Shown: positions 1-30,238 of the stretch, piece after piece
Layout: each line of letters begins with the position of its first letter
How positions within the stretch are numbered: the stretch's first letter is position 1
Assembly (NCBI GenBank): GCA_934589065.1
Contig: CAKTNN010000027.1
Coordinates: 1 to 30,238 of the forward strand
From: an uncultured Oscillospiraceae bacterium
GTDB lineage: Bacteria; Bacillota; Clostridia; Oscillospirales; Oscillospiraceae
Length of the DNA stretch: 30,238 nucleotides
Reading direction: 5' to 3'
Translations under genes and position numbers: made by a program
The notes under the pieces: model-generated
Seen by the model: the letters and a program-made list of their open reading frames with translations, nothing else
Databases searched by the model: none
What the model was told of the DNA's origin: nothing

Positions 1-438
1 GCGGAAATAATTGGGAATACAAGCGGAGAAAGCAAGAATCAGGTACGGCGATATATCCGCTTGACCTATCTGCTACCGGAATTGCTACAGCTTGTCGATG
101 ACGGCAAAATTGCCCTCACCCCCGCTGTGGAGCTGAGCTACCTCCCAGAAAAAACCCAGACCTACCTTCTGGAAGAAATGCACCGCAACGACTGTACACC
201 CTCTCTTTCTCAGGCTGTTCGCCTGAAAAAGGAATACCAGGCAAAAGCTCTGACAGTGCCTAAATTGCGTTCTATTATGGGCGAGGAAAAGGCGAATCAG
301 AAAGAGCGCATTCGCATCCCTATGGAACGTATTCGGAAATACTTCCCCAAAAGCTACACTACCACACAGATGGAAGATGAAATTGTTCGTCTGTGTGAGG
401 CGCAATTCCGAAAGCGTTCTGAGCGGGATGCCAGATAG
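1..438 (+). CDS. ParB/Spo0J-like partition protein, 3' part (5' end outside window)
   Basis: The reading frame is open from base 1 and stops at 436-438, so about 145 C-terminal residues are visible. It begins with a helix-turn-helix-like stretch (AEIIGNTSGESKNQVRRYIR) followed by LTYLLPELLQLVDDGKIALT and an 'AVELSYL' segment. This order is typical of the central DNA-binding region of ParB/RepB/Spo0J proteins: the HTH recognition helix, then a conserved L-P-E-L-L/D-G-K-I block. The C-terminal part is Lys/Arg/Glu rich and resembles no domain I can name. The N-terminal CTP-binding ParB domain would lie outside the window. A TTG at 61 is not needed as a start because the frame is open upstream. 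Together with the recombinase just downstream, it is best read as a partition or maintenance gene of an integrative element, not the chromosomal parB. This is inference from family resemblance and context. Confidence 0.75.
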   Translation, partial: AEIIGNTSGESKNQVRRYIRLTYLLPELLQLVDDGKIALTPAVELSYLPEKTQTYLLEEMHRNDCTPSLSQAVRLKKEYQAKALTVPKLRSIMGEEKANQKERIRIPMERIRKYFPKSYTTTQMEDEIVRLCEAQFRKRSERDAR

Positions 439-450
439 GGAGGGGTGTAA

Positions 451-624
451 TTGGTTCAAAATGAAGAACAGAATGCGGTTCTTGCGGTGCGGGATGTAGG
501 CACCCTGCTTCCCGATACTGCCATTGAACGGATGGCACGGTTCTTCCTGACAAAGATGCGAGATACGGAGGAGGAAATGGATCCCCGTACATTTGTCAAT
601 TCTGAGAGAAAGGGCTATGATTAG
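451..624 (+). CDS. small hypothetical protein of the integrative element (57 aa)
   Basis: A 57-codon ORF with a TTG start at 451 and TAG at 622-624. A strong purine-rich ribosome site (AGGGAGGGG, 437-445) sits at a suitable distance and overlaps the end of the preceding parB-like gene. The protein starts MVQNEEQNAVLAVRDVGTLL and continues with an acidic/basic helix-forming stretch (ERMARFFLTKMRDTEEEMD). It has no membrane segment or cysteine motif. It sits 12 bp after parB and 20 bp before the recombinase, so the three probably form one transcript. Short ORFs at this position are common in clostridial serine-recombinase elements, but I do not recognise the family and assign no function. Confidence 0.55.
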   Translation: MVQNEEQNAVLAVRDVGTLLPDTAIERMARFFLTKMRDTEEEMDPRTFVNSERKGYD

Positions 625-644
625 AGCAAAAAAGGAGGGAGAAA

Positions 645-2183
645 ATGAAAGCTGTAATTTATGCCCGCTACTCTACGGAAAGCCAGCGTGAGGAATCCAT
701 TGAGGGTCAGATTCGGGAATGTACGGAATATGCCGCCCGAAACGGAATCACCCTGCTGCGGACGTATATTGACAGAGCGTTGTCCGCCAGAACGGCGGAC
801 AGGCCGGAATTTCAGCGCATGATTGCCGACAGCGAGGGCGGACTTTTTGATGCGGTACTGGTCTGGAAGTTGGACCGCTTTTCCAGAGATCGCTATGACA
901 GCGCCCATTACAAGCACATCTTGAAAAAGCATGGTGTCCGGGTCATTTCCGCGAAAGAGAACATCTCTGACGGCCCAGAGGGAATTATCCTGGAATCCAT
1001 GTTGGAGGGCTACGCCGAATACTACTCGGCAGAACTGTCCCAGAAAATCCAGCGTGGACAGTACGACAACGCCATGAAGTGCAAGAACAACGGCGGCAAC
1101 ATACCGTATGGATACTATGTGGACAAAACCACTGGCGTTTTGGCGGTTGACCCTGTCAAAGCGCCAGTGGTCCGGGAAATCTACACACGGTTTGATGCCG
1201 GGGAGCGGATCACGGATATTCGGAAGTCGCTCAATGACCGTGGTCTGCGAACCGGACGTGGGGTCCCGTTCACCATTGGTGGTGTCAGCCTGATTCTGAA
1301 AAATCGGAAGTACATCGGAGAATACAGGTATTCCAAGGTCGTGATCCCGGATGGGATTCCGGCAATCATCGATAAGGAACTGTTTGAAAGGGTGCAAAGA
1401 AGAATGAAAGCGAATCAAAAAGCTCCCGCGAGAGCGAAAGCGGCAGAAGAATACCTGCTCACCACAAAGCTATTTTGCGGGACCTGTGGTCGTCTCATGG
1501 CCGGCGAAAGCGGCAAGGGCAGCAAAGGGACAATCTATCACTATTACAAGTGCAGCGGTTCCAAACGCCATTTAGGCTGTAAACGCAAGGCTTTGAAAAA
1601 GGACTGGATTGAGCGGACGGTAGTCCAGCTCACCGTGACAAAGGTCTTGACGGATACTGCCATTGACCGCATTGCGGACGCTATGGTTGCCATGCAGGCC
1701 AAGGAGGATACTACAATCCCGGCATTGCAGCAGCAACTCCGGGATTGCGAAAAAGGCATCGAAAATATTCTGAATGCCATCCAGATTGGAATTCTGACCG
1801 TTTCCACCAAGGAGCGCCTGGAGCAGTTGGAGCAACAGCGGGAGACCTTAAAGGCATCGATTCTTCAAGCCCAGATTGCCCGTCCCCAGTATAGCAAGGA
1901 GCAGATTGTCCGATGGATCAGCCGCTTCAAATACGGCAATATCAACGACAAAGCCTACCAACGGGAGATTATCGATGTGTTTGTCAATTCCGTCTATGTG
2001 TATGATGATAAATTGGTCCTGACCTACAACTTCAAAGATGGCACCCAGACCATAACACTGAAAGAAATTGAAGATGCTTTAAGTTCGGATATGACTTGCG
2101 TTGCTCCACCAGGGACAAAAGCACCATCCTTTTGGATGGTGCTTTTTGTTGCTTTTGAAGCCTGGGGACTCGAACCCACTTAA
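645..2183 (+). CDS. large serine recombinase (site-specific integrase of the element)
   Basis: 512 residues, ATG at 645 behind a near-perfect ribosome site (AAAGGAGGGAG). The resolvase catalytic domain (about 1-145) has the nucleophile Ser10 in YARYSTESQ and the LDRFSR motif at 76-81 carrying active-site arginines. A 'Recombinase' DNA-binding domain follows (about 155-265), then a zinc ribbon with Cys278, Cys281, Cys303 and Cys312, and a coiled-coil region (about 365-410). This is the standard large serine integrase plan and length. Such enzymes join attP and attB by double-strand cleavage with a phosphoserine intermediate, to integrate or excise the element. The last ~25 residues, after APPGTKAPSF, look non-native: they are encoded by a terminator hairpin and by tRNA-like sequence (WGLEPT). 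The true family C-terminus probably ends near 'APP', and the rest may be read-through into the attachment region. Confidence 0.93.
   Translation: MKAVIYARYSTESQREESIEGQIRECTEYAARNGITLLRTYIDRALSARTADRPEFQRMIADSEGGLFDAVLVWKLDRFSRDRYDSAHYKHILKKHGVRVISAKENISDGPEGIILESMLEGYAEYYSAELSQKIQRGQYDNAMKCKNNGGNIPYGYYVDKTTGVLAVDPVKAPVVREIYTRFDAGERITDIRKSLNDRGLRTGRGVPFTIGGVSLILKNRKYIGEYRYSKVVIPDGIPAIIDKELFERVQRRMKANQKAPARAKAAEEYLLTTKLFCGTCGRLMAGESGKGSKGTIYHYYKCSGSKRHLGCKRKALKKDWIERTVVQLTVTKVLTDTAIDRIADAMVAMQAKEDTTIPALQQQLRDCEKGIENILNAIQIGILTVSTKERLEQLEQQRETLKASILQAQIARPQYSKEQIVRWISRFKYGNINDKAYQREIIDVFVNSVYVYDDKLVLTYNFKDGTQTITLKEIEDALSSDMTCVAPPGTKAPSFWMVLFVAFEAWGLEPT
2117..2147 (+). terminator. intrinsic terminator lying inside the 3' end of the recombinase ORF
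   Basis: A perfect 9-bp stem GCACCATCC/GGATGGTGC (2121-2129 and 2134-2142) with a TTTT loop, preceded by AAAA and followed by TTTTT. It has all the features of a Rho-independent terminator, yet lies 36 bp upstream of the in-frame stop at 2181-2183. It may terminate the recombinase transcript before the stop codon, or the annotated stop may not be the ancestral one. The symmetric A and T tracts could also make it act in both directions. Confidence 0.75.
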
Positions 2184-2279
2184 ATGCAATATGCCGGTGG
2201 CATATTGCGGCAGCCAGTTCAAAAACTGGCTGCATCCTTATGATTTTGCCCCATGGGGCAAAATCAGCCATCGAGTCCC
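2165..2279. repeat. three consecutive perfect hairpins bounded by a 9-bp inverted repeat
   Basis: The outer inverted repeat is GGGACTCGA (2165-2173) with TCGAGTCCC (2271-2279). Inside are three perfect stem-loops in a row. Hairpin 1 is GCAATATGCC/GGCATATTGC (2186-2195, 2199-2208, 3-nt loop). Hairpin 2 is GCAGCCAGTT/AACTGGCTGC (2210-2219, 2224-2233, 4-nt loop). Hairpin 3 is GATTTTGCCCC/GGGGCAAAATC (2242-2252, 2255-2265, 2-nt centre). No coding frame explains it. It lies between the integrase gene and a tRNA-like 3' end, where an attachment site is expected. It may be the structured end of the element, or an independent MITE/REP-like repeat inserted there. Confidence 0.85.
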
Positions 2280-2292
2280 GTAGTCTCCACCA
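2271..2292 (+). other. tRNA/tmRNA-like 3' end, possible right attachment site (attR)
   Basis: The 22 bases at 2271-2292 read like the 3' end of a tRNA or tmRNA: T-loop bases TCGAGT, a T-stem strand CCCGT, an acceptor strand AGTCTCC, a discriminator A and an encoded CCA. A strong terminator follows immediately. The 5' half that should pair with these strands is not present: the sequence upstream is the hairpin block, and no D-arm or anticodon arm can be folded. The simplest reading is that an element inserted at the 3' end of an RNA gene and left this half at its right border. No intact tRNA is claimed. Confidence 0.45.
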
Positions 2293-2326
2293 AACCCTTG
2301 AAAGTTCTGTTCTTTCAAGGTTTTTT
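2293..2326 (+). terminator. intrinsic terminator after the tRNA-like 3' end
   Basis: A 9-bp perfect stem CCTTGAAAG (2296-2304) / CTTTCAAGG (2312-2320) with a 7-nt loop, followed by TTTTTT (2321-2326). It starts one base after the CCA-like end, the normal place for the terminator of an RNA gene. This supports reading 2271-2292 as the residue of such a gene. Confidence 0.8.
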
Positions 2327-2576
2327 CTTATGTTTCGGCCCTTTTTAGACCTCATGCCTGTTTGCTGATTTTCGCAATAGGAATGAGGTCTCATTATGTC
2401 CAGAAAAATCAAGATGTTTGGACAGTCCGGGCGGTCTGTGGAAAGAGTCCGGGCTTGTGCAGACTGCTGATGTCTTTTCTTTTTGTAAAAAAAATGATAG
2501 GATAGGAGTCGGATTTACGGGCAAATTTCCGTCTATTAGGGTAAGGAAGCAAACAGAAACCGAGAGGTGAACAAAA
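2327..2576. other. intergenic stretch before the ECF sigma gene
   Basis: No gene is supported here. It holds a 9-bp inverted repeat AGACCTCAT/ATGAGGTCT (2347-2355 and 2383-2391) separated by 27 bases, an AT-rich tract around 2474-2500 that could hold the promoter of the sigma factor gene, and a 24-codon ATG frame at 2396-2470 with no good ribosome site and no recognisable product. I could not assign convincing -35/-10 boxes. Confidence 0.4.
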
Positions 2577-3131
2577 ATGGATGATCGAAAAATAATTGAT
2601 CTGTTCCTCGCCAGAGATGAGGACGCCATCCGGCATACGGCGAATGCATACGGCAGGCGGCTCTTCACCCTGGCAAACCATATCCTTCAGAATGAACAGG
2701 ATGCGGAAGAAAACGTGAACGATACCTATATGCGCTCCTGGGATACGATTCCTCCTCAGAGGCCAAAACACTTCTTCGCATATCTGGCGAAAATCTGCCG
2801 GCATTTTGCTTTGGACAAGCTGGACTGGAAAAGCGCAGCAAAACGGAAAGCGGAAGTCGTCAGCCTGACCCAGGAGATAGAAAGCTGCATCCCGGATCAG
2901 CGCCGTGGGCATGAGCTGGAAAACAGGGAGCTTGGCGAGCTGCTGGATACGTTTCTAGAGAGCCTGACCCCGGAAAACCGGATGGTGTTCATGCGCCGGT
3001 ATTGGTACTTTGATTCATTTGCGGAAATTGCCGCACGCTATGGCATCAGTGAAGACGCCGCCCAGAAACGGATTGCCCGGACAAAAACAAAGTTGGCAGC
3101 ATTCCTAGAACAGGAGGGAATTTGTGTATGA
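2577..3131 (+). CDS. ECF-type RNA polymerase sigma factor
   Basis: 184 residues, ATG at 2577 after GAGAGGTGA. The first ~75 residues carry a sigma region 2 pattern (LFTLANHILQNEQDAEENVN, then DTYMRSWDTIPP), where region 2 contacts core polymerase and the -10 element. The C-terminal ~60 residues carry region 4 (LTPENRMVFMRRYWYFDSFA and the helix-turn-helix AARYGISEDAAQKRIARTKT), which reads the -35. Regions 1, 3.0 and 3.1 are absent, which defines the ECF group. The stop overlaps the ATG of the next gene (ATGA), so the two are translationally coupled. That is the usual arrangement of an ECF sigma factor with a membrane partner that restrains it. The inducing signal cannot be inferred. Confidence 0.92.
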   Translation: MDDRKIIDLFLARDEDAIRHTANAYGRRLFTLANHILQNEQDAEENVNDTYMRSWDTIPPQRPKHFFAYLAKICRHFALDKLDWKSAAKRKAEVVSLTQEIESCIPDQRRGHELENRELGELLDTFLESLTPENRMVFMRRYWYFDSFAEIAARYGISEDAAQKRIARTKTKLAAFLEQEGICV

Positions 3132-4129
3132 ATGGCATGGATATGATTGTAGGCTTAACATTCGTCAACGACAGCATCGTTGAAGAAGCTGAATATGGAG
3201 CGTTTTCCGCCGGGGCAAAGGCCCCCGAAGGGGAACGGGAGGCATTCAACCGATTCCGTAGACCTCTTCTTGTTGCTGCGATGATTGGTCTGCTCCTGTT
3301 GCTAATGGGCTGCACGGCTTATTTCTACCGTTTAAAACATCTTGTGGTAATTGACCATACAAAAGAGACACTTGCGGCAATCGGAGAGGAACCGGCAGAA
3401 AAGATTTCAGGTGCACTTCCGGAAGCAGCTGCAGGGCCTTCCGTCTCCAAACAAGTTCTTTCTTTGCAGGGATACGAAGGCAGTCCGGCCTATCATGCTT
3501 TGCAGGAGTGGCTGACATACTCCGCAGAATACACGGTTCAAAATCCCGAGCTTCGCTTCTCAGATGAATTTCAGCGTCCCGAAGCGTATACAAACTATCC
3601 CTGCTATTCCCAGGAAATGGTGGATAAAGTGGATGAACTCTGCATCAAATATGGGCTGCATCTTGTGGGAAAGCCATTCTTTATCCCGGATGCGGAAGGA
3701 ATGGCGGTGCATGGCTTATCCGGTATTCTCAAGGAAGCGGTAATGCCGCGCTGTTTCTACGGGCATCTTTTCCAGGATGGGAGCTTTGTTGCTTACGGAG
3801 AATTGGATTTCAGTGAAAGCTACGGTAAAACAGTCCAATTTCAAATGAACAGCATAAAGAAAGATGCATTTTATACTGCCCAACTTGGGTTGAATCACAT
3901 CTCAGACATCCTGCAGTGGAATTACACAACCGCAGAGGGATACCGTGCGCTGCTGGCACTCAATGGTGACACGGGATTCATTTTTGCAGAAAATGGGGGA
4001 AGCTTTATTTCCATCATAATTGGAGAAGTTCCCGATGCTAATATGGTATTTACCGGCCTTCCGAAGGAGAAACCGTTCCTGGAAGCGGTCTGCGACAGCT
4101 TTGTGTTTTCCGATGTGGAGAATGAATAA
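3128..4129 (+). CDS. membrane-anchored protein coupled to the ECF sigma factor (putative anti-sigma/sensor)
   Basis: 333 residues from the ATG at 3128, which overlaps the sigma factor stop by the classic ATGA. A TTG six bases upstream in the same frame is a weaker choice. A ribosome site CAGGAGGGA lies at 3110-3118. The cytoplasmic N-terminus (about 43 residues) is followed by one strong membrane segment (about 44-64, containing AAMIGLLLLLMGCTAYFY). The remaining ~265 residues would be outside the cell. This one-TM topology and coupling fit an anti-sigma or sensor partner, but the N-terminus lacks a zinc-binding HxxxCxxC motif, so the assignment rests on context. The extracytoplasmic domain is not one I recognise. 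Confidence 0.65.
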   Translation: MNGMDMIVGLTFVNDSIVEEAEYGAFSAGAKAPEGEREAFNRFRRPLLVAAMIGLLLLLMGCTAYFYRLKHLVVIDHTKETLAAIGEEPAEKISGALPEAAAGPSVSKQVLSLQGYEGSPAYHALQEWLTYSAEYTVQNPELRFSDEFQRPEAYTNYPCYSQEMVDKVDELCIKYGLHLVGKPFFIPDAEGMAVHGLSGILKEAVMPRCFYGHLFQDGSFVAYGELDFSESYGKTVQFQMNSIKKDAFYTAQLGLNHISDILQWNYTTAEGYRALLALNGDTGFIFAENGGSFISIIIGEVPDANMVFTGLPKEKPFLEAVCDSFVFSDVENE

Positions 4130-4451
4130 CGTTTTCCCAGTGCAGCCAAGGGCGTGGTACACACCCCGTCCCAAACGATACGCCGTACCCCATTTTTCGT
4201 AGGGGCCGATTGATTCACATCGGGCTCTACGCCGGTGGAATGGGTGGTAATATTCTCCATATCCTGCAGCGCCGCATGGATCACATGCCGCTCGTAGGCG
4301 TTCATGGGCTCCAGAGTGGTGCAATTTTGAACAGCTGCGCTTTTCTCCGAATCGAATTTCGTATTTCCTTTCCAAACGTTAAATTCGCAATAAATTTTTG
4401 TTGTAATTCGCGTAATTTAATGCTATTCTTGTTTTGGAGGGGGGTGAGCAA
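4130..4451. other. degenerate intergenic block containing a copied piece of jag
   Basis: No intact gene. 4130-4221 is GC-rich sequence with short inverted motifs around GGGGCCGAT...ATCGGGC (4202-4225) that looks like repeat debris. 4222-4322 is a perfect copy of part of jag. From 4323 the composition changes abruptly to AT-rich. A possible promoter for the lipoprotein gene lies at TTGTAA (4401-4406), 17 bases, TATTCT (4424-4429). It would leave an unusually short leader, so it is weakly supported. Confidence 0.5.
4222..4322 (-). repeat. 101-bp direct repeat, copy 1 (fragment of jag)
   Basis: Identical over 101 bases to 5704-5804, in the same orientation. Read on the minus strand it encodes roughly residues 258-291 of Jag (including MNAYERHVIHAALQDMENIT), that is, most of the R3H domain without the last ~10 residues. 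Neither flank matches jag: the sequence leaves jag on both sides. It is therefore a transplanted fragment, not a tandem duplication or a target-site duplication of normal size. Confidence 0.93.
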
Positions 4452-5528
4452 ATGCGCATAGGTATATTAAAATTAAGGAAACCATATATACGCAGAATGC
4501 ATCATCAAAAGTTGGTCACATTCTTAGCTATCATACCTGTTACAATCACAATGCTAACAGGGTGTAACAACCATCAACATCCGTTATCCAGTGAGCAGGT
4601 AGATCGTAACGTTCAGCAGCACTCCACTCGCCAAACCCAAGCAGGCTATACGTTAGAATATAAGTCCGCAATCACTGATGGTACGAAAATCTTCGCCTTC
4701 TTTAGATTCATCGCCCCAGAGGAGATTGATCTGTCCAGCATTCCGGATACCCATTCAGGAGAAAAACTTTCCTTTCCCGGTCTTTCTGCATCTTTAGGAG
4801 AAAACAGTCATTCACCAGATATATCTTGCAAAGCGCTTTCCGACAGTGACAATAAAAATAACACTCTTGATCTCGTTGTTAGAATTACGCCAGTCGCATT
4901 AAAGGATACAGAGTCAGCACTTGACCCAACAAGAAAATGCATGATCGTCTTCCGTAATATTGTGAAATTAGGGTATGACTCGAAATATGAGCAAGAGCTG
5001 TTGTCAACGAAATATGCAGGACAAACAAATTGTCTTTTTACGCCGGAGGAATCGGAGCGTCTGCATCCCAAAACATTGCTTGCATCCGGAACCTGGACTT
5101 TTGAGATTGAATTGGATGAGCCGAGCCCCGGCGGAATGGAATTACTGGAATGTCCTTTTTCTACCAAAGCACTCGTTATCCGTTCCGGAAGCCATCAATA
5201 TGAAGCCGTCGATTCCATAGAGGATATTACAATTACCTCAATTTATATTCGTCCCCTGGTCGTTGAGATTTCTTTCCTGCGTCCTGAACCATTTGACACT
5301 TTTGAATGCATATACCTGAATGCTGCAATGTTTTCAAATGATGATGAAACAATCTATAACGATATCATTTTCGTACTGAATGATGGGACAAAGATTGCGC
5401 TATTTCAAGCAAACGGGGCAACTGAATCCGTTATCCTAGAGCCGGATCGTCCGATTATACTGACAGAAGTTGACTACCTGCTGTTGCCAGACGGAACAAA
5501 AATAAAAGCAATCCATTCCGCCTCTTAA
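4452..5528 (+). CDS. putative lipoprotein, DUF4179/DUF5643-like style
   Basis: 358 residues from the ATG at 4452, chosen because a strong ribosome site (GGAGGGGGGTGAG, 4436-4448) precedes it; an upstream in-frame TTG would overlap that site. The basic N-terminus and hydrophobic stretch end in a lipobox-like LTGC (ATMLTGCNN region, Cys about residue 38), suggesting export and lipidation. The mature part has repeated beta-type segments such as YTLEYKSAITDGTKIFAFF and IEDITITSIYIRPLVVEISF. These resemble the extracytoplasmic domains of ECF-linked membrane proteins of Firmicutes. No sigma gene sits directly upstream. Base composition is clearly more AT-rich than the core genes to the right, suggesting transfer. 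The function is unknown and the family link tentative. Confidence 0.6.
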   Translation: MRIGILKLRKPYIRRMHHQKLVTFLAIIPVTITMLTGCNNHQHPLSSEQVDRNVQQHSTRQTQAGYTLEYKSAITDGTKIFAFFRFIAPEEIDLSSIPDTHSGEKLSFPGLSASLGENSHSPDISCKALSDSDNKNNTLDLVVRITPVALKDTESALDPTRKCMIVFRNIVKLGYDSKYEQELLSTKYAGQTNCLFTPEESERLHPKTLLASGTWTFEIELDEPSPGGMELLECPFSTKALVIRSGSHQYEAVDSIEDITITSIYIRPLVVEISFLRPEPFDTFECIYLNAAMFSNDDETIYNDIIFVLNDGTKIALFQANGATESVILEPDRPIILTEVDYLLLPDGTKIKAIHSAS

Positions 5529-5629
5529 GCCAAGCCTGACCCCAACATTTATTATAGAACCATTTTCTAATCCCACATCCGCAAACTGCCTGCCGCGTTG
5601 GCTCATGCCAAGAAGAGCAGCATAAAAGG

Positions 5630-5660
5630 AAGAGCCGCCCGAAAGCAACGGGCGGCTCTT
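5630..5660 (-). terminator. terminator of the rpmH-jag operon
   Basis: A 12-bp perfect stem AAGAGCCGCCCG (5630-5641) / CGGGCGGCTCTT (5649-5660), loop of 7. It begins 10 bp beyond the jag stop codon on the minus strand and is followed there by CCTTTTA. It may also stop transcripts from the lipoprotein gene on the other strand. Confidence 0.85.
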
Positions 5661-5670
5661 GTCTTATAAC

Positions 5671-6576
5671 TTAGCGGACGTATTCAATGACAACGCAGCG
5701 GTTGGGCTCTACGCCGGTGGAATGGGTGGTAATATTCTCCATATCCTGCAGCGCCGCATGGATCACATGCCGCTCGTAGGCGTTCATGGGCTCCAGAGTG
5801 GTGCGGCGGCGGGCCTTCAGAACCTGCTGTGCCTTCTTGCGGGCATAGCGGCGCAGGCTCTCCTCCCGCTTCTGGCGGTAGGACTCCGCATCCACATTCA
5901 CCCGGATGTGACCCTCCACATCCCGGTTCACTGCGTAGTTGCACAGGTGCTGAATGGCATCCAGGGTATCTCCCCGGCGACCGATCAGGTAGCCCAGGTC
6001 TTCGCCCACCAGATCCACCTGGTAGGTATTGCCGCCGGACTCCTTCCAGCAGTGGGGCACTGCCTGAGAGCCCATGTGCTCCAGCAGGCCCTTGATGAAC
6101 TTTTCGATTTTCTCCTCAACGGAGCCCTCCGGGGCCGGTGCATATTCCTTGGGCTGAGCCTTGGGCGCATCCTGTCTGGGGGGCTTGGGTGCTCTGGGTG
6201 CTCTGGGGAGACGCTCCTGCTTGGGAGCCATCTCCTTGGGAGTGTCCGGCTTGGCCTCGGGCGCTTCCGGTTTCTCTGCCTTAGGGGCGGGCTTGGGGGC
6301 TTCGGGCGCCTTAGGCGCCTCAGGTGCCTTGGGGGCAGCGGGCTTGGGTTTCCGGGATGCGGAGGACAGGGCAACCTTGGGCGCTGCAGGCGCTTCCTCC
6401 GGTGCCTCGTAGGTCACCTGCACCTTGGCAGGCTGTGCACCCAGGCCCAGGAAGCCGGACTTTGCCTGCTGCAGCACCTGAACGGACACACTGTCCCGAT
6501 CCAGGCCCAGCTGAGCCAGTGCAGACTCGATGGCAAGATCGATGGTTTTTCCGGTGGCAACAAGAGTCTTTTCCAT
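5671..6576 (-). CDS. jag: RNA-binding protein Jag/KhpB (SpoIIIJ-associated)
   Basis: 301 residues. Order: Jag_N domain (1-52, MEKTLVATGKTIDLAIESAL, with KSGFLGLGAQPAKVQV), a long Ala/Pro/Lys/Glu-rich low-complexity linker (about 57-148), a KH domain with the GRRG loop at 199-202 (GYLIGRRGDTLDAIQHL), and an R3H domain with Arg269 and His273 (RxxxH) in YERHVIH. KhpB proteins bind RNA, often with KhpA, and affect cell division and elongation; the gene is characteristically next to yidC. The start lies 3 bp after the yidC stop, with its AGGAGG site overlapping the yidC end, so the two are coupled. The linker is longer than in B. subtilis. About 100 bp of the 3' region is duplicated at 4222-4322, but this copy is intact. 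Confidence 0.95.
   Translation of the reverse strand: MEKTLVATGKTIDLAIESALAQLGLDRDSVSVQVLQQAKSGFLGLGAQPAKVQVTYEAPEEAPAAPKVALSSASRKPKPAAPKAPEAPKAPEAPKPAPKAEKPEAPEAKPDTPKEMAPKQERLPRAPRAPKPPRQDAPKAQPKEYAPAPEGSVEEKIEKFIKGLLEHMGSQAVPHCWKESGGNTYQVDLVGEDLGYLIGRRGDTLDAIQHLCNYAVNRDVEGHIRVNVDAESYRQKREESLRRYARKKAQQVLKARRRTTLEPMNAYERHVIHAALQDMENITTHSTGVEPNRCVVIEYVR
5704..5804 (-). repeat. 101-bp direct repeat, copy 2 (inside intact jag)
   Basis: This is the source copy: it lies within the continuous jag reading frame, covering about residues 258-291. It is identical to 4222-4322, about 1.48 kb away in the same orientation. Two perfect repeats at this distance are a substrate for homologous recombination that would delete the lipoprotein gene between them. 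Confidence 0.93.
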
Positions 6577-6579
6577 GAC

Positions 6580-7827
6580 TTAATCCTCCTTCTGATCGGA
6601 AGCGTAACGGTTGGGATCGTAGGCGCGGCCCTTGCAATAGGGACGCTCTGCAATGCCGGACAGGGGAAGCTTGCCTTCCTCTTCCTCCTGCAGCTTGCCC
6701 TTCTTGGCAGCGTATTCCTTGGCGGCGGCAGCCTTCTGGGCGGCTTCCGCCTCCCGCTGCTGCTTCTGCAGCCGCTTTTTGCTGGTGTTTTCGGTGATGC
6801 CGTCCGGATTCTCGGCACGGCGCTGGGCGCGGATGCGCTCCTTCTCCGCCTCGATCTTATCCTGCTCCAGGCGGCGCTTCAGGCGCTCGGCATCCTCGGC
6901 ATCGTAGATCTTGCGGTAGCGCTTATTGAGAACCACATCTTCAACGGTGCGCACCACGCCGCTGGTAAACCAGTACAGGGACAGGGCGCAGGGCACGGTA
7001 AAGCCGATCCACAGCATCATCAGGGGCATCGTCCACATCATGACCTTGTTGGTCTGGGCGGCTTGGGAAGTCTCGGCGGTTTCCTTATCCTGAATGCCAT
7101 CCTTGTTGGTAACCAGGGAATCGTTCATCTTCTGCATGATGAGCATGGAAACCACCTGGTAACCGGCGGAAAGCAGGGCAATCAGCAGTGCGCCGATATG
7201 GGCCCAGTTCCAGGCCCAGGTAGAAGCAAATACGTTAAACTGGGGCACAGCACCCAGGTCGATTCCGGCAAAGCCGAAGTTGATGCCCCGCAGGGCGGTC
7301 TCCCCAATGGCGGGAATGGCGCTCTTGATGGCCTCGGCATACTGGGGAATGTACTGTGCGGCGATCATCTGGTGATAGTAGGCGTTGCCGCTGAAAAGCT
7401 CTGGGTTGATGCCCTTGATCACTTCCACGATCTGGTTGGCAACATCCAGGTTTTCGTGAAGCATATACACAATGGGCTGGCGGACAACGGTATATAGCGG
7501 CAGCAGCAGCAGCATGGGCACAAAGCTCCACAGGCAGCCGCCGCCCATGGAAACGCCCTCTTCCCGGTACAGATCCTGAATCGCCTGGTTCTGGCGGGCG
7601 GGATCATCCGCGTAGCGGCGCTGAATGTCCTGCATCTGAGGGGTCAGACGGGACATTTTCATCATACTCTTTTTGGACTTGGCAGTAATGGGCAGAACCA
7701 CCAGCTGCACAACGACGGAGAACAGGATCAGTGCGAAGCCGTAGTTATTGGTCAGCCGATAAAAGGCCTCCATCAGGTAACCGAAGGGAACCTGGATAAT
7801 GTCTGCAATGTGGAATGCGAGTAGCAT
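6580..7827 (-). CDS. yidC: membrane protein insertase YidC/SpoIIIJ family
   Basis: 415 residues, ATG at 7827 behind GAAGGAGGAACG. The N-terminal segment (ADIIQVPFGYLMEAFYRLTN) and the NYGFALILFSVVVQLVVLPI block start the conserved Oxa1/YidC core. KSMMKMSRLTPQMQDIQRRY is the cytoplasmic hairpin and the following YREEGVSMGGGCLW segment leads into the second core helix. Further membrane helices lie around 213-235 and 265-290 (MPLMMLWIGFTVPCALSLYW). The protein inserts Sec-dependent and independent proteins into the cytoplasmic membrane. There is a larger loop than usual between helices 2 and 3, and a charged Lys/Glu/Arg-rich C-terminal tail of about 110 residues, which in this family can contact ribosomes. 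I saw no lipobox at the N-terminus, unlike B. subtilis SpoIIIJ. Confidence 0.95.
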   Translation of the reverse strand: MLLAFHIADIIQVPFGYLMEAFYRLTNNYGFALILFSVVVQLVVLPITAKSKKSMMKMSRLTPQMQDIQRRYADDPARQNQAIQDLYREEGVSMGGGCLWSFVPMLLLLPLYTVVRQPIVYMLHENLDVANQIVEVIKGINPELFSGNAYYHQMIAAQYIPQYAEAIKSAIPAIGETALRGINFGFAGIDLGAVPQFNVFASTWAWNWAHIGALLIALLSAGYQVVSMLIMQKMNDSLVTNKDGIQDKETAETSQAAQTNKVMMWTMPLMMLWIGFTVPCALSLYWFTSGVVRTVEDVVLNKRYRKIYDAEDAERLKRRLEQDKIEAEKERIRAQRRAENPDGITENTSKKRLQKQQREAEAAQKAAAAKEYAAKKGKLQEEEEGKLPLSGIAERPYCKGRAYDPNRYASDQKED

Positions 7828-7854
7828 GGACGTTCCTCCTTCAAAATCTGGAAC

Positions 7855-8067
7855 TCACGGCACCGGGTCGTAGATATCCCGGTGAGAAAAGGGATGGCAG
7901 CGCAGAAAACGCCGCAGGGCCAGCAGCCCTCCTTTCCAGGCTCCATACTTGGAAATGGCCTGGAAGGCATAGTCGGAACAGGTGGGGCGAAAGCGGCACC
8001 TGGCGGGGAAATAGGGGGAAATGCTGTGCTGATAGAACGAAATCAGCAGCAATAGGATGCGTTTCAT
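7855..8067 (-). CDS. yidD: membrane protein insertion efficiency factor YidD
   Basis: 70 residues with the compact YidD pattern: a hydrophobic/amphipathic N-terminus ([20 protein letters not shown]), the conserved cysteine region [19 protein letters not shown], and the terminal [14 protein letters not shown]. YidD is a small peripheral membrane protein that helps YidC-mediated insertion. Its ATG overlaps the rnpA stop as ATGA, and yidC follows 27 bp later, the standard bacterial order rnpA-yidD-yidC. Confidence 0.95.
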
Positions 8068-8414
8068 TGTTTTTCCTCCGGGGGCAGCAGGAGTCCTGCC
8101 TTCCGTGCCAGGGAAAGATAGCTCTCCCGCAGCTCCTGGAAGGATGCCTCCACCGCCCGGGACCTTGCAACCATTACAATATCATATCCCGGCAGGAACT
8201 GCGCCTCGTTCAGGCGGTAAATTTCCCGCAGGCGGCGGCGAACCCGGTTGCGCACCACCGCATGGCCCAGCTTTTTGCTGACGGTAATACCCACGCGATT
8301 GCGGTTTGTCCGGTTTTTCCGGGCATAGAGGACAAGGAACCCATCACAATAGCCCCGGCTGTGGTAAAGCCGCTGGAAAATATGATTGAATTTTAAGGCG
8401 CCGGAAAACTTCAT
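8064..8414 (-). CDS. rnpA: ribonuclease P protein component
   Basis: 116 residues from the ATG at 8414, preceded by AGGAGA. An in-frame ATG further upstream at 8471 would add 19 unrelated residues and lies inside the attenuator hairpin. The protein starts [20 protein letters not shown], has the central [19 protein letters not shown] motif and the diagnostic RNR box followed by [11 protein letters not shown]. RnpA binds the RNase P RNA and supports 5' processing of pre-tRNA. It lies between rpmH and yidD as in most bacteria. Confidence 0.95.
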
Positions 8415-8439
8415 GAATGCTTCTCCTGTTTGCTCTGCT

Positions 8440-8477
8440 AAAAAAGGGAGCGGGGCGAATGTTTCATTCACCCCGCT
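8440..8477 (-). terminator. intrinsic terminator/attenuator between rpmH and rnpA
   Basis: On the minus strand a 13-bp stem (8465-8477 with 8449-8461, one G-T wobble, 3-nt loop AAA) is followed by CCC and then TTTTTT (8445-8440). It sits 55 bp after the rpmH stop and 25 bp before the rnpA start. It probably ends most transcripts after rpmH, allowing much more L34 than RnpA to be made from the single promoter. Confidence 0.85.
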
Positions 8478-8532
8478 GTAGCTCCCGTTTCGCTCTAGAG
8501 CTCATTTTTCCTGTGTTCCACACAATAGCTCA

Positions 8533-8667
8533 TCAGGCGGACAGAACCTTGCGGCCTCTTGCACGGCGGCGGGCCAGGACCTTACGACCGTTTGCGGTAG
8601 CCATTCTCTGGCGGAAACCGTGAACCTTGGAACGGTGACGATTGCTGGGCTGGTAGGTACGCTTCAC
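8533..8667 (-). CDS. rpmH: 50S ribosomal protein L34
   Basis: 44 residues, too short for a usual ORF cutoff. The sequence starts [20 protein letters not shown] and ends [18 protein letters not shown], matching L34 along its whole length. The start codon is GTG at 8667 with a strong AGGAGGTG site upstream; no ATG is available in frame. L34 is a late-assembling protein of the large ribosomal subunit. It is the first gene of the rpmH-rnpA-yidD-yidC-jag series. Confidence 0.97.
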
Positions 8668-8767
8668 TTGGGATACACCTCCTGTACTTCTGGTTTATCT
8701 ATGCTCGACAGCCCCTTTGGGGCCGCAGCAACGCACATTTGGCAGACCTTCATAGTCATGCCCGTTC

Positions 8768-8796
8768 ATTATAACCGAAAAAGTCCCCCAGGTCAA
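8768..8796 (-). promoter_or_regulatory. sigma-A promoter of the rpmH operon
   Basis: On the minus strand TTGACC (8796-8791), a 17-base spacer, then TATAAT (8773-8768). It lies about 100 bp upstream of rpmH. The -35 box starts only 3 bases past the stop codon region of the acyltransferase gene, so rpmH has its own near-consensus promoter. Confidence 0.92.
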
Positions 8797-8799
8797 CTG

Positions 8800-9783
8800 T
8801 TATTTCCGATTTCTTTGGGAAAAGAAGGTGTAAATTCCGGCAATCACCAGGGTAATTGCCGCCGTTGCGGCAAAGGGAATCAGGCCCTCCCGGCGCTCCC
8901 GATAGGCAAGCCAGTAAAAAAAGGTGTACACATACATGTGGATCAGGTATCCTGCAGTGCTCATTTTCCGCAGGGCCGGGTAAACCGGGGCATCCGGCAG
9001 CTGCACCCTGCTCAGCAGGCTCACCAGGCCGGTGGCAGCCATGGCCTGAAAAACAAGGCCGGCGGGCCGCAGGATCATTGCCCCTGCCCCAAAAATCAAA
9101 AGTCCCCAGGCCGCCGTATTGGGAATTGGGCGCTTTGCCAGAAGCATCCCAACGGGCAGATAAAATGCCCCCAGCAGCAGCCTGCCGCTGCCCAGCACCA
9201 GATAGAGAATCCGGGCAATTTTTCCAAGGGTTCCGGTAAGGATTCCCCGCGCTCCCGTGATCCAGTAGAGGAAGGCAGACGGGATCAGCAAAAGCGTCCC
9301 CAGAGCCGCCGCCTGGAAGAGGGATGCCCCCCGTTTTTCCAGCAGGAGCAGCAGGCACAGGGCATAGACGGTGGAGAGCAGATACCACAGCTGGAAGGAA
9401 TTATACTGCTCCCCCATCAGCAGAAGCCCCCGCAGATACAGTGCCGCCGCTTTCAGCAGGGGCGTGCTGTGGCGAATGTAGTTTACAATTGCCAGCGGGG
9501 TATACAGGAGCATCCACGTAAGATACATTTTCAGGATTCTTTTCAGGTAACGCACAAGCACCTGCCGGTTTTCCGGTAAAGAAAATGGCTCTGTCAGGCG
9601 ATTGCCCAGCAGAAAGCCGGAAATCAGGAAGAAGCACTGCACCGCCAGGTTGGCTGCAACGGAGTACACCCGGAGAATTACCGGGCTTTCGCATTGGGAA
9701 ACCGCACCGGTATGGATTGCAATGACCACAATCATCATAAAGAACTTGCATAGATCCAGACCATTGTAGTTTTTCTTTTCCAC
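8800..9783 (-). CDS. acyltransferase-3 family membrane protein
   Basis: 327 residues, mostly hydrophobic, with about ten predicted membrane segments. The N-terminus NGLDLCKFFMMIVVIAIHT carries the conserved family pattern with a histidine near residue 24, followed by CFFLISGFLLGNRL and an Arg-rich KRILKMYLTW segment. These are typical of OafA/YrhL-type proteins (PF01757), which O-acylate surface sugars or lipids using cytoplasmic acyl-CoA. I saw no fused SGNH domain. The start is a GTG at 9783 with a weak ribosome site; no ATG lies nearby. It stands alone between the pot operon terminator and the rpmH promoter, the place where dnaA/oriC is often found in related genomes. The substrate is unknown. 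Confidence 0.85.
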   Translation of the reverse strand: MEKKNYNGLDLCKFFMMIVVIAIHTGAVSQCESPVILRVYSVAANLAVQCFFLISGFLLGNRLTEPFSLPENRQVLVRYLKRILKMYLTWMLLYTPLAIVNYIRHSTPLLKAAALYLRGLLLMGEQYNSFQLWYLLSTVYALCLLLLLEKRGASLFQAAALGTLLLIPSAFLYWITGARGILTGTLGKIARILYLVLGSGRLLLGAFYLPVGMLLAKRPIPNTAAWGLLIFGAGAMILRPAGLVFQAMAATGLVSLLSRVQLPDAPVYPALRKMSTAGYLIHMYVYTFFYWLAYRERREGLIPFAATAAITLVIAGIYTFFSQRNRK

Positions 9784-9869
9784 GCACTTCCACCGCCTTT
9801 TTGTTTATATGGGCATTGTACCATGGTTCTGCAAAAAAGTACAGTGTATGTCGCAAAAGGAAGGAGACA

Positions 9870-9911
9870 TTTCCATAAAAAAGAGGCCCGAAGGCCTCTT
9901 TTTTATGGAAA
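9870..9911 (-). terminator. terminator of the potABCD operon
   Basis: A 19-bp perfect stem (9870-9888 with 9893-9911) with a UUCG-type tetraloop on the minus strand and A/T tracts on both sides of a GAGGCC core. It begins 2 bp after the potD stop codon. The symmetric tracts suggest it can work on both strands. Confidence 0.92.
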
Positions 9912-9913
9912 TT

Positions 9914-10984
9914 TTAGCCGTTGCGCACGGTCATAAACAGGCTTTCCATCTCCCGGGAGCTTTCCTCAGGCAGGAAATCAAAGGAGGTGGCATTGCGCAG
10001 CTGCTCCTGGGTGGGGTAGGCAACCTCGTTGGCTACCAGCTCCGGGTCAAGATACTGCTTGGCCTCGGTTTCCGGCACGGAGTAGCCCAGGTAATCCAGG
10101 TTCTGGGCGCAGATCTCCGGGTCGATCAGGAAGTTGATAAAGGTCTCTGCAGCTTCCTTCTCCTTGGCGCAGGTGGGGATGCAGATACCGTCTACAAAGA
10201 TGTTGTAGCCCTGCTCCTCCGGGCGGAAGAACCGGAGGTCGGGGTTCTCTTCCACCATGGTCAGGTAGTCACCGGCATAGTAGGGGGCGATGTAGGCCTC
10301 CTCATTCTCCATGGCATCGAAAATCTGGTCCATCACATACTGCTGCACCACGGGCTTCTGCTCCGCCAGCTTATCGGCGCAGGCCTGGAACTCAGCAGAA
10401 TCGGTGGAGTTGACGGAGTAGCCCAGCAGATACTGGGCAATGCCGAAGGCATCCCGGGAGTTATCGAACATCAGAATCTTACCGGCATACTTCTCATTCC
10501 ACAGCAGCTCCCAGCCGGTGACATCGGCCTCATCCACGTACTTGCTGTTGTAGATGATGCCCACCGTGCCCCAGGTATAGGGAACGGAATACTTATCTTC
10601 CGGGTCAAAGGCCAGGCCCCGGTAGGCTTCGTCAATATACTTGGCATTGGGGATATTGTCGTAGTTCAGCTCCTGGAGCATTCCCTCCTGGCGCATCCGT
10701 CCGATCATATAGTCGGAGGGGAACACCACGTCCACGGTGATGCCGCCGTTTTTCAGCTTGGCATACATGGTCTCGTTGGAATCAAAGGTGGAGTACTGCA
10801 CCTTGATGTTGGGGTACTGCTTTTCAAACTCGGCAATGACATCGATGGAATCGTCGTCGCCCTCGGAAATGTACTGGCCCCAGTTGTAAACATAGATGGT
10901 GGTGGTATCTTCCTTCTTGCCGCAGCCGGTAAACAGGCAGCACAGAAGGGTTACGGCAAGTAAGGTGGAAATAAACTTTTTCAT
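9914..10984 (-). CDS. potD: spermidine/putrescine-binding lipoprotein
   Basis: 356 residues from the ATG at 10984; an upstream in-frame ATG at 11005 overlaps the ribosome site AGGAGA. The signal peptide ends at a lipobox LFTGC with Cys21, so the mature protein is anchored to the outer face of the membrane. The family hallmark is IYVYNWGQYIS followed by the FEKQYPNIKVQYSTFDSNET and DVVFPSDYMIGRM segments, as in PotD/PotF periplasmic-type binding proteins. It delivers polyamine to the PotB/PotC channel. It is the last gene of the operon, 5 bp from the potC stop. Confidence 0.93.
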   Translation of the reverse strand: MKKFISTLLAVTLLCCLFTGCGKKEDTTTIYVYNWGQYISEGDDDSIDVIAEFEKQYPNIKVQYSTFDSNETMYAKLKNGGITVDVVFPSDYMIGRMRQEGMLQELNYDNIPNAKYIDEAYRGLAFDPEDKYSVPYTWGTVGIIYNSKYVDEADVTGWELLWNEKYAGKILMFDNSRDAFGIAQYLLGYSVNSTDSAEFQACADKLAEQKPVVQQYVMDQIFDAMENEEAYIAPYYAGDYLTMVEENPDLRFFRPEEQGYNIFVDGICIPTCAKEKEAAETFINFLIDPEICAQNLDYLGYSVPETEAKQYLDPELVANEVAYPTQEQLRNATSFDFLPEESSREMESLFMTVRNG

Positions 10985-11010
10985 ATCTATCTTTTCTCCT
11001 ATCATTACGG

Positions 11011-11826
11011 TTATGTTTTGTTACGGGCAGCAATGCGCTTTTTGTCCCCTGCCAGCTGAATGAGATTCATGGCGGTCATAAGCACAAAAATCAGCAGGAA
11101 CAGCAGGGTAAACATGGCATAGATCTTGGGCTGAATGGGCTTTTTGGTGTAGGAGTAGATTTCCACCGGCAGAGTGATAAAATCCAGTCCCGTTACAAAA
11201 TAGCTGATAACAAAATCATCCAGGCTCATGGTAAAGGCCATAATGGCCCCGGAAACCACGCCGGGCATGATCTCGTGGAGGGTCACCCGGAAGAAGGCCT
11301 GCAGCGGGGTGCAGCCCAAGTCCATGGCGGCATCCGTCAGGGATGCATCCATCTGCTTGAGCTTTGGCATTACATTGAGGATGACGTAGGGCAGATTGAA
11401 GGTGATATGGGCAATCAGCAGTGTCCAGAAGGTCAAACTGTTCCGCTGGCCCAGCATCTTAGTGCCCACAAAGACAAACAGCAGCGACAGGGATACGCCG
11501 GTGACAATATCCGGATTTGTCATGGGGATATCCGTCAGGGTCATTGCCGCCTTCCGCAGTCTGGGGTTCAGATTGTTGATGCCCACGGCAGAAAGCGTGC
11601 CAAATACGGTGGCAATCAGGCTTGCCAGGACGGAAACCAGCAACGAGTTTCCCAGCAGCCCCAGCAGACTCCGGTCCTGGAACAGGCGCTGATACTGCCG
11701 CAGGGTAAAGCCCTGGAATTCCGTAATATCCTTGCCGGTATTGAAGGAGGCCACCACCAGAACCACCATGGGGATATACAGGAAGATGAAAATCAGGACG
11801 GTGATGACTCGATTGGCCTTTTTCAT
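11011..11826 (-). CDS. potC: spermidine/putrescine ABC transporter permease PotC
   Basis: 271 residues from the ATG at 11826, which overlaps the potB stop as ATGA. Longer in-frame starts would extend into potB without a ribosome site. It has six hydrophobic segments (first at about 7-28, VITVLIFIFLYIPMVVLVVA) and the permease EAA-type loop DAAMDLGCTPLQAFFRVTLH, which contacts the ATPase. DDFVISYFVTG is typical of PotC. It forms the membrane channel with PotB. Confidence 0.93.
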   Translation of the reverse strand: MKKANRVITVLIFIFLYIPMVVLVVASFNTGKDITEFQGFTLRQYQRLFQDRSLLGLLGNSLLVSVLASLIATVFGTLSAVGINNLNPRLRKAAMTLTDIPMTNPDIVTGVSLSLLFVFVGTKMLGQRNSLTFWTLLIAHITFNLPYVILNVMPKLKQMDASLTDAAMDLGCTPLQAFFRVTLHEIMPGVVSGAIMAFTMSLDDFVISYFVTGLDFITLPVEIYSYTKKPIQPKIYAMFTLLFLLIFVLMTAMNLIQLAGDKKRIAARNKT

Positions 11827-12641
11827 ACCACCACTTCCTCCCCGTCCCCGCCGAAGCGGTTCATAATGCCGGTGCACACAAATACCAGAATCATCAGCAC
11901 CAGGCTCAGGGCGGCGCCCAGGTTGGGGTTGTTGCCCTGCTTAAACTGGCGCTCGATTACATCGCCAATGAGCACCGTATCCGTTCCGCCCAGCTTTTGG
12001 GAGATATAGAAGGTGGAAACCGCCGGAACGAACACCATGGTCATGCCGGAAAGAATGCCCGGCATACTCAGGGGGAACACCACCTTGCAGAAGGTCTGCA
12101 CCGGGGTGCAGCCCAAATCCTCCGCCGCCTCGATGAGACGCCGGTCGATTTTCATAATGGTGGCATACAGCGGCAGAATCATGTAGGGCAGATAGTTATA
12201 CACCATGCCCAGCACCACCGCCGCCGGGGTGCGGATCAGCCGCAGCTTGGGCAGGCCGATTTTTGCCAGAAGGGTATTGATAATGCCGGTATCCTGCAAT
12301 AGGCCCACCCATGCCAGAGTGCGCAGCAGGAAGCTCATGCACATGGGCAGCATCACCAGCATGTACAGGAACTTCTGGGCCGTCTGACCGCAGTGGGCGA
12401 TATAGTAGGCCACCGGGTAGCCCAGAATCAGGCAGATGGCTGCGGATACCAGGGAGTAGGCAATGGAATTCCACAGCACCGGCAGGTACATCCCCAGGTT
12501 TTTCACATTGCCCAGGGTAAAGGCCCCGGTTGCCGGATCCGTCAGGGCGTAGTAGGCCACTACCCCCAGAGGAATCAGGGTAAACACCACCATCCAAATA
12601 AGGTACGGTGTGCTCAAAAGAACGGACTTAGTCTTCTTCAT
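11823..12641 (-). CDS. potB: spermidine/putrescine ABC transporter permease PotB
   Basis: 272 residues from the ATG at 12641. A second ATG at 12650 sits directly on the GGAGG site and would have no spacing. The segment [20 protein letters not shown] is the first membrane helix. The EAA loop reads [20 protein letters not shown], and [15 protein letters not shown] is the conserved PotB region. The gene overlaps potA by 14 bp and potC by 4 bp, so the whole unit is co-translated. Confidence 0.93.
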
Positions 12642-13749
12642 TCCCGGCATCCTCCGTCAGCTCGTCGTACTCCGCAGAGTAGGAGCTGTAGTCGCCAAAC
12701 ATACCGGAATACTCACTCTTGTGCATGATGTGAATATCCTCCGGGTTCAACCGAATGCCGATGGTGGAACCAACGCCATGGAAATCCGTGGTTTGAATCA
12801 ACCACTTAAAGCCTTTGAATTCCACAATAATATCATAGTTCAGGCCCTTAAATGTGATGCTGGTCACCGTGCCCACCAGGTGGCCCTCAGCGGCAGGGAC
12901 AATATCGATATCCTCCGGTCGGATTACCACATCCACCGGCTCGTTGGGCGCGAAGCCCTTGTCCACGCACTGGAAGACCCTGCCAAAGAACTTTACCTTG
13001 TAGTCCTCAAGCATCACGCCGTCCAGGATATTGCTTTCGCCAATGAAGTCCGCCACGAAGGCGTTCTTGGGCTCGTTGTATATATCTTCGGGCCTGCCGA
13101 TCTGCTGGATGCGGCCCTTATCCATAACCACAACGGTATCGGACATGGAAAGGGCTTCCTCCTGATCGTGGGTCACATAAATGAAAGTAATGCCCATTGC
13201 CTGCTGGATCCGTTTCAGCTCGTTCTGCATATCCTTGCGCAAGCGCAGATCCAGTGCACCCAGAGGCTCATCCAGAAGCAGTACCTTGGGGCGGTTTACC
13301 AGAGCCCGGGCAATGGCAACCCGCTGCTGCTGACCGCCGGACAGGGCGTCAATTCGCCGGTTTTCATATCCTTTGAGACTGACGATTTCCAGCATTTCCC
13401 GCACCCGTGTATCGATCTCGTCCTTGGGAACTTTGTTGACCTTTAAGCCAAAGGCCACATTATCGTATACATCCAGATGGGGGAACAACGCATAACGCTG
13501 AAAGACCGTATTGATCTGCCGCTTGTAAGGCGGAACATCGTTGATCGTTTTCCCGTCAAATGTCACCGTGCCGGAGGTAGGCGTCAGAAAGCCGCCAATA
13601 ATCCGCAGGGTCGTGGTTTTGCCGCAGCCGGAGGGGCCCAGCAAGGTTAAAAATTCGTGATCGTTGATGTAAAGATTGATGCCGTCGAGAATGCGTTCCC
13701 CGTCGAACTCCATGGTAAGATCCCGGAGCCTGATGAGTTCTTTGGACAT
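12628..13749 (-). CDS. potA: spermidine/putrescine ABC transporter ATP-binding protein
   Basis: 373 residues from the ATG at 13749 with GGGAGGAT just upstream. An in-frame ATG at 13809 would include promoter sequence. Walker A GPSGCGKT at 38-45, signature LSGGQ at 136-140, Walker B VLLLDE at 156-161 and a THDQEEAL H-loop around 193. The C-terminal ~130 residues are the TOBE-type regulatory domain. It powers the PotBC channel from the cytoplasm. It is first in the operon, the usual potABCD order. Confidence 0.94.
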
Positions 13750-13797
13750 TATCCTCCCCCGTTTCTTTAACGTTTTTTGTCGAAATAAGACAGTATA

Positions 13798-13825
13798 AAT
13801 ATATCGCATTTTCCCCCGTTGTCAA
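13798..13825 (-). promoter_or_regulatory. sigma-A promoter of potABCD
   Basis: On the minus strand TTGACA (13825-13820), a 16-base spacer, then TATATT (13803-13798). It is about 50 bp upstream of the potA ATG. The sequence around it is AT-rich, unlike the flanking genes. Confidence 0.8.
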
Positions 13826-13921
13826 TGAAATTTTATATACAAAAATTTATCCTCTATTTTCCGTTTTCTCAGGTTTATTTCCCATACAAACCGGCAATAC
13901 TCAGCCTCGGAGGTGCAAAAA

Positions 13922-14608
13922 ATGCGCAACAATCAATCTGGCGGCAGAAACGGGAAGGGCTACTACATAGCCCTGATCCTCTGCGCCGCCGCAATCGGGA
14001 TCACAAGCTATGTAACAAGAACCACCCGCAAGCAGGAACCGGCAGGGATTTCCCTTATGGAGCAGACCGAGACCACTCCTGCCGGCGCTGCCGAAACCCA
14101 GGCGGTGGAGGCCCTGGCAACGGAGCCTGCCCCCACTTCTCCCGGTAAAGCTCCGGCTATCCGGCAGACCGTTCCGGCAGAAACCCAGAGCCGGAAGCTC
14201 CGAACCGCAGCGCCCCTGCCCGGAGGGCAGACCACCCCATACGCCATGGAAAGCCTGAGCTACAACGAGACCACCCGTGACTGGCGAACCCACAACGGCG
14301 TAGATTATCCGGGAGCCGAAGGCGAACCGGTCAGCGCCGCGGCAGAGGGCACGGTCGTCTCCGTAACGGAGGATGACCTGATGGGTGTGACCGTGGTGCT
14401 CCGCCACACCGGCGGATACGAAACCGCCTATTCCGGGCTTCAGGCCAGTCCCTGTGTTGCTCCGGGTGACGCGGTTTCCCTGGGGCAGACCATCGGCGCA
14501 GTCGGGACAACCGCCCTGGCAGAAAGTGCCCTTGGCCCCCACATCCACTTCTCCGTGTCCTATCAGGATATGCCCATGAATCCCCAGGATTTCCTGAATA
14601 TGAGCTAA
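13922..14608 (+). CDS. membrane-anchored M23/LytM peptidase-domain protein, SpoIIQ-like
   Basis: 228 residues from the ATG at 13922 with GGAGGTG at 13909-13915; a GTG at 13913 overlaps that site. It has a short basic N-terminus, one membrane helix (about 15-33, YYIALILCAAAIGITSYV), a Thr/Ala/Pro/Glu-rich linker, and a LytM domain from about 105. The zinc-binding pattern is visible: HNGVD (HxxxD) and the HIHF motif (HxH) near the end, so the metal ligands look intact. This size and topology match SpoIIQ of clostridia, which engages SpoIIIAH between mother cell and forespore. An M23 cell-wall hydrolase with another role is the alternative. Its neighbours give no help. Confidence 0.75.
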   Translation: MRNNQSGGRNGKGYYIALILCAAAIGITSYVTRTTRKQEPAGISLMEQTETTPAGAAETQAVEALATEPAPTSPGKAPAIRQTVPAETQSRKLRTAAPLPGGQTTPYAMESLSYNETTRDWRTHNGVDYPGAEGEPVSAAAEGTVVSVTEDDLMGVTVVLRHTGGYETAYSGLQASPCVAPGDAVSLGQTIGAVGTTALAESALGPHIHFSVSYQDMPMNPQDFLNMS

Positions 14609-14619
14609 ACAAGGAAGCT

Positions 14620-14816
14620 GTCATTGCGCACCGGTGCTGCGGCACCGGTGCGCAATTCGGGCGCGGAGATACGTATCGACCGCCGCAAGAAGATTCCCCC
14701 TTCGTCATTGCGAACCAGCGCGCACGCTGGTGTGGCAATCCCGGGCGCGGAGATACGTATCGACCGCCGCAAGGCGGCTCTCAGCGCGAGTAGTGCGCGC
14801 TGCCTCGGAATGACAC
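14620..14816. repeat. REP-like repeat cluster (GTCATTGCG family) with a 32-bp direct repeat
   Basis: This cluster occupies most of the 14609-14917 gap. GTCATTGCG occurs at 14620-14628 and 14704-14712, and GGAATGACAC near 14807-14816 reads as its inverted partner. A perfect 14-bp hairpin lies at 14624-14637/14642-14655 (TGCG loop) and a 7-bp hairpin at 14714-14720/14725-14731. A 32-bp stretch is perfectly repeated at 14658-14689 and 14742-14773. No reading frame is supported. GTCATTGCGA-type palindromic repeats are known as dispersed intergenic repeats in many bacteria; a related copy is at 22843-22883. Confidence 0.85.
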
Positions 14817-14917
14817 ACCTTTTGCAGCAATCCTAATTTCCGCCAAGGGGAATATGCCCCAAAATGTATATAAAATACGCAAATCGATACAGTTCTATCG
14901 TTTTCTTTGTTTTTTGA

Positions 14918-14946
14918 TTGACTTTCTTCCAAAGCATCCCTATAAT
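14918..14946 (+). promoter_or_regulatory. sigma-A promoter of the cobalamin-riboswitch operon
   Basis: TTGACT (14918-14923), a 17-base spacer, TATAAT (14941-14946). Transcription should begin around 14953, just upstream of the riboswitch. It is near consensus, so control is expected mainly through the RNA leader. Confidence 0.92.
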
Positions 14947-14971
14947 GGGGGCAGCAAGAAGAAACAATCAT

Positions 14972-15140
14972 ATCCGGCAGCCCTGCCCTGAATTCAGGCG
15001 GGCTTTAAACGGGAATACGGTGAAAATCCGTGGCAGCCCACTTTACTGTGAAGGCGACGCTTCTGCCAATACGCCATTGCTCCTGCGGGGGCGAGAAGGC
15101 GGCAAAAGCGGACGACCCTGAGCCAGGAGACCGACCGGAC
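14972..15140 (+). promoter_or_regulatory. cobalamin (B12) riboswitch aptamer
   Basis: The conserved core is visible in order. The GGGAATACGGTGAAAATCCG block is at 15011-15030, the GCAGCCCACTTTACTGTGA block at 15033-15051, and the B12-box AGCCAGGAGACC at 15121-15132. Segments around 14973-14977 and 15135-15139 (TCCGG/CCGGA) can pair as P1. This class binds adenosylcobalamin or other cobalamins and normally represses downstream genes when B12 is plentiful. It is followed by a terminator at 15272 and then a transporter operon. The exact 5' and 3' borders are estimates. Confidence 0.93.
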
Positions 15141-15149
15141 AATGAGCAT

Positions 15150-15250
15150 ATATGCTTCTCGGCGGGGAGAAGCGTATTTCTGCAAAGTAACGGCAGCGGC
15201 CTGCACCAGGCCGGTGCTGCTGTGGCTGCGCTCCAACAGATTCTTGTCTG
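15150..15250 (+). promoter_or_regulatory. structured leader between aptamer and terminator
   Basis: This 130-base region between the B12 box and the terminator holds no gene. It contains an 11-bp stem (ATATGCTTCTC/GAGAAGCGTAT with one G-T pair, about 15150-15177) and a second hairpin around GGCCT/AGGCC (15199-15213) flanked by CAGC/GCTG. These may belong to the expression platform, with one pairing alternative to the terminator stem. I could not identify a unique antiterminator by eye. Confidence 0.5.
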
Positions 15251-15271
15251 TATGCTCTTTCGGCACATCTG

Positions 15272-15304
15272 GCAGCGACCCGTCTACGGGCCGCTGCTTT
15301 TTTT
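15272..15304 (+). terminator. riboswitch-controlled intrinsic terminator
   Basis: GCAGCG/CGCTGC and CCCG/CGGG form one stem (15272-15297) with an A/C mismatch and a TCTA loop, followed by seven T (15298-15304). It ends 49 bp before the binding-protein start and is the natural 'off' state of the cobalamin riboswitch. Confidence 0.88.
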
Positions 15305-15353
15305 GCGGAATGTTTGATTTCTAAAGGCTGATAACAAGAAAGGAATGATAAGC

Positions 15354-16979
15354 ATGACAAGAAAACCCATTTTCCGTCTGCTGGCGCTGGTCTGCGTCCT
15401 TGCCGTCTTCTTTGGCGGCTGCGGCGCTGCACAGACTGTGGAAACCACCGCAGCAGCAACCCAGGCTACGGAAACCCAGGCAGCCGAAACCCAGGCGCCG
15501 GAAATTGACCAGACGCGAGAAATCGTATTTGCAGCCTCCAGAGATCAGTGCCCCGGTGAAGAGGACGCCCACTATGCATCCATGACCCTGGGTATCTGGG
15601 AGCCCCTGATTACCAAGGACGAAAGCGGCAAGCCCGCTCCTGCACTGGCAACGGACTGGTCCCACAATGACGAATGCACCGTGTGGACCTTCCACCTGCG
15701 TCAGGGCGTCAACTTCTCCAACGGCGTTCCCTTTAATGCCGACGCCGTTCTGGCAAACTTTGACCGCATGAAGAAGGGCCCCTTCGATTCCTCCTTCTAC
15801 GGCATCAACATTGACACGGACTATCCCGGTCTGGTTTCCTACGAGAAGACCGACGACTACACCATCGTGCTGACCTTCAGCGATCCCCTGCCCCTGCAGG
15901 ATTATACCATGGTCAACTACGGTTCCTGCATCTTTGAGCCCTCCTGCTTTGCCGAGGACGGCAATTTCAACGGCTTTGCCATCGGCACCGGCCCTTATGT
16001 TGTAAAAGAAAATGTGCTGGGCCAGTACTGCGTCATTGAGCGCAACGACAACTATTGGGACGAGCCCGCCATTGCCCAGACCATCCGCTTCAAGGTCATC
16101 CCGGATGCCGACACCCGGTATGCCGCCCTGCGGGCCGGTGAAGTTCAGGGTCTGTGCGATTTGGGCGCAATCTCCCCCTCCCAGGCAGCGGAAATTGACG
16201 GAGATCCTGCCTACACCGTTACTCTGGGCACCTCCGGCATCACCCATTTCCTGAACGTAAACGGCGGCGGCTTCCCCTTCAACGATCTGCGGATGCGTCA
16301 GGGCCTGTCTCTGCTCATCGACCGTCAGACCATTATCGACAGCTTCTTCAACGGCTACAATCTGCCCGCCGGCGGTTTCCTGAGCTACAGCTCCCCCTTC
16401 TATGAGGAGCAGCCCGTTCAGCACGATGCCGAAAAGGGCGCCGAGCTCATCCGTGAAGTGGTAGGCGACCAGGCTGTGGAGCTGCGGTTCCTGCTGCCCA
16501 ATGTGGATGCAAACCGCTATCCCTACCAGGAAGAGGCGGAATACATCCAGGCTCTGCTGGAGAATATCGACGGAACCAACATCAAGGTGAACATCGAGCT
16601 CATGGATTGGGGCCCCTGCAAGGAAGAGATGGCGGCAGGCAACTACAATATGTGCCTGAAGATTCAGGGCTTGCCCTCTGCCAACCCCTTCTCCCTGTTC
16701 AACAGCTTTATGGGAAGCTCCGGCAGCACCAACAAGAATTACGGTCTGGGCTACAGCAACCCCGAGGTGGATGCCCTTCTGACAGAGGCAAAGGATACCC
16801 TGGATGCAAACCATCTGGCGGAAATCTACAACCAGCTGCAGGAAATCTCCGCAGCGGATCTGCCCAACATTCCTGTTATGTACTCCCAGGAGGTTGCGGC
16901 CTGCTCCAGTGACATCACCGGCTACGAGGCCACCGTATACGGCCTGACCGGCTATACCCAGGTTCGCTGGGCGAAGTAA
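15354..16979 (+). CDS. ABC transporter solute-binding lipoprotein, family 5 (Nik/Dpp/Opp type)
   Basis: 541 residues from the ATG at 15354, preceded by AAAGGA; an ATG at 15345 sits directly on that site. The signal peptide ends in a lipobox FGGC (Cys about 22), followed by a Thr/Ala/Glu/Gln-rich flexible linker (about 27-48). The mature domain is full length for family 5, with hallmarks such as TFHLRQGVNFSNGVPFNADA, GTGPYVV and NDNYWDEPA. The family captures peptides, nickel, metal chelates or heme. The cobalamin riboswitch upstream points to cobalt, a cobalt chelate or a corrinoid precursor, but no ligand-specific residue could be assigned. It has an unusual number of cysteines for this family. 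Confidence 0.92.
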   Translation: MTRKPIFRLLALVCVLAVFFGGCGAAQTVETTAAATQATETQAAETQAPEIDQTREIVFAASRDQCPGEEDAHYASMTLGIWEPLITKDESGKPAPALATDWSHNDECTVWTFHLRQGVNFSNGVPFNADAVLANFDRMKKGPFDSSFYGINIDTDYPGLVSYEKTDDYTIVLTFSDPLPLQDYTMVNYGSCIFEPSCFAEDGNFNGFAIGTGPYVVKENVLGQYCVIERNDNYWDEPAIAQTIRFKVIPDADTRYAALRAGEVQGLCDLGAISPSQAAEIDGDPAYTVTLGTSGITHFLNVNGGGFPFNDLRMRQGLSLLIDRQTIIDSFFNGYNLPAGGFLSYSSPFYEEQPVQHDAEKGAELIREVVGDQAVELRFLLPNVDANRYPYQEEAEYIQALLENIDGTNIKVNIELMDWGPCKEEMAAGNYNMCLKIQGLPSANPFSLFNSFMGSSGSTNKNYGLGYSNPEVDALLTEAKDTLDANHLAEIYNQLQEISAADLPNIPVMYSQEVAACSSDITGYEATVYGLTGYTQVRWAK

Positions 16980-16987
16980 GCATACGG

Positions 16988-17026
16988 AAAGCCCCGGCAG
17001 CGATTTTCTTCGTTCCGGGGCTTTTT
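16988..17026 (+). terminator. hairpin with T tract between binding protein and permease genes
   Basis: A 10-bp stem AAAGCCCCGG/CCGGGGCTTT (16988-16997, 17015-17024) with a 17-nt loop and a T run (17022-17026). It lies 8 bp after the binding-protein stop. It probably works as a partial terminator or 3' mRNA stabiliser, giving more binding protein than membrane components. This is common in ABC operons. Confidence 0.8.
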
Positions 17027-17049
17027 CTATAATAGGAGTGAAGCACTGT

Positions 17050-18003
17050 ATGCCGGTAGTAAAATACATTGTCAAGCGGCTGCTTGTTATGATTCCGGTG
17101 CTGCTGGGAATCTCCCTGGCGGCCTTCCTTCTGGGACACATTGCCCCGGGAGATCCGGTGGACGATGCTCTGGCGCGGATCGGCGTTGAGTTCCCCACCG
17201 AGGAAGACCGGGCGGAAATGCGGGCCAAGCTGGGGCTTGATCAAAGCCTGCCCAACCAGTATCTTTCCTGGCTGAGCCGGGTCGTCCGGGGGGATCTGGG
17301 AAATTCCTACTATAACAATAAAGATATTGCCAAAGAATTTGGGGCGCGCTTCCCCATCACGCTGAAGCTCTCCCTTTCCGCCCTTTTCACGGCGGTTCTT
17401 CTGGGCGTAGGCGGCGGCGTGCTGATGGCAGCCTTCCGGGGGAGCTGGCTGGATAAGCTTCTGCGAAGTATTTCCACCCTGCTGCTGTCCATCCCCGGAT
17501 TCTGGCTGGCTCTGTTTTTAATCACGGTCTTTGCCGAGCAGCTCCACTGGCTTCCCACCAGCGGACTGGACCGGGGAGCGGCTTCCCTGGTGCTGCCGTC
17601 TCTTGCCTTGGCGGCAGCCAATGTGGGCATGACCTCCCGACTGGTTCGGGGCAACGTGATTGCCCAGCTGGGGGAGCAGTACATTCTGGTTGCCAACGCC
17701 AAAGGGCTGCCCCAGCGGGTCGTGGTTCTGGGCCACGCTCTGCGGAACTCTCTGGTACCCATCATTACCATGATCGGCAACTACTTTGGGGGGATTCTGG
17801 GCGGCAGCACCATTATCGAAACGATTTTTGCCATTCCCGGTATGGGCAGCTATGTGCTCAGCGCCATCCAGAACCGGGATTACCCGGTGATTCAGGGCTA
17901 TGTTCTGATTACGGGTGCAACCTTTGTTCTCATTAACCTGGCAATTGACCTGCTCTACATTGCAGCAGACCCCAAAATTCGGGTGGGAGGTGGCGCGCAA
18001 TGA
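17050..18003 (+). CDS. ABC transporter permease, NikB/DppB type
   Basis: 317 residues from the ATG at 17050 behind AGGAG; a GTG at 17038 overlaps that site. The start VVKYIVKRLLVMIPVLLGIS with HIAPGDP soon after is the standard N-terminus of DppB/NikB permeases. About six membrane segments follow. The EAA-type loop is VANAKGLPQRVVVLGHALRN, and the end has TIIETIFAIPGMGSYVLSAI. It forms half of the channel with the next gene, which it overlaps by ATGA. Confidence 0.93.
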   Translation: MPVVKYIVKRLLVMIPVLLGISLAAFLLGHIAPGDPVDDALARIGVEFPTEEDRAEMRAKLGLDQSLPNQYLSWLSRVVRGDLGNSYYNNKDIAKEFGARFPITLKLSLSALFTAVLLGVGGGVLMAAFRGSWLDKLLRSISTLLLSIPGFWLALFLITVFAEQLHWLPTSGLDRGAASLVLPSLALAAANVGMTSRLVRGNVIAQLGEQYILVANAKGLPQRVVVLGHALRNSLVPIITMIGNYFGGILGGSTIIETIFAIPGMGSYVLSAIQNRDYPVIQGYVLITGATFVLINLAIDLLYIAADPKIRVGGGAQ

Positions 18004-18836
18004 CCATCCGGAAAAAGCAAAACCTGCGTCTGGCCCTGTCCGGCGGGTTGCTGCTGCTGATTCTTTTCATGACCGTATTTGCCCCCTGGCTTGCCCCCTG
18101 CGACCCGACGGAAATTGACATGACAAACCGTCTGGCAGCCCCCGGCCCTGGGCACCTGCTGGGAACGGACGCCCTGGGCCGGGATGTGCTCAGCAGGGTT
18201 ATCTACGGCGGGCGGGCCTCCCTGCTGCTGGCTGTGATTGCAACCAGCTGCTCTATGGCCCTGGGGCTCATGATCGGTCTGGCGGCAGGCTACTGCGGCG
18301 GAATTGTGGACGGGATCATCACCGCCATCTCCAACATCTTCCAGGGTCTTCCGGGAACCATTATGATGATCGCCCTGGTGGGCATTTTGGGTTCCAACAC
18401 CGGCTCCATCGTCCTGGCGCTGGTTCTAACCTCCTGGGTGGGCTTTTCCAGGCTTGTCCGGGGTGAGGTGATGCAGGTAAAGCAGGAGCTCTATATTGAA
18501 GGAACCCGCTGCCTGGGCGCCGGACACTGGCGCATCATTCTGCGGCACATTCTCCCCAATATCCGCTCAAACTGCATCATTCTCTTTACCACCCGGGTGG
18601 GCCGCGTGGTGCTCAGCGTGGCGGGCCTCAGCTATCTGGGGCTGGGAATTCAGCCGCCCACGCCGGACTGGGGAGAAATGATCAGCGGCAGCGCCCGGCG
18701 GTATTTCCGCAGTGCCCCCCATTTGCTGTGGGCGCCGGGAATCTGCATCATTCTTCTGACCCTGTCCATCAACCAGCTCGGCGACGCTCTGCGGGATCGG
18801 CTGGATGTAAAGCAGGACGCAGTAAAGGAGCTGTAG
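18000..18836 (+). CDS. ABC transporter permease, NikC/DppC type
   Basis: 278 residues; the ATG overlaps the preceding stop by four bases. The family pattern HLLGTDALGRDVLSRVIYGG near residues 52-71 is diagnostic of the NikC/DppC class. The EAA loop GTRCLGAGHWRIILRHILPN contacts the ATPases, and LSYLGLGIQPPTPDWGEMIS is the conserved C-terminal block. Several membrane helices are present. It pairs with the previous permease; the ATPase genes follow 1 bp later. Confidence 0.93.
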   Translation: MTIRKKQNLRLALSGGLLLLILFMTVFAPWLAPCDPTEIDMTNRLAAPGPGHLLGTDALGRDVLSRVIYGGRASLLLAVIATSCSMALGLMIGLAAGYCGGIVDGIITAISNIFQGLPGTIMMIALVGILGSNTGSIVLALVLTSWVGFSRLVRGEVMQVKQELYIEGTRCLGAGHWRIILRHILPNIRSNCIILFTTRVGRVVLSVAGLSYLGLGIQPPTPDWGEMISGSARRYFRSAPHLLWAPGICIILLTLSINQLGDALRDRLDVKQDAVKEL

Positions 18837-18837
18837 T

Positions 18838-19779
18838 ATGACCCAGGACATTCAAATTGAAGACCTCAACGTCTATTTTGAAACCGCCTCCGGACCGGTT
18901 TACGCAGTAAAAAATCTCTCTACCACCTTTCACGCCGGAAAAATTTCCGGGGTGATTGGGGAAAGCGGCAGCGGAAAAAGCGTTATGGGTATGTCTATTT
19001 TGCGGCTGCTCCCCAATACCGCCCGTGTCACCGGGAAGTGCTTTTTCGGTGACCAAGAACTTTACGCCCTGCCCCTGCGCCAGCTGCGCAAGCTCCGCGG
19101 AAAACAAATTGGCCTGATCCCTCAGAACCCCAATGCCTCCCTGGATCCGGTTATGAAGGTGAAGCGGCAATTTGTGGAGGCCGTCACCGCCCACACAAGC
19201 CTTTCCCGCCGGAATGCCGCCCAGGATGCCGGTGCCCTTTTGGAGCAGTTTGGCTTTACGGACGCCGGAGCGATTCTGGACCGGTATTCCTTTCAGATGA
19301 GCGGCGGCATGAACCAGCGTCTGGTATCCGCCCTGGGGCTTATTAATCAACCCGGCTGGGTCATTGCGGATGAGCCCACCAAGGGGCTGGATGCCCCCCT
19401 GCGGAATCAGGTCTACCGGGTTCTGCGCCAGATTTACCGGAAAAACCACAGCAGCATGATCCTCATCACCCATGATTTGCTGCTGGCGCGGCAGCTGTGC
19501 GACGACATCCGGGTGATGTATCAGGGGCAAATCGTAGAGCAGGGAGATGCCCGGGCCGTTATTGATGCCCCCAAGCATCCCTATACCGCGGGGCTGGTAG
19601 GCTCTCTTCCCAGCCGTGGGATGCACCCCATTCCCCTGCCTGACCCAAAATGCGAAGGGCATTCCGGCTGCCCCTTCTATCCCCGATGTGAAAAAGCCAC
19701 TGCCGGGTGTGCGGAACACCCCCCGGGAGAGGTCACGCTCCCGGATGGGAGAAAGGTGAGGTGCCGACTGTATGGATAA
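18838..19779 (+). CDS. ABC transporter ATP-binding protein, DppD/NikD type
   Basis: 313 residues. Walker A GESGSGKS at 41-48, Q-loop in LIPQNPNASLDP, signature MSGGM at 154-158 (the last residue differs from the usual Q), Walker B WVIADE at 174-179 and ITHDLL H-loop. The C-terminal oligopeptide/dipeptide-transporter extension carries a Cys cluster (CPFYPRCEKATAGC plus an upstream Cys), as in DppD/OppD proteins. It energises import with the next ATPase, with which it overlaps by 8 bp. Confidence 0.93.
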   Translation: MTQDIQIEDLNVYFETASGPVYAVKNLSTTFHAGKISGVIGESGSGKSVMGMSILRLLPNTARVTGKCFFGDQELYALPLRQLRKLRGKQIGLIPQNPNASLDPVMKVKRQFVEAVTAHTSLSRRNAAQDAGALLEQFGFTDAGAILDRYSFQMSGGMNQRLVSALGLINQPGWVIADEPTKGLDAPLRNQVYRVLRQIYRKNHSSMILITHDLLLARQLCDDIRVMYQGQIVEQGDARAVIDAPKHPYTAGLVGSLPSRGMHPIPLPDPKCEGHSGCPFYPRCEKATAGCAEHPPGEVTLPDGRKVRCRLYG

Positions 19780-20563
19780 CCTGATGGAAATACGCCACGT
19801 AAGCAAGGATTTTTCCCACGGCGTTTTTCGTCCCTCGGTGACTCACGCCGTAAAGGATGTCAGTTTTTCTCTGGAACGGGGAAAAACCTTCGGCCTGGTA
19901 GGGGGCAGCGGCTGCGGAAAGACCACGCTGACAAGAATGATTTCCGGGCTTCTTTCCCCCACCTCCGGGCAGATCCTTCTAAACGGAAAGGATATCACCG
20001 GTCTTACCGGCGCCGCGCGGAAGCACTACCACCGCCAGGTACAGGTGGTTTTTCAGAATCCAGAGGCTTCTCTCGACCCCACTATGCGGATTCGGGACAG
20101 CCTTCTGGAAGCCCTGGAAATTCACGGCATCGGAAGCAGCAAAGACGAACGGATGGATCGCATCCTGGAAAAGCTGAAGCTGGTGGCCCTGCCGGACTAT
20201 CTTCTGGACCGCCACCCCCACCAGATCAGCGGCGGGGAGGGGCAGCGGCTGGTGATTTGCCGGGCGCTGCTGCTGGAGCCGGAAATTCTGCTGCTGGACG
20301 AGCCCACCTCCATGCTGGATGTATCCGTGCAGGCCCACATCATGAATATCCTGCAGCGGCTACAGCAGGAGCTGGGCCTGACCTACCTGTTTATCACCCA
20401 CGATATTGAACTTTTGGGCTGGATCAGCCACCGTATCGGCGTCATGTATCAGGGGCAGCTGGTGGAGGCCGGCCCCAGAGATCAGATTATGGAGCACCCA
20501 AGTAACGCCTATACCCAGGGGCTTTTATCCGCCTTCCGGGACTGGGACAAGGAGTACACATGA
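19772..20563 (+). CDS. ABC transporter ATP-binding protein, DppF/NikE type
   Basis: 263 residues. Walker A GGSGCGKT at 44-51, Q-loop in VVFQNPEASLDP, signature ISGGEGQR, Walker B ILLLDEPTSMLD, and ITHDIELL. It is shorter than DppF because the C-terminal Cys extension is missing, which fits the NikE class. The gene overlaps both neighbours (8 bp upstream, ATGA downstream), so five of the six operon genes are tightly coupled. Confidence 0.93.
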   Translation: MDNLMEIRHVSKDFSHGVFRPSVTHAVKDVSFSLERGKTFGLVGGSGCGKTTLTRMISGLLSPTSGQILLNGKDITGLTGAARKHYHRQVQVVFQNPEASLDPTMRIRDSLLEALEIHGIGSSKDERMDRILEKLKLVALPDYLLDRHPHQISGGEGQRLVICRALLLEPEILLLDEPTSMLDVSVQAHIMNILQRLQQELGLTYLFITHDIELLGWISHRIGVMYQGQLVEAGPRDQIMEHPSNAYTQGLLSAFRDWDKEYT

Positions 20564-21393
20564 AAGAATTGGCACAATTTCAAAGTTTTGATCAGCTATG
20601 GCGGGAGCACGTAACCTGCAGCGAGCTGCCCCGGATGCACGATGACCAAATCGAGCAGGACTTTTGGCAGCAGTTTATGGCAAAGAAAACGGGCTTTGCC
20701 CCAAGCGTTTCCTCCCGGCAGGTAGTATCCCGCTTCCTGCTGCCTAAATTGCAGGAATATGGTATAGAAACCGCCTTGGAATGGGGCCCCGGATGGGGGA
20801 ACTATACCATTCCCCTGGCAAAAAGCTGCCGCCAGGTAGACTGTGTGGATATCTCCCGGGATGTTCTTTCCTTCCTCCAAAAAATCGGGCGTGAAGAAGG
20901 CTGTGAGAATATCCGCTTGATTCAGTCCAAATGGGAGGACTACCAGCCGGAACGCACCTACGACCTGGTGTTTGGCTATAACTGCTTTTACCGCCAGGCA
21001 GACCTTGCGGCGTGTCTTCTGAAAATGAACCGGGCCGCTAAAAAGCTGTGCGTTGCAGGGATGGACAGCGGCCTTGCCCCCATCTGGACCCGGGAGCTGG
21101 CTCAGGCCGGTATGCCCAACAGCTGGGAATGGAAGGACTATCCCTATTTTGCAGGAACACTCTACCAGCTGGGGATTTTCGCCAACGTGACGGTTCTCCC
21201 CTACGAGCAGGTGTACACTTACAAAAATACCGAAGAGCTCCTGCAGGCCGAATGCAGCCCCTGGGCCCAGGAACCCCGGCTGCAGGAAAAAGCAATGGAG
21301 ATTCTCGGCAGGCATTTTACCCGGCTCCCCGACGGCAGCTGGCAGGGGAAAACCCAGTACCACAGCGGGATAGTCTGGTGGACGCCCGTCTGA
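20560..21393 (+). CDS. class I SAM-dependent methyltransferase-fold protein in the B12-riboswitch transporter operon
   Basis: 277 residues, starting within the stop of the NikE-like ATPase (ATGA). The SAM-binding motif I is ALEWGPGWGN at about 72-81, followed by VDCVDISRDVLSF (motif II, acidic residue about 97) and DLVFGYNCFY (motif III/IV region), with a Rossmann-type methyltransferase order. No signal peptide or membrane segment is visible, so it is cytoplasmic. It is not a known corrin-ring methylase by the motifs I can see (no CobA/CbiL-type GAGPGDP pattern). It may modify the imported compound, release a bound metal, or help make a metal-binding molecule. The coupling to the transporter argues for a role in the same pathway. 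The substrate is unknown. Confidence 0.8.
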   Translation: MKELAQFQSFDQLWREHVTCSELPRMHDDQIEQDFWQQFMAKKTGFAPSVSSRQVVSRFLLPKLQEYGIETALEWGPGWGNYTIPLAKSCRQVDCVDISRDVLSFLQKIGREEGCENIRLIQSKWEDYQPERTYDLVFGYNCFYRQADLAACLLKMNRAAKKLCVAGMDSGLAPIWTRELAQAGMPNSWEWKDYPYFAGTLYQLGIFANVTVLPYEQVYTYKNTEELLQAECSPWAQEPRLQEKAMEILGRHFTRLPDGSWQGKTQYHSGIVWWTPV

Positions 21394-21415
21394 CGGAATG
21401 CACATAGCGCAATTG

Positions 21416-21455
21416 GCTGGCTATTTGTTTTGCTTATAGCCAGCTATCTGTTTTA
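21416..21455 (+). terminator. weak terminator of the transporter operon
   Basis: A 9-bp stem GCTGGCTAT/ATAGCCAGC (21416-21424, 21436-21444) with an 11-nt loop, then TATCTGTTTTATT. It lies 22 bp past the methyltransferase stop and just before the metY promoter. The T tract is interrupted, so termination may be partial. Confidence 0.65.
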
Positions 21456-21460
21456 TTACA

Positions 21461-21488
21461 TTGACTTACCACAAAAATCCGGTATAAT
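21461..21488 (+). promoter_or_regulatory. sigma-A promoter of metY
   Basis: TTGACT (21461-21466), a 16-base spacer, TATAAT (21483-21488). The leader to the metY ATG is under 60 bases, too short for a SAM or cobalamin riboswitch, and none was seen. Confidence 0.88.
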
Positions 21489-21546
21489 AGCCCCATCAGC
21501 TCCACAAAAGCAAAAGATGTAATATACAGAAAAGAGGCACATTCTC

Positions 21547-22830
21547 ATGTCTGATTATCGTTTTGAAACTCTGCAGCTCCACGTCGGTCAGGAACAGGCC
21601 GATCCCGCAAGCGACGCCCGTGCAGTTCCCATTTACGCCACCACTTCCTACGTCTTCCACAACTGCCAGCACGCCGCCGACCGTTTCGGTCTGGCAGACG
21701 CCGGCAATATCTACGGACGTCTGACCAACTCCACCCAGGATGTTTTTGAAAAGAGAATCGCCGCTCTGGAAAAGGGCACTGCCGGTTTGGCGGTTGCCTC
21801 CGGCGCAGCAGCCATCACCTATTCCATTCAGGCCCTGGCTACCAAGGGTGAGCACATTGTGGCCCAGAAGACCATCTATGGCGGAACCAGCAACCTGCTG
21901 GCCCACACCCTGCCCCAGTACGGCATTACCACCACCTTTGTGGATGCCCACAACCTTGCAGAGGTAGAATCTGCCATTCAGCCCAATACCAAGGCCATTT
22001 ACATTGAAACCCTGGGCAACCCCAACTCCGATATTCCTGATATTGATGCCATTGCAGACATCGCCCACCGCCACGGCCTGCCCCTGGTGATTGACAACAC
22101 CTTCGGCACCCCCTACCTGATTCGTCCCATTGAGCACGGCGCAGACGTGGTGGTGCACTCCGCCACCAAGTTCATTGGCGGTCACGGCACTACCCTGGGC
22201 GGCATTATCGTGGATGCCGGTACCTTCGACTGGGCCAAGGGCGGACGCTATCCCTGGCTCTCCGAGCCAAACCCCAGCTATCACGGCGTAAAGTTTACCG
22301 AGGCCGCTCCCAATGCTCCCTTTGTTACCTACATCCGGGCAATTCTTCTGCGGGATCAGGGCGCTTGCATCAGCCCCTTTGCCGCATGGCTGCTGCTTCA
22401 GGGCACGGAAACCCTGAGCCTCCGGCTGGAGCGCCACGCCGAAAACACCAAGAAGGTGGTGGAATTCCTGTGCAAGCATCCAAAGGTGGAAAAGGTCAAC
22501 CATCCCAGCCTGCCGGATCACCCCGACCACGCCCTGTATGAAAAGTATTTCCCCAATGGCGGCGCTTCCATCTTCACCATCCAGGTCAAGGGCGGTCGGG
22601 AAGAGGCCTTCAAGTTTGTGGACAATCTGAAGGTATTCTCCCTGCTTGCCAACGTGGCCGATGTGAAGAGCCTGGTTATCCACCCCGCCTCTACCACCCA
22701 TGCCCAGCTGACCGATGAGGAGCTGGCGAACGTGGGCATCTACCAGAACACCGTGCGTCTGTCCATCGGCACAGAGCACATCGACGACATTCTGGAAGAC
22801 CTGAATCAGGCCCTGAACAGCCTGGACTAA
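21547..22830 (+). CDS. metY: O-acetylhomoserine aminocarboxypropyltransferase (sulfhydrylase)
   Basis: 427 residues, full length for the MetY/Cys-Met PLP family. The N-terminus FETLQLHVGQEQADPASDAR with VPIYATTSYVF is characteristic. YGRLTNST holds the PLP-phosphate contacts, VIDNTFGTPY contains the ring-stacking/acidic residue (Asp183), and SATKFIGGHG supplies the Schiff-base lysine (Lys208). It converts O-acetylhomoserine and sulfide to homocysteine in the cytoplasm, the precursor that a B12-dependent or independent methionine synthase methylates. A start at 21547 follows AAAGAGGCAC. It has its own promoter, and a LysR gene follows that may regulate it. Confidence 0.94.
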   Translation: MSDYRFETLQLHVGQEQADPASDARAVPIYATTSYVFHNCQHAADRFGLADAGNIYGRLTNSTQDVFEKRIAALEKGTAGLAVASGAAAITYSIQALATKGEHIVAQKTIYGGTSNLLAHTLPQYGITTTFVDAHNLAEVESAIQPNTKAIYIETLGNPNSDIPDIDAIADIAHRHGLPLVIDNTFGTPYLIRPIEHGADVVVHSATKFIGGHGTTLGGIIVDAGTFDWAKGGRYPWLSEPNPSYHGVKFTEAAPNAPFVTYIRAILLRDQGACISPFAAWLLLQGTETLSLRLERHAENTKKVVEFLCKHPKVEKVNHPSLPDHPDHALYEKYFPNGGASIFTIQVKGGREEAFKFVDNLKVFSLLANVADVKSLVIHPASTTHAQLTDEELANVGIYQNTVRLSIGTEHIDDILEDLNQALNSLD

Positions 22831-22842
22831 GCACTCCCATTG

Positions 22843-22883
22843 CGTCATTGCGAGCCGGCACGAAGCGCCGACTCGCAATGACG
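22843..22883. repeat. GTCATTGCGAG palindrome (REP-like) between metY and lysR
   Basis: A 12-bp perfect inverted repeat CGTCATTGCGAG (22843-22854) / CTCGCAATGACG (22872-22883) with an inner CGGC/GCCG extension. It belongs to the same motif family as 14620-14816. It has no T tract, so it is more a dispersed palindromic repeat than a terminator. Confidence 0.85.
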
Positions 22884-22911
22884 ATTTCGCTATTTAAGGA
22901 GAAAACACGCC

Positions 22912-23844
22912 ATGACTCTACAGCAAATCCGCTACTGCCTGACCATTGCCGAAACCGGTTCTATGAACCATGCCGCCGAGAAGCTGTATGTCACCCAGCC
23001 CGCCCTGACAGGCGCCATTCAGGACCTGGAAACGGAGTTGGGCATTACCATTTTCAACCGAACCAACCGAGGCGTCACCCTGACCAACGAGGGGCGGCGC
23101 TTCCTCCACTATGCCCGGCAGATTTACCAGCAGTATGAGCTGATGGAGCAGGAATATCTCCGGCCCAAGAAGCGGATATTCGGCGTATCCACTCAGCACT
23201 ACTCCTTTGTCACCAAGGCCTTTGTGGAGACGGTGCACCAGTTTGATGCCACCCGGTTTGAATACGCCATCCGGGAGACGAGAACCGTGGATGTCATCCA
23301 CGATGTAGCCCAGGGGCGCAGTGCCATCGGCGTTCTCTTCCGCTCCAAGCACAACCGGACGGTGCTGAACAAGCTGCTCAGTGAAAATCGGCTGGAATTT
23401 CACCATCTGATTGACTGCAATGCCTATGTCTACCTATGGCGGGGCCATCCTCTGGCAAACAACGAATCCATTTCCATGGAAGAGCTGTGCTGCTACCCCT
23501 GCCTGTGCTTTGAGCAGGGCGACCAGAGCTCCTCTTACTTTGCAGAGGAAATCCTTTCCGAGCGGGAGTATCCCCAGATGATTCGGGCCACCGACCGGGC
23601 CACCATGCTGAACCTGATGGTGGGGCTCAACGGCTTTACCCTCTGCTCCGGCATTATCTGTGAGGAGCTCAACGGCACGGACTACCTTGCCGTCCCCTAC
23701 CGGGAGGATCGGGACAACCAGAATGCCAAAATGGAAATCGGATACATTTCCCCCAAGAATACCCAACCGGACGAAATCGCCCAGGTCTTCATTCAGGAAA
23801 TGAAAAAATATCTGGAAAACGTACAAACCGGAGCAGCCACTTAA
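22912..23844 (+). CDS. LysR-family transcriptional regulator
   Basis: 310 residues. The winged HTH is at the N-terminus (about 1-60): CLTIAETGSMNHAAEKLYVT QPALTGAIQDLE-like order with the LGITIFNRTNRGVTLTNEG wing. A periplasmic-binding-protein-like effector domain (about 90-300) follows. The ATG at 22912 has AAGGAGAAAA upstream. It follows metY in the same orientation, 81 bp away across a REP hairpin. Control of sulfur or methionine genes, as by CysB/MetR-type LysR proteins, is plausible but not shown by the sequence. Confidence 0.9.
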   Translation: MTLQQIRYCLTIAETGSMNHAAEKLYVTQPALTGAIQDLETELGITIFNRTNRGVTLTNEGRRFLHYARQIYQQYELMEQEYLRPKKRIFGVSTQHYSFVTKAFVETVHQFDATRFEYAIRETRTVDVIHDVAQGRSAIGVLFRSKHNRTVLNKLLSENRLEFHHLIDCNAYVYLWRGHPLANNESISMEELCCYPCLCFEQGDQSSSYFAEEILSEREYPQMIRATDRATMLNLMVGLNGFTLCSGIICEELNGTDYLAVPYREDRDNQNAKMEIGYISPKNTQPDEIAQVFIQEMKKYLENVQTGAAT

Positions 23845-23860
23845 GGCCGCTCCGGTTTTT
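23826..23860 (+). terminator. terminator overlapping the end of the LysR gene
   Basis: A 9-bp stem AACCGGAGC/GCTCCGGTT (23826-23834, 23849-23857) with T's to 23860. The upstream arm lies in the last codons of the regulator gene, whose stop is at 23842-23844 in the loop. Confidence 0.85.
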
Positions 23861-23874
23861 CTACGGATTTTGGG

Positions 23875-24082
23875 TTACAGTGTATGGTAGTATGGGCAGA
23901 TATCCTCGTAGTGCCCGTCGATCATTCGGAATCCCCCGGGAATGGTTCCCAGCTGAATAAAGCCCAGGCGCTCATACAAGTGCCGGGCGTGCACATTGGA
24001 TGCCACCACCGTCTTCCACCACCTGATTCCAGATTCTTACCATGGAATCCAGGTCTTTTTCCGTGTACGCCCGAACCGTCAT
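23875..24082 (-). pseudogene. GNAT-family acetyltransferase with internal deletion
   Basis: The N-terminal 24 residues (MTVRAYTEKDLDSMVRIWNQ, then VVEDGG) from the ATG at 24082 are typical for a GNAT protein. After GAAGACGGTGGTGGC the frame shifts, and a second frame gives the typical GNAT C-terminus (HLYERLGFIQLGTIPGGFRM, DGHYEDICPYYHTL) ending at TAA 23877-23875. About 90 middle residues, including the acetyl-CoA-binding loop, are missing, so the gene is broken by a deletion around the GGTGGTGG sequence. Its start overlaps the stop of the preceding dehydratase (TAATG), and AGGAGG precedes it, so it was once the last functional gene of the glycan operon. Confidence 0.8.
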
Positions 24083-26043
24083 TATCCCCGAACCTCCTGC
24101 ATTTCCTTTGCCTGCTCTGCCCTGCAGTTGACCTCTTCCGGCTCCCGGAAGGTTTCCACCACCTGTTTCAGGGCCTGCCTGCACCGGGCATCGTCCTCTG
24201 TTTCCACAGCCCGGGTAAGAATTTCCAGCTTCTTTTTGATTTCCTCCGGATCGAGGTCCTTATCCCGCTCCACAAAAATCTGGTCGTTATCCGTTTTGTC
24301 CAGGTCTTCCGTCTTGACCAGAAGCTCCTCGTAGAGCTTTTCGCCGGGACGCAGGCCGGTTTCCACAATGTCGATATCCTTATAGGGCTCAAAGCCGGAC
24401 AGGCGGATCATATTCTCCGCCAGCTCCAGAATGTGGACCGGCTTGCCCATATCCAGCACGAACAGCTCCCCATGCTTTGCAAAGGCGCCGGAGGTAAGCA
24501 CCAGCTGAGCAGCCTCCGGAATGGTCATAAAGTAGCGGATGATCCGCCGGTCGGTAAGGGTCACCGGCCCGCCATACATAATCTGCCGCTTAAATAGGGG
24601 AATTACGCTGCCGTTGCTGCCCAAGACATTACCGAACCGGGTGGCAGAGCAGCTCATGCTGCCCTGATGGCTCAGCACCTCCATTTCGCACATCCGCTTG
24701 GTAGCCCCCATCACATTGGTGGGGTTTACCGCCTTGTCTGTGGAAACCATGATAAACTTTTTGCAGCCGAAGGCTTCTGCCGTATCCAATAGGTTCTTCG
24801 TGCCGAAAACATTGTTTTTCACAGCCTCACAGCAGTTATCCTCCATCAAAGGCACGTGCTTATGGGCTGCCGCATGAATCACGATATCCGGTCGATGGGT
24901 CTTAAATACCCGTTCCAGCTGTCCCCGGTCGGTGATGGATACGATTTCCACCGCCAGATTCAATCCTTTTCCGTGCTTGATCTTCAGCTCCTGCTGGATA
25001 TCGTAAGCGCCGTTTTCGTAGACATCCAGCACCACCAGCTTTTGCGGGCCGATTTTGGCAATCTGCCGGCACAGCTCCGAGCCGATGGAGCCGCCGCCGC
25101 CGGAAATCAGCACCGTCTTGCCCCGGTAATACTGCTTGGTATCCTCGCTGAGGATTTCCGAGGTCTGCCGGAACAGCAGCTCCTCCGCGTCAAAATCCCG
25201 CAGGCTGCGCTTGCCGCCCACGGACTGGGTGGTGGGATAATCGTAGGTTTTCAGCTTGCAGCCGGTCTTCCGGTAAAGGGTGTAGAGCTCCTTCTTCCGC
25301 TCCGCCGTTGCCCCGGGAATGGCAAAAACGATTTCCTGAATGTGATAGTCCCGGAAAACCTCCGTGTTTGCCTCCTTATCAGAGAACACCGGCACCCCGT
25401 TGATGCTGCGTCCGATCTTATTCCGGTCCACGTCCACAAAGAATTTGGCGGTGTAAGCCGCATCAGGATTGCTGGCAAGATCGGAGGCCAGCCCTGCGCC
25501 CACCCGTCCGGCGCCGATGATGGCAATATTGATCCGGCGATCCCGCTGGGCGGTATCCAGGGGTTCTGCCCGGATGCCGGTGAGCTTTTGGGTCACCAGG
25601 CGCATAAAGTCCGCCATTTTGGAGCCCCGGCTGTTGGCATCGTACAGATACTGATAAATCTGCCGCATGAGGATATCCCCCAAAAGGTTCAGGGAGAACA
25701 GGGTCACGGCCCGCAGGAATTCCACATCCCGCAGAGGCAGCACCCGCTGGATGATATAGTAAACGCCCCCAGCCAGTGCATCATAGCAGATCAGATTGAT
25801 ATATAGATTGTTGCCGCCGTAGCGCCACACATTGTTGTAAGAATTTCCAACGGCTCTGCCCCCCAGCATACAGGAAGCCGCCAGAAGGTAATGCAGCAGC
25901 GCCTCCGTTTTGGTAATGGGGTAGTAGCTGCTGGGATACCACACCAGCAGCAGCACCGAAACCAGCGCCAGCATCACAAGGTCATATCCCATAAGCATCA
26001 GCGCGTGCACGGACACCGACTGGGAATGTTGTTTTTTACACAT
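24082..26043 (-). CDS. membrane NDP-sugar 4,6-dehydratase (PglF/CapD/WbpM type)
   Basis: 653 residues. The N-terminal quarter has four hydrophobic segments (about 14-36, 48-66, 84-100, 108-126). A first nucleotide-binding-like domain contains AIIGAGRVGAG (about 174-184). The catalytic SDR-type domain has SGGGGSIGSE at about 314-323 and STDKAVNPTNVMGATK at 434-449, where Met445 replaces the usual tyrosine, as in this dehydratase class. It makes UDP-4-keto-6-deoxy sugars, the first step to bacillosamine-type sugars, on the cytoplasmic face of the membrane. The gene sits in a glycan operon after the GT2 gene; the aminotransferase and acetyltransferase partners are not seen intact here. Confidence 0.92.
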   Translation of the reverse strand: MCKKQHSQSVSVHALMLMGYDLVMLALVSVLLLVWYPSSYYPITKTEALLHYLLAASCMLGGRAVGNSYNNVWRYGGNNLYINLICYDALAGGVYYIIQRVLPLRDVEFLRAVTLFSLNLLGDILMRQIYQYLYDANSRGSKMADFMRLVTQKLTGIRAEPLDTAQRDRRINIAIIGAGRVGAGLASDLASNPDAAYTAKFFVDVDRNKIGRSINGVPVFSDKEANTEVFRDYHIQEIVFAIPGATAERKKELYTLYRKTGCKLKTYDYPTTQSVGGKRSLRDFDAEELLFRQTSEILSEDTKQYYRGKTVLISGGGGSIGSELCRQIAKIGPQKLVVLDVYENGAYDIQQELKIKHGKGLNLAVEIVSITDRGQLERVFKTHRPDIVIHAAAHKHVPLMEDNCCEAVKNNVFGTKNLLDTAEAFGCKKFIMVSTDKAVNPTNVMGATKRMCEMEVLSHQGSMSCSATRFGNVLGSNGSVIPLFKRQIMYGGPVTLTDRRIIRYFMTIPEAAQLVLTSGAFAKHGELFVLDMGKPVHILELAENMIRLSGFEPYKDIDIVETGLRPGEKLYEELLVKTEDLDKTDNDQIFVERDKDLDPEEIKKKLEILTRAVETEDDARCRQALKQVVETFREPEEVNCRAEQAKEMQEVRG

Positions 26044-26078
26044 AGGTTCTCTCCTCTCCCGCTCTGGGAGGTTTTCTT

Positions 26079-26900
26079 TTACAGCCCCAAAAGGATCCGA
26101 ATATAGGGGGTCAAGCTGCTTTTAATCGCCGTTGTCAGGCCAAAATGCTTCCGCAGGTAGTAAAACCACGGCCCCACCGGGTCGCCCTTTACCGTTTCCT
26201 TCCGTTTCAGCCGGGTGAGCCTGGATAGGCTCCGGTCGTGCCAGGTTCCCGTGCTGGGGTTATCACAGCATATCCCCACATAGTCCCGGGATACATGGAG
26301 TTTTGCCCCCAAGTCCCGCAGGGTCAGGCCATAGTCAAAATCCCCCAGACTGTGCCGGTAGTGGTTATCCATAACTCCCGCCCGGCGGAACCAATCAAAG
26401 GGAATGAGCACGCAGTTGGCGTTCATGGTATCGGCATCCACGCTGGTTTCTCCCGGGGGCAAAAAGCGGTAGTGGATTCCCTTTTCGTAGAGAATTGCGC
26501 TGTAGCTCAGTTGACCGCCGTGGTCGCAGGTCGCCCCCACAATCACCGCATCCCCCTGGGCACGGCTCTGGGCAATCAGCTTGCGGATGCAGCCGGGGTA
26601 AAATTCCACATCGTCATTCATCATCAGCAGGTACTGGGCTTCCTGTCCGGAGGCGAGAATATCCTCCATGCCCAGAATCATACCGCCGGAATAGTACAGG
26701 CCGCCATTGCCATGGAGCACCCGGATGGGGGCACCAAAATCCTCCGTTTCCAGCATTTGGGCCGTGCCGTCTGTGCTGCAGTCATCCACAATCACAAAGG
26801 AGAAGGCAACCTCCGGGTTTCCTTCCACCAGTCCCTTTACCGCCTGGCGGGTTTTCTCTTTTCGGTTAAAGCAGGTAAACAGTGCCAGAACAGAATCCAA
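26079..26900 (-). CDS. family 2 glycosyltransferase
   Basis: 273 residues from a TTG at 26900 with GGGAGAG upstream; no ATG lies nearby. The N-terminus VLALFTCFNRKEKTRQAVKG is the GT2 nucleotide-sugar-binding beta strand, VIVDDCSTDGTAQML holds the DDxSxDGT acidic motif, and LLMMNDDVEF is the DxD-like metal-binding motif. The absence of membrane helices suggests a soluble or peripheral enzyme acting on lipid-linked sugars in the cytoplasm. It lies between the dehydratase and deacetylase genes of the same strand. Donor and acceptor are unknown. Confidence 0.9.
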   Translation of the reverse strand: MDSVLALFTCFNRKEKTRQAVKGLVEGNPEVAFSFVIVDDCSTDGTAQMLETEDFGAPIRVLHGNGGLYYSGGMILGMEDILASGQEAQYLLMMNDDVEFYPGCIRKLIAQSRAQGDAVIVGATCDHGGQLSYSAILYEKGIHYRFLPPGETSVDADTMNANCVLIPFDWFRRAGVMDNHYRHSLGDFDYGLTLRDLGAKLHVSRDYVGICCDNPSTGTWHDRSLSRLTRLKRKETVKGDPVGPWFYYLRKHFGLTTAIKSSLTPYIRILLGL

Positions 26901-26953
26901 AATTTCTCTCCCTTTCAGTATTCCCGTCTTTGGGGAATCTATCGATTTCTATG

Positions 26954-27634
26954 TTACAGCCGGAACATTTCCCGGGTAGCTTCCTCTACGGATTGCCTGG
27001 GATAGGCGTAGGACCCCCGGTCAAAGCGCTTATTCAGGGGTCTTCCCGCAACGGCGCAGGCCGCCTGATATCCCGCCTGCTCCACCATGGAAAGAATCTC
27101 TTCATCATATCGCCCATTGGAGTAGGCAAACAGGTCACACCTGCCCCCTACCATCTGTTCCAGCTCGTCCTTGCCGTCAAAGATTTCCTCCCGGCGCTCC
27201 TGCTCCCCCACCTGGGTGAGCACCCGGTGCTCCGTACCGTGGACGCCGATCGTGCACAGAGGGGAAGCATACAGCTCCCGCAGCTGAGAAAGGGACAGAT
27301 AGCCCTCTTTTCCCACCATGCGGCTGGTAACAAACAGGGTAAAGGGCAGCTTCCGCTCCAAAAGAGCCGGATATGCCACGGTGTAGGCATCCAAAAGGCC
27401 ATCGTCAAAGGTCAGGGCCGCTTGATTTCCGTAGGTTTTGTCCGCCATCACCTGCTCCAGAGGGGCATAGTGATAGGGTCTGTCCAAAAAGCGGAGAAAC
27501 GCATCGGTATCCAGCTTCAGGCTCAGCTCAAGTTTTGGGGTAAGGGTTACATGGTGGAACATGAAGATATCACTGCAGGGGCCCAAGTGCCACAGGCCGT
27601 TCAGCACCCGCTTTGCTTCCATTTTCGGATTCAA
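26954..27634 (-). CDS. polysaccharide deacetylase (NodB family)
   Basis: 226 residues from the TTG at 27634, seven bases from an AGGAGG that overlaps the stop of the preceding gene; the next ATG (27622) is 19 bases away from that site. Motifs: FMFHHVTL, ALTFDDGLLD (TFDDG with metal-binding Asp), and GVHGTEHRVL carrying the HxxxH pair. It removes N- or O-acetyl groups from a polysaccharide. No signal peptide or membrane helix is visible, which is unusual, since most family members are secreted or surface proteins. It may act on a cytoplasmic lipid-linked sugar. It is second in the glycan operon. Confidence 0.85.
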   Translation of the reverse strand: MNPKMEAKRVLNGLWHLGPCSDIFMFHHVTLTPKLELSLKLDTDAFLRFLDRPYHYAPLEQVMADKTYGNQAALTFDDGLLDAYTVAYPALLERKLPFTLFVTSRMVGKEGYLSLSQLRELYASPLCTIGVHGTEHRVLTQVGEQERREEIFDGKDELEQMVGGRCDLFAYSNGRYDEEILSMVEQAGYQAACAVAGRPLNKRFDRGSYAYPRQSVEEATREMFRL

Positions 27635-27645
27635 CGGATTCCCTC

Positions 27646-29097
27646 CTACATACTGCCCTCGTGCTTCAGCACGGCAAGCACCGTCTTTGCCAGAATTTTG
27701 GCATCCAGTCCCAGAGACCATTCGTCAATATACCGGGTGTCCAGCCGCACCACTTCCTCAAAATCCGTGATGTTGCTCCGCCCGGAAACCTGCCACATAC
27801 CGGTGATGCCGGGGCGCATTGCCATTCTTGCCCGGTGGTGGTCTTCGTAGAGCTCCCACTCGTCCTTTGTCGGGGGCCGGGTCCCCACCAGGCTCATATC
27901 TCCCTTGAGCACGTTCAAAAACTGGGGGAATTCATCCAGGCTGGTCTTTCGGATAAATTCGCCGATACCAGTTTTTTTGCTGCCATCGGGCAAAATTCGG
28001 TTTCCGATAATCCGGGGATCCCAGTCCAGCTTGAACATAAAGCCCCCGGAAATCCGGTTTTCCTGCATATACTGTTTTTTCAGTTCATCCGCATTGGGGT
28101 ACATACTGCGGAATTTGTACATCCGGAACACCTTGCCGTTCCGTCCGATCCGCTCCTGACTGTAAAAAATCGGGCCGGGAGAGGCAATGTAGATAGCCGG
28201 GCCGATAAACAGGGTTAAAATCGCCGTAAACAGGCACCCCACCAGTCCGCCCAGGATATCCGTAAACCGCTTGAGCGCCGCCGACAGGAAGCTGATGCGG
28301 TTCCAGTACACCGTAAGCACATCGTAGCCCGCCAGCTCCTCCAGGGTTTTCTTTCCTGCGCCCACCATATTGCGGATGTAATCGATGCCAATATGCACCG
28401 TAATGCCCATGGAGGTAACGGCGCTGGCAAGTTTTAATACCTCTTCCGTAGGGGGCAGAAGAATCAGCACCTCGTCCACCCAGTTTTTGCGAATCCAGTC
28501 GTCCGCCCCGGCGTAATCCGAAACGATTTCCAGGGGGCAGGCACTTCCCTGGGGCAGCTCGTTCGACAAAATGAGCCCCGCCATCCGGTAGGCATTGCAG
28601 TAGCCCTCCCGAATCCGGCGGTTCAGCTCCTCCATGTTTTCCGAGGAAGCAATCACCAGCAGGGAGCGCCCGTTTTTGGGAATCACCCGCTTTTGATAGT
28701 ACCACTTGTACCCCACCCGCAGGGTGTAGCTCAAAAGAAAATAGGTGACGCAGGCGTAGCCAAAGTTTTTCCGGGAATAAAAATCCGCCATTTTGACGAC
28801 AAAGAACACCAATGCTTCAACGGAAAAAACCACCGCAGTATTTTTCACCGTGGCATAAAATTCCCGCAGGTAGCCCCGCTTCAGGACGCCATCCATGGTG
28901 CTCATAAGCACAATCACCACGAAATCCAATAGCGGCAGGCCAAACAGCAGCACCAGATACTCCGGGCTGCCGGAAAGTTTAAAGTCCGTAGGAATGTAGA
29001 TATAATAGGCAATGATCTGAGACAGGAACATGGCTGCCATATCCAGCAGAATAAAATCCCAATATCGTGTCCAGGGAAGCCCGGATTTATGGTACAT
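27646..29097 (-). CDS. polyprenyl glycosylphosphotransferase initiating glycan synthesis (WbaP/ExoY type)
   Basis: 483 residues from the ATG at 29097 with GGGGAGG seven bases upstream; an ATG at 29127 lies before that site. Four N-terminal membrane segments (about 12-32, 46-66, 84-102, 110-128) and a central Rossmann-like region precede the C-terminal bacterial sugar transferase domain: KRFTDILGGLVGCL membrane hairpin, GRNGKVFRMYKFRSM, DEFPQFLNVLKGDMSLVGTR and PGITGMWQVSGRS. It links a sugar-1-phosphate to undecaprenyl phosphate and starts a repeat unit. It is the first gene of the operon after the promoter at 29148-29176. Confidence 0.93.
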   Translation of the reverse strand: MYHKSGLPWTRYWDFILLDMAAMFLSQIIAYYIYIPTDFKLSGSPEYLVLLFGLPLLDFVVIVLMSTMDGVLKRGYLREFYATVKNTAVVFSVEALVFFVVKMADFYSRKNFGYACVTYFLLSYTLRVGYKWYYQKRVIPKNGRSLLVIASSENMEELNRRIREGYCNAYRMAGLILSNELPQGSACPLEIVSDYAGADDWIRKNWVDEVLILLPPTEEVLKLASAVTSMGITVHIGIDYIRNMVGAGKKTLEELAGYDVLTVYWNRISFLSAALKRFTDILGGLVGCLFTAILTLFIGPAIYIASPGPIFYSQERIGRNGKVFRMYKFRSMYPNADELKKQYMQENRISGGFMFKLDWDPRIIGNRILPDGSKKTGIGEFIRKTSLDEFPQFLNVLKGDMSLVGTRPPTKDEWELYEDHHRARMAMRPGITGMWQVSGRSNITDFEEVVRLDTRYIDEWSLGLDAKILAKTVLAVLKHEGSM

Positions 29098-29147
29098 TCG
29101 ATATCCTCCCCGCCCGAACGGGCGCAAAAACCCTTATAATCTTTGTT

Positions 29148-29176
29148 ATTATACCAGACAGTCCTGCAAATTACAA
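29148..29176 (-). promoter_or_regulatory. promoter of the glycan operon
   Basis: On the minus strand TTGTAA (29176-29171), a 17-base spacer ending TGG, then TATAAT (29153-29148), that is, an extended -10 form (TGGTATAAT). It lies about 50 bp before the sugar transferase start. A palindrome CGCCCGAACGGGCG (29111-29124) lies in the leader. Confidence 0.8.
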
Positions 29177-29210
29177 GGGATAAGTTGCTTCCCCCTGGTA
29201 TCTGGGATAG

Positions 29211-29546
29211 CTGCGGGAGCAGGGTACGCAAAATGCCATTATTCTTTGCTCCCTGACAGATACCTGTATTCTGGACGGCGATGCCGTCTGGATTCAGCAC
29301 ATCCGCGGCGCGGAGCAGTATCCCCGGAAGGCCATGCGTTACTTCCGGGAAGCATTTGCCGCAAGCGCCATTTACGCTCTTGAGGAGCATTTTGAGATTC
29401 CGAAAACCCTGAGCTACATCTCCGCCTCCAAGGCCATCGCGGCATCCTCCCTCAGTTTTATGGAGGCAAATTACTGCCGTTCCCTTGTAGAAAAAAACAT
29501 TGAGGGGCAGCAGACCGACACGGAGAGCTTCCCCTTAAACGGCTGA
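29211..29546 (+). pseudogene. orphan coding remnant or small hypothetical protein
   Basis: The frame is open from the stop at 29208-29210 to TGA at 29544-29546. It reads like true coding sequence (REQGTQNAIILCSLTDTCIL, then DGDAVWIQHIRGAEQYPRKA and MRYFREAFAASAIYALEEHF). The first ATG in frame is at 29334 without a good ribosome site, giving 70 residues; a CTG at 29211 is not a convincing start. It is read opposite to the glycan operon and converges with the ABC ATPase gene. The family is not recognised. It may be the tail of a larger deleted gene. Confidence 0.45.
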
Positions 29547-29569
29547 TGCCGCAGCTCATCCCGGCGCGC

Positions 29570-29600
29570 AAAAAAGCCCCCGCCGTTTCTCGGCGGGGGC
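29570..29600 (-). terminator. terminator of the UgpC/MsmK-type ABC ATPase gene
   Basis: A 10-bp GC-rich perfect stem GCCCCCGCCG/CGGCGGGGGC (29576-29585, 29591-29600) with a 5-nt loop. On the minus strand it is followed by TTTTTT (29575-29570). It lies 17 bp past the ATPase stop. Confidence 0.92.
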
Positions 29601-29617
29601 AAAACTTTTTTGGGAGC

Positions 29618-30238
29618 TTAGGCTTCCAGGTTGATGCCGGTATCCTTGTTGAATACGTGGCACACATGGCCTGCGAAGCTGAACTTGACGGAAGAACCGG
29701 CAGTCAGTGCGCTGACCTCTGCGCCGGTCATGTTCATGGTAGAAACAACCAGAACCACATCCCGGCCCATAGCGGTAACGTGCAGGTGGACAGAGGAGCC
29801 CATCATTTCGGACACATCCACCTTGGCATCGATGCCTTCCTTGCCCAGCTCGATGTGCTCAGGACGGACGCCCAGAACCACATCCTGCTCGGCTACATTG
29901 TTCTTAGCCAGCTTTTCCTGCTTTTCATCGGACAGGGTAACGGACAGGCCGCCAACTTCAACGGCATACTTGCCGTCCTTCTTCACCAGCTTGGCATCGA
30001 ACAGGTTCATCTGAGGCGTGCCAATGAAGCCGGCAACGAACAGGTTGTAGGGATGATTGAACACTTCCTGAGGCGTGCCGATCTGCTGGATGAAACCATC
30101 CTTCATGATGACGATGCGGTCGCCCAGAGTCATAGCCTCGGTCTGGTCGTGGGTAACGTAAATGAAGGTGGTGTTGATGCGCTGACGCAGCTTGATGATC
30201 TCAGCACGCATCTGGTTACGCAGCTTGGCGTCCAGGTT
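29618..30238 (-). CDS. sugar ABC transporter ATP-binding protein, UgpC/MsmK type (C-terminal part, 5' end outside window)
   Basis: 206 residues are visible up to the window edge: the frame is open at 30238 (NLDAKLRNQMRAEIIKLRQR), just after the expected D-loop. An ATG at 30211 is internal. [20 protein letters not shown] includes the H-loop histidine, then the GTPQEVFNHPYNLFVAGFIG segment, then the TOBE/MalK-like regulatory domain (about 90 residues to the end). This class energises carbohydrate importers and often serves several binding-protein systems. The Walker A, Q-loop and signature motifs lie outside the window. A strong terminator follows. Confidence 0.93.
   Translation of the reverse strand, partial: NLDAKLRNQMRAEIIKLRQRINTTFIYVTHDQTEAMTLGDRIVIMKDGFIQQIGTPQEVFNHPYNLFVAGFIGTPQMNLFDAKLVKKDGKYAVEVGGLSVTLSDEKQEKLAKNNVAEQDVVLGVRPEHIELGKEGIDAKVDVSEMMGSSVHLHVTAMGRDVVLVVSTMNMTGAEVSALTAGSSVKFSFAGHVCHVFNKDTGINLEA

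Follow-up and report, generated by a model that had tools for sequence, protein, structure and literature searches.

A stretch of DNA from an uncultured Oscillospiraceae bacterium (30,238 nucleotides, hereafter the window) carries, at positions 14918-21393, a sigma-A-like promoter, a cobalamin riboswitch, a predicted terminator that a candidate anti-terminator could displace, and six genes that all read on the forward strand. We favor, at somewhat better than even confidence, reading this locus as an operon for cobalt uptake that B12 represses and that includes a methyltransferase making or modifying the cobalt ligand, with both cargo and reaction inferred. The new element of the locus is the methyltransferase, its more novel and more widespread part, a standing that an earlier note on this DNA missed; the B12-riboswitch nikABCDE-type transporter is already known. 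The promoter, B12 aptamer, terminator and six-gene importer operon that the note described were all confirmed by promoter match, RF00174, folding and gene calls (Table 1).

Table 1. Features of the riboswitch-controlled operon, in window coordinates.
Feature	Position	Strand	Evidence
Sigma-70/A-type promoter, TTGACT-17-TATAAT	14918..14946	+	11/12 consensus positions
Cobalamin riboswitch aptamer, RF00174	14959..15153	+	101.3 bits, full model 1-189, gathering score 31.5, E 1.6e-24
Candidate anti-terminator 5' arm	15193..15201	+	perfect complement of terminator 3' arm 15289-15297
Intrinsic terminator hairpin with seven T	15271..15304 (stem about 15272-15297)	+	-19.5 kcal/mol, folding
Family 5 substrate-binding lipoprotein (SBP_bac_5)	15345..16979	+	PF00496 248 bits; AF2 pLDDT 90.2
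Strong hairpin and T run separating the binding-protein gene from the first permease gene	16986..17026	+	-27.1 kcal/mol
Permease, NikB/OppB type	17038..18003	+	Opp2B 332.9 bits (cut-off 350)
Permease, NikC/OppC type	18000..18836	+	domain and NCBIfam matches
ATPase, OppD/NikD type with oligo_HPY	18838..19779	+	domain and NCBIfam matches
ATPase, OppF/NikE type	19772..20563	+	domain and NCBIfam matches
Class I SAM-dependent methyltransferase, motifs GPGWGNYT and NCFYR	20560..21393	+	Methyltransf_25; AF2 pLDDT 93.6

The covariance model scored the leader as a cobalamin riboswitch well above its cut-off (101.3 against 31.5 bits), and RF00174 is the sole Rfam match at gathering score within the window. 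The promoter call draws its weight from match quality and its place ahead of the aptamer, because the number of promoter-like sites in the region is close to that in shuffles (4 observed versus 3.2). The terminator call rests on folding, since a consensus terminator scan did not list the stem at 15272-15297; together with the anti-terminator arm, this stem makes up a predicted expression platform that may be able to switch. The same scan did list a terminator-like site at 17008-17020, within the hairpin that follows the binding-protein gene, and this hairpin may set a higher level of binding protein.

Intergenic gaps along the six genes are, in order, +58, -4, +1, -8 and -4. The overlap previously described at the methyltransferase gene is real, but its partner is the second ATPase gene and not a permease gene. 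With SBP_bac_5, two BPD_transp_1 permeases and two ABC ATPases all present, the importer genes make up a complete NikABCDE-type (peptide/nickel) set. Downstream, metY (O-acetylhomoserine sulfhydrylase by NCBIfam) starts at 21547 and has its own promoter-like site at 21461-21488, which makes the methyltransferase the most likely last gene of the operon. A LysR gene at 22912-23844 was rejected as an operon member, as it is located behind metY. The position of metY fits a methionine theme, in which the importer would supply a nutrient such as methionine-containing peptides, replacing B12-dependent methionine synthesis at low B12. We regard this as very improbable: metY has its own promoter-like site, and it lies directly downstream in only one locus (L001, with 93% identical DNA) among L001-L080, the best 80 of 154 confirmed methyltransferase loci. 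The binding protein also falls far short of the NCBIfam peptide-binder models (DppA, 71.3 bits versus a cut-off of 1005; OppA, 92.4 versus 947), and in a profile alignment read by eye the residues that we take to be the DppA peptide anchors, Asp408 and Arg355, stand opposite Ser and Ala.

The binding protein is a member of its own clade within family 5 (SBP_bac_5) and scores below the cut-offs of the DppA/OppA and NikA models. Its lipobox-type Cys26 is near-invariant among relatives. All 16 clade members found (at least 550 bits, 15 host genomes) follow an RF00174 match when compared by coordinates, and none of the 7 next-best paralogs (205-331 bits) in the same 15 genomes does, counts that are lower bounds because the binding-protein and RF00174 searches scored part of the first-look candidates in some genomes.

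Could the system simply import nickel and be under B12 control by chance? The best NCBIfam matches of the binding protein and permeases are indeed nickel or nickel/cobalt models (NikA, TIGR02294, 162.5 bits; Opp2B, 332.9; Opp1C, 277.8), but all three score below their cut-offs (393, 350 and 350), and B12 would be an odd control signal for nickel. Moreover, the residues that we take to be the chelate/Ni residues of E. coli NikA (R97, W100, R137, W398, Y402 and H416, lettered from the fetched E. coli sequence) are not kept in an alignment of 53 binding-protein rows: W100 is replaced by F in 52, R137 by G in 48 and W398 by G in all 53, while R97 is kept in 1, Y402 in none, and position 416 is never His. 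We therefore consider a nickel importer improbable. More generally, the missing NikA- and DppA-type site residues argue against a simple re-use of NikA or DppA cargo assignments.

The earlier note had also presented a family 5 transporter under B12 control as a candidate new cargo assignment, but such systems are already on record. As far as the available text of PMC2667541 goes, NikA is recognized there by site residues, and the NikABCDE systems predicted to lie behind B12 riboswitches in Clostridium tetani and Desulfitobacterium hafniense are exceptions among Ni-specific NikA proteins; the window protein lacks the NikA site residues that we tested. In the accessible parts of PMC9600662, the Sporomusa ovata nikA cobalamin riboswitch is used in reporters. 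By these published descriptions, all three systems resemble the window operon in that a cobalamin riboswitch precedes a Nik-type ABC importer, and neither source, within the same parts, mentions the methyltransferase with them. An operon of the window layout, methyltransferase included, is present in the genome with Desulfitobacterium chlororespirans protein P0219 (L100). E. coli NikABCDE resembles the window in gene set, order and fold, with 23% identity between the binding protein and E. coli NikA structures, but its Ni-site and chelate residues are absent from the window protein, and the window operon carries a B12 riboswitch, with none of its six genes encoding NikR.

As a working analogy, the staphylococcal Cnt (staphylopine) system likewise combines an SBP_5-type importer with a SAM-using enzyme, CntL, and the structural matches of the binding protein include CntA. 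The CntA model (NF047575), however, reaches 112.8 bits where its cut-off is 800, and the window operon has no other biosynthesis gene. A staphylopine-like (CntL) identity for the methyltransferase was rejected, as no such model is among its 3 NCBIfam matches. By motifs and predicted fold, the protein is a class I SAM-dependent methyltransferase: its SAM motifs (GxGxG and the acidic residue of motif II) are intact, and [NST]C[FYL]YR is kept in 79 of the 80 rows (best 80 of 154 confirmed), a conservation partly built in because the loci were found via the motifs GPGWGNYT and NCFYR.

Across the best 80 of 154 loci, where neighbors were typed by BLAST against a small hand-picked reference set and by reading, methyltransferase relatives share operons under B12 riboswitches with transporters of the Nik/Dpp-type ABC, Fec/Btu-type ABC and NiCoT kinds. 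RF00174 heads all 17 Clostridial Nik-type methyltransferase operons among them; in L029 an ATPase gene is the only importer gene recognized, and the L007 methyltransferase, cut by a contig end, was left out of the tree. L014 and L034 combine the methyltransferase with NiCoT (PF03824) behind a B12 riboswitch, although these two loci may represent one event on the tree and the group was defined after the riboswitch had been seen. At 17 of the 80 loci the methyltransferase lies among cobalamin-biosynthesis genes, 6 of them with Fec-type importers.

These neighborhoods might instead reflect operon shuffling around a passenger gene with an unrelated housekeeping role. Consistent with that idea, 23 of the 80 loci lack a recognized partner gene for metals or B12 (3 of them do carry a riboswitch of their own, which leaves 20 with no recognized importer, B12-biosynthesis neighbor or own riboswitch), and F. 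plautii has a second B12-controlled importer copy without the methyltransferase. Among the 23, L040 has a separate Nik-type operon behind a riboswitch, and L047 adjoins opposite-strand genes that look like cbiM, cbiQ and cbiO. Yet the methyltransferase is the first gene after a B12 riboswitch, without importer genes, in L041, L068 and L074, and a riboswitch lies directly ahead of the methyltransferase-first operons L033, L058, L069, L071 and L073. A LysR regulator is fused to methyltransferase relatives in three Lachnospiraceae loci; the window LysR is 35% identical over 99 residues to the fused LysR part. In a sample of 398 genomes, ABC-importer genes lie next to 10 of 11 relatives found, or 9 of 10 once the centre genome is set aside, as a raw count. 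We thus judge a passenger role to be unlikely. In many genomes the searches scored part of their first-look candidates (79 of up to 320 for RF00174, and 6 of up to 14 for the methyltransferase in the rows shown), so their counts are lower bounds. Counting against the cobalt reading, the 5-15 kb fetched around each of eight distant relatives beside ABC importers contained no B12 riboswitch, and CbiD is not clearly more frequent in methyltransferase-positive genomes outside the centre (5 of 8) than in the broad sample (129 of 299).

Turning to cargo, B12 riboswitches control uptake of cobalt or corrinoids through CbiMNQO, CbtJKL and BtuFCD, as described in the available portions of PMC7689651 and PMC4285132, and these share such control with the window but belong to other transporter families. 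One alternative is a binding protein that takes cobinamide, other incomplete corrinoids or cobamides, with a methyltransferase that alters the corrinoid after uptake, or else its lower ligand. The pairing of the methyltransferase with Fec/Btu-type importers would suit this, as would one host, G011, that has the operon but in which CbiD and CbiK were not found (a draft genome of unknown completeness). However, CbiD is present in 15 of the 16 host genomes (G001-G016) compared with 129 of 299 genomes sampled across the phylum (Fisher 9e-5 against 128 of 298 when the centre genome is dropped, with rows that are not independent), and CbiK is likewise in 15 of 16, 14 of them above cut-off. The binding protein, moreover, matched PF00496 alone and not the BtuF-type Peripla_BP_2 domain. 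Because the methyltransferase also pairs with NiCoT at two loci and the B12-biosynthesis marker is in 15 of 16 hosts, we consider corrinoid import unlikely: of the cargoes proposed earlier, cobalt or a cobalt chelate is favored by genomic context and a corrinoid precursor is less so. In the close relative G001, a CbiM operon and a Fec/Btu-type importer are already under B12 control, so the importer of the window may serve another cargo.

Taken as a cobalt-acquisition operon, the locus would work as follows. With ample cobalamin the terminator would form and the operon fall silent; when B12 is scarce, transcription would read through. The lipoprotein would then capture Co(II), most likely bound in a complex with a small molecule and not in a corrinoid. 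Cobalt would enter through the two permeases, driven by the ATPases, to feed anaerobic B12 synthesis in the cell itself, with a CbiM-type importer working in parallel. Cobalt is probably the cargo. More tentatively, and short of an even chance, the methyltransferase may methylate, at N or otherwise, a small cobalt-binding ligand, either making a chelator or releasing or holding cobalt after import. NiCoT permeases move bare ions, a poor fit to a purely extracellular chelator that counts against this reading. A bolder and rather speculative extension is that the methyltransferase founds a new SAM-dependent family that builds or tunes a small cobalt-binding metabolite common to several importers and the B12 pathway, which the Lachnospiraceae LysR would sense, while the distant relatives next to importers that lack B12 control would serve other metals. 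If so, Nik/Dpp ABC, Fec/Btu ABC and NiCoT importers would share one metabolite, and the fused LysR would make an operon answer to two inputs, B12 through the riboswitch and the cobalt ligand through LysR.

How cells acquire scarce cobalt and hand it over for B12 is incompletely known. The methyltransferase recurs with unrelated transporters, directly downstream of B12 riboswitches and within B12-synthesis clusters, and some relatives are fused to a regulator. This makes it a testable candidate, accessible to deletion, for a missing step of cobalt handling in Bacillota of gut and soil and in some methanogens, and Nik-type importers of this binding-protein clade gain a better label than 'peptide/nickel'.

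The leader of the operon is a cobalamin riboswitch, as the earlier note had proposed: the Rfam covariance model RF00174 finds a full-length aptamer in it at 101.3 bits. Aptamer, hairpin and a segment complementary to the hairpin have the arrangement of a transcription-terminating OFF switch, suggesting that the leader would switch accordingly. Six tightly packed genes follow, encoding an SBP_bac_5 lipoprotein, two permeases, two ATPases and a methyltransferase. All the elements described previously were found, with one correction: it is an ATPase gene, not a permease gene, that the methyltransferase gene overlaps. A strong hairpin separates the binding-protein gene from the first permease gene and may yield an excess of binding protein; metY, the next gene downstream, has a promoter-like site of its own. 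Just 5′ of the operon promoter lies a GC-rich, repetitive intergenic stretch (14620-14830) of near-repeats, with gcgcggagatacgtatcgaccgccgcaag occurring twice.

Features of the window leader, of LysR-methyltransferase fusions and of riboswitch targets in G001, a close relative of the window
Feature	Location	Details
Promoter	window 14918-14946	upstream of aptamer
Cobalamin aptamer	window 14959-15153	full-length
Perfect complement of hairpin 3′ arm	window 15193-15201
Terminator-like hairpin and seven T	window, about 15272-15304	downstream of aptamer
LysR-methyltransferase fusion	L009:9068-10840	single open frame, 590 residues
LysR-methyltransferase fusion	L010:8984-10837	617 residues, as called from first possible start
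LysR-methyltransferase fusion	L011:9071-10840	589 residues
Riboswitch target: CbiM operon	G001
Riboswitch target: counterpart of window operon	G001
Riboswitch target: second SBP_5 ABC operon	L082 (G001:C9)	riboswitch record 38584-38763
Riboswitch target: MatE-family gene	L082:1161-2765 (G001:C9)	directly behind riboswitch 36594-36805, 61.9 bits
Riboswitch target: CbiD operon	G001
Riboswitch target: CbiK-like gene (PF06180)	L084 (G001:C22)	then Peripla_BP_2/FecCD/ATPase importer
Riboswitch target: CbiK operon	G001	with SUMT-like genes and hem genes (hem by reading)

A family 5 transporter under B12 control had been put forward as a candidate new cargo assignment, but the pairing of riboswitch and Nik importer is already known. 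According to PMC2667541, members of the NikABCDE family in C. tetani and D. hafniense were predicted downstream of B12 riboswitches and are the exceptions to Ni specificity; in PMC9600662, the S. ovata nikA riboswitch served as a functional part. L100, an operon in the genome holding a protein named as Desulfitobacterium chlororespirans (P0219), likewise has the window's layout of RF00174 match, nikABCDE-type genes and methyltransferase gene.

Structural matches of the family 5 binding protein were closely ranked Nik, Gsi, Dpp and Opp proteins (5u4o on top), and it reached none of the curated models for NikA (162.5 against a cut-off of 393 bits), CntA (112.8 against 800) or DppA (71.3 against 1005). 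In alignments, the tested E. coli NikA residues, which hold the metal complex in that protein, are absent, and DppA Asp408, the peptide anchor, lies opposite Ser. A clade-profile search of 16 genomes returned 16 binding proteins of at least 550 bits in 15 genomes, each headed by an RF00174 match; G016, whose locus L015 has a Fec-type importer, had none in this class. The remaining seven proteins (205-331 bits, passing E 1e-60) had no RF00174 match nearby. Five of the 16 binding-protein genes are separated from their riboswitch by the methyltransferase gene, and in two (G005, G010) the riboswitch lies about 1.1 kb 5′ of the binding-protein gene. Of the two clade members in F. plautii, one belongs to a second operon that has a LysR gene but no methyltransferase. 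In Flavonifractor-like genomes, an ORF separates riboswitch and binding-protein gene: that of L005 (3536-4741) has four stretches of HNH_repeat (PF18780), and L007 and L012 have similar ORFs.

A methyltransferase search with a 36-row alignment, one genome per species, confirmed 154 places, of which the best 80 were classed from adjoining genes and by reading. All 17 Clostridial Nik/Dpp-type loci had a same-strand upstream cobalamin riboswitch, as did 35 of these best 80 overall (L039, L045, L046, L052, L056 and L078 by model R1 alone, with L052 weaker for opposite-strand ORFs called between riboswitch and gene, and L046 and L078 for distances of 5.6-7 kb). Riboswitches accompanied 3/4 Bacilli Nik/Dpp-type loci, which use another binding-protein clade (23-26% identity), 8/17 Fec/Btu-type, 2/2 NiCoT, 2/6 with cobalamin-biosynthesis genes plus a Fec-type importer, and 3/23 with none of these neighbours. 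Among cobalamin-biosynthesis genes the count was 0/11, in 10-kb stretches outside which cluster heads may fall; at L066 a riboswitch lies 2.1 kb beyond. The methyltransferase gene stands immediately 3′ of the riboswitch in L041, L068 and L074; in L074 (11020-13074) an ArsP_1 permease gene and a DUF1980 gene follow. L014 (5293-5707) has a tandem leader, a SAM then a cobalamin riboswitch, ahead of a 780-aa gene.

Three archaeal loci (L035, a short contig, L050 and L075) pair the methyltransferase with a Fec-type importer and contain no cobalamin riboswitch match. Neither do three Paenibacillus loci (L016, L032, L044) with the same pairing, where Fur-family and CobW-type GTPase genes lie close by and a metal repressor may provide control. 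In a quick-method tree, the Clostridial Nik-type enzymes grouped with Fec-type L015 and L029 and the archaea (starred set, 22 rows), support for the Nik rows as a single group was only 40, and the seven neighbour classes required at least 16 label changes. In three Lachnospiraceae-type genomes (L009-L011), LysR is fused in frame to the methyltransferase as the final gene of a B12-controlled Nik operon, combining HTH_1, LysR_substrate and methyltransferase domains; 9 of 12 proteins found with the fusion's methyltransferase part have all three.

Among 398 evenly drawn genomes of the phylum, centre genome G001 included, the profile found the methyltransferase in 11 (E 1e-20 or better). Nik/Dpp- or Fec-type importer genes adjoin 10 of the 11 (9 of 10 without the centre; exception L090), with near-copies among these loci (L101/L102; L104/L106/L107), and riboswitches fell within the fetched stretches only at G001 and L100. 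The methyltransferase-importer pairing thus reaches wider than B12 control. Eight distant relatives (77-100 bits) lack NCFYR and had no cobalamin riboswitch in the stretches fetched; some of them have a C-terminal Y-N-x-L-Y-x-x-G stretch in common. Where sampled genomes were searched for CbiD as well as the methyltransferase, 5/8 of those with the methyltransferase, leaving out the centre, had CbiD (G075, G089, G192, G213 and G242; not found in G034, G132 and G153) versus 129/299 overall, showing no clear link between the broad family and B12 synthesis.

Genomes with methyltransferase loci carried CbiD in 18/19 cases (15/16 of G001-G016) and CbiM in 15/19; CbiK was found in 15/16, 14 above cut-off, and neither CbiD nor CbiK in G011. 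G001 has at least seven cobalamin riboswitches. The binding protein of its second SBP_5 operon is a different one, at 25.6% identity, and the last gene there (406 aa) matches no Pfam family at E 0.001.

SAM motifs are retained in the methyltransferase, for which a class I fold is confidently predicted (pLDDT 93.6). That it also pairs with NiCoT speaks for cobalt ion or small complexes, rather than corrinoids, as cargo. As the enzyme is constant while its partner importers differ, our best guess is that it would methylate a small cobalt-carrying ligand. A role in cobalt supply for B12 synthesis best fits the operon, which B12 would repress as end product.
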